Shown in pieces: positions 1 to 64,000 of a DNA stretch of 64,000 bases. Location of the stretch: positions 1-64,000 of the forward strand of contig CACHFM010000004.1 of NCBI GenBank assembly GCA_902579105.1, given 5' to 3'. Under the pieces are notes generated by a model. It was not told the DNA's origin, did not search any database, and saw only the letters and a program-made list of their open reading frames with translations. Source of the DNA: an uncultured Pelagibacteraceae bacterium (GTDB lineage Bacteria > Pseudomonadota > Alphaproteobacteria > Pelagibacterales > Pelagibacteraceae). Position numbers and translations under genes: made by a program. Each line of letters begins with the position of its first letter. Position 1 is the stretch's first letter.

Positions 1-1
1 T

Positions 2-565
2 AATAATATTTTATTCAATGAAACAAAACTTTTTTGTGATTGGTATGTGGTAAATAAATTATCTAAAAAGAAGAGTATTAAGTTTAACTATAAATTTAAA
101 AAAGAAGTTAAATTTTTATTATCTAAATTAAATTATAAAAATAATACTTTCGTACATAGAGATTTTCATGTATCAAATTTAATGTATTTAAATAATAAGA
201 TAGGTGTTATTGATGGCCAGGATGCTTTAATTGGTAATCAAGCATATGATTTAGCTTCATTAATTGATGATGTTAGATTTAAGACTTCTAATAAATTTAA
301 AGAAAAAGTTTATAATTATTATTTAAAAACAAATAAAAAAATTAAATTAAAAAAATTTAGTATAGATTTTGAAATTTTATCAGTATTAAGAAACCTTAAA
401 ATTATTGGAATATTTATGCGTTTGGCAGAAAGAGATAATAAAAAAAAGTATCTCAAGTTAATACCTTATGCATGGAAAATGATTGATTATAGATCAAATA
501 AAAATAAAGTTTTTAATAATTTAATTTTTTTATTAAAAAAAAATTTTCCTAAATTTTTAAGTTAA
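2..565 (+). CDS. AmgK-like aminoglycoside phosphotransferase-family sugar kinase, C-terminal part (truncated by window start)
   Basis: Frame is open upstream of the listed GTG to base 2 (..NNILFNETKLFCDWYVVNK); kinase motifs FVHRDFHVSNLMYL and IGVIDGQDALIGNQAYDLASLIDD; next to a MurU-like gene. Confidence 0.75.
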   Translation, partial: NNILFNETKLFCDWYVVNKLSKKKSIKFNYKFKKEVKFLLSKLNYKNNTFVHRDFHVSNLMYLNNKIGVIDGQDALIGNQAYDLASLIDDVRFKTSNKFKEKVYNYYLKTNKKIKLKKFSIDFEILSVLRNLKIIGIFMRLAERDNKKKYLKLIPYAWKMIDYRSNKNKVFNNLIFLLKKNFPKFLS

Positions 566-569
566 TATT

Positions 570-1245
570 ATGAAAATTAATACAGCTTTAATTTTATCTG
601 CAGGATTTGGTAAAAGACTAAATCCTATTACATTAACAACTCCAAAACCTTTGCTAGAAATAAATAATATTACTTTGCTTGAGAAGTGTATTAAATTAAT
701 TGAAAATTTAGGGATAAAAAAAATTATTATAAACACTTTTTACTTAAAAGATCAAATTTCAAATTTTTTAAATAATAAAAATTTTAATTGTGAAATTAAA
801 ATTATTGAAGATGGAAAAAATATTTTAGATACGGGAGGTGGAATATTAAATATGATGAATCATTCTGAAGATAATGATTTTTTAATTTTTAATCCTGATA
901 CTTTATGGCAAAAAGAATACTTTGATGAAATTATTAAGATGGAAGAATTTTATTTTTCAAAAAAAAATCGAAAATATTTTATTATTAGTAAAAAAAAACT
1001 TAAGTTTTGATAAAAGTTTGATTGGAGATTTTAATATGGAAAAAAATTTAATTTCTAAAAGTAAAAAAAGAGATTTTATATATATAGGTTGTCAATTATT
1101 TTTAGAACATAAGGTAGAAAATTTTTCTATAATAAGTGTTTGGAATAATTTAATTGAAAAAAAAAAATTATATGGGTTTCGAAGTTTTAATGATTTTTAT
1201 CATTTAACTGATCTTAAAACTTTTAAAAAACTAAAAGATCTTTAG
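570..1245 (+). pseudogene. MurU-like sugar-1-phosphate nucleotidyltransferase split by a frameshift (ORFs 570..1010 and 922..1245)
   Basis: N-terminal LILSAGFGKRLNPITLTTPKPLL nucleotidyltransferase signature; continuation IENILLLVKKNLSFDKSLIGDF lies in another frame; switch falls in an A9 run at about 959-967. Confidence 0.7.
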
Positions 1246-1936
1246 CTCTATCTTTATCTAGATATTTACAATCTGATATTTTATTTTCATTATTAAACTC
1301 TATTAATAATGGATTACCAGTAGGAATTTCTAATTTAGAAATTTGATTATTATCTAATTTAAATAAATATTTACAAAGAGCCCTTATTGAATTTCCATGA
1401 GCAGAAATCAAAATATTATTTTTGACTATTTTATTTTCAATTTCTTTTTTATAAAATTCTAAAACTCTTTCATATGTGTCTTTAAGAGACTCTGTATCTG
1501 GAATTTTGTTCATTGGTATTTCTTTATAAGTTTCAATATTATTTGGATGATAAGGATTATTTTTATTTAATGGTTCAGGTCTTAAATCCCATGATCTTCT
1601 AAATTGATGTACTTTATCTTCTCCAAGTTTAGTTTTCATTTCATCTTTATTTAAACCAGTTAGCGCACCATAATGTCTTTCATTAAGTTGCCAGGCCTCT
1701 GTTGATTTTTTTTGATCATTTAATATTTCTTGTATTAATTTTAGTGTATTTTTGGCTCTTAATTGAACTGAAGAATAATATAAATTAATATTTATTTCTT
1801 GATTTCTAATTAAATTACCAGCTTTTTTTGCTTCTAACTTACCATTTTCGGTTAAATCAACATCTACCCATCCGGTAAATTTTTTTTCAAGATTCCAGAT
1901 ACTTTGGCCATGCCTTACTAAAATTAAATGACTCAT
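1223..1936 (-). CDS. gpmA: 2,3-bisphosphoglycerate-dependent phosphoglycerate mutase
   Basis: LILVRHGQSIWNLEKKFTGWVDVDLTENG; conserved NERHYGALTGLNK. Confidence 0.93.
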   Translation of the reverse strand: MSHLILVRHGQSIWNLEKKFTGWVDVDLTENGKLEAKKAGNLIRNQEININLYYSSVQLRAKNTLKLIQEILNDQKKSTEAWQLNERHYGALTGLNKDEMKTKLGEDKVHQFRRSWDLRPEPLNKNNPYHPNNIETYKEIPMNKIPDTESLKDTYERVLEFYKKEIENKIVKNNILISAHGNSIRALCKYLFKLDNNQISKLEIPTGNPLLIEFNNENKISDCKYLDKDRAKDLLVF

Positions 1937-2025
1937 TTGTTTATCTTTTAGATTAATTTGATAAATAAAACTAGTTTATTAATGATTAATTATTTTTCAA
2001 AATATGAATTTATTTTTTAAGAAAT

Positions 2026-2625
2026 ATGAAAATTTTAAAAACTAATTTTTTATTAATATTATTATTATTCATTTCGGCATGTTCTTCAATTCCTTCAAAT
2101 ACTTCAAATAGTTGCTTAATATTTGAAGAAAAATATTTGTGGTATAAACATGCCAAAAAATCTGAGAAAAAGTGGGGTACCCCAGTTTATTTACAGCTTG
2201 CAATTATAAAAATGGAATCTAGTTTTGATTGGTTAGCAAAACCACCAAGACAAAAACTTTTTAAAGTAGTTCCTTACAAGAGACCTTCAAGCTCTTTTGG
2301 ATATTCGCAAGCAGTAAAAGGAACATGGAAACAATATAAAGATGAAACTGGAAATAAATTTGCAACAAGATCAAGATTTAAAGATAGTGTTGATTTTATT
2401 GGCTGGTATACAAATAAAACTGAAAAAATTTTAAAGGTTTCTAAAAATGATGCTTTTAAGCAGTACATTGCTTATCACGAGGGGTGGGGTGATTACAAAA
2501 ATTATAAAAAAAATGAAAAGGTAATTAATTTAGCCAAAAGAGTAGAGAAACAATCAAATATTTATAAGCAACAATTATCAGAATGTAAAAATTCTTTATC
2601 AACCTCAAAATATATTATTTTTTAG
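2026..2625 (+). CDS. lipoprotein with lysozyme/SLT transglycosylase-like domain
   Basis: Lipobox-like LLFISACSS; LAIIKMESSFDWLAKPPR and SSFGYSQAVKGTWKQY resemble SLT motifs. Confidence 0.6.
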   Translation: MKILKTNFLLILLLFISACSSIPSNTSNSCLIFEEKYLWYKHAKKSEKKWGTPVYLQLAIIKMESSFDWLAKPPRQKLFKVVPYKRPSSSFGYSQAVKGTWKQYKDETGNKFATRSRFKDSVDFIGWYTNKTEKILKVSKNDAFKQYIAYHEGWGDYKNYKKNEKVINLAKRVEKQSNIYKQQLSECKNSLSTSKYIIF

Positions 2626-5600
2626 TTTAACTGTTTTTTTAATTCAATATCTACCGCATCAATACGCTTAGTATTTTTAGCAAGAGTTAAATACATTGTA
2701 GGAGTTACGTACAATGTAAAGAAAGTAGAAATTATCATTCCACCTAAAATAGTAGAACCAATAGCTAATCTTGAACCTTCACCAGCTCCTGGACCGATAT
2801 TTCCTATAACAAGAGGAAGCATTGCAATCATTGTACTTAAAGATGTCATTATGATTGGTCGAATTCTAAGCTGACAAGCTTTAATTAAGGCTTCTTCAAT
2901 TTTAATGCCAGTTGTTCTTAATTGGTTTGCATAGTCTACAATTAGAATACTATTTTTAGTAGATATACCGATAAGAATTATCAAAGCAATTTGTGAAAAT
3001 ATATTTACTGAGCTATTCAAAAGCAAAATAAATACTAATCCACCAAACACTGCAAGTGGAACAGTTAGTATTATTATAAATGGGTGAACAAAAGAATTAA
3101 AAGTTGCTGCCATAACCAAATATGCTGTTAATAAAGCAAGAGCAAAAATTAAATATATCTCATTTGTTGTTTCTTTTAGTTCCTCAGACTTTCCTTTCCA
3201 GGTAATCTGATTTTGAGGAGCAACTTTTATCATTACCTCTTCCAAATATTTTACTGCCTCTGTTAGAGTGTAATCCTCAGAAAGAGCAGCTGAAATCGTA
3301 ACAGCTCTTTGACGATTATACCTTGGTAAAGCTTCTGCAGTCCCTTTTTCTTTAAATTCTACAAGACTTGCAACAGAAACTAATTTTCCTGTTGTTTCCG
3401 ATCTCACAAAAATTTTTGATAAACCATCTTTGTCTCTTCTATCAGCTAAATATTGTTGTAAAATAATAGGATATTCTCTTCCTTGTTTACTAAAAGATGT
3501 TACTCTTTTTCCACCATAAAGTGTCTCAAGAGTTCTTCCAATATTTTCAGTAGATACTCCTAAATCATTTGCTCTATTTTTATTTGTGATTAATTTAACT
3601 TCTGGTTTATTTTTTGTGTAATCACTCTCTATTCTGAACATATTTCTATTTTTTCTAAGTGCGCTCAAAACATTGCTTTGGATTTCTTCAAGTTCTTCAT
3701 AACTAGATCCATAAATAACCATTTGTACTGGCTTGTTATAGCTTGAAACTCTTATTCCTTGAGGAGATATTGGAAAAGCAAAAGTTTCAGGAACTGAAAC
3801 TACTTGTCCAATTGCTTCTCTAAGAACAGTTTGGCTACTTTTTTCTCTATTTTTCCATTCATCCAATAATGCAATTATAATAAATGTATTGTAAGTAGTT
3901 GCTGACTTACCAAAACCCGGAACCCTCATTATTAATCTTTCATAAGGGCTATTTTCAGCTTGTAATAGCCTTAATATTCTACTCTCGATAATTTGCGCTT
4001 TTTCTTGAGTGTATTCAAATGAGCTTCCTTCATCAGTTGATCCTATTATTAAATAAGAGCCTCTATCTTCCATTGGCAATAGTTCTTTTTTTGAAAAATT
4101 AAAAAGATAACCAGACGCACAAATTATTAAGATTATAAATATTGAAATAGTTTTTTTCTTATTTATCCAGTATTTAAGTGAGTCAATGTAAAATCTAGTA
4201 AAAGTTTTAAATCCGTTATTAAATTTTCTTACAAAGAAATTAATTTTTTCTTTTTTATTCAAAAACTTACTTCCGAGCATTGGTGATAAAGTTAATGCAA
4301 CAAAAGATGAGACCACAATTGAGAAAGATAATGCTATTGCAGTTTCCTTAAACAATGTTCCTGAAATTCCTTTTATAAAAATTAGTGGTAAAAATACTGC
4401 AACTAAAATCAAAGTAGTCGCAATAATTGCAAAAGTAATCTGTTTTGAACCTTTGTATGCAGCAACTAGTGGTGTTTCACCATTTTCTATTCTTGTATAT
4501 ATTGCATCAGTCATAATTACAGAGTCATCCGTAATTATTCCTATCGCTAAAATAAAACTCAATAATACAAAAATATTTATAGAGAGATCAAATATATATA
4601 ATCCAAGAAATGAACCAATCAAGCTAACTGGCAGAGCTACTGCTGGTACAATGACTGCTTTAAGATTACCAAGAAAAAGATAAATTATCAAAACAACTAA
4701 GACAAAAGCAATGACTAAACTTTTGTATACTTCTTCGATAGCAGCACCAATGTAAGTAGCTCTATTAAATGCTATTTCTAATTTTAATCCATCTGGCAAG
4801 GATTTATTTAGTTCTTTTATTTTAACCTTAATTTGATTAGATAACTCTACAGTCGAAGCCCCACTTTTTGCATAAATTCCAATTCCAACAGTTTTAAGAT
4901 TTACTGCATTTTTTCTTTGTGCTTTAAATAAGGTTTTTTCTGAAACAGGACCAAATTCTACATTTGCAACATCCGAAAGTATTATTACCTTGTCTTTATT
5001 TTTTCTAAGAGGAAGCTGCTTTATTGTATCTATATTTGTATAAGATTTATCAATATTTAAAGTTAAATCTTTGTTATTTGCCTCTAATGTTCCAGCAGGC
5101 AGGTTTATATTTTCATTTCTTAATGCTCTTTCAACTTCTTGGATTGTAAGATTGTTAGAAGCTAGTTTTATTGGATCTATCCAAACTCTAACACTAAGCT
5201 CTCTTAGGCCACCAACCAAAATTCTTCCAACATTTGGTACACTTGAAAATGCATCTATAAGATATCTTTCAGCATAATCTCCAAGATCTAGATCGCTCCA
5301 TGTTGGAGATGAAAGCGCTACCCACATTGTTGTTGTAAAACCCGCTGCTTGTTTTAAAATTTGTGGTGGATTTGACTCACTTGGTAGATTGTCTACAACT
5401 CGCGCGACTCTCTCTCTTATATCATTTGCAGCATCGTCCAAGTCTATATCTGTATTAAATTGTATATTAATTCTACTTCTTCCATTTAAAGAACTTGAAT
5501 CGATATTTTTAATACCCTCAGCTCCTCCAATAACATCTTCAAGTTTTTGAGTAATTTCTTCATCGACTATTTCTGCTGATGCGGATTTATAATCCGTTTG

Positions 5601-5744
5601 GACTTGAACGACAGGTGGTTGAATACCGTCAGGAAGTTCTCGAACAGGTAATTCTGAAAAAACGAATATACCAAAAATAATTAAAATCAAAGACATGACC
5701 CAAGCCACAACAGGTCGTTTAATACTTACTTCAGTTATATACAT
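2622..5744 (-). CDS. RND-family efflux transporter permease (AcrB/MexF-like)
   Basis: 1040 aa; MYITEVSIKRPVVAWVMSLILIIFG N-terminus, duplicated TM/porter architecture, GISTKNSILIVDYANQLR. Confidence 0.93.
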   Translation of the reverse strand: MYITEVSIKRPVVAWVMSLILIIFGIFVFSELPVRELPDGIQPPVVQVQTDYKSASAEIVDEEITQKLEDVIGGAEGIKNIDSSSLNGRSRINIQFNTDIDLDDAANDIRERVARVVDNLPSESNPPQILKQAAGFTTTMWVALSSPTWSDLDLGDYAERYLIDAFSSVPNVGRILVGGLRELSVRVWIDPIKLASNNLTIQEVERALRNENINLPAGTLEANNKDLTLNIDKSYTNIDTIKQLPLRKNKDKVIILSDVANVEFGPVSEKTLFKAQRKNAVNLKTVGIGIYAKSGASTVELSNQIKVKIKELNKSLPDGLKLEIAFNRATYIGAAIEEVYKSLVIAFVLVVLIIYLFLGNLKAVIVPAVALPVSLIGSFLGLYIFDLSINIFVLLSFILAIGIITDDSVIMTDAIYTRIENGETPLVAAYKGSKQITFAIIATTLILVAVFLPLIFIKGISGTLFKETAIALSFSIVVSSFVALTLSPMLGSKFLNKKEKINFFVRKFNNGFKTFTRFYIDSLKYWINKKKTISIFIILIICASGYLFNFSKKELLPMEDRGSYLIIGSTDEGSSFEYTQEKAQIIESRILRLLQAENSPYERLIMRVPGFGKSATTYNTFIIIALLDEWKNREKSSQTVLREAIGQVVSVPETFAFPISPQGIRVSSYNKPVQMVIYGSSYEELEEIQSNVLSALRKNRNMFRIESDYTKNKPEVKLITNKNRANDLGVSTENIGRTLETLYGGKRVTSFSKQGREYPIILQQYLADRRDKDGLSKIFVRSETTGKLVSVASLVEFKEKGTAEALPRYNRQRAVTISAALSEDYTLTEAVKYLEEVMIKVAPQNQITWKGKSEELKETTNEIYLIFALALLTAYLVMAATFNSFVHPFIIILTVPLAVFGGLVFILLLNSSVNIFSQIALIILIGISTKNSILIVDYANQLRTTGIKIEEALIKACQLRIRPIIMTSLSTMIAMLPLVIGNIGPGAGEGSRLAIGSTILGGMIISTFFTLYVTPTMYLTLAKNTKRIDAVDIELKKQLN

Positions 5745-5748
5745 TTAA

Positions 5749-6744
5749 TTATTTTTTTTCTTTTTCAGTCTTTTTAAAAATATTTTTTAACCAATCAAAT
5801 TTACCTTTTTTTTCTTCAGTTTTTTTTGATTTCTTTTTTTTACCCCAACCAGAATTTCCTTGTTTTTTTTTGGCTCCTTTTTCGATTGGTCTTATTGTTA
5901 AATTTGGTCTTACTTTTTTTGTTCCTTCCGCAACAATTTTATCACCATTATTTAATCCATCTAATATTTCTACAAAGCCCAAGTATCTATCACCTATGGT
6001 AACTTTTGTTTTCATTACTTTATTTTTATCATCAACTTTATAAATAAAAACATTTTCGCCTTCGACTATTGTGCTTGTATCTGGTGCACTTAAACCTTCT
6101 CTTACATCATACTTAATAGAAATTTCTAGAAATGAACCAGGTAGTATTTCACCAGACATGTTATCCATCTTTATTCTTGTTGCTAAAGATCTAGTGTCTT
6201 CACTTATCCTGCTTGCAAAAGATTCAACTTTTCCTTTATAAATTTTATTTTTATAACCTGAAAATTTTATATCTACTGGAAGACCAACTTTAATAAATGG
6301 CACAAAAATTTCTGGTATATCAACATCACAATAAATTGAACTAGTATCTTCGAGATTGATTAGTATTGAAGATTTTGAAACTTCTATATCTTCTGAAAAT
6401 TCTCTTTTACCAATAACCCCATTAAATTGAGCAACTACATTTCTATTTTTTAACCTAGCTATGATATCTCCTGCTTTTACTTTTGTATTAAATTTAATTG
6501 GCTCTAATATTTCATATTTTTCAATTTTAAATGATTGTGTTTGAATTGGTGCTGCAGTTCCATATGTACTGATTACATTTTCAAAAACTCTTTCTTGTGT
6601 AGTGGTTATTATTATTCCTGGAGGTGGTCTTTTACTAAATTTTTTCTTGAAGTGATTTCCAATCATTGTTCTTCCAATAATCACTGTTGCAATAATTAAG
6701 AAAAAAATAATTACTATACTTGTTATTTTTGTTGATGTTTTCAT
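5749..6744 (-). CDS. RND efflux periplasmic adaptor (membrane fusion) subunit with Lys-rich C-terminal tail
   Basis: Single N-terminal TM, HlyD/MFP-like organisation (KAGDIIARLKNRNVVAQFNGVIGKR), directly upstream of the RND pump. Confidence 0.88.
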   Translation of the reverse strand: MKTSTKITSIVIIFFLIIATVIIGRTMIGNHFKKKFSKRPPPGIIITTTQERVFENVISTYGTAAPIQTQSFKIEKYEILEPIKFNTKVKAGDIIARLKNRNVVAQFNGVIGKREFSEDIEVSKSSILINLEDTSSIYCDVDIPEIFVPFIKVGLPVDIKFSGYKNKIYKGKVESFASRISEDTRSLATRIKMDNMSGEILPGSFLEISIKYDVREGLSAPDTSTIVEGENVFIYKVDDKNKVMKTKVTIGDRYLGFVEILDGLNNGDKIVAEGTKKVRPNLTIRPIEKGAKKKQGNSGWGKKKKSKKTEEKKGKFDWLKNIFKKTEKEKK

Positions 6745-6747
6745 AAT

Positions 6748-7560
6748 TTAGATTTTGCCATATTCAGCCCAAGAGCCATCATATATTGTGGGCATATATT
6801 TAACATTTATTAGCGAATAAGCTAGTGCCAATACAGATGCAGTTACTCCAGAACCACAAGAAAATACTACATTTTTATTATTATCAAAACTTATTGATTT
6901 AAATTTTTCTAAAATTTTATCCTTACTAATGAATGTATGATCGTTATTTATTAGTTCTGAAAAAGGCAAACAATAAGAATTTTTTATACAACCACTTTTT
7001 AAACCTTTTCTTGGTTCAGCAACTTTACCATCAAATCTATCTCTACTTCTTGCGTCAATTACATTAAATTCATTATTAGAAATATTTATGTCTATCTCAT
7101 TTTTATTTTTAACCATTTTTGTATTTTCAATAGCTACGTAGGTAGAAATTTTATTTTTTATTTTTTCATTATTTGTAATTTTATTTTCTTTTTTCCATTT
7201 TTTAAAACCTCCATCTAATACGTGAACAAGTTTTGGGTCATGACCAAAGTAAATTAGGTTAAACCAACATCTGCAAGAACTTATTACATCTGAGTTATCA
7301 TAAATTACTATTTCATCTTTATTTTCTATTCCCATATTACTTAAAATTTTTTCCCAAGACTTAATGTCAGTTAACATGTGAGGTAAATCAGTATTAATTT
7401 TTGAATTTTTATCTAGATCAAAAAATATTGCATTTGGTATATGTTCTTTATTATATTCTAAGAAACCATTTCTTTTTGCTTGAGGCATATGCCAAGAACA
7501 ATCAATAATTTTTACCTTACTAAGATTGCTCTCTAGCCAATTTGTATCAACTAAAGACAT
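6748..7560 (-). CDS. sulfurtransferase, two rhodanese domains (thiosulfate/3-mercaptopyruvate type)
   Basis: Tandem rhodanese domains; active-site loop CGSGVTASVLALA. Confidence 0.88.
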   Translation of the reverse strand: MSLVDTNWLESNLSKVKIIDCSWHMPQAKRNGFLEYNKEHIPNAIFFDLDKNSKINTDLPHMLTDIKSWEKILSNMGIENKDEIVIYDNSDVISSCRCWFNLIYFGHDPKLVHVLDGGFKKWKKENKITNNEKIKNKISTYVAIENTKMVKNKNEIDINISNNEFNVIDARSRDRFDGKVAEPRKGLKSGCIKNSYCLPFSELINNDHTFISKDKILEKFKSISFDNNKNVVFSCGSGVTASVLALAYSLINVKYMPTIYDGSWAEYGKI

Positions 7561-7561
7561 G

Positions 7562-8005
7562 CTATCTTTTTTCTAAATATCTTTGATGATATTCTTCTGC
7601 TTGACAATAATTTTTTACCAAAGAAATTTTAGTTACAACTTTTCCAGATAACTTTATATTTTCTTCTTCAATTATTTTTTCAGCAATCTTTTTTTGTTGA
7701 TCATTTAAATAAAATATTTCACTTCTATATTGTGTGCCAAAATCAGGTCCTTGAGAGTTTAATGTTGTTGGATCATGAATTTCAAAAAAGAATTTAAGAA
7801 TTTTTTCATAAGAGATAATTTCTGGGTCAAAATCTAATTTTACTACTTCAGCATGGTTTGTTGCTCCTGAACATACTTCTTTATAATTTGTTTGGGAGTT
7901 ATGTCCCCCACAATATCCTACTTCAGTTTTTATAATTCCATTAAGTTTACTGAATTCTATTTCAGGTCCCCAAAAACATCCTAATCCTAAAATTGCTATT
8001 TCCAT
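7562..8005 (-). CDS. msrA: peptide-methionine (S)-S-oxide reductase
   Basis: LGCFWGPEIEF active-site motif, EVGYCGG, HAEVVKLDFDP, FGTQYRSEIFY. Confidence 0.95.
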   Translation of the reverse strand: MEIAILGLGCFWGPEIEFSKLNGIIKTEVGYCGGHNSQTNYKEVCSGATNHAEVVKLDFDPEIISYEKILKFFFEIHDPTTLNSQGPDFGTQYRSEIFYLNDQQKKIAEKIIEEENIKLSGKVVTKISLVKNYCQAEEYHQRYLEKR

Positions 8006-8039
8006 TGATAATTACCTTAATTAATTTAAAGTTAATCAT

Positions 8040-8921
8040 ATGTTTTCAAAAAATCAATTAGGCTTTTTCTACATGTTCATTTCAGTATGTGCATTTTCTT
8101 TAATGGACGTGATAGTTAAGTGGTCTGAAGCGTATCCAGTTGGACAAGTATTATTTTTTAGAGGTTTTTTTGGAATAATCCCGATTTTATTTCTTATTCC
8201 TAAAGATAGGTATCTTAATTTTTACAAAACTAGTAGACCATTTCTACATTTTAAAAGATGCCTAGCTGGATTAATAGCTTTGATATCTATATTTATTGCT
8301 TTAAGAAATCTTCCATTAGCAACTGTTGTTAGTATTTCATTTGCAGCCCCAATATTTACAACTATTTTTTCAATATTTTTATTAAATGAAAAAGTTGGTT
8401 TTTATAGATGGTTAGCTGTACTAGTTGGTTTTATTGGAATTGTCGTTATTTCTGAGCCAGGTTTAAGTAATTTAAATTTTTATTATATTTATCCAATAAT
8501 TTTTTGTTTAGGATTGTCCTATGTCGCTATCGCTATAAGAAAATTATCATCCACTGAGCCAGTTTGGTTAATTGGTTTTTTCTTTTCTTTTTCAATAATG
8601 ATTTTAAGTTTTTTTACTTTTTATCAAAATTGGATATTTCCAAGTTTTCTAGATTTATTCTTATTATCAATGGTTGGTATACTCGGTGGACTTGCAAATT
8701 TATGGTTAACTCAATCATATAAATTTTCTGAAGTTAGTTTAGTAACTCCTTTAAAATATTTGGCTTTAGTTTTTGCAATAATGTTTGGTTATTTTATTTG
8801 GGATGAAGTTCCAACAATGAAAACTTTAGTTGGAGCTTCATTAGTAATTATATCTTCATTTATAATATTTAGAAGAGAAATGATTTTAAAGAAAACTTTA
8901 CCCATATCTAGACATGAGTAA
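8040..8921 (+). CDS. DMT-superfamily (EamA) transporter
   Basis: About 10 hydrophobic segments, EamA-type repeats (FFRGFFGIIPILFLIPK; SVSFAAPIFTTIFSIFLLNEK-like). Confidence 0.88.
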   Translation: MFSKNQLGFFYMFISVCAFSLMDVIVKWSEAYPVGQVLFFRGFFGIIPILFLIPKDRYLNFYKTSRPFLHFKRCLAGLIALISIFIALRNLPLATVVSISFAAPIFTTIFSIFLLNEKVGFYRWLAVLVGFIGIVVISEPGLSNLNFYYIYPIIFCLGLSYVAIAIRKLSSTEPVWLIGFFFSFSIMILSFFTFYQNWIFPSFLDLFLLSMVGILGGLANLWLTQSYKFSEVSLVTPLKYLALVFAIMFGYFIWDEVPTMKTLVGASLVIISSFIIFRREMILKKTLPISRHE

Positions 8922-9549
8922 AAAACCAAAATATTGGAATGCTGCAAAAAAATATTTATCAAAAAAAGATAAAGTTATGTCTTTATTAATCAAAAGATAT
9001 AAATCACCCTCTGAGACAGTATTGATATCAAGAAAAGATGTCTTTTTTTCATTATGCAAAAGTATTATTGGTCAACAAATTAGTGTAGCAGCAGCCAATT
9101 CTGTTTTTTTTAAATTTAAAAAAAAATGTAAAAATAAAATAAATGCTAAAACTGTTTACAAATTATCTACAGCACAACTCAAAAGTTGTGGTTTAAGTAG
9201 ACAAAAGGTTAAAGGAATTAAAAGTTTGGCAAAACAAACTTTAGATAAGACTTTTAATCCAAGACTTATTCCAAATATGTCAGATGAGGAAGCAATTATA
9301 TATTTATCAAAATTAAGACAAATTGGAAGATGGTCAGCTGAGATGATTTTACTATTTACTTATAATCGTTCAAATATTTGGCCAATACAAGATATTGGTT
9401 TATTAAGAGCTATTTCAAAAAATTATAAAAAAAAATATTTACCTCCTGATACCTATGTAAGTTTATTGAATAAAAGATTTTCACCATATTGTTCTGTTGC
9501 AACCTGGTATTTATGGAGAAGTATTGATCCAAAACCTATTCAGTATTAA
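8914..9549 (+). CDS. DNA-3-methyladenine glycosylase (AlkA/HhH-GPD family)
   Basis: SLCKSIIGQQISVAAANSVFFKF; HhH-GPD region LRQIGRWSAEMILLF followed by WPIQDIGLLRA. Confidence 0.88.
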   Translation: MSKKPKYWNAAKKYLSKKDKVMSLLIKRYKSPSETVLISRKDVFFSLCKSIIGQQISVAAANSVFFKFKKKCKNKINAKTVYKLSTAQLKSCGLSRQKVKGIKSLAKQTLDKTFNPRLIPNMSDEEAIIYLSKLRQIGRWSAEMILLFTYNRSNIWPIQDIGLLRAISKNYKKKYLPPDTYVSLLNKRFSPYCSVATWYLWRSIDPKPIQY

Positions 9550-10438
9550 AATCTTCAATCCATTCTTTATAATTTATCAAATTATTTTGTAAAAATTTTG
9601 GTAATCTTTCTAAAGGATATTTTTCAAGTTTATTACCTCCAATTTTACTCTCTCTTTTATCTGCACATAAATTATAAATAGCCACTTTGTTTTTCATAAT
9701 TTTATTTATTTCTTCAGATGACAAAGGATTTTTATCAAATTCAACATGATGGAGATATGATTTAAGTTTATATTCGATTTCTTTTGCAGTTTTTAAATTA
9801 GTAAAATGCCATCCACCATTATTTATAAATTCACAATTGATATATTTTTTTTTTGAAAAAAAAGTATCTAATCTGTAAAAAGGATATTTACGGTCTTTAA
9901 CATTTCTTAACCATTGTGGACTTTCAAGATCTTTTTTTTTACAGGCTTTTGTTCCAGTCCAGACTAGATTGGGTAATTTAAGATTAAATTTATAATAAAA
10001 CATGTCTTGTTTAAACAAGACAATTTTTTTATTTATTTTATTAAAATTTATATTCTCTAAGTTTGGTATTTCATCTACGTCTGAAATTAAAATTATATCT
10101 TCATCTTTAGCGATATGAATTCCTTTAGATATAAAATTTCTTTGTTCATTTTCTCTATATAATGCATTCATTATATATTTATTTGATTTTATCTTTTCAG
10201 AGTCTTTGTCAAAAATTTCTTCTATGCTCTTAGGCTCTTGATCATAGACGAGATAAATAATTTTATCTTTGAATTTACTAAATTTTTCTTCATTAAATTT
10301 TAATTTTCTTTTATCACCTCTATGAGTAAAAATACTTTCAACGATTACAAAATAATCTACATATTTATCAAGAATATTAAGTCTTAAATCTAGAATAATT
10401 TCTTCGTCGAAATACATAAAACAATCAAAAATTTTCAT
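9536..10438 (-). CDS. glycosyltransferase family 17-like protein (MGAT3-type N-acetylglucosaminyltransferase family)
   Basis: MKIFDCFMYFDEEIILDLRLNIL, FVIVESIFTHRGDKRKL, ILISDVDEIPN, GGWHFTNL. Confidence 0.8.
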   Translation of the reverse strand: MKIFDCFMYFDEEIILDLRLNILDKYVDYFVIVESIFTHRGDKRKLKFNEEKFSKFKDKIIYLVYDQEPKSIEEIFDKDSEKIKSNKYIMNALYRENEQRNFISKGIHIAKDEDIILISDVDEIPNLENINFNKINKKIVLFKQDMFYYKFNLKLPNLVWTGTKACKKKDLESPQWLRNVKDRKYPFYRLDTFFSKKKYINCEFINNGGWHFTNLKTAKEIEYKLKSYLHHVEFDKNPLSSEEINKIMKNKVAIYNLCADKRESKIGGNKLEKYPLERLPKFLQNNLINYKEWIEDFNTE

Positions 10439-10455
10439 AGTTAAAAAATATTCTA

Positions 10456-11136
10456 TTATAATTTATGAGATTCCGAAACTAGTTGAGCAACAATTGATAG
10501 AGCTATTTCAGGAGCTGATTTTCCACCAAGCTTAATACCTATTGGTCCATGTATAGAGTCAATCTCTTCTTTGCCAAACCCAGCTTCTTTTAATCTTAGA
10601 CATCTATTTACATGACTTTTTTTACTTCCAAGAGCACCAATATAAAAAAAATTATTTTTTAAAGCATGTTGTAATGCTGGATCATCTATTTTTGGGTCAT
10701 GGGTTAAAGCTATTAAAGCGGTATTAGAATTTGTTTTAATTTTTTTGAAAGCTTCTTTAGGCCAATCATTCATAATTTTAACATTTTTAAATCTTTTTTG
10801 AGATGTAAAGTATTTTCTTGGATCTATAATTGTAATTACAAAATTAAGATTCTCAACAAAATCAATTAAATACTGTGTAATATGAACAGCACCCACAATT
10901 ATAACTTCAACTGGTTTAATATAATTGTGAATAAATACTTGTGTTTCTTCAATAATACCACTTTTTTTTAAATTATAATAATTCTCAATTTCTTTTTTAT
11001 AACTTTCAAATTCTTTGCTTAATGTATTTCCCAATTCAAATATTTCGCTATTACCATTTGTTAAATTTGTTAAAACTGCAAATTGTTCTTTAGAAGATTT
11101 TTTTTTAATTATTTCTTTAAGTATTTCTATTTTCAT
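10456..11136 (-). CDS. XdhC-family protein, C-terminal Rossmann domain (split XdhC, part 2)
   Basis: VIIVGAVHITQYLIDF, IDPRKYFTS, YIGALGSKKSH, HGPIGIKLGGKSAPEIALSIVAQL; start placed at MKIEILKE (ATGA overlap with upstream ORF) rather than the listed longer start at 11196. Confidence 0.82.
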   Translation of the reverse strand: MKIEILKEIIKKKSSKEQFAVLTNLTNGNSEIFELGNTLSKEFESYKKEIENYYNLKKSGIIEETQVFIHNYIKPVEVIIVGAVHITQYLIDFVENLNFVITIIDPRKYFTSQKRFKNVKIMNDWPKEAFKKIKTNSNTALIALTHDPKIDDPALQHALKNNFFYIGALGSKKSHVNRCLRLKEAGFGKEEIDSIHGPIGIKLGGKSAPEIALSIVAQLVSESHKL

Positions 11137-11465
11137 GAATTGATTTTTTCTATAAAAACTATTAATTCTCCTCCACAAGCTAGGCCCACATTCCAAGCAC
11201 TCTCATCTGAAACTTTAAATTCTATTTTTTTGAATAAATTTTTATTTTTTATTAATTCTATGCATTCATTTATTACGTTTGCTTCGACACAACCACCGGA
11301 AACTGATCCTAAAAAGTCACCTTTTTCGTTGACTATCATTTTACTTCCAATTGGGCAGGGTGAAGATCCCCAAGTTTGAATTACTCTTGCAATAACTACT
11401 TTTTGGTTGGATTCAATCCATGAATTAGCCTCTTCTAAAATTGTTTTTTTAGATGATTTTTGCAT
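11133..11465 (-). CDS. XdhC/CoxI-family N-terminal domain protein (split XdhC, part 1)
   Basis: VIARVIQTWGSSPCPIGSKMIVNEKGDFLGSVSGGCVEANVI. Confidence 0.82.
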   Translation of the reverse strand: MQKSSKKTILEEANSWIESNQKVVIARVIQTWGSSPCPIGSKMIVNEKGDFLGSVSGGCVEANVINECIELIKNKNLFKKIEFKVSDESAWNVGLACGGELIVFIEKINS

Positions 11466-11500
11466 TTAATAAATTTTCTTAAATATCAACTTTTATTATT

Positions 11501-11788
11501 TTACATTTTTTCAAAAATAATATGTTCTCTAATAACATTATTTTCTAAATATTTTCTAGCCTCAACATATTCTTCAGAATTATAACAATTTTTAGCTGTC
11601 TCAATATCTGGAAATTCTGCAAGAGCTACTCTAACCATTTCCCTTCCTTCCAAAGTTATATTATTTGCACTTCTTGCTAATATTTTTCCGGAGTATTTTT
11701 CAACTGCTTCTCTAGCTTTTGCAGCATATTTTTTAAGTCTTTCTGCATCTTTTATTTCAGTATAATTTGCAATCCAATAAGCTTTCAT
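11501..11788 (-). CDS. DUF1330 family protein
   Basis: MKAYWIANYTEIKDAERLKKYAAKAREAVEKYSGKILAR, VRVALAEFPDIETAKNCYNSEEY. Confidence 0.85.
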   Translation of the reverse strand: MKAYWIANYTEIKDAERLKKYAAKAREAVEKYSGKILARSANNITLEGREMVRVALAEFPDIETAKNCYNSEEYVEARKYLENNVIREHIIFEKM

Positions 11789-11832
11789 GATTCTCCTTTT
11801 TAATTTTTTTTATTTATGATACCAAATTTACA

Positions 11833-12156
11833 GTGAAAAAATTATTTTTAAATTTTTTGAAAACTTTATTATTTTTAATATTTTCGTCAATTATACACGC
11901 TAACGCTGATGATTTATTTAATAAGGGAAAAGTTGTTTTTCTTGAAGCAGGTAATTGCGCTACGTGTCACGCTCTTTCTGATGCTGGATCGAACGCAATG
12001 ATTGGTCCAAATTTAAACGAAATCAGACCAGATATTCAGAGAATTATAATGGCAGTTAGAAATGGAATAGGAGTGATGCCTGCAATGGAGGGAATATTAT
12101 CTGATGAAGAAATAGATGCAGTTGCCCACTATGTTTCTATAAGTGCTGAGCAATAA
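11833..12156 (+). CDS. secreted mono-heme c-type cytochrome
   Basis: GTG start, N-terminal signal peptide, CATCH heme motif, IGPNL and distal Met (GVMPAMEGILSDEEIDAVAHYV). Confidence 0.9.
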   Translation: MKKLFLNFLKTLLFLIFSSIIHANADDLFNKGKVVFLEAGNCATCHALSDAGSNAMIGPNLNEIRPDIQRIIMAVRNGIGVMPAMEGILSDEEIDAVAHYVSISAEQ

Positions 12157-12161
12157 AAATT

Positions 12162-13061
12162 TTAACTATAGTTTTTAATCCAATGTTTTGCTATATCTAC
12201 TCTTTTACAAATCCAAATATCTTTAAATTTAGAAACATAATTTAAAAATTTTTTAAGAGATTGTATTCTGCCAGGTCTTCCAATTAATCTACAATGTAAA
12301 CCAACTGACATCATTTTTGGTGAAGTTTTCCCTTCCTCATAAAGAGCATCAAAACTATCTTTTATATAGTTATAAAATTGATCTCCTGAGTTAAATCCCT
12401 GATTAGTTGCAAATCTCATATCATTGTTATCAAGCGTATAAGGAACCATTAGTTGTTTTTTATTACCTTTTTTTACCCAATAAGGAAGATCATCACTGTA
12501 TGTATCGCTACAGTATAAAAAATTTCCATTATCAATTACTAAATCTAAAGTATTTACACTGCACCTCCCGGTATACCAACCTGCAGGTTGAGCACCAAAA
12601 TTTTTTTTTATAGATTTCACTGCAAGTTTCATATCATTCTTTTCTTTTTTTTTTGATACATTTTGATAATCAATCCATCTCCACCCATGACTAGCAACTT
12701 CGTAATTTGCTTTTCTTATAGCTGAGCAAACATCTTTATTTCTTTCCAATGCCATTCCCACTCCAAAAATAGTTAGTGGGATTTTTTTCTTATTAAATAA
12801 ATCATGAACTCTCCAAAATCCTCTTCTTGATCCATATTCATAAATCGATTCCATATTTAAGTGTCGACCTTTAATTGGTTTTGCTCCTATAATTTCTGAT
12901 AAAAATACCTCTGAAGTTTTATCACCATGAAGAATACAATTCTCTGCTCCTTCTTCATAATTTAGTACAAATTGCAAAGCTAACTTGGCATTTCCAGGCC
13001 ACTTTACCTTAATTTTTTTGGAACCATATCCTATCAAATCTCTTGGATATTTTTTTTTCAT
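12162..13061 (-). CDS. puuE: allantoinase PuuE (polysaccharide-deacetylase family)
   Basis: YPRDLIGYGSKKIKVKWPGNAKLALQFVLNYEEGAE; EYGSRRGFWRV; ASHGWRWIDYQ; located among ureide genes. Confidence 0.9.
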   Translation of the reverse strand: MKKKYPRDLIGYGSKKIKVKWPGNAKLALQFVLNYEEGAENCILHGDKTSEVFLSEIIGAKPIKGRHLNMESIYEYGSRRGFWRVHDLFNKKKIPLTIFGVGMALERNKDVCSAIRKANYEVASHGWRWIDYQNVSKKKEKNDMKLAVKSIKKNFGAQPAGWYTGRCSVNTLDLVIDNGNFLYCSDTYSDDLPYWVKKGNKKQLMVPYTLDNNDMRFATNQGFNSGDQFYNYIKDSFDALYEEGKTSPKMMSVGLHCRLIGRPGRIQSLKKFLNYVSKFKDIWICKRVDIAKHWIKNYS

Positions 13062-13549
13062 TTTTTTAAAATAATTTTATCTTTTTTAAATTTATAAATA
13101 ACAAGATTGTTTCCTTTTCCTTTTCTATCAACAATTAGAAAATTCATATTTTTCATAGAAATAAGTGGAAAGTGCCAAATGCCAGCTTTGTAATTCACTC
13201 CAGTTTGTTTAGGAACTAAAAAGGATTGGATTTTATTTATATCTGGTTTATCTCCTCTTGGAGCTACAAATACTATAAATTTTGTATCTTCCATTGGTAC
13301 AAAGGCTTGGCTTCCTAAAGGATGTTTTTCCATCATATCAATTTTCATAGGAAACCTTCTTTTTTTTGCTTTAAAAATACTAACTATTGCCTTGCCCTTT
13401 TTTTTAGAAGTATCTATGTTTATTAAATCATCAAACCTTTTTGCATATCCATCATTAATATTCATAGGATTTTTTTTAGATGTATTTATTAATTGTCCAA
13501 ATTTAGAAAAATTTTTTTTAGTTATATTTTTTGCTTTTACTAATTTCAT
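13058..13549 (-). CDS. allA: ureidoglycolate lyase
   Basis: HPLGSQAFVPM, YKAGIWHFPLI motifs; overlaps alc/puuE operon. Confidence 0.9.
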   Translation of the reverse strand: MKLVKAKNITKKNFSKFGQLINTSKKNPMNINDGYAKRFDDLINIDTSKKKGKAIVSIFKAKKRRFPMKIDMMEKHPLGSQAFVPMEDTKFIVFVAPRGDKPDINKIQSFLVPKQTGVNYKAGIWHFPLISMKNMNFLIVDRKGKGNNLVIYKFKKDKIILKK

Positions 13550-14532
13550 TTTACAAAAGTTCCAAATGCTCTAATTCTTGAAATTCCACCATCTGGATGG
13601 ATATTTATTTTAAGGTAATTTTCTTTATTTCTCTTTATTAAGAATTTTTTAAACACGTGTTTTTTGTTTGCAGAAAGTTTGGATTTATTTAAAATAAATT
13701 TCCAATTTTTTGAATTATTAGCAATTAATTTGTTTGATAGATTTTTTGAAATATTTGCAGTTTGAATAGAGCAAGTATCAGGGTAGTTTCCTTTAAAATG
13801 ATGAGTATCTATCTCTAATTTTTTTATTAAGCCTGGTTTTCCAAACTTTATTATAAGCCAATCAAAGTTTTTACCTCTACTTCTTCTTGTTTCCCAGCCA
13901 TCACCCATATTTTTTCCCTTACCAGGAGCTATTATATTTTCAGCTCTTCCAAAATGTTCATTATTACAACCAAGAATTGAAGCACCGTTTAAAACAGATG
14001 TTAAATTGATATTTTTGTTATTAAAAATGTTTTTTTCCATTTCAATTTTTCCATAAAGTCTAAGTCTTGCAACTCCACCATCAGGAAAGATATTTAGTTT
14101 TATATAATTAAAAACAGATTTGTTTTGTGACTTAAAGCTATGATTTTTGTTAGGCCCAAGTTTTTTTTTACCTAGTAACTGAATCCATTTTGTCTTTTTA
14201 TTAGGTTTAGTTCTAGTGAAACAACCCTCCACTGATGCGTGAGCAGGTTGATTTCCGTTAAAGTGCGTTGTGTCAATGTCTATATCAAAAATCTTTGCAT
14301 TTTTACCTAATTTCAAAATTAAATAATCAAAACCTTTTGATCTTCTTCTTCTAGTTTCCCATCCATCCATCCATTTACCATGTTTGTCAAATAGTCCATC
14401 TTTAAAAACTGGAGCATCTATGTTTAAAATTCGGTGAGCAGCTGCAAAAAAATCATCAGTCTTAAATATAATTTTAGATCCGATTCTAGGATCAGCTAAA
14501 TTGATCATTTTTGAATTTATAAATTTTTTCAT
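13546..14532 (-). CDS. alc: allantoicase
   Basis: Duplicated domain with KWMDGWETRRRRSKGFDYLILKLG / NMGDGWETRRSRGKNFDWLIIKFG and FPDGGVARLRLYG / HPDGGISRIRAFG. Confidence 0.93.
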   Translation of the reverse strand: MKKFINSKMINLADPRIGSKIIFKTDDFFAAAHRILNIDAPVFKDGLFDKHGKWMDGWETRRRRSKGFDYLILKLGKNAKIFDIDIDTTHFNGNQPAHASVEGCFTRTKPNKKTKWIQLLGKKKLGPNKNHSFKSQNKSVFNYIKLNIFPDGGVARLRLYGKIEMEKNIFNNKNINLTSVLNGASILGCNNEHFGRAENIIAPGKGKNMGDGWETRRSRGKNFDWLIIKFGKPGLIKKLEIDTHHFKGNYPDTCSIQTANISKNLSNKLIANNSKNWKFILNKSKLSANKKHVFKKFLIKRNKENYLKINIHPDGGISRIRAFGTFVK

Positions 14533-15026
14533 TTTTTATTTATTTCATTAAGACGAAAGGTTGCAATTTTTTTTACTTGTTTTTTTGCTTCTAGAAATTC
14601 ACTTTCTATATCACTTTGTATTCTTTGTCTAAAATTATTTAATATTTCATTTTTATTTTTGCCTTTTACAGCAATTATAAATGGAAAATTAAACTTTTTT
14701 TTATATTCTGAATTTAATTTTTTGAATTCTTCATATTCCTCATTAGAACATTCATTTAATTTTGCAGAAGCTTGTTCTGATATAGACTCTGAGGTCATTC
14801 TTTTTGCCACAGCAAGTTCAGGATGAGCATTTAATATTTCTAAAATTTTATCTCTATTATAACTTTCATAAATATTCAGCATTTTAATGCTAATATCTTC
14901 GAAGTTTTTAAAAGGTTTTGACTCAAAAGCTTCCGAAGCTATCGACTCAGTTTTTTCAAAAACATTACCAAATATTGACAAAAAATCGGACTTGTTAAGA
15001 TGGTTAATGTTATCTATTGTTCCCAT
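14529..15026 (-). CDS. uraD: OHCU decarboxylase (2-oxo-4-hydroxy-4-carboxy-5-ureidoimidazoline decarboxylase)
   Basis: ILNAHPELAVAKR, FKKLNSEYKKKFNFPFIIAVKGK. Confidence 0.93.
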   Translation of the reverse strand: MGTIDNINHLNKSDFLSIFGNVFEKTESIASEAFESKPFKNFEDISIKMLNIYESYNRDKILEILNAHPELAVAKRMTSESISEQASAKLNECSNEEYEEFKKLNSEYKKKFNFPFIIAVKGKNKNEILNNFRQRIQSDIESEFLEAKKQVKKIATFRLNEINKK

Positions 15027-15074
15027 ATAACTTTAAATAATTTAAGTTTGAAATTTAAATGATACTATAATTTT

Positions 15075-15425
15075 ATGACAAAGCTCACAACTCATGTTTT
15101 AGATGTATACTCTGGTAAACCTGGCAAGGGTATCTTGGTTGAGTTGTTTTATGTAAATAATTCAGAAAGAAATAAAATAACTTCAGTAAAACTTAATGAT
15201 GATGGTAGATCAAGTTCTCCATTAGCAGAAGGAGATATTTTTGTTAAGGGTAAATATGAATTAGTTTTTTATATTGGCGATTATTTTAAAAATATATCTA
15301 AAGTAAATGACATACCGTTTTTAGATGATGTAATTATCAGATTTGGTATTTCAGATCCCTCACAGCATTATCATGTACCTTTATTAGTTTCACCATGGAG
15401 TTATTCTACTTACAGAGGTAGTTAA
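15075..15425 (+). CDS. uraH: 5-hydroxyisourate hydrolase (transthyretin-like)
   Basis: LTTHVLDVYSGKPGKGILVELF ... C-terminal HYHVPLLVSPWSYSTYRGS. Confidence 0.96.
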   Translation: MTKLTTHVLDVYSGKPGKGILVELFYVNNSERNKITSVKLNDDGRSSSPLAEGDIFVKGKYELVFYIGDYFKNISKVNDIPFLDDVIIRFGISDPSQHYHVPLLVSPWSYSTYRGS

Positions 15426-16862
15426 GTGGTATCAAGCTCAGTTAAATTTTTATTAAATGATAAGACTCAAGAAATTAAAAACCCTGATCCAAACCAAACA
15501 ATACTTAATTATATTAGAACTGAATTAAAAAAAACTGGAACTAAAGAAGGGTGTTCAGAAGGTGGTTGTGGTGCTTGTACTATTGTTTTGGGCGAATTAG
15601 TTGGTGATGAAATAAAATATAGTTCAATAAATTCTTGTATTTCATTTGTACCATCTTTGAATGGTAAACAACTTTTGATTGTTGAGGATTTAGTTTCTAA
15701 GGATGGAACACTACATCCAGTGCAAGACGCGATGGTAAAATTCCATGGCTCACAATGTGGATTTTGTACACCAGGATTTGTTATGTCTTTATTTTCAATG
15801 TTTAAAAATAATAAAAGTTACAATAGTGAATTAATAACAGACTCGATATCAGGAAATTTATGCCGTTGCACTGGTTATAGACCTATTATTGATGCTGCAA
15901 AAAGTTTAAATAAGACAAACAAGAAAGATGAATTTAGCAAAAATAAAAGCAAAGTTATAAAACTATTAAAAAAAATTAGACCAAAAAATATTTATATTAA
16001 AAAAGATGATAAAGTTTATTTTTCTCCCAAGAATATAAAAGAGTTAAAAAATATAATTAAAAAGTATTCAAATTTTAATTTTCTTGCTGGTGGAACAGAT
16101 CTATCTTTAGCAGTAACAAAAGAAAGAAAAGAAATTCCATTTATAATTGATATAAAAGAAATAAAAGAATTAAATTTTATAAAAGTTAACAAAAATTATT
16201 TAGAGATTGGGGCTACTACTCCATTAATTAAATTTGAAAATGAAATTAAAAAATATTATCCAGATTTTTATTCAGTTCTTAAGAGATATGGATCTGTTCA
16301 GATTAGAAATGTAGGGACAATAGGTGGCAATATTGCAACAGCATCACCTATCGGAGATACGTTGCCAATTTTATTATCTTTAAATGCAGAAATTTTAATA
16401 GAGAGCATTAATGAAAAAAAAGTATTACCAATTAATAGTTTTTTCATTGACTATAGAAAAACTAAATTAAAAAAAAATGAATTTATCCGTTCAATAAAAA
16501 TACCATTATTTAAAAAAAATATATTTAAAGCATTTAAAATATCAAAAAGATTTGATGATGATATTTCGTCTGTTTGTGGATCTTTTAATTTTGAAATTAA
16601 TAAAAATAAAATTAAAGAAGTATTTATTGCTTATGGAGGCATGGCAGCTGTACCTAAAAGAGCCAAAGCATGTGAGGAAATTCTCAAGAATAAGCCTTTA
16701 ACAATCAATACTTTTAATCAAGCCAAAAATTACCTAGAAAAAGATTTAAGTCCTATTGGAGATATGAGGGCAAGTAAAGAATACAGGCTAGAGATAGCAA
16801 AAAATTTATTAATGAAATGTTTTGTAGAAATAAATTCTAATAAGTTAACAAGAGTTAATTAA
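15426..16862 (+). CDS. xdhA: xanthine dehydrogenase small subunit (2Fe-2S + FAD)
   Basis: GTG start; GCSEGGCGACTIVLGE, CGFCTPGFVMSL, NLCRCTGYRPI; FAD region RNVGTIGGNIATASPIGD. Confidence 0.95.
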   Translation: MVSSSVKFLLNDKTQEIKNPDPNQTILNYIRTELKKTGTKEGCSEGGCGACTIVLGELVGDEIKYSSINSCISFVPSLNGKQLLIVEDLVSKDGTLHPVQDAMVKFHGSQCGFCTPGFVMSLFSMFKNNKSYNSELITDSISGNLCRCTGYRPIIDAAKSLNKTNKKDEFSKNKSKVIKLLKKIRPKNIYIKKDDKVYFSPKNIKELKNIIKKYSNFNFLAGGTDLSLAVTKERKEIPFIIDIKEIKELNFIKVNKNYLEIGATTPLIKFENEIKKYYPDFYSVLKRYGSVQIRNVGTIGGNIATASPIGDTLPILLSLNAEILIESINEKKVLPINSFFIDYRKTKLKKNEFIRSIKIPLFKKNIFKAFKISKRFDDDISSVCGSFNFEINKNKIKEVFIAYGGMAAVPKRAKACEEILKNKPLTINTFNQAKNYLEKDLSPIGDMRASKEYRLEIAKNLLMKCFVEINSNKLTRVN

Positions 16863-19178
16863 ATGAGCAAAGAGAACTATATTGAGGAAATAAGACCACA
16901 CGATAGTGCCTACAAACATGTAAGCGGATACGCTGAGTATACTGATGATATTAATGAACCAAAAAATACAATTTATGGTGCTATTGGTTTAAGTAAAAAA
17001 GCACATGCAATAATTAAAAAAATAGATTTAACAGACGTAAAAAAAAGTGAAGGTGTTATTTCAATAGTTACACAAAGTGATATTCCAGGTAGAAATGATG
17101 TAGGACCAGTCTTTGATGGTGATACTATTTTCCCAACCAAAAAAGTTGAGTTTTATGGTCAACCTTTGTTTGCAGTTGCTGCTATAACGACAGAACTTGC
17201 AAGAAAAGCAGTATTAAAAGCTAAGATAACTTATAAAGAGTTAAAACCAATTATTACTATAAAGGAAGCTTTAAATAAAAAACAGTTCTTATTTAAACCT
17301 AGAAAAATAAAAAAAGGCAATCCTTCAAAGAAGATAAAAATATCAAAGAATGTTTTAAAAGGCAAATTTACAACAGGAAGTCAAGAGCACTTTTATTTAG
17401 AAGGGCAAGCAGCTTTTGTTGTTCCTAAAGAAGACGATAATTTTTTAGTTTATAGCTCAACACAACATCCATCAGAGACACAGCAATTAATTGCAAAAAT
17501 GTTCAATCAAAAAAGTAATTCAATTAATGTTGAGGTAAGAAGAATTGGAGGCGGGTTTGGAGGAAAAGAAACAAATTTCATGACGGCTTGTATTTGTGCA
17601 TTATTAGCTAAAAAAACAGGTCAGCCTGTTAAATTAAGATTAGATAGAGATGATGATATAATATTAACTGGTAAAAGGCATGAATTTTTATCTGAATATG
17701 AAGTTGGTTTTAGTGATGAAGGAATTATTGAAGGATTAAAAATAAACTTATCTTCAAATTGTGGAATGTCACCTGATTTATCAGTGGCAATAAACGAAAG
17801 AGCTTTGCTTCATATAGATAATGCATATTACATTTCAGATATTGAGGTAACAAACAATTTATGCAAGACAAATATTCCAACTTCAACTGCATTTAGAGGT
17901 TTTGGTGGAAACCAAGGAATGATGGCTATAGAAAATATTATAGATAATATTTCAAGGTACTTAAAAAAGGATCCTATAGAAGTTAGAAAGAAAAATTTTT
18001 ATCAAAAAGATAAAAAAAACTTAACTCACTATGGGATGACCATTGAAGATAATGTAATCAATGAAATATTTAAAAATTTAGAAAATAAATCTAATTATAA
18101 AAAAAGATATTCGGATATAAGAAAATTTAATGAAAAAAATAAATTTAAAAAGAAGGGTATAGCTATTACACCAGTAAAATTTGGTATTTCATTTACAACT
18201 ATTCATTTAAATCAAGCTGGAGCTTTAGTTCATATTTACACAGACGGAAGCGTATATTTGAACCATGGAGGTATAGAAATGGGTCAAGGAACCCATACAA
18301 AAATAGCTCAATTAGTGGCAAATTCTTTTGGATTACCATATAATTTAGTTCACATTTCATCAACGAATACATCTAAAGTTCCAAATACATCAGCCAGTGC
18401 TGCCTCATCAACTACCGATCTTAATGGAGCCGCAGCATTAAATGCAGTAGCAAAAATTAAACTAAATTTAGAAAAATTTATTAAGAAAAAATATAAGATC
18501 TATAATCAAGAAGCAGTTTATAAAAATCAATATATAATATTTGGAAATAGAATATTTGAATTTAAAAGCATTATTCAAGAGGCATATTTAAATAGAATTT
18601 CTCTTTCATCTTCAGGTTTTTATTCAACGCCAAAAATTAATTTTGATAAAAAAAAATTTAGAGGAAGACCCTTTTATTATTTTTGTTATGGTGCAGCTGT
18701 TTCTGAAGTAACTATAGATACATTAACTGGTGAAAATGTTTTAGAAAGAGTTGATATTTTGCATGATGCTGGAAAACCAATAAATCCAGCACTTGAACTA
18801 GGTCAGATTGAAGGTGGTTTTGTACAAGGACAAGGTTGGTTGACTATTGAGGAGCTTAATTGGAAATCAAACGGACAGATTACAACTTTTTCTCCATCAA
18901 CATACAAAATACCAGCAGTAAGTGATATCCCAAAAAAATTTAATGTGGAAATTTTCAAAGAAGGAACAAATAAAGAAAAAGTTGTTAATAAGGCAAAGAC
19001 AACTGGTGAACCTCCTTTAATGTTAGCCATGAGTGTTTTTTATGCAATTAAAGACGCAGTTGCTTCAATTGGAAATTATCAGATTGCACCAGAACTCAAT
19101 GCACCAGCAACTCCTGAAAGAATTTTAATGAGTATTAACAAAATTAAAAATAAAAAAAAAAATAAAAATGGAAGATAA
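16863..19178 (+). CDS. xdhB: xanthine dehydrogenase molybdopterin-binding large subunit
   Basis: RRIGGGFGGKETNF, TAFRGFGGNQGM, NHGGIEMGQGTHTKIAQ, TGEPPLMLAMSVFYAIKDA. Confidence 0.95.
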   Translation: MSKENYIEEIRPHDSAYKHVSGYAEYTDDINEPKNTIYGAIGLSKKAHAIIKKIDLTDVKKSEGVISIVTQSDIPGRNDVGPVFDGDTIFPTKKVEFYGQPLFAVAAITTELARKAVLKAKITYKELKPIITIKEALNKKQFLFKPRKIKKGNPSKKIKISKNVLKGKFTTGSQEHFYLEGQAAFVVPKEDDNFLVYSSTQHPSETQQLIAKMFNQKSNSINVEVRRIGGGFGGKETNFMTACICALLAKKTGQPVKLRLDRDDDIILTGKRHEFLSEYEVGFSDEGIIEGLKINLSSNCGMSPDLSVAINERALLHIDNAYYISDIEVTNNLCKTNIPTSTAFRGFGGNQGMMAIENIIDNISRYLKKDPIEVRKKNFYQKDKKNLTHYGMTIEDNVINEIFKNLENKSNYKKRYSDIRKFNEKNKFKKKGIAITPVKFGISFTTIHLNQAGALVHIYTDGSVYLNHGGIEMGQGTHTKIAQLVANSFGLPYNLVHISSTNTSKVPNTSASAASSTTDLNGAAALNAVAKIKLNLEKFIKKKYKIYNQEAVYKNQYIIFGNRIFEFKSIIQEAYLNRISLSSSGFYSTPKINFDKKKFRGRPFYYFCYGAAVSEVTIDTLTGENVLERVDILHDAGKPINPALELGQIEGGFVQGQGWLTIEELNWKSNGQITTFSPSTYKIPAVSDIPKKFNVEIFKEGTNKEKVVNKAKTTGEPPLMLAMSVFYAIKDAVASIGNYQIAPELNAPATPERILMSINKIKNKKKNKNGR

Positions 19179-19638
19179 AATAAAATTTATGGCAAAAGCC
19201 ATTGAACTTTCTATAAATAGTGCAAACACTATTGGTGGACCTTTTGGGAGTGTCATAGTTAAGGATAAAAAAATTATTGCAGAGGGTTCTAATAGAGTGA
19301 CCTCTTCAAATGATCCAACTGCTCATGGAGAAATTGTAGCAATTCGAGAAGCTTGTAAAAAATTAAAAACTTTTGATCTGTCGGGTTGTGAGATTTATAC
19401 ATCTTGTGAACCTTGTCCAATGTGTCTTTCTGCAATTTATTGGTCAAGATTAGATAAAATATATTATGCAAATACAAGAGAAGATGCAAAAAATATAGAC
19501 TTTGATGACTCTTTTATTTATTTAGAGATACCAAAAAAAATAAGTGATAGAAAAATTAAAATGACACAAATGCTTAGAGATGATGCTTTAAAAGCATTTG
19601 AAATTTGGGACAAAAAAGTAGATAAAATAAAATATTGA
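19168..19638 (+). CDS. guaD: guanine deaminase-like nucleobase deaminase (CDA fold)
   Basis: HGEIVAIREACKKL, PCPMCLSAIYWSRLDKIYYANTREDA; between xdhB and puuD. Confidence 0.8.
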   Translation: MEDKIKFMAKAIELSINSANTIGGPFGSVIVKDKKIIAEGSNRVTSSNDPTAHGEIVAIREACKKLKTFDLSGCEIYTSCEPCPMCLSAIYWSRLDKIYYANTREDAKNIDFDDSFIYLEIPKKISDRKIKMTQMLRDDALKAFEIWDKKVDKIKY

Positions 19639-20546
19639 TGGAATTTTTACCTTATGCAATAAAATGGTTAGAAGTTATTCTGAGATGGGGTCATGTATTA
19701 TTTGCAATATTATGGGTTGGCAATAGTTTTTTATTTAATTACTTAGACAACAATTTAAATAAAAATATAACAAGTGATGATATTGATGGTGAAGGATATC
19801 TAATGCATTCTGGTTTTTTTTATAAACTATCAAGGTTAAAAACATCACCACCCCAGGATTATTTAAATAGATTAGTAATCTTTAAATGGCAAAGTTATTT
19901 AACTTTTGTAACTGGAATGTTGCTCCTAATTGTAATTTATTATTATAATGCCGGAGTATTAATGGTTGATAAACGTGTTTTGTTAATACCTCCTAGTTAT
20001 GCCATTATTATCTCACTTTTATCATTAATTGTTTTTTGGTTTGTTTATGATCTTTTATGTAAATCTAAATTGATTGAAAATAATATATTATTTATTTCTA
20101 CAGCAATCATTTTGCTAGCACTTGTTTCTTTTGCTATGACTAAATTATTTGGTCCAAAATTTGCAATTTTAAGTGTTGGATTAATTATAGGTACTAATAT
20201 GTTTGGCAATGTTTTTACAGTAATTATACCTAATCAAATGAACATCATTAGTAGTAGCGAAAGAGGTGAAAAATTTGATATGAGCTTATCCTTAGCGGCC
20301 AAACAACGCTCAATTCATAATAACTATTCTACTTTTTTGGTATTATTTATAATGCTTTCGGGCCATTCTAGTTTTTTAGTTTATCATCAATACAACTGGT
20401 TAATATTATGTGCGATTGCTATTATTTCTGGAGTGGCAAGACATTATTTTAATTTAAGAGGAAGAAACATTCACAGGTTGTATATCTTAATTTCTTCAAT
20501 AATAGCTCTTATCGTTCTTGCAGTTTTAGTTTTATTATTTAAATAA
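19635..20546 (+). CDS. puuD: urate oxidase PuuD, membrane domain only (no C-terminal cytochrome c)
   Basis: ILRWGHVLFAILWVGNSFLFNYLDN, MFGNVFTVIIPNQ, multi-TM; ORF ends LVLLFK with no CxxCH. Confidence 0.83.
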   Translation: MMEFLPYAIKWLEVILRWGHVLFAILWVGNSFLFNYLDNNLNKNITSDDIDGEGYLMHSGFFYKLSRLKTSPPQDYLNRLVIFKWQSYLTFVTGMLLLIVIYYYNAGVLMVDKRVLLIPPSYAIIISLLSLIVFWFVYDLLCKSKLIENNILFISTAIILLALVSFAMTKLFGPKFAILSVGLIIGTNMFGNVFTVIIPNQMNIISSSERGEKFDMSLSLAAKQRSIHNNYSTFLVLFIMLSGHSSFLVYHQYNWLILCAIAIISGVARHYFNLRGRNIHRLYILISSIIALIVLAVLVLLFK

Positions 20547-20561
20547 TTAGTTATAAAAATT

Positions 20562-21086
20562 ATGACAGAAAAATTAATTGTTAGCTGGGATGAGTATAAT
20601 AAAACAGTTGAGAAACTAGCAATTCAAATTCATGAAAGTGGTTATAAACCTACAATCTTAATTGGAATTATGCGTGGAGCCGCACCGATGATAGATGTCT
20701 TAAGCAGAATTTTTAAATTAAAATGTGCATATCTTGCTGTTGAGTCATATAGTGGAAAGGGTGTAGAGGATGAACAGGGTGATATTGTGTTCTCAAGAGA
20801 AATGAGTTCCATCGCTCCAAATATGGGTGGAAAAATTCTTTTATGTGATGATTTATCTGATACTGGAATTACTTTTAATAAAAGTATTGATTGGTTAAAA
20901 AAATATGAACCGATAAAAAATAAAATTGAAGATATAAAAACGGCAACACTTTTTAAAAAGAAAAAATCTACTTTTGAACCTGATTATTGCGCAGTTAAAC
21001 TTCCAGATAACCCTTGGATTGTTCAGCCGTTTGAAGTTTATGAAGAACTAAGAATTGAAGATATTAAAGAGAAACATCTTAAATAA
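20562..21086 (+). CDS. purine phosphoribosyltransferase (xanthine/hypoxanthine PRT-like)
   Basis: PRPP-binding motif LLCDDLSDTGITF; TILIGIMRGAAPMIDVLSR. Confidence 0.82.
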   Translation: MTEKLIVSWDEYNKTVEKLAIQIHESGYKPTILIGIMRGAAPMIDVLSRIFKLKCAYLAVESYSGKGVEDEQGDIVFSREMSSIAPNMGGKILLCDDLSDTGITFNKSIDWLKKYEPIKNKIEDIKTATLFKKKKSTFEPDYCAVKLPDNPWIVQPFEVYEELRIEDIKEKHLK

Positions 21087-21113
21087 AAAAGGCCAGTATT
21101 AAACTGGCCTTTT
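21087..21113. terminator. bidirectional Rho-independent terminator between convergent genes
   Basis: Perfect inverted repeat AAAAGGCCAGT-ATTAA-ACTGGCCTTTT directly after the PRT stop. Confidence 0.92.
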
Positions 21114-21136
21114 AAATTTAAAATTACTTAGCAAAA

Positions 21137-22207
21137 TTAATTAGGTATATCTCCTTCAACACCTTTTACATAAGTCATCATTCCTGCAAGCATACCATCA
21201 TCTGCAGTTTTACCATCAGCAACCATTAAATTACCTTTTTGGTCATAAATTGGTCCTGTAAAAGAATGAACTTTTCCAGAAGCTAAATCTGCTTCAAGTT
21301 TTTTAACTTTAGCTTTTAAGTCGGCAGGAAGAGCAGAGTCTAGGTCAGATATAACAACCATACCATCACCAATACCATGCCATGTATCTTTTTGATTCCA
21401 AGTGCCATTTGCTACAGCTTTAACCCTATCAACATAATAAGGTCCCCAATTATTTTCGACTGATGTCAATACCGCTTTAGGTGCAAATTTATCCATATCA
21501 CTTGCTTGACCAAAAGCATAAACTCCAGCTTTTTCAGCAATTTGAACAATAGCAGTACTGTCAGTGTGTTGAGCAATAACATCTGCACCCTGGTCAATTA
21601 ATGCTTTAGCTGCTTCAGCTTCTTTACCTGGATCATACCAAGTAAAAGCCCAAACAATTTTTGTTTTGATATTTGGATTCACTTTTTGAGCTGCTAAAGT
21701 AAATGAGTTAATTCCTCTTATCACTTCAGGAATTGGAAAAGATGCAACATATCCAATAACATTAGATTTTGTCATTGTACCAGCAATTGTTCCTAAGATA
21801 GTTCTTCCTTCATAGAATCTAGCTGCATATGTTGAAACATTTGGATGTTCTCTTTTATATCCAGTAGCATGTTCAAATTTTACGTTAGGAAACTCTTTTG
21901 CAACTTTGTTAGTTGGATTCATATATCCAAAACTAGTTGTAAAAATAACGTCATGACCAGAATTAGCTAATTGTCTAAGAACTCTCTCAGCATCAGCACT
22001 TTCTGGGACACCTTCCACGTATGTTGTTTTAAATCCGGCAGCTTCTACAGCTTTTCTACCTACATCATGCTGATAAGTCCATCCATGGTCACCAGTAGGA
22101 CCAATATAAACAAATGCTGCTTTAACATCTTTTGCTACAGCAGAAACAGTTAATGTAAATAAGAAAACTAAAGAAGAAACCAAAGAACGAGTAAATATTT
22201 TATGCAT
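21137..22207 (-). CDS. BMP-family ABC transporter substrate-binding protein (predicted purine nucleoside/nucleobase)
   Basis: Signal peptide; AAFVYIGPTGDHGWTYQHDVGRKAVE; DVIFTTSFGYMNP; genomic context. Confidence 0.9.
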   Translation of the reverse strand: MHKIFTRSLVSSLVFLFTLTVSAVAKDVKAAFVYIGPTGDHGWTYQHDVGRKAVEAAGFKTTYVEGVPESADAERVLRQLANSGHDVIFTTSFGYMNPTNKVAKEFPNVKFEHATGYKREHPNVSTYAARFYEGRTILGTIAGTMTKSNVIGYVASFPIPEVIRGINSFTLAAQKVNPNIKTKIVWAFTWYDPGKEAEAAKALIDQGADVIAQHTDSTAIVQIAEKAGVYAFGQASDMDKFAPKAVLTSVENNWGPYYVDRVKAVANGTWNQKDTWHGIGDGMVVISDLDSALPADLKAKVKKLEADLASGKVHSFTGPIYDQKGNLMVADGKTADDGMLAGMMTYVKGVEGDIPN

Positions 22208-22284
22208 AAATTTATATTCCCTTTTAGTTTTTTTTAAAAATTAAGCTTAAAGTAAATTATGTAAAAAAAAATAATTATTTTAAT

Positions 22285-23211
22285 TTAATTATCTTTATAA
22301 AATGATTTACCTAGAGAACTAGGAGTACTTAGTCTTATTTTTCTACTATCACGAGAAATTACAACTAATACTATTATTGTAATTATATAAGGAAGGGCTG
22401 ATAAAAACTGCACAGGAATTCTTACTCCAATTGCCTGCATGTGAAATTGAATTATTGTTAACCCACCAAAAATCATCGCGCCAAACAGAATTTTAATTGG
22501 ATTCCATGTCGAGAATACTACTAATGCTAGAGCGATCCAGCCTCTACCTCCAGTCATATTTTCAATCCACTGAGGAGTGTAAATCATAGATAAATAGGCG
22601 CCAGCAAGTCCACACATGGCTCCACCATAAAGTATGCATGAATAACGGACCAACTTAACATTTATACCTTGGTTGGATGCAGAAACGGGAGAGTCTCCTA
22701 CTGCTCTTACAATTAATCCTATCTTCGTTTTTTTTAAAAAAAAATTTGTTAAAAAAGGTAATGCAAATGCAAAATAAAATACAACAGAGTGTCCAAATAA
22801 TATTGGGCCTAAAAAAGGTATAGTATCCTTTAAACCATCAAATAAAACAGGAAATTCCTTTCCTGGAATACCAACAAAGTTCTTTCCGATCATTGCTGAA
22901 ATTCCTATACCAAATATAGTCAGTGCCAAGCCAGTTGCCACGTGATTTGTAATTAATGTTTGGGTCAAAAAGGCAAAAATAGAAGAAATTAATAATCCTG
23001 CTAACATTGCACCAATAACTGCAATAAATAAATTTCCTGTAACAGTCATAAGAGCAAAACCTGATATAGCTCCTATAATCATCATTCCTTCAACACCTAG
23101 ATTTAGAACACCTGATCTTTCTGTAATAAGTTCTCCACAAGATGCCAGAATTAATGGCACTGCCGAGGCCATGATAGATGCAAGTATAAGTCCAATGAAA
23201 TTTATATCCAT
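22285..23211 (-). CDS. BMP-type ABC transporter permease
   Basis: SAVPLILASCGELITERSGVLNLGVEGMMIIGA, multi-TM. Confidence 0.92.
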   Translation of the reverse strand: MDINFIGLILASIMASAVPLILASCGELITERSGVLNLGVEGMMIIGAISGFALMTVTGNLFIAVIGAMLAGLLISSIFAFLTQTLITNHVATGLALTIFGIGISAMIGKNFVGIPGKEFPVLFDGLKDTIPFLGPILFGHSVVFYFAFALPFLTNFFLKKTKIGLIVRAVGDSPVSASNQGINVKLVRYSCILYGGAMCGLAGAYLSMIYTPQWIENMTGGRGWIALALVVFSTWNPIKILFGAMIFGGLTIIQFHMQAIGVRIPVQFLSALPYIITIIVLVVISRDSRKIRLSTPSSLGKSFYKDN

Positions 23212-23213
23212 AA

Positions 23214-24329
23214 TTATTTTTTTGATCCTATAAATTTAAATTTAAAAAATAGTAAATAATCTGAAGCAAGAAGAAAAAATAAAATCATTCCTTGAAATAC
23301 TTGACCAGTATATTTTGGAATTTGCATAAAGATTTGAGCAGTTTCTGCACCTAAATAAGTGATTGCAACGACTAGTGATGCAAAAATTATTCCAACTGGG
23401 TGTAAGCGCCCTAAAAAGGCAACAATTATTGCAGTAAAACCATAATCTGGAGACACTTCTCTATGAAGTTGTCCAATTGGTCCGGTAATTTCTCCAACTC
23501 CAGCAAGACCCGCACAAGCACCACTAATTAAAAAAACTAGAATGATCATTTTTTTACCTTTATATCCCGCATATCTTGCTGTCTTTAAACTAAAACCTGA
23601 AACCTTCATTTGGAAACCTAAATATGTTTTATAAAAAATGAACCAACTTATAATTACTGCAGCTAAAGCTAAAAATATACCTGCATGAATTCTTAAACCT
23701 TCAAATAATAAGGGAAGTCTTGCAGATTCACTAAATTGTCTAGTTTCAGGAAAGTTAAATCCTTCAGGATTACTCCATGGCCCAACAACAAGATAGTCTA
23801 AAATTAATTTTGAAACATATACCAACATAAGACTAACTAATATTTCATTAGTATTAAAATAAGTTTTTAAAATAGCAGGTATTGATGCATAAAGCATTCC
23901 ACCTACAGCACCAGCAAGTAAAACTATTGGAAGAATATAAAAACCTTCTTGATTATAAAATAGTAAAGCTACTCCTCCTGAAACTATAGCGCCAAAAGTT
24001 AACTGACCTTCTGCTCCGATATTCCAATTATTACTTTTAAAACAAAAAGATAAACCTATTGCAATTAAGCATAAAGGTGTAGCTTTTAGAAGTAGCTCAC
24101 TAAATCCGTACATATCTGCTATCGGAACTATGAAAAAAAACTTAAGAGCCTCAAAAGGTTTGAAACCTAAAATATAAAAAATTAAGCCACCAGCAACTAA
24201 AGTAAGAAAAATTGCTAATACAGGTGTTAAAAAAAATATTGCTCTTGAAGGCTGATCTCTTTTAACAATTTTAATCAATTTCTCCCCCTCCCATAAGCAT
24301 ACCAAGTTTTTCGGAGGTAACTTCATCAC
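23214..24329 (-). CDS. BMP-type ABC transporter permease
   Basis: IGLSFCFKSNNWNIGAEGQLTFGAI; true start may be the internal TTG at 24278 (LIKIVKRDQPSR..), reducing overlap with the ATPase gene. Confidence 0.9.
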   Translation of the reverse strand: MMKLPPKNLVCLWEGEKLIKIVKRDQPSRAIFFLTPVLAIFLTLVAGGLIFYILGFKPFEALKFFFIVPIADMYGFSELLLKATPLCLIAIGLSFCFKSNNWNIGAEGQLTFGAIVSGGVALLFYNQEGFYILPIVLLAGAVGGMLYASIPAILKTYFNTNEILVSLMLVYVSKLILDYLVVGPWSNPEGFNFPETRQFSESARLPLLFEGLRIHAGIFLALAAVIISWFIFYKTYLGFQMKVSGFSLKTARYAGYKGKKMIILVFLISGACAGLAGVGEITGPIGQLHREVSPDYGFTAIIVAFLGRLHPVGIIFASLVVAITYLGAETAQIFMQIPKYTGQVFQGMILFFLLASDYLLFFKFKFIGSKK

Positions 24330-25770
24330 CTTCCATTATTTTTGATAGCTTTCCCTTGTGGATAACAGAAATTTTATCACTCAACTTTAACAACTCATCA
24401 GTATCTGTAGAAATTAAAATTATTGATTTATTCTGTTCATTTATTTTAATCAAAGTTTCATGAATATAATTTATCGCTCCAACATCAAGACCCCATGTAG
24501 GATTAAAACAAATTAATAAATCTGGTGAAGTTATTAATTCTCTTCCAATAATTAGTTTTTGCAAATTTCCACCTGATAAAAATTGGCTTTTTAATTCAAT
24601 ATTATCTGTATTAACATTAAAGTCAGATATGATTTTTTTAGAATGTTCTTTAATTTTATTTTCATTTATTAGACCATTATTGAAAAAATTTGATGATTTA
24701 AAATTGTTTAAAGCCACATTCTCAAAAATTTTCATTTGAGGAATTGCGGCCTGTTCCAGCCTATCTTCTGGAGAAAAAGCCATTAAATATTCTCTTCTTT
24801 CTTGTGGATTAAGATCTCCAATAAAATTTTTATTAAATTCTATTGAACTTTTATTTGAAATAATTTCACCACTTAAAATTTGAAATAACTCACTCTGACC
24901 ATTGCCTGATATTCCTGCTATTCCCAAACATTCACCACGATTAAGCGAAAAATTAATATTTTTTAAATTTGTTTCAAAAGGGTCTTCACTAGTAAAATTG
25001 AGATCAGTAATTTTTATTAATAGATCTGAAGAAGATTGCGTTATTTTTTTTTTTTTAATTGTTTTTAAATTTTGACCCACCATTTTATTTGCTAGTGACT
25101 CAATGTTTTCTTCTTTGATTTGACTTATAGAAACAAGTTTGCCCTTTCTCATAACTGCAACTTCATCGCAAAGTTGCATTACTTCTTTAAGTTTGTGTGT
25201 AATATAAATAATTAAAATTCCTTCCTCAGAAAATTTTTTTAATGATAAAAACAATTCACTTGTTTCTTGCTCTGTTAGTACTGATGTAGGCTCATCCATA
25301 ATTAGGACTTTAGGGTTTCTTATAAGACATCTAATTATTTCTACTTTTTGTTTTTGGCCTGCCGAAAGATTTAATACAGGAATATCAAGATTTATTGAAA
25401 AATTATATTTTTTCATAGTTAATTTAATTTTTTCTCTGAGATTTTCTTTTGTTTCATCTGAGTCAATTATTAAATTCTCGAATACAGATAAAGTTTCAAA
25501 AAGATTGAAGTGCTGAAAAACCATACCAATATCATTTTTTTTTGCATCAAGAGGAGAGTTTAATTTTAAAATATTTTTGTTTAAAAATATTTCACCTTCA
25601 TCTGGCATAATTACTCCAGATAAAATTTTTACCAATGTTGATTTACCAGCTCCATTTTCTCCTAGTAATGCGTATATTTTTCCACTTTCAAATTCTAATG
25701 AAACACTATCATTTGCAATACACCCAGGATAAATTTTAGTTACATTTAATATTTTTAAATTTGTATTCAT
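24271..25770 (-). CDS. ABC transporter ATP-binding protein with two NBDs (BMP/nucleoside type)
   Basis: Walker A GENGAGKSTLVKIL; LSAGQKQKVEIIRCL; second domain GISGNGQSELFQIL and LSGGNLQKLIIGREL. Confidence 0.94.
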   Translation of the reverse strand: MNTNLKILNVTKIYPGCIANDSVSLEFESGKIYALLGENGAGKSTLVKILSGVIMPDEGEIFLNKNILKLNSPLDAKKNDIGMVFQHFNLFETLSVFENLIIDSDETKENLREKIKLTMKKYNFSINLDIPVLNLSAGQKQKVEIIRCLIRNPKVLIMDEPTSVLTEQETSELFLSLKKFSEEGILIIYITHKLKEVMQLCDEVAVMRKGKLVSISQIKEENIESLANKMVGQNLKTIKKKKITQSSSDLLIKITDLNFTSEDPFETNLKNINFSLNRGECLGIAGISGNGQSELFQILSGEIISNKSSIEFNKNFIGDLNPQERREYLMAFSPEDRLEQAAIPQMKIFENVALNNFKSSNFFNNGLINENKIKEHSKKIISDFNVNTDNIELKSQFLSGGNLQKLIIGRELITSPDLLICFNPTWGLDVGAINYIHETLIKINEQNKSIILISTDTDELLKLSDKISVIHKGKLSKIMEGDEVTSEKLGMLMGGGEID

Positions 25771-25773
25771 AAA

Positions 25774-26364
25774 TTATTTTAAAGGTATAGAATTTTTTTC
25801 TTTTGATAATTGATATTTATTTGATAGGTCAATATATGTTTTTTTAATTTGATTAAACGACTTTGTTAATTCTTTTTTATTATCAGTTTTTAATTCTTCT
25901 ATTAAATTATTAATAGCATAACTTTTCCAATATGAATTTTCTTTTAAATAGTTTCCATTAGTAATATTAAAAACTTCTTTAAGGATGTTTAAATCATGAG
26001 GAATATTAAATTCGTCAGAAGTCGATTCATATGGAAAAAGGTAATAAAAATTATCAAAACCTCCAAAAGTAATTGCACTTAAACATAAACTGCAAGGCTC
26101 GTGAGAGCTTAAGAAGATACAATTTTTTTCATCAGGCCTCATTTTCTTATCTAATTCATAAAATTTTTTTAATGTATAAATTTCACCATGCCACAAAGGA
26201 TTTTTTGTTTCATTATTTGATCCAGCAACTACCAATGAGTGATCATCTTTTTTTATTATAGCAGCTCCAAAAATCTTATTGCCCAAATTAACTCCCTCAA
26301 ATGTTAATGGTAAAATCTCATCTTTAAAAGCTTTTAAAAATCTATCTAATAGTATTTCGCTCAT
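25774..26364 (-). CDS. CDA-fold nucleoside/nucleobase deaminase
   Basis: LWHGEIYTLKKFYEL, SSHEPCSLCLSAITFGGFDNFYYLF; start placed at MSEILLDRF (listed ORF starts at 26415). Confidence 0.8.
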   Translation of the reverse strand: MSEILLDRFLKAFKDEILPLTFEGVNLGNKIFGAAIIKKDDHSLVVAGSNNETKNPLWHGEIYTLKKFYELDKKMRPDEKNCIFLSSHEPCSLCLSAITFGGFDNFYYLFPYESTSDEFNIPHDLNILKEVFNITNGNYLKENSYWKSYAINNLIEELKTDNKKELTKSFNQIKKTYIDLSNKYQLSKEKNSIPLK

Positions 26365-26392
26365 ATAATTGAAATATAAATTAAAAACCTTA

Positions 26393-26416
26393 CTTGTGAG
26401 TAGAAATCCCCACAAG
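26393..26416. repeat. 24-bp imperfect palindrome, copy 1 (CTTGTGAGTAGAAATCCCCACAAG)
   Basis: 22/24 identical to the perfect palindrome at 28340-28363. Confidence 0.75.
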
Positions 26417-26524
26417 CATTATAAAAAATTATTTTTAAACATTACTGAATAATTTGGATTTTATTAACAAAATTCAACTAATAAGTTTATATTTATGCCA
26501 CAATTGGGTTGTTAATATAAATTT

Positions 26525-26830
26525 ATGCAAAAAATAAGATTCTTTTTAATTATTTTAGCGATGTTAGTCATGATTACAGGGTGCCAAACTGTTAAAGAAA
26601 AAACAGATGCAATTGTAGAAAAAGAGAATGAAAAATTAAGTGAATATATTGGAAAATCTGCCAGCAAACTTCAAATGGAATTAGGAAAACCTGATGAAGA
26701 TTTTAAAAATGCAAAAGGTAATTTTGAATTTATTTATAATACAAAAAAATATTTAATTCCTTGTGAAAGAAGATTTGAAATAAATTCAGAAAATATCGTT
26801 GTCGGCTTTGTATCCAACGGTTGCTTTTAA
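26525..26830 (+). CDS. small lipoprotein of unknown function
   Basis: Signal peptide with lipobox MLVMITGCQT; C-terminal Cys pair region IPCERRFEINSENIVVGFVSNGCF. Confidence 0.7.
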   Translation: MQKIRFFLIILAMLVMITGCQTVKEKTDAIVEKENEKLSEYIGKSASKLQMELGKPDEDFKNAKGNFEFIYNTKKYLIPCERRFEINSENIVVGFVSNGCF

Positions 26831-27005
26831 AAACTTATTTTAAGAAAAAATAGAATTTTAATATTTTTCTTTTACTGGTTGAATTTAATCTGCTCATTAT
26901 AGGTTTTTTAACTCATCTATATATATAAATTCTAAATCAAATTTTTTTTTTATATAAATTTATAACTAATAATGTAACGTCGATTAAGATAACTACGGAG
27001 GTTAA

Positions 27006-28328
27006 ATGACTTCAAGTAAAACACAAGCGGGCTCAACAAGTAGTCCAGACAAGAAACTTCCATTAAACAAATCCATACCTTTAGGAATTCAGCATGTACT
27101 AGCAATGTTTGCGGGTAATATAACTGTTCCTATAATTGTGGCTGGAGTTTTTGGTCAAACGCCTGAACAAAAAATATTTTTAATTCAAATGGCTTTATTT
27201 GTTGCTGGAGTTGCAACAATAATTCAAACTGTTGGATATAAAGATATTGGTGCAAGGCTACCTATAATTCAAGGTACAAGTTTTGCATTTATACCAATCA
27301 TGTTACCATTTAAAGCTGCAGGATTAGGTGCAGTTTTTACAGCAGCATTCATTGGAGGAATTTTTCAAATTTTCATTGGAAAAGTTTTAAAACCAATAAG
27401 ACATCTTTTTCCACCATTAGTCACAGGTATAGTTGTATTAATGATCGGATTTAGTTTGCTTAAAGTTGGTTTCATGTATGCTGGTGGTGGTGGATGGTTA
27501 ATGAATAATAAACCTGAAATTTTTGCAAATACAAATCACTTAACTGTAGCTTTTACTGTTTTTATAGTTGCTATTTTTTTTAATAGAAAAGGTAAAGGAA
27601 TGGCTTCTTCAGCTTCGATACTAATTGGAATAGTTGCTGGATTTTTAGTTGCCATGGCGTTAGGCATGGTTAACTACGGTAAAATTGCATCAGCATCTTG
27701 GTTTGCTCTTCCAATGCCACTTCAATATGGAATAGATTTTGTTCCAGGTGCAATAATTCTAATGTTATTTATGTCAATTGTTACAACAATTGAAACAATT
27801 GGAGACATAAGTGCTACCACAATGGGCGGTGCTAAAAGAGAAGCGACCGACAAAGAATTATCAGGTGGAATAATGGCAGACGGAGTTGGAACTGCTTTTG
27901 GTGCCTTGTTCAATGCAATGCCCAATACATCCTATTCTCAAAATGCAGGATTAGTTGCATTTACAGGAGTAGTAAGCAGACATGTTGGAACTATAGCTGG
28001 AGTAATTTTAGTTCTAATGGGTTTATTTCCAAAATTAGGTGGAATAATTGCTGCAATGCCAGAATCTGTAATTGGTGGAGCTGCGATAATTATGTTTGGA
28101 ATGATAGCAGCTGCAGGAATTAAATTAATTTCAAAATCAGAAATGAGTCAAAGAAATTTACTAATCTTAGCTCTTTCATTATCTTTTGGAATTGGAATGT
28201 CATTATTGCCTGACTTTGTTAAAAATATTCCAGATTTTGGAATAAGTTTAAAACTACTGTTAACTACTGGACTTATACCTGCTGGATTATTAGCATTTGT
28301 TTTAAATGCAATAATGTCAGAAAAATAA
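27006..28328 (+). CDS. NCS2-family purine (xanthine/urate/uracil-type) permease
   Basis: SIPLGIQHVLAMFAGNITVPIIVAG, RLPIIQGTSFAFIP, NAMPNTSYSQNAGLVAFTGVVSRHVG; GGAGG ribosome site upstream. Confidence 0.92.
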   Translation: MTSSKTQAGSTSSPDKKLPLNKSIPLGIQHVLAMFAGNITVPIIVAGVFGQTPEQKIFLIQMALFVAGVATIIQTVGYKDIGARLPIIQGTSFAFIPIMLPFKAAGLGAVFTAAFIGGIFQIFIGKVLKPIRHLFPPLVTGIVVLMIGFSLLKVGFMYAGGGGWLMNNKPEIFANTNHLTVAFTVFIVAIFFNRKGKGMASSASILIGIVAGFLVAMALGMVNYGKIASASWFALPMPLQYGIDFVPGAIILMLFMSIVTTIETIGDISATTMGGAKREATDKELSGGIMADGVGTAFGALFNAMPNTSYSQNAGLVAFTGVVSRHVGTIAGVILVLMGLFPKLGGIIAAMPESVIGGAAIIMFGMIAAAGIKLISKSEMSQRNLLILALSLSFGIGMSLLPDFVKNIPDFGISLKLLLTTGLIPAGLLAFVLNAIMSEK

Positions 28329-28339
28329 ATAATATTTTA

Positions 28340-28363
28340 CTTGTGGGGAGAAATCCCCACAAG
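28340..28363. repeat. 24-bp perfect palindrome, copy 2 (CTTGTGGGG-AGAAAT-CCCCACAAG); possible terminator or operator
   Basis: 9-bp perfect arms, between convergent NCS2 permease and hsp20. Confidence 0.85.
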
Positions 28364-28373
28364 CAAGGTAAAC

Positions 28374-28820
28374 TTATTTGATTTCGATAAGTTTTTTCTT
28401 TTTATGTTCTGGAACTATTCTCTCACAAGAAATTGTTAAAAGACCATCTTTAAGTTCAGCATTACCAATTTTAACGTCATCGGCAATAGTGAATGATCTT
28501 GCAAATTGTCTTTGAGAAATTCCTTTATGAATAATTTCTCCATCAACATTACTATCTTCAGATTTATTAACTCTTTTAGTTCTTACAGTTAATAAATTAT
28601 CTTCAAACTCAACCTCAACATCTTTTTTGTTAAAGCCAGCTAATGCTAATTCGATAGCATAATTGTCCTTACCAGTTTTTCTGATGTTGTAAGGTGGATA
28701 ATTTGATTGCATAGTCAAATTACCATTCCCTAACATATTTTCAAATTGGTCAAACATATCATCAAAACCAATTGAAAAAGGTCTTAGGGAGTTAAATATA
28801 GATAGATCCTTACTTGTCAT
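28374..28820 (-). CDS. small heat shock protein (Hsp20/IbpA family)
   Basis: Alpha-crystallin domain YNIRKTGKDNYAIELALAGFNKKDVEVEFEDNLLTVRT; start placed at MTSKDL with AGGAGG upstream (listed ORF starts at 28841). Confidence 0.93.
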   Translation of the reverse strand: MTSKDLSIFNSLRPFSIGFDDMFDQFENMLGNGNLTMQSNYPPYNIRKTGKDNYAIELALAGFNKKDVEVEFEDNLLTVRTKRVNKSEDSNVDGEIIHKGISQRQFARSFTIADDVKIGNAELKDGLLTISCERIVPEHKKKKLIEIK

Positions 28821-28881
28821 AAATCCTCCTTTATTAAGCAAGTTATTTTAAATAAGTCCCATTAGGCGACTTACTGATTAT

Positions 28882-28909
28882 ATATGGTGTTTAATTTTAA
28901 TATTTCAAG
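28882..28909 (-). promoter_or_regulatory. sigma32 (RpoH)-type heat-shock promoter of hsp20
   Basis: Reverse strand CTTGAAA-N13-CACCATAT versus consensus CTTGAAA-N(11-16)-CCCCATNT. Confidence 0.78.
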
Positions 28910-28954
28910 ATATAAATTTCTTGAAAATTTAAAAAAAATTTTTATTTTTTAAAT

Positions 28955-29785
28955 ATGAAACAAATATTTTTGATAATTTTTTTAACTTTGTTGTTATTTA
29001 ATATCTCTCAAGGAGATGAGACATCAAATAAACAAAAAGAATTAGAAACAAAAATAAAACTTTTAGAAAAAGAGCTTGAAATTGAAAAGTTAAAAAAAGA
29101 ACTTGAGGAACAAAAAAAAGCAAATGAGTCAAAAAAAAATGGTGAAAACTTAAAATCTTCCAATAAAAAGCAAAACAAAAATATAAAAAAACCAACTATT
29201 ATTGGTGATGATGATGTTTTGAAAGAGGTAAAATTACTTGGAAGTTTTAAAGAACCAGAGAGATATCCTGAGAGTTTTAAGGAAGAATTTTTCAAAGGAT
29301 GTAAAAAGTTTTCATGTATTGGAAGAAAATCAACAGAAAACATGTCAAAAGTGTTTGCTAAATCTCAAAAATATAATTTAAAAAATCCAGGTAACCAGAT
29401 AAAGGGTATGGCATTATTTGAAATTTATTATCTTAATGTTTTAAGAAAAAATGAGAAAAAAATAGATATTTTTTTAGAAAATTGGCCTACTGAAAAAAAG
29501 AAAACTAAAGAAATTATTAAATTAATAAAATTAAATAAATCAAGAGAAAAAATGAGAAATGCTCTTGGTATGGATTTAAATACATCAGTAGAGGATGCAA
29601 TTGAAATTTATTCAATAATGGCAAATTTTTTAAATATGGGGACTCCCAAAGAACAAAAAATTTCAAAGGAATTAAAGTTAAGAAATAAATTCTTAGAAGA
29701 TTATAAATCTGTTGTCTCAAAATTTAATTCACAATTTAAAAGTTACGAGAATGAAAATTTATATTATCAAATTGAAAAAAAATAA
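28955..29785 (+). CDS. secreted coiled-coil protein of unknown function
   Basis: Signal peptide MKQIFLIIFLTLLLFNISQG; Glu/Lys heptad region; only two Cys, as GCKKFSC (Cx4C). Confidence 0.8.
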   Translation: MKQIFLIIFLTLLLFNISQGDETSNKQKELETKIKLLEKELEIEKLKKELEEQKKANESKKNGENLKSSNKKQNKNIKKPTIIGDDDVLKEVKLLGSFKEPERYPESFKEEFFKGCKKFSCIGRKSTENMSKVFAKSQKYNLKNPGNQIKGMALFEIYYLNVLRKNEKKIDIFLENWPTEKKKTKEIIKLIKLNKSREKMRNALGMDLNTSVEDAIEIYSIMANFLNMGTPKEQKISKELKLRNKFLEDYKSVVSKFNSQFKSYENENLYYQIEKK

Positions 29786-29788
29786 ATT

Positions 29789-32700
29789 ATGAAACTTTTT
29801 AAAATATTATTAACTTTTTTGATATTACTGCAAACTACAATAACTTTAGCTAATGAAAAATTGGATAAAAACTTAGATAAAGCTTTTAAAAAATTTTCTA
29901 AAGATATTAATAAAGTAATAAAAAAATCTGAAAAGTTAAAAGCCCCAGAAAATAAAGAGTCACAAATTATTGATAAGGCAATTAATGAATTAAAAGTGGC
30001 AAATGAGTTTATTAAAGAAACTTATATATCTGGCGATCTTGAGAATACGGAAAATACTCTTGATTTTATTTCAAGATCAATTTCTGATATCCAAAAGCTA
30101 GTACCTCAACAGATATCCTCTGATATGTCTAATATTGATATGACAACAATAAACCCTGAAGATATAAAAAAAATTAAAATAATCACTGATGGAATGAAAA
30201 AGTCAAAAAATGAAAAGTTAGTAGAATTTGTAGACCAATTAGAATCATTATCTAATAAAGGTCTAAATGTTTATTCGATTAGCTATAATTTAAATAATCT
30301 TGGGGTTGATACAATAAATTTCACAGATATTTTGAAAGCTACAAATTCTAACCAAGAATTAAGCCAAAAAACTTTAAATTCTATTGAAAAAAATCTTGAA
30401 AAGGCAGGTGTTAGTTCAAAAGATATTAAACAGATTAAAGATGATATAAAAAAAGTAAGTTTACCAAAAGATGGAGCATCTAATCCTGATGATGATCCTA
30501 AAGTTAAAGAGCTAAAAAATCTAATCGAAAAAGCAAAAGGTGACAGAGAGAATGCTGAAAAAGCCAGACAACAAAGGGATGCAGCAGTTAAAGCTGCAGA
30601 AGAAGCTCAAGAAACTGCAAAAAAAGCTCAAGAAACTGCAAATTCAATAGCTGATAAAACTTCAAAAGCTGCAAAAGAAGCAGCAGAAAAAGCACAAGAG
30701 GCTGTAAAAGAAGCAAAAAAAGCAGCCGGAGAAGCACGATCAGCTACCTTTAAATATAATGATATGAAAAGTTGGTTGAAATCTACTGAGGATGCAATTA
30801 AGAAAATTGAGGGTTCAATTCAAGGAGTTAATGAAAATTATAATTCTTTAGAAACTATTTATAATAAAAGTGTTTCAGCAAAAAATATTAAAGATATTTC
30901 TAATAAAGATTTTTTAAGATTAGAAGGTTTAGCATCTAGAAGAAAATTCGAAAAACCAGGTGGGTTTAAAGCAGCAGTAATGGACCCTGCAGATTTGTTA
31001 AGATTTGATGTTGTTAAAAAGGCGAAAGAATTAGGTTTATCAGAGAATGAGGCAAATATACTTGGTAATAATGCAATGGTCAGATATGGAGATATGAAAT
31101 TTCTACAATCAAATGCATTTGCAAAATTTAAAGCCCAAGGTATGACAAATAGTGAAGCTTCAAAAAAATCTTTTGAAATTCTACAGGATAAATATGGTGA
31201 TTGGATGAATAATTTAGGATTTGGACTTAACGAGAGTAAAGAAAATAAAACAAGCAATATTGATACATGGCTTATAAGTGTTGCAATGGCAAAAAAGGCT
31301 GCAACCGATTTTGGAACATTAGACCCGAATGATGAGAAAGAATTAAGATCTTCAGCAAAGTCTACAGCCGATAAAGTTTTACAAGAAGCTTTAAATCAAG
31401 GTTTCTCAAAGGAGGAAGCAGAAGAGATTGCAAATAACACATTTGATACAATGTTTAGTAGTTTAAAATTTGCTTATCAGACAGGAGAAGCTCTTCTTCA
31501 AAAAGGATTGTCTGAAGAAGAAATGGATCAAGTATTATCAAAAATGATGAAAGATAGATTTGGTACAATTGAAGCAGACTTTTTTACTTCTGGAAATTTA
31601 GGAGATATAGGAGATGAAAAAGCTATTAAGTTTTATGTCACTGGACTAGGAGCTTTAAAATATGCAATGGAGAATAGAGAAAAATCTATAAATCCAGATG
31701 ATGTTGATGAAGTAGAAAAAGCAATTTCAGATACAGAAAAACTTGTAAGAGAAAGAGCTGCAAAGTTAGGAATAACTGATCAAGCTAAAATAGATAAATT
31801 CGCGTTAGATGCAAAAAATTCGGTAATTGATCTATATCATTTTGGATATGCAATTGAGGATTATTTAGGTGGACCCGAAAACAAAGGACCTTGTGATCAA
31901 AATTGTATTGATGAAAATATAGATTTCATTTTGGATAAATTTTACTCTAAATGGGGCTCTAGATTATTTGATGCTACTGGTGAAGAGCTTAAATTAGATA
32001 CTTCAAAAATTGATGTTTATGTAACAGGATTAGTTGTAACCGAGTCAACTGAGGTAGCTAAGCGAGCTAAAGAAAATGCTGAAAAAGCAGTTAAAGAGGC
32101 TGAAAATTCACTTAACAAAGCAAAAGAATTAGAACAAAAAGCTAAAGATGCTCAAGCTAAAGCCGATAAAATTAAAGACAAAACTTCTCAAGAATATAAA
32201 GATGCAGTGGCTAAAGCAGAATCTGCACAAAAAGCTGCTAAAGCTGCAAGAGACGCAGCTGAAAAAGCAAAAAATGCTTCAGAGGAAGCAAGAAAAGCTT
32301 ATGAGGATGCTGAAAAAGAGTTAGCTAGGCTTGAAAAAGAACTTAAAAATCTTTTAGATGAAATAGGAGGACCTGGTGATTTAGGACCTGGTGGGAAAGG
32401 TGCTTGGGATCCAAGAAAAACAATTGCTCAAAACAAAGAGAGAAAAATGGAAATTAGTGAAATTAAATCTAATAAAAATTTATCTAATGTTATGAATTCT
32501 ATGAGTGATAAACAGGTTTATGGTTTATTAGCTAGTGGTGTAATAAATTCAGATTTAGTAAATGAATATATAAAAGATGGGAAAAACGCTCCTATACTAG
32601 CTTGTGGAACATCTGATTGTGAAGTTGGAGATTTAAAATATGTTTTTGAGGAAGCGGATAGAGAAATGAAAATGAGCTCATTTAAAGGTAATTCTTTACT

Positions 32701-33205
32701 TACTAAAGTAATGAACTCCTTAACTGATAGACAAGCATATGAATTAATTGCATCAGCAGCAATTCCATCAGATATGGTAAATGAATATATTCAAAACGGA
32801 AAGAATGCTCCTATTTTACCATGTGGATCTGCTGAATGCTCAATGATCGAATATATGAACCCAGGCTCAACAAAAGCTGTTGGAGAAGGTGTTGATGTAG
32901 TTGGGATTGGAGAGGTTCAAGGTGCCGCTACTGACATATTGGCAGCAACAAAAGATACAAACGTTAAATCTGCTGCGGATGCTCTTGGCGAAGATCTAGC
33001 AGCTACAATCGCAGAAATTCAATCTACTTTAGATACTGGAGCTATAATTAGAGGTTCAGACGGGGTTGCTATGTCAGTACAAGAAGCCTTAGAATCTATG
33101 CCAGAGGGTGGTCGAGTTAATCCAGATGGAACCTTAGAGCCAGTAGTTGGTGATGATCCAAATGATGCTGAGAGGCCGGGAGGTTGCACTGATGGTACTT
33201 GTTAA
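29789..33205 (+). CDS. large secreted Ala/Lys/Glu-rich coiled-coil repeat protein (1138 aa) of unknown function
   Basis: Signal peptide; two long AxxA/K/E-rich helical segments; tandem 44-aa C-terminal repeat; eight Cys in four Cx3-4C pairs; starts 3 nt after the preceding stop. Confidence 0.82.
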   Translation: MKLFKILLTFLILLQTTITLANEKLDKNLDKAFKKFSKDINKVIKKSEKLKAPENKESQIIDKAINELKVANEFIKETYISGDLENTENTLDFISRSISDIQKLVPQQISSDMSNIDMTTINPEDIKKIKIITDGMKKSKNEKLVEFVDQLESLSNKGLNVYSISYNLNNLGVDTINFTDILKATNSNQELSQKTLNSIEKNLEKAGVSSKDIKQIKDDIKKVSLPKDGASNPDDDPKVKELKNLIEKAKGDRENAEKARQQRDAAVKAAEEAQETAKKAQETANSIADKTSKAAKEAAEKAQEAVKEAKKAAGEARSATFKYNDMKSWLKSTEDAIKKIEGSIQGVNENYNSLETIYNKSVSAKNIKDISNKDFLRLEGLASRRKFEKPGGFKAAVMDPADLLRFDVVKKAKELGLSENEANILGNNAMVRYGDMKFLQSNAFAKFKAQGMTNSEASKKSFEILQDKYGDWMNNLGFGLNESKENKTSNIDTWLISVAMAKKAATDFGTLDPNDEKELRSSAKSTADKVLQEALNQGFSKEEAEEIANNTFDTMFSSLKFAYQTGEALLQKGLSEEEMDQVLSKMMKDRFGTIEADFFTSGNLGDIGDEKAIKFYVTGLGALKYAMENREKSINPDDVDEVEKAISDTEKLVRERAAKLGITDQAKIDKFALDAKNSVIDLYHFGYAIEDYLGGPENKGPCDQNCIDENIDFILDKFYSKWGSRLFDATGEELKLDTSKIDVYVTGLVVTESTEVAKRAKENAEKAVKEAENSLNKAKELEQKAKDAQAKADKIKDKTSQEYKDAVAKAESAQKAAKAARDAAEKAKNASEEARKAYEDAEKELARLEKELKNLLDEIGGPGDLGPGGKGAWDPRKTIAQNKERKMEISEIKSNKNLSNVMNSMSDKQVYGLLASGVINSDLVNEYIKDGKNAPILACGTSDCEVGDLKYVFEEADREMKMSSFKGNSLLTKVMNSLTDRQAYELIASAAIPSDMVNEYIQNGKNAPILPCGSAECSMIEYMNPGSTKAVGEGVDVVGIGEVQGAATDILAATKDTNVKSAADALGEDLAATIAEIQSTLDTGAIIRGSDGVAMSVQEALESMPEGGRVNPDGTLEPVVGDDPNDAERPGGCTDGTC

Positions 33206-33227
33206 AATTTGTCATGCTTACAGATAA

Positions 33228-35303
33228 TTAAATTTTATTGCTGATTTTTAATGCAAATGCATAGTCAATAGCAATTTCCTCTATTGCGCCATCTCTTCCA
33301 GATTTTCCACCATGACCTGCATTCATCTCTGTTTTTAAAAGAAGTAAATTATTATCAGTTTTATATTGTCTCAATTTTGCTGTAAATTTTGCAGGTTCAT
33401 CAAATAATACTCTATTATCACTTAAACTAGTTGTAATTAACATATGTGGGTAATCCATTTTCTTAATATTATTATAAGGAGCATATGAAAATATATAATC
33501 AAAATGTTCTTTATTATCTTTTGCATTTCCAAATTCATCAAATTCTCCTACTGTTAAAGGTAGAGAATGATCTAGATTTGTTGTTAAAGAATCTACAAAA
33601 GGTACAGCCATAATAATTCCTAGAAATAATTCAGGAGATTGATTCACTACCGCGCCCATTAATAAACCTCCTGCAGAGCCACCCATACCAATTATTTTTC
33701 CTTTTGATGTATAATTATTTTCGATTAAATATCTTGCTGCGTAAATATAATCTTCAAATGTATTCTTTTTATTTATTAACTTGCCCTCTTTCCACCATTT
33801 CATACCCTTTTCCATACCACCTCTAATGTGTGCAGTAGCCCAAATTATATCTCTATTAATCAAACTTAATCTTGTAGATGAAAAGCTAGGACTTATCGAG
33901 TTTCCATATGAACCATATCCATAAAGTAATAATTTGGCCGAACCGTCAATTTTAGTTTTTTTGTGCCTTGTAATTGTTAAAGGTACAAGTCTTCCATCAT
34001 GTGATTTAAATTCAATTCTCTCAACAATATAATTATCTTTATCATGTCCTGAAGGAATTTCTTGTTCCTTTACTAACTTCTTTGATTTATTTAATAAGTT
34101 ATATTTGTAAACTCTTGATGGAGTTTTAGGCGAAGAATATCCTAAGTAAACGTCGTCCGTGTTTCTATTTTTTTGTATTAAAGATACTCCCGGTACATAA
34201 ATTTTTTCATCTGAAAAGATTAGTTCTTCTTCTGTATTATTAGAAATATTTCTAACAAATAATTTATCTAAAGCATTAGAAGTTTCAGAGCGAATTATCC
34301 AGTTTTGTAAAAAAGTACATCCGCCAATTAAAACCTCATCTTTTGCTGGAATGAATGTTTTCCAATTTTGATTTTCTAAACTTTCAGAAATATCAATTTT
34401 AAAGTCTTCTGCATTTTTATTAGTATGATTATAAAATTTACCATTCCATGAATTTATAGAGTAGAGAATTCCTTTTTCTCTCTTCATTATTAATTTGGGA
34501 ATTGGTTTTTTTTCTTTAGAGCTAAAGTAGTATTGTTCTGAAGTATTATGATCTGATGTATTTATAAAATAATATTTTTCATCTGAGCTTAATCCAATAC
34601 TTACAGTAAATGCCTCAGTTTTTTCCTCAAATATTAATTCATCATCATCTTTATAATTTCCAATTTCATGCCTATAGATTTTTCTTGCTCTATGATTTTC
34701 ATCTAGTTTTGAATAAAAAATATATTTATCGTCTAAACTAAAATTTATACTACCAGATGTTTCTGTAATTTTTTTTGAAATAGTTTTCTTAGTTTTTATG
34801 TCTCTTATAAAAATTGTATAATATTCAGAACCCATAGTGTCCAATGAATAACCTAAATATTTATCATTGTTACTTACTTCTAAATCACCAACTCCAAAGT
34901 ATTCAGTTTTTAGTTTTTCTTTTTCTTTGTCACCGTTCCAAATTTCTTCAATCTCACTTGAGCCTATTTTTTTACGAAGTTTAATTGAGTAATTTCCTTC
35001 AACCGTAGTTTTTGTCCAATATTCGTAAGTATGATCTTTGTATGGAAGAGATTCATCATCTAATTTTATTCTTCCTTTGATTTCATCAAAAAGTTGTTTT
35101 TGTAATTTTTTTGTGTCCTTTAAATGGTATTCAGCATAAGAATTTTCTTCTTCTAAATATTTCTCAACTTCAGGATTTAATTTTGTTTTATCTTTTAAAA
35201 CTTCTAAAATATTTTTTTGATGTATCCAGCTATAATTGTCCTCCCACTCTATATTGTGACAAGATTTTATCTCTGGTTTTTTTTTAAGATATGGTACTTT
35301 CAT
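33228..35303 (-). CDS. oligopeptidase B / prolyl oligopeptidase family (S9A) serine peptidase
   Basis: GMGGSAGGLLMGAVVNQSPELF nucleophile region; LLYGYGSYGNSISPSFSSTRLSLI; C-terminal NAGHGGKSGR His. Confidence 0.92.
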   Translation of the reverse strand: MKVPYLKKKPEIKSCHNIEWEDNYSWIHQKNILEVLKDKTKLNPEVEKYLEEENSYAEYHLKDTKKLQKQLFDEIKGRIKLDDESLPYKDHTYEYWTKTTVEGNYSIKLRKKIGSSEIEEIWNGDKEKEKLKTEYFGVGDLEVSNNDKYLGYSLDTMGSEYYTIFIRDIKTKKTISKKITETSGSINFSLDDKYIFYSKLDENHRARKIYRHEIGNYKDDDELIFEEKTEAFTVSIGLSSDEKYYFINTSDHNTSEQYYFSSKEKKPIPKLIMKREKGILYSINSWNGKFYNHTNKNAEDFKIDISESLENQNWKTFIPAKDEVLIGGCTFLQNWIIRSETSNALDKLFVRNISNNTEEELIFSDEKIYVPGVSLIQKNRNTDDVYLGYSSPKTPSRVYKYNLLNKSKKLVKEQEIPSGHDKDNYIVERIEFKSHDGRLVPLTITRHKKTKIDGSAKLLLYGYGSYGNSISPSFSSTRLSLINRDIIWATAHIRGGMEKGMKWWKEGKLINKKNTFEDYIYAARYLIENNYTSKGKIIGMGGSAGGLLMGAVVNQSPELFLGIIMAVPFVDSLTTNLDHSLPLTVGEFDEFGNAKDNKEHFDYIFSYAPYNNIKKMDYPHMLITTSLSDNRVLFDEPAKFTAKLRQYKTDNNLLLLKTEMNAGHGGKSGRDGAIEEIAIDYAFALKISNKI

Positions 35304-35319
35304 TTTAAATAGGAAATAT

Positions 35320-35823
35320 ATGAATATTATTATTTATACACTTTTAATTTTAATAATTTTATATTTTTTATTGAGATGGTGGTCCAATATTTCTACAAAA
35401 AAAATGTCAAAAAGTGTGAGACTAATTACAATTTTCTTATTAGTAGGGCTCGCAGTTTTGTTTGCTGTAGGTGGAAAATTTTTACTTACTTTACCATTAA
35501 CTCTTATGAGTTTGGCTTTACTTAAGCTTAAAGGCTTATCTTTAATTCAAATTTTTTCTCTTTATAGGCTTATTCAAACACTTAGAAATTCAGGAAGATT
35601 TTCTTTTAACCAATCACAAAATAATAATTTATCTACATTGTCTGTATCAGAGGCATACAAAATTCTAAATTTAGATATAAATAAAAAACCAACTAAAGAA
35701 TTAGTCAATCAAACTTACCAGAAGATTCAAAAAAAAATACATCCAGATATATCTCCTGAAACAGCAAGATTGTCAGCCATTGTTAATGAAGCTAAAGAAA
35801 TAGTTCTTAAAGATATTTCTTAA
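35320..35823 (+). CDS. membrane-anchored J-domain protein (DnaJ/Tim14-like)
   Basis: N-terminal TM segments; SVSEAYKILNLDINKKPT ... IHPDISPETARLSAIVNEAKEIV with HPD motif. Confidence 0.82.
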   Translation: MNIIIYTLLILIILYFLLRWWSNISTKKMSKSVRLITIFLLVGLAVLFAVGGKFLLTLPLTLMSLALLKLKGLSLIQIFSLYRLIQTLRNSGRFSFNQSQNNNLSTLSVSEAYKILNLDINKKPTKELVNQTYQKIQKKIHPDISPETARLSAIVNEAKEIVLKDIS

Positions 35824-36782
35824 TTCATTATTGATATTAATTTATTGAATACTTTATCTGGATCAATTTTATCTTTTCCAAGAGTATTGTGAGTAACAGT
35901 AATTTCTCCATCTGGTATAATTGGATACATATTAGAACTATATGATCCATAAATTAAAGGTGTATCTGCCATTAAAGTAATTGTTTTTATTCCAAGAGCA
36001 GAGGACAAATGTGCAAATCCTGTATCATTACAGATAGAAACATTGCAATTTTTTATAATTGGTAAAGTTTCAGCAATAGTTAGATTGTCTAATGGAATAC
36101 ATTTATCTTTAAATTTTGAATTATAAATTTCATTTAAAATTTTTTGTTCATCTTCATCTTTTCCAGTAGCTAAAAAAAATTTACATTTTTTTTTATTATC
36201 AATTTTTTCCATAATATTCAGATAAGTTTTAGAAGGTATTCTTTTTGTTGATCCTGATCCCCCTATACCAAGTAGAATATTTAGATCATCATTATTTAAA
36301 TCAAATTTTAAAAAAGTTTGTTTGACTAAATTGTTTTCAATTTGAATTTCAGGATTACCACTTACTTCGATACTTAAATATTTTTTAAGCAAATTTTTTG
36401 CAGGCTCAGTAATATGTTGGTTTTTTTTCTCAAATAAAGGATATTGATATATTTTATTAATACCAGCTAATCTTGAGATAAGATTAAATCTTAAAGATGA
36501 ATTAAAAATAAATACTTTATCAAAATTATATTGATTTAAATCTTTTGCTAATTTAAAAAAACCATTTATTCCATCATGCCTTTCACTTTTTTTGTTATCT
36601 CTTTTTAAGTGAATAATTTTATCGATATATGTTGTTTGATTTAAAAACTGGTCTGCTTTAGAATTTTCTTTTACAAGTAAACTTACAGGTGAGTTGAATT
36701 TTTTTGATATTGCTTTGATAAAAGGTAGAAAAATTACAGTATCACCAATACCCATTCTATTTTGAATTGCCAATATTTTCAT
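35820..36782 (-). CDS. glycosyltransferase family 9 (heptosyltransferase-like)
   Basis: IQNRMGIGDTVIFLPF; VSICNDTGFAHLSSALGIKTITLMADT. Confidence 0.88.
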   Translation of the reverse strand: MKILAIQNRMGIGDTVIFLPFIKAISKKFNSPVSLLVKENSKADQFLNQTTYIDKIIHLKRDNKKSERHDGINGFFKLAKDLNQYNFDKVFIFNSSLRFNLISRLAGINKIYQYPLFEKKNQHITEPAKNLLKKYLSIEVSGNPEIQIENNLVKQTFLKFDLNNDDLNILLGIGGSGSTKRIPSKTYLNIMEKIDNKKKCKFFLATGKDEDEQKILNEIYNSKFKDKCIPLDNLTIAETLPIIKNCNVSICNDTGFAHLSSALGIKTITLMADTPLIYGSYSSNMYPIIPDGEITVTHNTLGKDKIDPDKVFNKLISIMN

Positions 36783-36831
36783 AATTAATTTATAAACTTT
36801 ACTAATTTATATTTTTATATAAATTTTGAAT

Positions 36832-37716
36832 ATGAGCAAAATTAAAGGCATTTATGCGGCCTCAATGTCGATCTTGAATGATGATTTAGCACTTGATGTT
36901 AAAAAAACCGTTCATCATGCTGAAATGTTGATTGAACAAGGTTGTCATGGAGTAGCGATTTTTGGAAGCACAGGTCAAGCACAACTCATATCTATTTCAG
37001 AAAAAATTGATTTATTAAATCATTTAGCTTTGAACAAGTATAAAGAAAAATACATGATTGGTACGGGATTAAACTCATTAGGAGAAACTATTAATTTAAT
37101 GAAAGTGGCCAAGTCTTTAAATTTTGAAAAATTTTTAATTATGCCTCCTGCATACTATAAGTATAAAGATCAAGAGGTAATCAACTTTTACAGTAAAATA
37201 GTAGAAGCAATTCCAGAGTCTGAAATTATTCTTTACAATTTTGAAAAATTATGTGGATACAAGTTCAGTGTGGAGTGCGTTGAAGAATTAGTAAAAAAAT
37301 TTCCACAACAAATTATTGGAGTTAAAGATAGTTCTTATAACCTGTTTGAAAATTTAAAATTAGACAATTTTTCAGTTTTGCCTGGTTCAGAGTCAAAGTT
37401 ATTAAAAGGTCTACAATTAGGATGTTCAGGAATTATTACAGCTACTTGTAATGTTACTAGCAAATTAGCAAGAAAAGTTTATGATGATTTTCAATTAGGA
37501 GCTGAACAAACAGTAAATCAAAAACTGTGTGATGTTAGAGCGGTATTTGAAAAATATAACTTAATATCAGGACTTCATACATATTATTCAAAAAATGATA
37601 GTTATTATAAAAATGTTTTACCACCTTTAAGTATTTTAAATTCTCAAGAAGAAAAAGAACTAATTAATAATTTAGAAAAATTAAATTTTTCAATTAAATC
37701 TTTAAAGGCGGCTTAA
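36832..37716 (+). CDS. dihydrodipicolinate synthase/N-acetylneuraminate lyase family aldolase
   Basis: GVAIFGSTGQAQLISISEK, IGVKDSSYNLF; start taken at MSKIKG (listed ORF begins 36826). Confidence 0.88.
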   Translation: MSKIKGIYAASMSILNDDLALDVKKTVHHAEMLIEQGCHGVAIFGSTGQAQLISISEKIDLLNHLALNKYKEKYMIGTGLNSLGETINLMKVAKSLNFEKFLIMPPAYYKYKDQEVINFYSKIVEAIPESEIILYNFEKLCGYKFSVECVEELVKKFPQQIIGVKDSSYNLFENLKLDNFSVLPGSESKLLKGLQLGCSGIITATCNVTSKLARKVYDDFQLGAEQTVNQKLCDVRAVFEKYNLISGLHTYYSKNDSYYKNVLPPLSILNSQEEKELINNLEKLNFSIKSLKAA

Positions 37717-37717
37717 G

Positions 37718-38908
37718 ATGCAATTAGCAAGATTTTTAAATAAAGTTATTAAGAAAGATGGTTTTATATTAATCGATGCTAACTCAAAAAGTTATATAAT
37801 TGGAACTCCTAAAAGTGATAATCCAATTAAGATTAAAATTTTAGATAAAAAACTTCATTATAAGTTATTATTTCACCCAGATTTATATTTTGGTGAGGCG
37901 TATACAGATGGAGATATAGTAATTGAAAATGGAAGCCTTACTGATTTTTTAGATCTTGCGTTAATGAATTTTGGAAGAGGTGAAATTAATTTTTTTAGTT
38001 ATTTAATGAATAGAGTTAGAGGATCTTATAGATATTTAACGAATTTTAATTTTATAAAAAATTCAAAAAAAAATGTATCACATCATTATGATATTTCAGA
38101 TGATCTTTATAATTTGTTTTTAGACCCAAAAAGACAATACTCATGTGCATATTTTAAAAATGAAAATGATACTTTGGAAAGTGCTCAAAATAATAAGATT
38201 CAACATATTATTAAGAAACTTCATATCAAGCCAAACCAAAAAGTATTAGATATTGGTTGTGGATGGGGGTCATTAGCATTCGATATAGCCAAAAGCGCAA
38301 ACTGTGAAGTTACTGGAATTACATTATCCGAAAATCAGTATAATTATTGTAAACAAAAAGCAAAAGAACATAATTTAGATAATCAAGTAAACTTTAAGTT
38401 AATAGATTATAGAGAGCTTGATGAAAAATTTGACAGAATAGTAAGCGTAGGAATGTTTGAACACGTAGGTAGAAAATTCTACAAAAAGTTCTTTAACCAG
38501 GTAGAAAAATTGCTTAAAGATGATGGAATTTCATTAATACACACTATAGGCTCAGTAAATCCACCTAGGGATCCTCATCCGTGGATTACAAAATATATAT
38601 TTCCAGGAGGATATACGCCGAGTTTAAGTGAAGTTAGTAATCCTATTGAAAAATCTGGGCTAATTGTTTCTGATCTAGAGGTATTAAAACTACATTATAT
38701 GCATACTTTAAGAAACTGGAAAGAAAATTGTATTAACAATAAAGAAAAAATTATTCAAATGTTTGATGAAAGATTTTTTAGAATGTGGGAATTTTATTTA
38801 GCTGGATGTGAAATGGCATTTAAGTGGGGAGATCAGGTTGTATTTCAATTTCAATTGACAAAAAATTATAGGTCAACTCCAGTTACAAGAGACTATATTT
38901 ATCAATAA
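37718..38908 (+). CDS. cfa: cyclopropane-fatty-acyl-phospholipid synthase family methyltransferase
   Basis: SHHYDISDDLYNLFLDPKRQYSCAYF; VLDIGCGWGSLAFDIAK; MFEHVGRKFYKKFF. Confidence 0.94.
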   Translation: MQLARFLNKVIKKDGFILIDANSKSYIIGTPKSDNPIKIKILDKKLHYKLLFHPDLYFGEAYTDGDIVIENGSLTDFLDLALMNFGRGEINFFSYLMNRVRGSYRYLTNFNFIKNSKKNVSHHYDISDDLYNLFLDPKRQYSCAYFKNENDTLESAQNNKIQHIIKKLHIKPNQKVLDIGCGWGSLAFDIAKSANCEVTGITLSENQYNYCKQKAKEHNLDNQVNFKLIDYRELDEKFDRIVSVGMFEHVGRKFYKKFFNQVEKLLKDDGISLIHTIGSVNPPRDPHPWITKYIFPGGYTPSLSEVSNPIEKSGLIVSDLEVLKLHYMHTLRNWKENCINNKEKIIQMFDERFFRMWEFYLAGCEMAFKWGDQVVFQFQLTKNYRSTPVTRDYIYQ

Positions 38909-38937
38909 ATTATTGATAGAAATATAAACTCTTTAAA

Positions 38938-40110
38938 ATGAAAAAAAGAAAAAAAAAAACAAAAAAAATCAAAAAAAAAGTTAGAAAAAAAAATTTTAAG
39001 AGCATCAATCATACTAAAAAAAAAGTTAAAAAATTTCGATCAAAATTAAAATACAAAAAGATAAAAAAAATAAAAAAAGTTAATAAAGTAATAAAATCTA
39101 CAAAACCAAAGAAACAAAATTTTATTTTAAAATTAATTAATTTACAAAATTCTTTAAAACCAGAAATTAATCTTAAAATTAATTTTGGTATTGAAAAATT
39201 TATTCAATCTTTTTTTGATAAAATTGCTAATACGATTGGACAGTATAAAATATTAAAAAAAGATGAAACTAGAAGATTAAAACTAGAAAAAATAGAAAAA
39301 GCAAGACAAGAAAAAATTGATCTTCAAAATCAAAAACAAAAAGAGCAAGAGTTAAAAATTAAATTAAAAGAGCAGACTTTAAAAGAAGAAATTAGGTTAG
39401 AAAAACAAAGAACTAGAGACATAAAATTATTCTTAAGGAAAGAACAAGCAATATTAAGAATAGAACAAGCTGAAAAGCAAAAACAATTTTTAAAACAATT
39501 AAGATTAGAAAAACAAATTGAAAAATTTAGAGTAAGAGAAGTTAAAGAGTTAGAAAAACTTGAAAAAATATCACTTAGAGAAAAAAGAGATGATTATGCT
39601 GGCCTACAACAAAGAATAGAAAAATTAAAAGAAAAATATCGAATAATTAGAGATCAAAAAATAAGAGAAAGAGTTGAGGCTTTAGGAGTCAAAATTCAAG
39701 GTGATGAAGACAGAGATACACTATTACAAAAAGAAAAAGATTATACTTTAGCAAGACAAAAAATAGAATTTGCTCTTGAAAGTTTTTATCGTAGTGCCAG
39801 TAGTTTAGTATTTCAATTAAATAAAAGATATATAACAAGACATATGTCTATTTTTAGATGTATCGATAGAAGATTTGAAACTGGGGAAATTTTTATTAAA
39901 TGGGATGAGGCATCAGATGATGAATGGTTATTATTGATTTATATAAAAAATAATTCTCCTGATGAAGGAATAGTTATTGAAGATAAAACTAATCCTGAAA
40001 AAAATATTTCCCATGAGTTTAAAAATAATGAAATTTTTAAAGCCTCAGACACCATGGTTGACTCATTAACTCAATTAATTGCAAGAAAAAGAGCTAAAAA
40101 TACCAATTAA
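38938..40110 (+). CDS. hypothetical protein with extremely Lys-rich N-terminal tail and coiled-coil middle
   Basis: Long ORF starting MKKRKKKTKKIKKKVRKKNFK; globular-looking C-terminus (RHMSIFRCIDRRFETGEIFIKWDEASDDEWLLLIYI). Confidence 0.75.
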   Translation: MKKRKKKTKKIKKKVRKKNFKSINHTKKKVKKFRSKLKYKKIKKIKKVNKVIKSTKPKKQNFILKLINLQNSLKPEINLKINFGIEKFIQSFFDKIANTIGQYKILKKDETRRLKLEKIEKARQEKIDLQNQKQKEQELKIKLKEQTLKEEIRLEKQRTRDIKLFLRKEQAILRIEQAEKQKQFLKQLRLEKQIEKFRVREVKELEKLEKISLREKRDDYAGLQQRIEKLKEKYRIIRDQKIRERVEALGVKIQGDEDRDTLLQKEKDYTLARQKIEFALESFYRSASSLVFQLNKRYITRHMSIFRCIDRRFETGEIFIKWDEASDDEWLLLIYIKNNSPDEGIVIEDKTNPEKNISHEFKNNEIFKASDTMVDSLTQLIARKRAKNTN

Positions 40111-40140
40111 ATTATCTTATATTATTAGGTAATATCTAGA

Positions 40141-40434
40141 ATGTTTTTTGGAATCATGACCATGATAATTTTATATTTAATTTTAAAATATGTTCTTGAA
40201 TGGATTAAATATTTTAACAGTTTAGATCCTAGATTAGGTCAATCAACATGGCGATGGAGTTATGATTATCCAGTAATAGGAGAAAGAGATATATCTGATT
40301 TAGATGATAGGGATTTTGTTAGATTAAGAAGAAAAAGAAATAAAATTATTACATTTATGTATTCAATAGTTTTAATTATGTTTATTGCTTCAATGTCCTT
40401 GTTAAGTGAAATTTTAATATTTTTTTTACAATAA
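40141..40434 (+). CDS. small two-TM membrane protein of unknown function
   Basis: Two hydrophobic segments flanking a polar region; intact ORF in a collinear gene run. Confidence 0.65.
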   Translation: MFFGIMTMIILYLILKYVLEWIKYFNSLDPRLGQSTWRWSYDYPVIGERDISDLDDRDFVRLRRKRNKIITFMYSIVLIMFIASMSLLSEILIFFLQ

Positions 40435-40506
40435 TTTTTTAGTTTAAATTTGTACATGTTTAAAATGACCAGTTGAAAATGATATATAAAGTATTATGTA
40501 AATTAA

Positions 40507-41919
40507 ATGAGCAAATTTTTTGATAAATCTGATTTAGTTAGAAATGATGTAGATAAAATTGTTTCTGATACCTTAAAGAATTGTGATGATGGTGAATTAT
40601 ATTTTGAAGAGTCTAAATCTGAGTCAATTTTATTAGATGACAATAAAATTAAAAGTTCAAATTATAGCTCAGATTTAGGTTTTGGATTTAGAGCGATTTC
40701 TAAAGATGTAGTTGCTTATTCTCATTCAAATGAAATTTCAAAAGATTCCTTAAAGAATTCTTCAGAAAATCTTAAGTCTACTCTTAAATCAGTCAAAGGA
40801 ACTTATAATCATGCAATTACTAGAACAAATAATAAATTTTATGATGATATTAATCCTATAGATCAAAAAACATTAAAATCTAAATTAGAGATTTTAAATA
40901 ATGTAAATGATTTTTTACGTCAAAAAGATATTTCAGTTAAACAAGTGACAGCGAGCTTTGCTGGTGAACAGAAATCAATTGAAATTATAAGATCTGGAGG
41001 CGAAGCCTTAACTGATGTGCGTCCGTTGATTAGATTTAATGTTTCTGTAATGCTTGAAAAAAATGGAAGAAAAGAAACGGGAGTTTATGGAATTGGTGGC
41101 AGACAATCGTATGAAGATTATTTAAAAAATGATAATTGGAAAAATGTATGTGAAGAAGCTTTTAGAATTGCTTCAGTCAACCTAGAAAGTAAACCAGCTC
41201 CAGCTGGTGAAATGAAGGTTGTATTAGGACCGGGTTGGCCAGCGATTTTAATTCATGAGGCGATAGGTCATGGTTTAGAAGGAGATTTTAATAGAAAAAA
41301 AACTTCGGCATTTCATGATTTAATGGGACAAAAGGTTGCAAGTGAAGATGTTACAATTGTTGATGATGGAACTATAGATAAAAAACGAGGAAGTCTAACA
41401 ATCGATGACGAAGGTACACCTACCGAAAGAACAGTTTTAATTGAAAATGGAATTTTAAAAAATTTTATGCAAGACAGATTAAATGCAAGGTTAATGAATA
41501 CTAGATCTACTGGTAGTGGCAGAAGAGAAAATTATAAACATATTGTTTTACCAAGAATGAGAAATACGATGATGTTAAATGGTAAACAAACTCAAGATGA
41601 GATGATTAAATCAGTTGATAAGGGAATTTTTGCAGTGAGCTTTGGTGGAGGACAAGTAGATATTACATCTGGAAAATTTGTTTTTAATTGTACGGAGGCT
41701 TATGAAATAAATAACGGTAAAATTGGCTCGCCTATTAAAGGAGCAACTTTAATAGGGGATGGCCCTTCAATTTTGAAAGAAGTATCAATGGTGGGTAATG
41801 ATATGATGTTAGACCCTGGTATAGGAACGTGTGGTAAGGCAGGACAGGGAGTTCCCGTTGGTGTTGCTCAACCTTCTATATTAATTGATAAGATGACAGT
41901 CGGTGGAACAAAACTTTAA
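40507..41919 (+). CDS. tldD: metalloprotease TldD
   Basis: HEAIGHGLEGDFNRK (HExxxH), DDEGTPTERTVLIENG, VPVGVAQPSILIDKMTVGGTK. Confidence 0.95.
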   Translation: MSKFFDKSDLVRNDVDKIVSDTLKNCDDGELYFEESKSESILLDDNKIKSSNYSSDLGFGFRAISKDVVAYSHSNEISKDSLKNSSENLKSTLKSVKGTYNHAITRTNNKFYDDINPIDQKTLKSKLEILNNVNDFLRQKDISVKQVTASFAGEQKSIEIIRSGGEALTDVRPLIRFNVSVMLEKNGRKETGVYGIGGRQSYEDYLKNDNWKNVCEEAFRIASVNLESKPAPAGEMKVVLGPGWPAILIHEAIGHGLEGDFNRKKTSAFHDLMGQKVASEDVTIVDDGTIDKKRGSLTIDDEGTPTERTVLIENGILKNFMQDRLNARLMNTRSTGSGRRENYKHIVLPRMRNTMMLNGKQTQDEMIKSVDKGIFAVSFGGGQVDITSGKFVFNCTEAYEINNGKIGSPIKGATLIGDGPSILKEVSMVGNDMMLDPGIGTCGKAGQGVPVGVAQPSILIDKMTVGGTKL

Positions 41920-43236
41920 ATGGTTAAAGATCAAGATTATTTAGAAAAAAAAGCTTCTTATTGTTTAGATTTAGCAAAAAAATTAGGAGCTACAGATACA
42001 AGAGTTAACGTTGGCAACTCTATTTCTGAGACTGTAAATTTTAGAAATAAAAAATTAGATGAATCTAATAGATCAGATAATTTAGGCATAGATATTACAA
42101 CTTATATAGGTAAAAAAAAATCATCTATATCTTCATCAAATTTATTAAATGATAACATAAATATTTTAATTGAAAAATGTATTGAAACTACAAAGAATAC
42201 CCCTGAAGATGAATTTAATTCACTTCCTGATAAGAATTTACTTGCTAAAGAAGTTAAGGATTTAGATTTATATGATGATACTCATATAGAGAACGATAAT
42301 AAGATTGAATATTTAAAAAGATTAGAAGTTTCTGTTTCAGCTGATAAAAAAATAGTAAATACTGAATCTAGTTTTGTTGAAGATAAATCAAATTTTATTT
42401 TAGCTAGTAGTGATGGTTTTTGTAAAGGTTTTAAAACCTCATCATTTATAGTATCAAGTGTAGCGGTTGCAAAAGATAATAATAGTATGGAGAGAGATTA
42501 TGATTATACTCTCAAATGTCATCTAAAAGATATTAAAGATGCAGAAGAATTAGGAAAAAAAGCTGCAGAACAAACTATTAGAAAACTAAGTCCAAAAAAA
42601 ATAGGCACTGAAAAGATTCCTTTAATTTTTGATAAAAGGATTGCAAAAGGTATATTGAGTATTTTTGCAAGCACAATATCATCTTCTGCCATTTCAAGGG
42701 GCACTTCATTCTTAAAAGACAAAATTAATGAAAAAATTTTTTCAGATAAAATTAGTGTTTTTGATAAACCAGATATATTAAAAGGTTTAGGTTCTAAGAG
42801 TTTTGATTTAGAGGGAGTTAAAATTGATACATTAAAATTAGTTGAAAATGGGGTACTAAAACACTATTTGGTAGACACATATAATGGAAATAAATTAAAT
42901 CTAAAATCTAATGGAAGATGTGGAGGAACTAGTAATCTTTATTTTGATAATGGAAAAATAAGTTATAAAGATTTAATAAATTCTAATTCTAGAAGTCTTT
43001 ATATAACCGAAACAATTGGTCATGGTAGTAATATTGTGACTGGAGATTATTCAGTTGGTGCTACTGGTTTTTTAATTGAAAATGGTGAATTTAAATACCC
43101 AATTAATGAATTTACAATAGCAGGTAACTTTAAAGATATGTTTCAGAACATAACTTTAGCTGATGACTTAGAATTTGAATACTCAACCAACTCCCCAACT
43201 ATGATGATCGAAGGAATGGTTGTGGCTGGTAAATAA
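41920..43236 (+). CDS. pmbA: TldE/PmbA family protein
   Basis: Paired with tldD; SRSLYITETIGHGSNIVTGDYSVGATGFLIENGE. Confidence 0.94.
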   Translation: MVKDQDYLEKKASYCLDLAKKLGATDTRVNVGNSISETVNFRNKKLDESNRSDNLGIDITTYIGKKKSSISSSNLLNDNINILIEKCIETTKNTPEDEFNSLPDKNLLAKEVKDLDLYDDTHIENDNKIEYLKRLEVSVSADKKIVNTESSFVEDKSNFILASSDGFCKGFKTSSFIVSSVAVAKDNNSMERDYDYTLKCHLKDIKDAEELGKKAAEQTIRKLSPKKIGTEKIPLIFDKRIAKGILSIFASTISSSAISRGTSFLKDKINEKIFSDKISVFDKPDILKGLGSKSFDLEGVKIDTLKLVENGVLKHYLVDTYNGNKLNLKSNGRCGGTSNLYFDNGKISYKDLINSNSRSLYITETIGHGSNIVTGDYSVGATGFLIENGEFKYPINEFTIAGNFKDMFQNITLADDLEFEYSTNSPTMMIEGMVVAGK

Positions 43237-43242
43237 TTATAT

Positions 43243-43923
43243 TTATTTAATACTTTTTAGGCGATATTCCCAATTTCCCATTCTTGAATAAGATACTTTT
43301 ATAATTCTAGAATTATTTCGATCATACCAAATATGGAAATTTAGTCTTTTATTTTCAGGTAGTGACATATTTTTTGATTTAATCGTCAAATGATCAACCT
43401 CATAAGTTTTTCCATATAAAGTGATTTTTTCTTTACCTAAAAATGTTACAACTTGATCTTTTATACTTCCTGAGATTGGACTAATTTGATTATCTGCTTC
43501 TAAAATTTTATGATTCCACCAGTTTCCAATAATACTATTTTTTGATGCTTTTCCAGTATAAGAAGACCCTTTAATATTAAATTCATTTTTATTTTTATCA
43601 AAAACTAAATTTACAAATTTTTCTTTATCATTTTGATAAGTTTTAGAATTATAAGAAATTAATTGGTCTTTAAAATATTTTTCTTCACCAAATCCTTCAA
43701 CTTGAAAAACTGTTGTTCCAAAAAGTTTTACAGAAAATTTTATATTATTAGTAACAATTGTTTCATCACCATTTCTAGTAAAAAAATAATAGTTGTATCC
43801 AATTAGTTCTCCATTTCTTAAAATTTCCATTTCAATTTTATTAAATTTGCTATAGTGAGCCATATGTGCACTAGTATTAAACGAGTATGTTAAGAAAAAT
43901 AATAAGAATAAAAATTTTTTCAT
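43243..43923 (-). CDS. secreted DUF6134-like protein
   Basis: Signal peptide; beta-rich protein, KTYEVDHLTIKSKNMSLPENKRLNFHIWYDRNNSRIIKVSY. Confidence 0.6.
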   Translation of the reverse strand: MKKFLFLLFFLTYSFNTSAHMAHYSKFNKIEMEILRNGELIGYNYYFFTRNGDETIVTNNIKFSVKLFGTTVFQVEGFGEEKYFKDQLISYNSKTYQNDKEKFVNLVFDKNKNEFNIKGSSYTGKASKNSIIGNWWNHKILEADNQISPISGSIKDQVVTFLGKEKITLYGKTYEVDHLTIKSKNMSLPENKRLNFHIWYDRNNSRIIKVSYSRMGNWEYRLKSIK

Positions 43924-43975
43924 CTAATCATTACTTTAATAGACTTTAATTTTAAAAGAAGTAATTTATTCAAAA

Positions 43976-44623
43976 ATGTTTTTAAAAATTAAAAATATAC
44001 CAAAAGTATCTTGGAGTTCAGATAAACCACTAAATTTAAAACCAAAAGTTTCATCATTCTTTTTTTTATGCCTTGGATTAACTTTATTTGGCTTAGGAGA
44101 AGGTTTATTGATTGTTTCATTGTCAGGAGCATCACCATGGTCAGTTTTAGCCCAAGGTATTTCTATAAAATCTGGACTTTCAGTTGGATTCATTACATTT
44201 ATAATAAGTGTTTCAGTTCTAATTTTTTGGATACCATTAAATCAAAAACCAGGAGTAGGAACAATTCTTAATGCTTTGATTGTTGCTTTTATGATTGATG
44301 TTTGCATAAAATATTTTCCCTCACCAGACAGTTATCTTTATCAAATTTTATTAGGAGCTATTGCTGTATTGATAGTTGGATTAGGAGGAGCTATTTATTT
44401 AGTTGCTAATCTGGGAGCAGGACCGAGGGATGGTTTAATGGTAGGTTTACAAATAAAAACAAATTTACCAATTGCAGTTGTAAGAGCTACTCTCGAAATA
44501 ACAGTTGTTTGTATAGGATGGTATTTAGGTGGAACTGTTGGCATAGGAACTTTAATTTTTGCTTTTGGTATTGGACCTTGCGTAGCATTGGGCTTATACT
44601 TAGTAAATAAAATTTTTAATTAG
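43976..44623 (+). CDS. YczE/YitT-like multi-TM membrane protein
   Basis: GEGLLIVSLSGASPWSVLAQGIS; LVANLGAGPRDGLMVGLQ. Confidence 0.8.
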   Translation: MFLKIKNIPKVSWSSDKPLNLKPKVSSFFFLCLGLTLFGLGEGLLIVSLSGASPWSVLAQGISIKSGLSVGFITFIISVSVLIFWIPLNQKPGVGTILNALIVAFMIDVCIKYFPSPDSYLYQILLGAIAVLIVGLGGAIYLVANLGAGPRDGLMVGLQIKTNLPIAVVRATLEITVVCIGWYLGGTVGIGTLIFAFGIGPCVALGLYLVNKIFN

Positions 44624-44674
44624 TTTATTGAAATAAATTAACTTTTAATTAAAAATTTAAAAAGGTTAATAAAC

Positions 44675-44788
44675 TTAAGATTTTTTAGATTTTTCTCTTT
44701 TTAATTTTCTTTTTTCTTTTAGAGTTAATTTAGGTTTTTTATTTACACTAGAGTCTTTAAATGATTTACCACTATATCTTTTTGACAT
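44675..44788 (-). CDS. candidate small basic protein, 37 aa (MSKRYSGKSFKDSSVNKKPKLTLKEKRKLKREKSKKS)
   Basis: ATG-to-TAA ORF read from the reverse strand in an otherwise empty gap; below the length cutoff of the ORF track; non-random composition. Confidence 0.55.
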   Translation of the reverse strand: MSKRYSGKSFKDSSVNKKPKLTLKEKRKLKREKSKKS

Positions 44789-44797
44789 TTTTAAAAT

Positions 44798-45724
44798 CTA
44801 TAGTGTTAAATATTTAATTGCAAAAAATATTGTTCCCATTGATGCAAAAGTTGAGATAAATAATGCTTTTATTATATTTTCAGGATTTACGTTGTATGCT
44901 GAACATAAAACAATTGCAGTATGTCCACAAGGAGCAACACTAACAAAAAATGCACCTGGTATTTTTTCAGGAACACCAGCATCAAAAAATATAAATCCAA
45001 TTATTAATAGAATTATTGGAGAAATTACTAATTTTAAAATTGAGATAGATGCTGTTAACTTATTAATAACTTTTTTTGCATAAAAAGATAAAGTTATACC
45101 AATAGCAAAGAGTCCAACAGGTGAAACACATGCTGCTAATACCGAAAGTATATAATCAACCGGTGTTTCATTTATATTAATACTAAATATAAATAATAAT
45201 ACCCCAATTAAAATTGATAGTATCATTGGGTTAAACGTAACATTTTTAATGAAAGTTGATAACTTAATATTTTTTTTTGTTGTTAGTTCTAGAAAAAAAG
45301 CAATTACAGATAATAAAATAACACCATCCATTAGTATTATACTTGTGACCTGGGTTATAACTTCTGTTCCAAAATAAATCTTTGTAATTGGCAAAAGCAA
45401 AGTTACATGATTTGATAAAGCTACCATTAAAGCCCATATAATTGATTCAGGAACAGGCCTTTTAAAAAATTTTTTTGTAATTAAAAAAGTTAGAAATCCA
45501 AGACTAGCTTGCATTAAAAAATAAGAGACTATCTGTTTTAAATCAACTTGACCGATTTCACTCTGAGCAACAAATTTAATAATTAATGCAGGAACAGCAA
45601 CATAAAATAAAAATAAATTAAAAACTTTTGCATGACTTAAATCAAAAACTTTAAATTTACCGAATATGAAACCAATTAATGTAATAAAAATAAAAGGAGT
45701 TAAACCAAAAAAAATTTGAAGCAT
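44798..45724 (-). CDS. AEC-family (auxin efflux carrier-like) transporter
   Basis: About 10 TM segments; PVPESIIWALMVALSNHVTLLLPI; VSVAPCGHTAIVLCSAYN. Confidence 0.88.
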   Translation of the reverse strand: MLQIFFGLTPFIFITLIGFIFGKFKVFDLSHAKVFNLFLFYVAVPALIIKFVAQSEIGQVDLKQIVSYFLMQASLGFLTFLITKKFFKRPVPESIIWALMVALSNHVTLLLPITKIYFGTEVITQVTSIILMDGVILLSVIAFFLELTTKKNIKLSTFIKNVTFNPMILSILIGVLLFIFSININETPVDYILSVLAACVSPVGLFAIGITLSFYAKKVINKLTASISILKLVISPIILLIIGFIFFDAGVPEKIPGAFFVSVAPCGHTAIVLCSAYNVNPENIIKALFISTFASMGTIFFAIKYLTL

Positions 45725-45845
45725 AAATTTATTAAATCTTTTATCATTGTATCGATAGATATAGCCACTAAAAAAGAAATTTTTTTATTTTTTTTTAAAA
45801 AAAAATTTAATTATATGTGATAATTATAATTATATATTATAAAAA

Positions 45846-47303
45846 ATGAATTCAAAAATTTTTGAAAAAGCAAAATTATATTTTTTAGAAGGATCTAAAC
45901 TATATCAAGAAAATAATTATGATCTTGCCGAAAAACAATTTATTAAATCTTTAGAATTAGTACCAGAAAGATTATCTACAATACTTAATTTAATATCAAT
46001 TTTTATAAAGACAGATCAAAAAATTAAATTACAAGAGATATTGGATAAATATAAAAATTTAAACAATGAAAAAGAGATTTTATATGGACTTGCATTCAAT
46101 TATTATTTTTGTGAGAGTTTTTCAGAATCTATAAAAATATGTAATAAAATTATTCATTTTCAAGAATTTAGAGACTCTATTCAAGATTTGCTAGCATCAA
46201 ATTATAAGAAACAAAAACTTTTTTTAGATGCATTAAAAATTTATAAACAAAAATTAAAAGAAAATAGAAATCATTTAGTATTTTACAATATCGGATGTTT
46301 GTTTTTAGATTTAGGAAGAACTAGGACTGCACATTATTATTTTGATAAAAGTAAAGAGCTTAAAAATGATGATTATACAAACTTAAATAATTTATCATTA
46401 TGTAAACTTAAATTAAAAGAATTTAAAGAAGGTTTTTTACTTTTTGAAAATAGATGGAAAAAAAAAACTAATGCTCAAGAAAAAAAATTTAATAATATTA
46501 AATCTCCTAATTCTCCCTCTGAAATAAAAGATAAAAAAATATTAATCTGGGATGAACAAGGATTAGGTGACACTATACAATTTTCTCGATTTGTAATTGA
46601 TCTATTGAAATATACAAAGAATATTACTTTTGTTGTAAATTCAAAATTAGCTCAAATACTTTCTAATTTAAATAAAGATATATTTGTAACAAGTTATGAA
46701 AATTTAAAAACAGAAAAATTTGATTTTCAAATTCCAGTTTGTAGTTTACCAAAATTTTTAAATATAGAAAAAACTGAAGATATTAATTATTACAAATTAA
46801 ATATAAATTATAATGATCAAGATATAATTCCTATAGACAATAATAAACTTAATGTTGGTCTTGCTTGGTCTGGTAACAAAAAATATTTTTTAGATTCGTA
46901 TAGATCAATTCCATTTAAATATTTTAAAAATTTATTAAATATTAAAGATATAAATTTTTATAAATTATCTACAGATGCAAGAGAAGCTGAAAATGATCAA
47001 CTTAATTTATATCCTAATTTATTTGATTTAGGTCATAAATCTTTTTTTGAAATTTCACAATTTTTAAAAAATATAGATTTGGTAATTTCTGCTGATACAT
47101 CTTTTATACACTTAGCTGGAATTCTTAATATTAATTCTATTTTACTTTTGCATTATAGTTATGATTGGAGATGGTTTGATAATGCAAAGTCAACGGTTTG
47201 GTATCCATCTGTTAAAATAATTAAACAAAATAAATTTGATGAATGGGATAACGTTTTTAGTCAATTATTAGAAAAAATAAAAAAATTGAATTTTGAAAAA
47301 TAA
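45846..47303 (+). CDS. TPR-repeat protein with C-terminal GT9/heptosyltransferase-like domain
   Basis: N-terminal TPR pattern (KLYFLEGSKLYQENNYDLAEKQFIKSLELVP); GLGDTIQFSRFVIDL; DLVISADTSFIHLAGIL. Confidence 0.83.
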   Translation: MNSKIFEKAKLYFLEGSKLYQENNYDLAEKQFIKSLELVPERLSTILNLISIFIKTDQKIKLQEILDKYKNLNNEKEILYGLAFNYYFCESFSESIKICNKIIHFQEFRDSIQDLLASNYKKQKLFLDALKIYKQKLKENRNHLVFYNIGCLFLDLGRTRTAHYYFDKSKELKNDDYTNLNNLSLCKLKLKEFKEGFLLFENRWKKKTNAQEKKFNNIKSPNSPSEIKDKKILIWDEQGLGDTIQFSRFVIDLLKYTKNITFVVNSKLAQILSNLNKDIFVTSYENLKTEKFDFQIPVCSLPKFLNIEKTEDINYYKLNINYNDQDIIPIDNNKLNVGLAWSGNKKYFLDSYRSIPFKYFKNLLNIKDINFYKLSTDAREAENDQLNLYPNLFDLGHKSFFEISQFLKNIDLVISADTSFIHLAGILNINSILLLHYSYDWRWFDNAKSTVWYPSVKIIKQNKFDEWDNVFSQLLEKIKKLNFEK

Positions 47304-47305
47304 AA

Positions 47306-47333
47306 AAAAAGGGCAGTAAAAACTGCCCTTTTT
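47306..47333. terminator. bidirectional Rho-independent terminator between convergent genes
   Basis: Perfect inverted repeat AAAAAGGGCAGT-AAAA-ACTGCCCTTTTT between the TPR-GT gene and groEL. Confidence 0.93.
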
Positions 47334-47359
47334 AAATTTTTGTTTAAGAGTAGGGAGGA

Positions 47360-49039
<1,680 letters not shown>

Positions 49040-49045
49040 TTAAAA

Positions 49046-49336
49046 TTATTTACCTGAAATACCCATAATGTCTGACTCTTTCATTATGCTGTATTCTTTA
49101 CCATCAATTTTGACTTCAGTTCCTGACCATTTGCCAAACAAAACTTTGTCACCAACTTTAACATCCATTGGAATTAATTTTCCATCTTCTGTTTTTGCAC
49201 CTCCACCAATAGCAACTACTTTACCTTCTTGAGGTTTTTCTTGAGCTGCGTCTGGGATGATTATTCCGCCAGCAGTTTTTTCACTACTGTCTAAAACTTC
49301 GATTAATACCCTGTCATGTAACGGTTTAAATTTCAT
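49046..49336 (-). CDS. groES: co-chaperonin GroES
   Basis: [44 protein letters not shown]. Confidence 0.99.
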
Positions 49337-49362
49337 AAATTCTCCTTTTAAATATGGACTTC

Positions 49363-49390
49363 ATATAGATACTGCCTCGTCTATTTCAAG
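49363..49390 (-). promoter_or_regulatory. candidate sigma32-type promoter of groES-groEL
   Basis: Reverse strand CTTGAAA-N13-ATCTATAT; -35 identical to the hsp20 promoter, -10 weaker match. Confidence 0.5.
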
Positions 49391-49457
49391 ATAAGATGAC
49401 TAATAAGTTAGTAATTATGGTAGGAAATTCAGTATTTTATGGTTTATACCTTAAAAT

Positions 49458-50276
49458 ATGACTAAAAATATAGATAAAGAAGGCTTACAGTCGATTGCTG
49501 ATAATTACGATCTATTTTATATAGATTTATGGGGAGTGATTCATAATGGAATTAAACTTCACGAAGAAGCAATTATTACTCTTAAAGAATTACTAAAGAT
49601 GAATAAAGATTTTGTTCTTTTGACAAATGCTCCTCGACCAAATTTTTCAGTAAAAAAATTTTTAGAAAAAATGGGATTAGATGAAAAAATCAGAAATCAT
49701 GTTTTCACATCGGGAGAGGCGGCACTTAATTATCTAAAAAAATTTTATTTATTAGATAAATTTTTTCATATTGGGCCTGATAGAGATTTTGATTTATTCA
49801 ATGACTTTAAAAATAATAAATCTAAAGATCTAAAAGATATTAAATATTTTTTATGCACAGGATTATTTGATGAGCATGACAAAGATTTAAGCTACTACAA
49901 GAAATTATTTGAAAAACATATTAATAAAAAAATGATTTGTACAAATCCTGATTTAATTGTTGATAGAGGAGATGTTAGAGAATTATGTGCTGGATCAGTT
50001 GCAATGGTTTTTGAAAAAATGGGTGGTGAGGTTGTTTATTTTGGCAAACCTTATCCTGAGGTTTATAATCAATCTATTGATAATTTTAACAAAAGAATTT
50101 TATCAATAGGAGACAATTTAAATACCGATATTAAAGGTGCAAATGTTTTAAATTATCATTCATTGCTTATATCTAATGGTATTCACAAAAAAGAAATTAA
50201 AGATAAAGGCATCGAAGAAGTATCAAAACAATACGAAACAATTGTTAACTATATTCAGTCAGATTTAAAATGGTAA
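49458..50276 (+). CDS. TIGR01459-type HAD-family hydrolase
   Basis: YDLFYIDLWGVIHNGIKLHEEA; FGKPYPEVYNQS; LSIGDNLNTDIKGAN. Confidence 0.9.
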   Translation: MTKNIDKEGLQSIADNYDLFYIDLWGVIHNGIKLHEEAIITLKELLKMNKDFVLLTNAPRPNFSVKKFLEKMGLDEKIRNHVFTSGEAALNYLKKFYLLDKFFHIGPDRDFDLFNDFKNNKSKDLKDIKYFLCTGLFDEHDKDLSYYKKLFEKHINKKMICTNPDLIVDRGDVRELCAGSVAMVFEKMGGEVVYFGKPYPEVYNQSIDNFNKRILSIGDNLNTDIKGANVLNYHSLLISNGIHKKEIKDKGIEEVSKQYETIVNYIQSDLKW

Positions 50277-51193
50277 AATTATATAATAATTTTAATATAA
50301 GAAAAAATCATAAAGGGTCAATTATATTGATTGGTAACTTTGATGGAGTCCACAAAGGTCATCAAAAATTATTTAAATTAGCTAAGACATATAAAAAAAA
50401 ATATAACTCAAAAATTGGTGTGATAAATTTTGATCCATTTCCAAAAATGTTTTTTAATAAATCATTAAAAAACTTTAGATTGTCAAATATTAATCAAAAA
50501 TTGAATTTACTTAATAACTTTGGTGTTGATTTTGTTGTGACTAAAAAATTTGATAAAATCTTTTCAAAAATAAAGTCAATTAATTTTATAAAAAATATTT
50601 TACATCTAAAGCTAAACGCAAGATTTATATTTGTAAGTAATAATTTTAGATTTGGCAATAAGAGAGAAGGGGATGTTAAACTGCTAATTAAGAACCAAGC
50701 AAAATATAATTTTAAAGTTGTTAAACCAAAACCTCTTTTAGTTAAAAAAAAAATAGTTTCTTCATCTCTTATTAGAAGGCTTCTAGAAAAAGGATCTTTA
50801 GAAAAAGCTAATAAACTTTTAAGTAGAAAGTGGTCTATTGAAGGAATAGTTAAAAAAGGAAGACAAATTGGAAAAAAAATTGGTTTTCCTACATGCAATA
50901 TAGATATCAGAGATTATGTGTTAGCTAAGCCAGGAGTATATGCAGTGAAAGTTTTAAAAAAAAATAATTCTAAATATATTAAAGGAATAGCAAATCTTGG
51001 TTATAGGCCTACATTTAATCAAAAAAAAATCTTATTAGAGGTTCATTTATTTAATTTTTCTGGCAATCTTTATAATAAGTATTTATCAGTGGAGTTTTTA
51101 AAATTTATAAGAAAAGAAAAGAAATTTAAAAATGTTAATCAGCTAAGATCTCAAATTAAAACGGATTTAAATATTGCAAAAAAAACAAAATGA
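50270..51193 (+). CDS. ribF: bifunctional riboflavin kinase/FAD synthetase
   Basis: LIGNFDGVHKGHQKLF; VSSSLIRRLLEKG; GRQIGKKIGFPTCNI; KPGVYAV. Confidence 0.94.
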   Translation: MVKLYNNFNIRKNHKGSIILIGNFDGVHKGHQKLFKLAKTYKKKYNSKIGVINFDPFPKMFFNKSLKNFRLSNINQKLNLLNNFGVDFVVTKKFDKIFSKIKSINFIKNILHLKLNARFIFVSNNFRFGNKREGDVKLLIKNQAKYNFKVVKPKPLLVKKKIVSSSLIRRLLEKGSLEKANKLLSRKWSIEGIVKKGRQIGKKIGFPTCNIDIRDYVLAKPGVYAVKVLKKNNSKYIKGIANLGYRPTFNQKKILLEVHLFNFSGNLYNKYLSVEFLKFIRKEKKFKNVNQLRSQIKTDLNIAKKTK

Positions 51194-53907
51194 ATAAATC
51201 ACAAATAAATCTTCCAAAAACTGCTTTTTCTATGAAAGCAAATCTTCCAACTAAAGAACCTGAAATCTTAGAATATTGGAAAAAAATTAATCTTTATGAA
51301 GAGTTGAGAAACAAAAGTAAAAGCAAAGAAAAATTTGTACTTCATGATGGTCCGCCATATGCAAACGGAAATATTCATATGGGAACCGCACTTAATAAAA
51401 TTTTAAAAGATATAATTGTAAAATTTCATCAAATGGATGGAAAAAATTCAATTTATGTTCCTGGTTGGGATTGTCATGGTTTACCAATCGAATGGAAAAT
51501 AGAAGAGCAGTATAAAAAGAATAAAAAAAACAAAAATGAAGTTCCGATAGTAGAGTTTAGAAAGGAATGCAGATCATTTGCTGAAAAATGGATTGAAGTT
51601 CACAAAAGTCAATTTAAACGATTAGGAGTTATTGGAGATTGGGAAAATTATTACTCTACAATGAGTTTTGATGCTGAGGCTCAAATCGTGAGAGAGCTTG
51701 GTAAGTTTTTAAAAGAAGGAAGTTTGTATAGAGGTTTTAAACCAGTGTTATGGTCTACAGTTGAAAAGACAGCTCTTGCAGATGCAGAAGTTGAATATAA
51801 AGATCACAAATCAGATACAATTTATGCTTCATTTTCAGTTAAGTCTTCACAAATTAAGGAACTTGAGGATAGTGAAATTGTTATATGGACTACAACTCCT
51901 TGGACAATACCAGCAAATAAAGCTTTAGCTTATAATGATGCGCTTAATTATGTTTTGATTAAAATAAATGATGAAAATGATTTTAAAAATAGAAAAATAG
52001 TAATTGCAGAAGCTTTATTAGAGTCAGTAATAAACGAATGTTCTATAAAAGATTTTAAACAAATAAAAAAATTTAAAGGTAAAGAATTAAAAGGTACAAT
52101 CTGCAATCACCCTTTTTTTAATTTAGGTTATGACTATGATATTCCAATGCTTCAAGCAAGATTTGTAACTACTGAGCAAGGAACGGGTATTGTTCATTGT
52201 GCACCGAGTCACGGTCCAGATGATTTTAATTTATGTATAAATAATGGTATCAAAGCAATTGAAACTGTAGATGGTGATGGCAAGTATACAAATCATGTTA
52301 AATTGTTTGAAGGGATTCATATTTTTAAAGCTAATCCAATTGTTATTGAAAAACTTAAAGATCAAAATAAATTGTTATCAAATGGTGAACTAGTTCATTC
52401 ATATCCTCACTCTTGGAGATCTAAAGCTCCACTTGTGCATAGAGCTACACCTCAGTGGTTTATATCAATGGAAAGCCATAAGTTAAGAGATAAAGCTTTA
52501 AAAGCAATTGATGAAACAACTTTTTATCCTAGTAAAGGAAAAGAAAGATTAAGGTCTATGATAGAAACTAGACCTGATTGGTGTGTATCTCGTCAAAGAG
52601 TTTGGGGTGTTCCTCTTCCAATTTTTGTTAATAAAAAAACAAAAGAAATACTTATAGATGATGAAGTTAATGAGAATATTGCAAATATTTATGAAAAAGA
52701 AGGATCAGATTGTTGGTTTTCAGATAATCCTCAAAGGTTTTTAGGAAAAAAATATAAGGCTGAGGACTTCGATAAATTAAGCGATATTGTTGAGGTATGG
52801 TTTGACAGTGGCTCAACGCATTCATTTGTTTTAGAAAAAAGAGAAGATTTAAAATGGCCTGCATCAATGTATTTAGAAGGATCAGATCAGCATAGAGGTT
52901 GGTTTCATTCATCTTTATTAGAGTCATGCGGAACTAGAGGTAGAGCTCCATTTGAGTCAATTTTATCGCATGGTTTTGTTGTAGATGGAAAAGGTTTAAA
53001 AATGTCTAAATCTTTGGGCAATGCTATTGCTCCAGAAGATATTTTAAAGAAGTATGGAGCTGATATTTTAAGAATTTGGGTTGCATCATCTAATTATGCT
53101 GAAGATCTTAGAATTGACTATTCAATTTTGGACCAGCATGCAGAGTCTTATAGAAAAATTAGAAATACATTTAGATATTTGCTTGGGAATCTTAATGATA
53201 ATTTTCCAAAGTTAGATTTAGAAAAAATAGATTTAAATAAATTACCTGAACTTGAGCAGTTTATGCTTCATAAAATATATTCATTAAATCTTAATTTTAA
53301 AAAATATTTTAAAAATTATGATTTTCATAATTTATATAAAGAATTATTAAATTTTTGTACTGTTGATTTGTCGGCTTTCTATTTTGATATAAGGAAAGAT
53401 ACTTTATATTGTGATCCAAAAGAATCTTCAAAAAGACAATCAACAATTATTTTATTAAATATAATTTTAAATTCATTATTAAAATGGTTTGCTCCTATTC
53501 TCTCATTTACAACAGAAGAAATTTATAAACTTCTTTTTAATGATAGCAGAAGTATTCATTTAGAACAATTTTTAGAATTTCCAGAAAGTTTTAAAAATGA
53601 AAAACTTAATGGAAAATGGAAAGATTTAATTAAGATTAGAAATATTTGTAATATTAGCATAGAAGAAAAAAGAGCATCCAAAGAGATTGGATCAAGTTTA
53701 GAAGCTAAAATAAAAATTAATCTGGATAAAAAATTATTTGAAATAACTCAAAACATTGATTTTTCAGAGCTATGCATTACATCAAGCGCAGAAGTACTTT
53801 ATAATGAAAAAACTGAAACAAATGTTCAAACAACTAAGGCCAAGGGCTCTAAATGTCCAGTATGCTGGAAAATTACAGAAGAAGCTTGTCCAAAACATTC
53901 TGAATGA
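51190..53907 (+). CDS. ileS: isoleucyl-tRNA synthetase
   Basis: HDGPPYANGNIHMGTALNKILKD (HIGH region), VPGWDCHGLPIEWKIE, LKMSKSLGNAI (KMSKS), C-terminal Cys motif CPVCWK. Confidence 0.98.
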   Translation: MNKSQINLPKTAFSMKANLPTKEPEILEYWKKINLYEELRNKSKSKEKFVLHDGPPYANGNIHMGTALNKILKDIIVKFHQMDGKNSIYVPGWDCHGLPIEWKIEEQYKKNKKNKNEVPIVEFRKECRSFAEKWIEVHKSQFKRLGVIGDWENYYSTMSFDAEAQIVRELGKFLKEGSLYRGFKPVLWSTVEKTALADAEVEYKDHKSDTIYASFSVKSSQIKELEDSEIVIWTTTPWTIPANKALAYNDALNYVLIKINDENDFKNRKIVIAEALLESVINECSIKDFKQIKKFKGKELKGTICNHPFFNLGYDYDIPMLQARFVTTEQGTGIVHCAPSHGPDDFNLCINNGIKAIETVDGDGKYTNHVKLFEGIHIFKANPIVIEKLKDQNKLLSNGELVHSYPHSWRSKAPLVHRATPQWFISMESHKLRDKALKAIDETTFYPSKGKERLRSMIETRPDWCVSRQRVWGVPLPIFVNKKTKEILIDDEVNENIANIYEKEGSDCWFSDNPQRFLGKKYKAEDFDKLSDIVEVWFDSGSTHSFVLEKREDLKWPASMYLEGSDQHRGWFHSSLLESCGTRGRAPFESILSHGFVVDGKGLKMSKSLGNAIAPEDILKKYGADILRIWVASSNYAEDLRIDYSILDQHAESYRKIRNTFRYLLGNLNDNFPKLDLEKIDLNKLPELEQFMLHKIYSLNLNFKKYFKNYDFHNLYKELLNFCTVDLSAFYFDIRKDTLYCDPKESSKRQSTIILLNIILNSLLKWFAPILSFTTEEIYKLLFNDSRSIHLEQFLEFPESFKNEKLNGKWKDLIKIRNICNISIEEKRASKEIGSSLEAKIKINLDKKLFEITQNIDFSELCITSSAEVLYNEKTETNVQTTKAKGSKCPVCWKITEEACPKHSE

Positions 53908-54410
53908 TTTTTAAGAGTTTAACAAAAAATTTTTACATTAATTTAATATTTATATTTCTAATTTTTATTTTGGATAGAATTTCAAAAGTATATGTAATTT
54001 ACTTAAATGAAAAATCTTATACTTCAGAAATATTTTCATCAAAATTTTTAAACATAAGTCTTACTTGGAATCAAGGAATTGCTTTTGGCCTTTTTTCTTT
54101 TGATCAAAGTGATTTATATAATTTTTTAACAATAATTATTTTTATAGTAATTTTTTTTATTTTTATAATGTTAATTAAAAATAAAGGTCTTAAGAGATAC
54201 GCATTGCTAATGATTTTTGGGGGAGCTATTGGAAATTTATTTGATCGTATTTTTTTTAAAGCAGTTCCAGATTTTATAGATTTTCATATAGGTGAATTTC
54301 ATTGGTTTGTATTCAATTTAGCTGACATTTTTATTACTATTGGAGTAATTTTTATGATTTTATTAGAATTAATTGGTAATAGTAAGAAAAACGATTATGA
54401 AAAAATTTAA
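53904..54410 (+). CDS. lspA: lipoprotein signal peptidase
   Basis: LTWNQGIAFGLF, GGAIGNLFDRIFFKAVPDFIDFHIG, FNLADIFITIG. Confidence 0.95.
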   Translation: MIFKSLTKNFYINLIFIFLIFILDRISKVYVIYLNEKSYTSEIFSSKFLNISLTWNQGIAFGLFSFDQSDLYNFLTIIIFIVIFFIFIMLIKNKGLKRYALLMIFGGAIGNLFDRIFFKAVPDFIDFHIGEFHWFVFNLADIFITIGVIFMILLELIGNSKKNDYEKI

Positions 54411-54729
54411 GTTTTTTTTAACACTCAATTTACTTTTTGTGATGCTAAGCTCTTGCGGAGCAGTAAAAGAAGGTTTTTCTTCACAAAAAAAAGATAATAG
54501 TGATGAATTTTTAGTAGAAAAAAAATCACCACTTTTAATGCCACCTGATTTTGATGAATTACCCTTTCCAAATTCAGAGGGTGCATTAAATAATAATGAA
54601 AATAATGAAAATAATGAAATAAAGAAATTAATTACAAAATCAGAAGATAATATTTCAAATTCAGATAATTCTGAAAGTGCTAATGGAACTATCGAAGAGT
54701 CTATACTTTGGAAAATTAGAAATAATTAA
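54397..54729 (+). CDS. DUF3035-type lipoprotein
   Basis: Start at MKKFKFFLTLNLLFVMLSSCGA (lipobox; listed ORF starts 54373); SPLLMPPDFDELPFP. Confidence 0.8.
   Translation: MKKFKFFLTLNLLFVMLSSCGAVKEGFSSQKKDNSDEFLVEKKSPLLMPPDFDELPFPNSEGALNNNENNENNEIKKLITKSEDNISNSDNSESANGTIEESILWKIRNN
54592..54618 (+). repeat. in-frame 9-bp tandem repeat (AATAATGAA)x3, encoding Asn-Asn-Glu
   Basis: Three exact consecutive copies inside the DUF3035 lipoprotein gene. Confidence 0.9.
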
Positions 54730-55882
54730 TGTTAACTTCTGGAATTAGTTTTATAAATTTTAAAGTTAAATCAAAGGCATCAAGAGTAAAAAAAGAACTT
54801 AAATTTTTAATAAATGAAAAAAATCAAATAATTATATCTTTAAGCAGAAACTATAAAAATAATTTTAATAAAAAAATATTAAATAAATATAAAAAATTTA
54901 AAAATTTTCAAATTATAGGAATGGGAGGTTCAATATTAGGAGCGAAAGCAATCTACGATTTTTTAAAATATAAAATAAAAAAAAAATTTTTATTTGTTGA
55001 TAATTTACAAGCTAGTCAAAAAGTAGATAAAAAAAACAATTTTGTTAATTTAATTATTTCTAAATCTGGAAATACAACTGAAACTATAGTTAATGCAAAT
55101 ATTTTAATTAAAAAAAAAGATAAAAATATTTTTATAACAGAAAATAAAGATAATTATCTGTATCATTTAGCCAAAAAACTAAAGGCAGAAATTATTCATC
55201 ATAATAATTATATTGGAGGAAGATATTCAGTTTTATCAGAGGTAGGAATGTTGCCAGCCGAATTAATGGGATTAAATTCAAGCAGTTTTAAACACTTAAA
55301 TAATTTAATTAAAAATAAAAGATTTATTAATGCTTTAGTTTCAAATGTAAGTTCAATACTTTATTTTTCAAAAATGAAAAAATTTAACTCAATAATAATT
55401 AATTATGATGAAAAATCTGAAAATTTATTTAAATGGTATCAACAATTAGTTGCAGAAAGTCTAGGTAAGAAAAAAAAGGTTTATTACCAGTAGTTTCGAA
55501 TATGCCTAAAGATAATCATAGTCTTATGCAATTGTATCTCGATGGATTTAAAAATAATTTTTTCACTTTTTTTTATGTAAAAGAAAGTAAATCAGAAAAA
55601 ATAAATAATAATTTAATTTTGTCATCTCAAAAATATTTAAAGAATAAAGATTTAGCTAAAATTATGCTGGCTCAAAAAAAAGCTACTGAAAATGTTTTTA
55701 TAAAAAAAAATATTCCATTTCGAAGTTTTGAAATCAATAAAAGAAATGAAAAAACCTTAGGTGAATTATTTAGTTTTTTTATTTTAGAAACAATTTTAAT
55801 TGGAAAATCATTAAATCTAAATCCTTACGATCAACCAGCTGTAGAGTTAATTAAAAAAGAAACGAAAAGATTATTAATTTAA
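54729..55882 (+). pseudogene. pgi: glucose-6-phosphate isomerase split by a frameshift (ORFs 54729..55493 and 55502..55882)
   Basis: GMGGSILGAKAIYDFL, LIISKSGNTTETI; if one A is added in the A8 run at 55471-55478 the frame reads GKKKKGLLPVVSNMPKDNHSLMQLYLDG. Confidence 0.82.
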
Positions 55883-56442
55883 AGAAAAGATAAAAAAATT
55901 ATCTTTGATAAACCGTATTTTTTTTCTTCAATTAATCTAAAATTTTCTGGTATTAAATCTTGTTCATTTTTATGTCTGTGAATAATTATAATTCCTCTCT
56001 TATTAAGATTTTTATTGGCATGTATGTTAACTAATATATTTGTTAAGTTTTTATCTTTGTAGGGTGGATCAAGAAATATAAGATCAAATTTAAGTTCTAA
56101 TTTAAAAAAAAAATCTTTATTATTTATGTCTTTTTTAATAATTTTATAATTATTAATAGTATTTAAGCTTAATAAATTTTTTTCTAATATTGGCAAAACT
56201 CCTAAGTAGTTTTCTACGAAAATTACATGCTTCGCACCTCGTGACAAACATTCAATTCCAAATGAACCAATTCCAGAAAATAAATCTAGAACATTTGAAT
56301 TTTTTAAATCTAATTTAAATTTGTTTGAATGATAAATAATATTGAAAATAGACTCTTTTGTTAAATCTTTTAAAGGTCTGGTTTTTAAGTCTTTAGGATA
56401 TAAAATTTTTTTTCCTCTAAAATTTCCAGATATTATTCTCAT
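55879..56442 (-). CDS. rsmD: 16S rRNA (guanine966-N2)-methyltransferase
   Basis: MRIISGNFRGKKILYPKDLKTRPLKDLTKESIFNII; LDLFSGIGSFGIECLSRGAKHV; FLDPPYKD. Confidence 0.94.
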   Translation of the reverse strand: MRIISGNFRGKKILYPKDLKTRPLKDLTKESIFNIIYHSNKFKLDLKNSNVLDLFSGIGSFGIECLSRGAKHVIFVENYLGVLPILEKNLLSLNTINNYKIIKKDINNKDFFFKLELKFDLIFLDPPYKDKNLTNILVNIHANKNLNKRGIIIIHRHKNEQDLIPENFRLIEEKKYGLSKIIFLSFL

Positions 56443-57704
56443 TATTTTATAACTTTATAACCAATATCATTTCTGTAAAAACCACCAGACCAATTCAATT
56501 TATTAAGTTTTTTTAAAACATTATTTCTGGAAGTACTAAAATCATCTGAGATAGAAACAAAATTTAATACTCTTCCTCCTGAAGCAAATATTTTTTCATC
56601 TTTTTTTATTGTTCCAGCATGAAACAAATAATCATTTTTATTTAATTTTATATTTTCTAAATTTTTTATTTCTACATTCTTTTTAAATTTATCCGGATAT
56701 CCTTTTGAGCAAAGTACTACACACAAACTTTTTTTATCTAACCAATTTATATTAATTGTATTTAGTTTTTCTTCACAACATGCTAAAAATATTTCAGCTA
56801 AATCGGTTTCAAGTTTAGGAAGAATTGTTTGACACTCAGGGTCACCCATACGAACATTATACTCAATTAAAAAAGGTTCATTTTTAACTATCATTAAACC
56901 AGCATATAAAAATCCTTTATATTCAGTTTTAAGATTTTTTAGACCTTGTAGGGTAGGTTTTATAATTTTATTAATAATTTTTTCTTCTAATTTACGAGTT
57001 ATAAGTCTTGATGGAGAATAAGCACCCATACCACCAGTATTTTTACCCTTATCTCCTTCAAAAACTCTTTTATGATCTTGTGCTGTTTCAAAATTTTTAA
57101 TACTTTTTCCATCACTAATTATAAAAAAACTCATTTCCTCACCTTGAAGAAATTCTTCAATTAATAAATTTTTAGCTTCTCCAAATTTTCCTTTAAAAAT
57201 TTCTTCTATTGCGATATTTGCTTCATTAATATCATTACAAATATAAACTCCTTTACCTGATGCTAAGTTATCGGCCTTAATTACAGTTGGAAACTTTGAA
57301 TTTCTTAAAAATTCTTTTGCATCAGTTTCATTTTGAAAAATTCCAAATTTAGCAGTAGGAATATTAAATTTCTCACAAAGTTTTTTTGTAAAAATTTTTG
57401 ATCCTTCAAGTTGAGATGCTGTTTTATTTGGACCGAATACTTTTATCTTAAATTTTTCTAGATAATCTACTATTCCGTCAACCAAAGGTTTTTCTGGTCC
57501 AATAACAACTAAGTCAATTTTATTTTTTAATATAAAATTTTTTAAATCTTCAAAATTATCTAAATTTATATTTACATTTTCAGCAATACCTGTTGTTCCC
57601 GCATTTCCAGGAAAACAAAAAATTTTCTCTATTTTAGTTGATTTTTTTAAAATTTCACAAATTGTATGTTCTCTTCCTCCACTTCCTATTATTCCAACTT
57701 TCAT
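56442..57704 (-). CDS. purD: phosphoribosylamine-glycine ligase
   Basis: VGIIGSGGREHTICEIL; GPEKPLVDGIVD; IKADNLASGKGVYIC; GGMGAYSPSRLI; RMGDPECQTILP. Confidence 0.97.
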   Translation of the reverse strand: MKVGIIGSGGREHTICEILKKSTKIEKIFCFPGNAGTTGIAENVNINLDNFEDLKNFILKNKIDLVVIGPEKPLVDGIVDYLEKFKIKVFGPNKTASQLEGSKIFTKKLCEKFNIPTAKFGIFQNETDAKEFLRNSKFPTVIKADNLASGKGVYICNDINEANIAIEEIFKGKFGEAKNLLIEEFLQGEEMSFFIISDGKSIKNFETAQDHKRVFEGDKGKNTGGMGAYSPSRLITRKLEEKIINKIIKPTLQGLKNLKTEYKGFLYAGLMIVKNEPFLIEYNVRMGDPECQTILPKLETDLAEIFLACCEEKLNTININWLDKKSLCVVLCSKGYPDKFKKNVEIKNLENIKLNKNDYLFHAGTIKKDEKIFASGGRVLNFVSISDDFSTSRNNVLKKLNKLNWSGGFYRNDIGYKVIK

Positions 57705-57725
57705 ATAGAAGTATATAAACTATAA

Positions 57726-57923
57726 ATGACGAAAAAATTAGCTAAAATAAAATATTTACCAAATAATTTTCAAATAATAGAAGCTGGAGATTATGTGATA
57801 TGTGCCGTTTCAGGTAAACAAATAAATATAGAAAATTTGAACTATTGGAATGTAGAATTACAAGAAGCTTATTTTTCTTACAAAGAAGCTTTTCAAAAAA
57901 GAGAAAAAATTATTAAAGAATAA
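57726..57923 (+). CDS. DUF2093 family protein
   Basis: AKIKYLPNNFQIIEAGDYVICAVSGKQINIENLNYWNVELQEAY. Confidence 0.85.
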   Translation: MTKKLAKIKYLPNNFQIIEAGDYVICAVSGKQINIENLNYWNVELQEAYFSYKEAFQKREKIIKE

Positions 57924-57926
57924 AAT

Positions 57927-58787
57927 TTATTTCCAACGATTATGTGACCAAATCCATTGTTCAGGTTTGTTTATTATCATTTCTTCTAAAATTTGATTTA
58001 ATTCATCTGTAATATTTTTTATAGAAGTTTCATTAGAAAAAGTTATTGGTTTATTAATAGTTATCTTGAAATTTAAATTATTAATTCTTTCTATGAAAAT
58101 GGGTACAACTGGTATTTTAAATTTTTTAATTAATTGTGCTGGAATAGTTGTTGTTAAAGCTTCATTATTAAAAAAATTTGACTTAATTCCTTCTGATACT
58201 CTTTGATCTATCATTAATGCTGTTGAATAATTATTTTTTTTTAAACTAATGAGTTTTTTCATTCCACCAATTCCTTTTTTAATTTGATTTTTACAAATAT
58301 ATTTTTTTCTAATTCTTTCCATTATTTTATTTAAAAATATATTATTCAAAGGTCTATATATTGCTGAAAGTCTTATTCCACTGTTTTCAAGATGCATTGC
58401 CATTAATTCGAAATTACTAAAATGACCAGAGACAAATACGACTTGTTTATTGTTTTTTTTTATATCATCAAGTATTTCTTGGCCCTCAATTTTAATTTGT
58501 GATTTAAGTTTGCCAAATCTAAATTCTTTCATAAACATATATTCTGCAAAAATTCTTCCATAATTATTCCACATTAATTTTGTAATTTTATTTAATTCTT
58601 CATAATCACAATTAGGAATAGCTTTTTCAATATTTGAATGAATTAGATTTTTTGATCTAAACAAAGGTCCTATTATTTCAAATATTTTACCACTAACAGT
58701 AGATGAGAATCTAAATCTTAATATTTTAAAAAAGAAAAAAAAGATTATTATAAGCAAAAATTGAAAAAAATATTTAATTTGCTTCAT
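57927..58787 (-). CDS. lipid A biosynthesis lauroyl/myristoyl acyltransferase family (LpxL/HtrB-like)
   Basis: VFVSGHFSNFELMAMHLENSGIRLSAIYRPLNN; C-terminal KPEQWIWSHNRWK. Confidence 0.9.
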   Translation of the reverse strand: MKQIKYFFQFLLIIIFFFFFKILRFRFSSTVSGKIFEIIGPLFRSKNLIHSNIEKAIPNCDYEELNKITKLMWNNYGRIFAEYMFMKEFRFGKLKSQIKIEGQEILDDIKKNNKQVVFVSGHFSNFELMAMHLENSGIRLSAIYRPLNNIFLNKIMERIRKKYICKNQIKKGIGGMKKLISLKKNNYSTALMIDQRVSEGIKSNFFNNEALTTTIPAQLIKKFKIPVVPIFIERINNLNFKITINKPITFSNETSIKNITDELNQILEEMIINKPEQWIWSHNRWK

Positions 58788-59718
58788 TTTTTTTAAAAAT
58801 AGTATTTATTAACTTCTCTTCATCAACTATATGTAGTTCAGATTTTATAATTTTAATATCATTTGTTTTATAATTTTTTAATCTATAAAAATCTTTTTCA
58901 GTAGTTATAATTTTAACATTCATTTCGCTTGACTGTTTTAAAATTTTTTTAATATCATTTTCTGTATAGTTATAATGATCTGGAAATTCTATATCTTTAA
59001 TAATATTCAATCCAGAATTTCTAATCATTGATACAAAAGTTTTATGATTACCAATTCCGGAAAAAACTAAATATTTATCTTCAGTATTAAATTCTTCAAG
59101 ATTTAAAGGAATATATTTTCCTATGTGAATATTAATTTTTGGATTAATAGAAAGAATATATTTTTTTATTACTTCAAGATTTTCTAAATTTCCATTTAAA
59201 AAAACATGATAATATTTTCGTAAATTATTTATGCTCTCTCTTAAAGGACCTGATGGAATTGTTAAACCATTTCCAATCCAGTTAAGGTTGTTAAAGCAAA
59301 CAAATATTAAATCATAATTTATTGAATAATCCTGTAATCCATCATCTAAAATTGCTACTTCATAACCTTCATTTGCAGCTTGATTAACTGAATCTATTCT
59401 TTTCTGGTTTAAAAAAAGTTTTCCTTTATTTTTTAAAAGATTTTGCTCATCTTTTTGATCTGAATAATATTTTTTTATAAAACATGATTTAATTTTATGA
59501 TCTTTTAAAATTTTATTTATTTTAATACTTAAAGAAGTTTTTCCAGTACCACCAATATATATATTTCCAACACAAATAGTTTTTATTTTGTAATTTTTAT
59601 TTTTTGGTCTTTTTTTTTTAAATTTTATAACTTTTAGTAATAATGCAAATGGAAACAATAAATAAGAGTATAAGTTTGGTTTATCGTAGTCCCAAAATTT
59701 AGGTTTTTTTAACTTCAT
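58774..59718 (-). CDS. lpxK: tetraacyldisaccharide 4'-kinase
   Basis: VGNIYIGGTGKTSLSIKI; AILDDGLQDYSI; FSGIGNHKTFV; FPDHYNYTENDI. Confidence 0.94.
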   Translation of the reverse strand: MKLKKPKFWDYDKPNLYSYLLFPFALLLKVIKFKKKRPKNKNYKIKTICVGNIYIGGTGKTSLSIKINKILKDHKIKSCFIKKYYSDQKDEQNLLKNKGKLFLNQKRIDSVNQAANEGYEVAILDDGLQDYSINYDLIFVCFNNLNWIGNGLTIPSGPLRESINNLRKYYHVFLNGNLENLEVIKKYILSINPKINIHIGKYIPLNLEEFNTEDKYLVFSGIGNHKTFVSMIRNSGLNIIKDIEFPDHYNYTENDIKKILKQSSEMNVKIITTEKDFYRLKNYKTNDIKIIKSELHIVDEEKLINTIFKKNEAN

Positions 59719-60952
59719 TATTATTAATTAAATTATCTATTTCTTTTATAGTTTTCTTTAAAATTATTTTCCCAATTTTATTAATTTTAATACCTGTATT
59801 TTTATTTTTTTTAAAAGAAATTAAAGATGCTAATTCTTTTGATGTATTAATTTTTTTTGAAATTTTAAATGATTTAAGAAGTTTGTATATATCTTTAAAA
59901 TTATCAGTATTTGGACCATGTAAAATTCTAGCGCCATAACGAGCCGCTTCCAATGGATTTTGTCCTCCTCTTTTAATAATTGATCCACCTAAAAAAACTG
60001 ACGATCCAATTTTATGAAATTTATTAGTTTCACCAAATGTATCCACAATATAAATATCAATATTTCTCAAATTTTTAGGTTTATTACTATGACAAACAGT
60101 TTTTAAGTTAAGATTTTCAATTTCTGGAATTATATCTTTTACTCTATGTACATGTCTTGGAATAATTATAGTTAATAAATTTTTAACTCTTTTTTTAATT
60201 TCCAAATGAGCTTGTGCACAAAAAATTTCTTCATTTTTATGCGTACTTGATGCGACCCAAATTTTTTTTTTATTAAATTCTAATTTTAGTTGATCTGAAA
60301 TTTTATTTTGAATTTCTTCATTATTTTGAGAAAATTTTAAGTTTCCTAACATTTTAATTTTTTTGGGATTTATTTTTTTTAAAAATTTTTTAGTTTCAAT
60401 ATTTTGAGGATAAGCAATTAAAATTTTATTAAATATTGATTTAGAGAAATATTTAATTTTAATCCATCTATTAAATGTTTTTTTTGTTAATCTTGCGTTT
60501 AATAAAATTAATGGAATATTATAATTAGAAATATTTTTATACATACATGGCCATATTTCTGACTCAATAAAAATTGCTAAATTTGGTCTCCAGTATTTTA
60601 AAAACTTATTGGTAATGTAAAAATGATCAATTGGATAAAATTGATGAATTGTTTTTTTAAATTTATATTTTTTAAGAACTTTAGAAGAACTTAATGTACT
60701 AGAAGTTATAAGAATTTGATTTATAGATTTTTTTTTTTCGTAATTTTTTATTATAGGTATTATACTTAATATTTCACCAACGCTTGCACCGTGAAACCAT
60801 ATCACTTTACCATTTCTTCTTTTTTTTGAGAATATACTAAACTTTTCGGTAAATCTTTTTTTATCTTCTTTATTTCTTAAAATTCTAAAAAGAATTATTA
60901 ATGGTGAAAGAGGAAGTACTAAAGTTAAAATAATTTGGTACAAAAAAAACAT
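59699..60952 (-). CDS. waaA: 3-deoxy-D-manno-octulosonic acid transferase
   Basis: VIWFHGASVGEILSIIPII; IFIESEIWPCMY; ASSTHKNEE; GGQNPLEAARYGA. Confidence 0.94.
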   Translation of the reverse strand: MFFLYQIILTLVLPLSPLIILFRILRNKEDKKRFTEKFSIFSKKRRNGKVIWFHGASVGEILSIIPIIKNYEKKKSINQILITSSTLSSSKVLKKYKFKKTIHQFYPIDHFYITNKFLKYWRPNLAIFIESEIWPCMYKNISNYNIPLILLNARLTKKTFNRWIKIKYFSKSIFNKILIAYPQNIETKKFLKKINPKKIKMLGNLKFSQNNEEIQNKISDQLKLEFNKKKIWVASSTHKNEEIFCAQAHLEIKKRVKNLLTIIIPRHVHRVKDIIPEIENLNLKTVCHSNKPKNLRNIDIYIVDTFGETNKFHKIGSSVFLGGSIIKRGGQNPLEAARYGARILHGPNTDNFKDIYKLLKSFKISKKINTSKELASLISFKKNKNTGIKINKIGKIILKKTIKEIDNLINNNEVKKT

Positions 60953-60954
60953 TT

Positions 60955-62691
60955 TTATTTTTTAATCTGTTTCTCATAAAAGTTTTTGTACAATTGAGAT
61001 TTGATCAGAAGATCTTCATGTCTTCCATTATCTACGACTCTTCCCGCGTCTATTAAATAAATATTATTAGAATTTAATACAGTAGATAATCTATGCGCTA
61101 TAACTATAGTTGTTTTGTTTTTTGTTAAAGTATTTAGTGCTTCTTGAATTTTTGATTCCGTTTCAGTATCCAGAGAGGAAGTTGCTTCATCAAGTAAAAT
61201 AATAGAACTTTTTTTAATCATAGCTCTAGCAATTGAAATTCTTTGTTTTTCTCCTCCAGACAATCTAACTCCATTTTCACCAATTATTGTTTCATACTTA
61301 TTTGGCAATTTTTTAATAAATTCATCTGAATTAGATAATTTTGCTACTTCTAAAATTTCTTCGTCAGTCGCATTTTCATTTGCATATTTAATATTATTTT
61401 TAATAGTATCATCAAAGAGAGTAGTTTCTTGACTGACTAGTGAAATATTTTTTCGAAGAGAGTCAATTTTTACATCATATATTGATTGATTATCAATTTT
61501 AATATCACCTGTTTGTGGTTGATAAAATCTTGGGATTAAGTTTAATATAGTTGATTTACCAGAGCCACTATGACCAACTAAAGCTGTCATTTTTCCGCCT
61601 TCAAATTCTAGACTAACATTATTTAAGACATTTTCTTCATTAGCTTCATATTTAAAAAAAATATTTTCAAAATTTATTTTACTTTCTTCGACTTTTAATT
61701 GTTTGGCATCTTTTATGTCTTGAATTGAATTAACTGTGTCCACAATTGGTAAAATTCTTGATGCAGCAGAAATACCTTGATTAATTACCATGTTTAAAGT
61801 TGAAAGAGATCTTACCGGTTGATAAGCCAACATCATTGCTGCTAAAAAAGAGAAAAAATTATTAACTTCAATTTCATTATTTACAATTAGTTTTCCAGAA
61901 TAATAAATCAAAATTGCAATCATTATACCTGTTAATACTTCCATTATTGGAGACATTCTAATTAATAGAGTGGTTATTTTTTTGTTTTTTTCCATTAATC
62001 CGTGTAAGTGAATATCTGCTCTTTTTGTTTCATAATTTTCTTTTTGAAAAATTTTTGTTAATTTGTGATTTTTAAATAATTCAACCAAATAAGTAGTTAG
62101 AGAACCAGATTTTTCTTGCGCTTCTGTTGTAACTTTTCCCATTCTTTTACCAAGATTTCTAGACGCTAAACTTGCAAGTGGAATCATTATTAATGAAATA
62201 AGAGCAAGTTTCCAATTTTGAAAAAACATTACACAAATTAATCCTATTAAAGTTAAACTATCTTTAACAAGATTTAAAATGGCACTACTTAGTAAATTTG
62301 TTATATGTTGTACATCATAAGTTAGGTTGGATATAAATTTTCCAGAATGTTTTTTATCAATTTTTTGAGTATCAGCACTAATTAAAGTTTTGAGCATATC
62401 AAATTGAAGCTTTTTTTTGACACCTTCACCAACAATTATCATTAAGTATCTTGCAATATATAAAGAAACACCTTTTGTTGTAAAAGCCAATATAATAAAA
62501 AGTGGTATTATCAATAATAATGTTTGATCTTTTTCAATAAAAATTTTTTTAATTGCAGGATCTAAAAGCCATGCAATTGCAGAAGTGCTACCTGCAAGTA
62601 GAATCGAAAAAAAAATAGATAAAATTATTTTATCTAAATATTTTTTTGTATAATCTTTATAAAGTCTTTTAAAAATATCTATTTTTTTCAT
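60955..62691 (-). CDS. ABC exporter, MsbA-like (fused TMD-NBD)
   Basis: VGHSGSGKSTILNLIPRFY; LSGGEKQRISIARAM; in a lipid A/Kdo gene run. Confidence 0.92.
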   Translation of the reverse strand: MKKIDIFKRLYKDYTKKYLDKIILSIFFSILLAGSTSAIAWLLDPAIKKIFIEKDQTLLLIIPLFIILAFTTKGVSLYIARYLMIIVGEGVKKKLQFDMLKTLISADTQKIDKKHSGKFISNLTYDVQHITNLLSSAILNLVKDSLTLIGLICVMFFQNWKLALISLIMIPLASLASRNLGKRMGKVTTEAQEKSGSLTTYLVELFKNHKLTKIFQKENYETKRADIHLHGLMEKNKKITTLLIRMSPIMEVLTGIMIAILIYYSGKLIVNNEIEVNNFFSFLAAMMLAYQPVRSLSTLNMVINQGISAASRILPIVDTVNSIQDIKDAKQLKVEESKINFENIFFKYEANEENVLNNVSLEFEGGKMTALVGHSGSGKSTILNLIPRFYQPQTGDIKIDNQSIYDVKIDSLRKNISLVSQETTLFDDTIKNNIKYANENATDEEILEVAKLSNSDEFIKKLPNKYETIIGENGVRLSGGEKQRISIARAMIKKSSIILLDEATSSLDTETESKIQEALNTLTKNKTTIVIAHRLSTVLNSNNIYLIDAGRVVDNGRHEDLLIKSQLYKNFYEKQIKK

Positions 62692-63557
62692 TATATAGTT
62701 TTAGCAATTAAAATATTAAAAAAAATTATTAAACCAAAAATATTATTACTTTTAAATATCTTTAAACAAGTCGATGAATTACTTGGATTAAATTTTTTTA
62801 TTTGAAAAGAAAATAAATGTAAAAATGGAATTATGGAAACTACAAAATAAATATAGCTAAAATTCATATTTAAACCTGCTATTAGAAAAAAAACGTATAC
62901 TAAGGAGTAACATATTAATAAAAATTGTTTTGCATTATTTTTAAATTTTATTGATGTTGACTTTAATCCTATTATTTCATCATCTTTGATATCTTGAAAT
63001 CCATAAATAGTGTCATAACCCAGTGTCCAAAATATGGCTCCTATATAAAAGAGTACAGGAACAATACCTATCTCACCTTTTATTGCTGTCCAACCGAGAA
63101 TTAGTCCATAATTAAATGTAATACCTAAAAATAATTGAGGCCAATATGTAAATCTTTTCATAAGAGGATAAGTAAAAGCAAGTGGCATTGAACCTAGAGC
63201 CAAAATAATAGTAAATAAATTAAAATTTAACAAAATTAATAGAGCTAATAAACATAGTATAATAGAATAAATAATTGCAAGCTTTATAGAAATTTTACCT
63301 GAAGCGATAGGGCGATCTTTTGTTCGAAATACTTTACCATCAAATTCTTTATCCAGAATATCATTAACTATGCATCCTGCAGATCTCATTAATACAGCAC
63401 CTAGAAAAAATAAAATTAAATAAAAAAAATAATTATTTAAATTTTTTGAAAAATCATAAGCTAAAGTTAATCCCCAAACACAGGGCCAAAATAACAGCAT
63501 AAAGCCTATTGGTTTTTTTAATCTTATCAAATTAACGAAAAGTTTTACTTGGTTCAT
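62691..63557 (-). CDS. ubiA: 4-hydroxybenzoate polyprenyltransferase
   Basis: LIRLKKPIGFMLLFWPCVWGL; RSAGCIVNDILDKEFDGKVFRTKDRPIASGKIS; DTIYGFQDIKDDEIIGLKSTSIKF. Confidence 0.95.
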   Translation of the reverse strand: MNQVKLFVNLIRLKKPIGFMLLFWPCVWGLTLAYDFSKNLNNYFFYLILFFLGAVLMRSAGCIVNDILDKEFDGKVFRTKDRPIASGKISIKLAIIYSIILCLLALLILLNFNLFTIILALGSMPLAFTYPLMKRFTYWPQLFLGITFNYGLILGWTAIKGEIGIVPVLFYIGAIFWTLGYDTIYGFQDIKDDEIIGLKSTSIKFKNNAKQFLLICYSLVYVFFLIAGLNMNFSYIYFVVSIIPFLHLFSFQIKKFNPSNSSTCLKIFKSNNIFGLIIFFNILIAKTI

Positions 63558-63609
63558 AATATTTTACTTGTAAATAACAAAGGCTAGTTTCATAATCAAA
63601 TTGATTCGT

Positions 63610-64000
63610 ATGAATATAGATTACACAGTCACAGCGCTAATGTTTCCTGCTATTCCTCTATTAATGAGTGTTTATAGTAATAGATTTCATTCTCTAAGTA
63701 TTTTAGTTAGAGAGCTTCATGATGAGCATGTTTATGAAAATCATGTTCCAAATGAATGGAAGAAACAATTTATAAATTTAAGTGCTCGAATTACACTTTT
63801 GCGTAGGACAATTATGTTTGCTGCGTTTGGTTTTTTATTTAATATGTTGACAGTATTTGGTCTTTATTTGAATGAAATTTTTTTAGCACGACTGATTTTT
63901 GGTTCTTGTTGTCTATCTATGATAATTTCAATAATTTTCTTCATTAGAGAAATACAGATTTCGACCAATGCACTTAAGCTTCACATGTCTGATATGGATG
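63610..64000 (+). CDS. DUF2721-like membrane protein (truncated by window end)
   Basis: Frame open from ATG to window end: MNIDYTVTALMFPAIPLLMSVYSNRFHSLSILVRELHDEH ... REIQISTNALKLHMSDMD. Confidence 0.7.
   Translation, partial: MNIDYTVTALMFPAIPLLMSVYSNRFHSLSILVRELHDEHVYENHVPNEWKKQFINLSARITLLRRTIMFAAFGFLFNMLTVFGLYLNEIFLARLIFGSCCLSMIISIIFFIREIQISTNALKLHMSDMD

Follow-up and report, generated by a model that had tools for sequence, protein, structure and literature searches.

The window is a 64,000-nt stretch (positions 1 to 64,000, forward strand) of contig CACHFM010000004.1 from an uncultured Pelagibacteraceae bacterium (GenBank assembly GCA_902579105.1) with a genome of 1.2 Mb in 39 contigs. 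It carries two collinear ORFs on the forward strand, here called S (28955-29785, 276 aa) and B (29789-33205, 1138 aa), which share a reading frame and are separated by a 3-nt gap between the S stop and the B start (junction TAA ATT ATG). Both begin with a signal peptide of the Sec/SPase I type, as read from the N-terminal sequences (MKQIFLIIFLTLLLFNISQG and MKLFKILLTFLILLQTTITLANE, respectively); a lipobox was looked for at the N termini of both proteins, and none was seen. The first-pass annotation had reported the same gene arrangement and two signal peptides, and both are confirmed here. The features of the locus are as follows:

28374-28841, minus strand: Hsp20 gene, left flank, marking the insertion site together with the right flank
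28955-29785, plus strand: gene S, 276 aa (AlphaFold2 model, family alignments A1 and A4)
29207-29644, plus strand: constant domain of S, predicted all-helical, the family signature (conserved columns in the homologue alignment)
29300-29317, plus strand: CKKFSC pair (C-x4-C) of S, C116 and C121
29789-33205, plus strand: gene B, 1138 aa
29858-30370, plus strand: constant N-domain of B, residues 24-194 (HMM A7, hhalign)
30497-30886, plus strand: coil 1, predicted continuous helix, residues 237-366 (low-confidence AlphaFold2 model)
30983-31315, plus strand: helical repeat 1 (HMM from L096, iE 1.3e-6), strongly diverged from relative G200
31331-31687, plus strand: helical repeat 2 (HMM from L096, iE 7.9e-4)
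31709-32071, plus strand: helical repeat 3, degenerate, containing CDQNC (aligns with repeats 1 and 2)
32000-32365, plus strand: coil 2, predicted continuous helix, residues 738-859 (AlphaFold2 model)
32603-32620, plus strand: CGTSDC, in the first ~73-aa CX4C repeat
32822-32839, plus strand: CGSAEC, in the second ~73-aa CX4C repeat
33185-33202, plus strand: CTDGTC at the C terminus of B
33228-35303, minus strand: S9 family peptidase gene (prolyl oligopeptidase-like), right flank

Protein S consists of the signal peptide (residues ~1-20), a charged helix (~22-63), a disordered linker (~64-84), the constant helical domain (~85-230), and a C-terminal helix. The constant domain is confidently predicted to be all-helical, with an AlphaFold2 pLDDT of ~90 or above for most of residues 85 to 230, and its MR, F, E, and K columns are invariant among the 17 homologues aligned. 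Fold searches with S against PDB and BFVD (viral) gave no match at E values up to 0.001.

In B, the signal peptide and the constant N-domain are followed by coil 1, three helical repeats, coil 2, two CX4C repeats, and a tail ending in CTDGTC. Repeats 1 and 2 were scored with a held-out HMM built from the homologue L096 only; repeat 3 alone was not significant against this model. The helical repeat was found only in the three genomes that have the cassette at the Hsp20/S9 site. AlphaFold2 modeled B as nearly all helix, with continuous helices at residues 237-366 and 738-859 (mean pLDDT 48, i.e., low confidence), and both helices have a hydrophobic period of 3.5 residues. The helical/coiled-coil scaffold proposed at first pass is consistent with these data.

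All ten cysteines of S and B fall into five pairs with C-x3-C or C-x4-C spacing, at residues 116/121 of S and 702/706, 939/944, 1012/1017, and 1133/1138 of B, in agreement with the original observation that every cysteine lies in a short pair. Such pairing is beyond chance, as none of 300,000 random placements of eight cysteines left every cysteine paired within 5 residues. It also holds family-wide: 67 family proteins have 57 cysteine pairs, mostly C-x4-C, and 4 unpaired cysteines, compared to 125 pairs and 1336 unpaired cysteines in 438 other ORFs from the same loci (spacing limit 12 residues for the family and 7 for the control; only two family pairs exceed 7). C116 and C121 of S recur in 90% or more of the close homologues, and a pair near the C terminus is common to most B proteins outside a Met/Gly-rich sister subfamily, whose B proteins have no cysteine. 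Disulfide formation by these pairs appears feasible in view of the DsbB and the two DsbA proteins encoded in the genome.

Searches of S and B against Pfam, NCBIfam, and PDB sequences gave no family above threshold, only weak coiled-coil-type matches, and those against PHROG and PADLOC none beyond coiled-coil bias, so the initial impression that the proteins belong to no recognized family stood. The PHROG, PADLOC, and SMC-like matches were rejected as coiled-coil composition; those in PADLOC were solely to JetC/LmuB coil regions (best 3.4e-8), for an exported protein. Catalytic families were not seen in S or B, neither an export gene nor a secretion signal or outer-membrane anchor was recognized, and the literature searched yielded no account of this family.

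Homologues were recovered among uncultured Pelagibacteraceae, so that the window's genome is probably a Pelagibacter. The S model A1, which contains the window's S, matches it with an E value of 4.7e-76; independently of A1, protein P0003 as sole query recovers it at 1.6e-13. In the HMM and synteny search across Pelagibacterales that had been suggested, the S model gave convincing matches in 24 of 296 genomes of the order (~8%), all from two genera of one family, with weak 20-bit matches in G187 and G145 left out of this count. Samples of 288 genomes of the class, searched for S, and of 199 genomes of the phylum, searched for the B N-domain, each yielded a match only in the window's own genome. 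From a single-protein search of 60 relatives, two candidates were rejected, one falling in an autotransporter subtilisin-like ORF (G010) and the other in a ParE-like topoisomerase ORF (G056); matches of similar size in G042, G054, G057, and G059 were assumed to be false likewise. Absence of the gene pair from relatives had been named at first pass as an argument against the proposed system: the exact pair is indeed missing from most relatives, but the S-B family is present.

Family members of S have ~160 to 300 aa and share the constant helical domain of ~150 aa. Those of B range from 317 to 1981 aa and combine the constant N-domain of ~170 aa with a variable part of ~120 to ~1800 aa which, depending on the type, is made of long coils, tandem helical repeats, or Met/Gly/Ala-rich sequence, or is at most a short tail. 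In relative G022, S matches a 672-aa protein (E 1e-13) whose first half is S-like and whose second half resembles the N terminus of B. Overall, 29 of 38 family loci are split and 9 are fused, a few of them near-identical and thus not representing 38 independent events. All but one of the 29 split loci (28) have B directly downstream of S, with a spacing between -41 and +5 nt; the exception is one of three S copies in G200, near a contig end (L051, 11477-13481), where a B-like 444-aa fragment lies 5′ of S. Since the fused forms occupy two separate, supported clades of the S tree, fusion or fission of the two genes probably took place more than once. HMM A7, representing the B N-domain, detects this domain in every split B protein and in 7 of the 9 fusions (at ~4e-27 or better in the four at the rho site and at ~1e-7 to 1e-8 in three of the five others). 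In the Met/Gly-rich subfamily (14 loci) the N-domain has diverged, with an hhalign probability of 97.8 (E 8e-13), and model A8, built from this subfamily without the window's B, matches the latter at 1.1e-7. The adjacency, together with fusions in two clades, makes it likely that S and B act as a functional pair.

Of 20 relatives examined at the Hsp20/S9 site, 19 had the two flanking genes directly adjacent and one was interrupted by a contig end. The S-B cassette is therefore an insertion and accessory. It is found at the same site in G200 and G299, while other family members lie beside cinA, nadA/nadC, rho, or elsewhere.

Some further observations concern the surroundings of the cassette. 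Upstream (5′) of the Hsp20 gene, positions 28815-28875 of the minus strand resemble a ROSE-like RNA thermometer with two hairpins, the second of which pairs CTTGCTT with the Shine-Dalgarno sequence; the element is conserved across 10 aligned sequences, with no compensatory changes, and matches full-length Rfam ROSE_3 with an E value of 0.014, under the gathering score. A permease gene (27006-28328, plus strand; uracil/xanthine type by eye) adjoins Hsp20 and may also be accessory, as just 2 of the 19 relatives with an empty Hsp20/S9 site were found to have a close copy there. Positions 11083-21086 contain genes that read, from sequence only, as purine/allantoin breakdown-like, including xanthine dehydrogenase-like subunits.

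Compared to G200, which carries the nearest relative of the cassette, S and B had 4-fold-site identities of 0.70 and 0.68, respectively, versus 0.20 to 0.60 for the other genes compared, and the cassette is absent from the Hsp20/S9 site of G144, a closer relative than G200. DNA identity along B was uneven: 97% at residues 505-760, only 63% at residues 350-505, and 66% in the tail. By these figures the cassette is younger than its flanks and B is a mosaic; the simplest explanation is that the cassette was transferred recently and its modules were swapped. The dN/dS values (0.16 for S, 0.09 to 0.25 for B) indicate that the cassette is under purifying selection where retained. The earlier argument, that a streamlined genome rarely keeps so large a gene without strong selection, needs changing, since the cassette is accessory (~8% of genomes) and mobile. 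The patchy presence, the recent exchange, the swapping of rod segments, and the occupation of one chromosomal site by very different B types would all suit a variable surface coat, adhesin, or phage decoy with a rod diversified by phage or grazer selection. We consider this explanation unlikely, as the low dN/dS, the lack of an outer-membrane anchor or autotransporter domain, and PADLOC matches that amount to coil bias speak against it. Less probable still is a broader proposal, that S-B is a mobile, module-swapping, lineage-specific exported system with two undescribed domains by which Pelagibacter lineages alter a surface or envelope structure under pressure from phages, grazers, or competitors.

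A different function is suggested by the neighbors of the Met/Gly-rich loci (e.g., L055-L058 and L090-L092), which adjoin genes for DUF1800, DUF1501, a PF14099 polysaccharide lyase, a sulfatase, lyase-like secreted proteins, and a GH10-like protein (10 loci), with two glycosyltransferase-like genes in four of the loci. These genes suggest a polysaccharide link for this subfamily; DUF1800 and DUF1501 genes, in addition, accompany bacterial chitin synthase genes in a conserved operon (PMC5122149). S and B could accordingly serve an extracellular polysaccharide as its protein matrix or carrier and assist in its secretion, retention, or processing. For the system as a whole this appears an improbable though arguable alternative, because such genes are absent at the Hsp20/S9, cinA, nadA/nadC, and rho sites and a carbohydrate-binding domain was not seen in S or B.

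Two other origins were weighed. Phage-derived tail-fiber or tape-measure genes might account for the weak PHROG matches between the Ala-rich coils and tail fibers (best 4e-9); this idea is largely refuted and barely credible given the signal peptides on S and B, the ordinary chromosomal neighbors, and the lack of S/B relatives in the viral contigs and phage records searched. An antibacterial particle like the Streptomyces umbrella toxins, or another polymorphic toxin, would fit the constant N-terminal part and variable remainder of B, and in Foldseek the top PDB hit for the B model was UmbC (8w20; E 2.6e-4, prob 0.91). That match, however, came from a low-confidence model with TM-scores of 0.08 to 0.12 and an rmsd of 64 Å and probably reflects coils only. 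No ALF family was found in S or B in Pfam at E values up to 1, no toxin family in B above the cut-off in Pfam or NCBIfam, and no UmbA/UmbB-like genes; the window's neighbors are Hsp20 and, downstream of B, a conserved opposite-strand S9 peptidase rather than an immunity gene. A toxin is thus very improbable, and the cassette does not resemble phage-derived genes or a toxin with its immunity gene.

Overall, S-B probably has a structural role in the envelope or at the cell surface. More specifically, we tentatively favor, at a likelihood somewhat short of even, an exported, structural, nonenzymatic, disulfide-stapled helical assembly specific to the Pelagibacteraceae. Both proteins would pass the inner membrane via Sec, and the constant domain of S would bind the constant N-domain of B, the two forming one chain in the fused proteins. 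The variable remainder of B would then be an extended rod; in the window's B, the two helices of ~120 to 130 residues could form an antiparallel hairpin around the three helical repeats, which is speculative owing to the mean pLDDT of 48 of the B model. Small loops, each held by a C-x(2-4)-C disulfide that DsbA/DsbB would form, would close the rod, one of these disulfides lying at the C terminus. The constant parts would preserve the assembly function while lineages swap the rod, as might be expected for something facing the outside or a variable partner. The data show the gene pairing, the signal-peptide-like N termini, the constant and variable domains, the two clades of fusions, the cysteine pairing, the insertion at a site that is otherwise empty, and the recent horizontal exchange; we infer the S-B binding, the hairpin, the disulfides, the location (periplasm or surface), and the structural role.

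Pelagibacter are the most abundant ocean bacteria and have very small genomes. Despite such tiny genomes, a cassette of >4 kb, encoding large exported proteins absent from the family libraries, is retained and passed around by some lineages. If the structural reading is true, it is a new accessory envelope or surface component in these bacteria, and its constant parts could be tested apart from its swappable ones. Interest would be high should a surface or defense role be true. The S domain, the B N-domain, and the insertion sites make the family searchable in metagenomes and metaproteomes.

Among known systems, the PrgA protein of enterococci is a Gram-positive surface adhesin. Like B it is exported and has a long coiled-coil stalk, and it was the second Foldseek match (PDB 6z9l; E 0.01, TM 0.09 to 0.13), with no sequence relation found. 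Two S homologues share a SHOCT motif (PF09851) immediately 3′ of the signal peptide, whereas the motif is normally C-terminal (PMC3581485) and is absent from the window's S, whose Pfam search (P0001) returned 0 families; SHOCT has been proposed as an oligomerization domain, an initial test giving no support (PMC3581485). The DUF1800/DUF1501 genes of the operons mentioned above (PMC5122149) adjoin the Met/Gly-rich S-B pairs but not the window's cassette, and S and B themselves are neither DUF1800 nor DUF1501 proteins. As to the umbrella toxins, no ALF repeats, lectin, trypsin-like partner, or toxin domain were seen in S-B, yet UmbC (PMC11062931; PDB 8w20) and B are alike in being large and exported and in having a long coiled-coil stalk, helical repeats, and a small partner. 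Exported coiled-coil and helical-repeat proteins are well known as a kind, and what is new here is the two domains, undescribed in the libraries searched.
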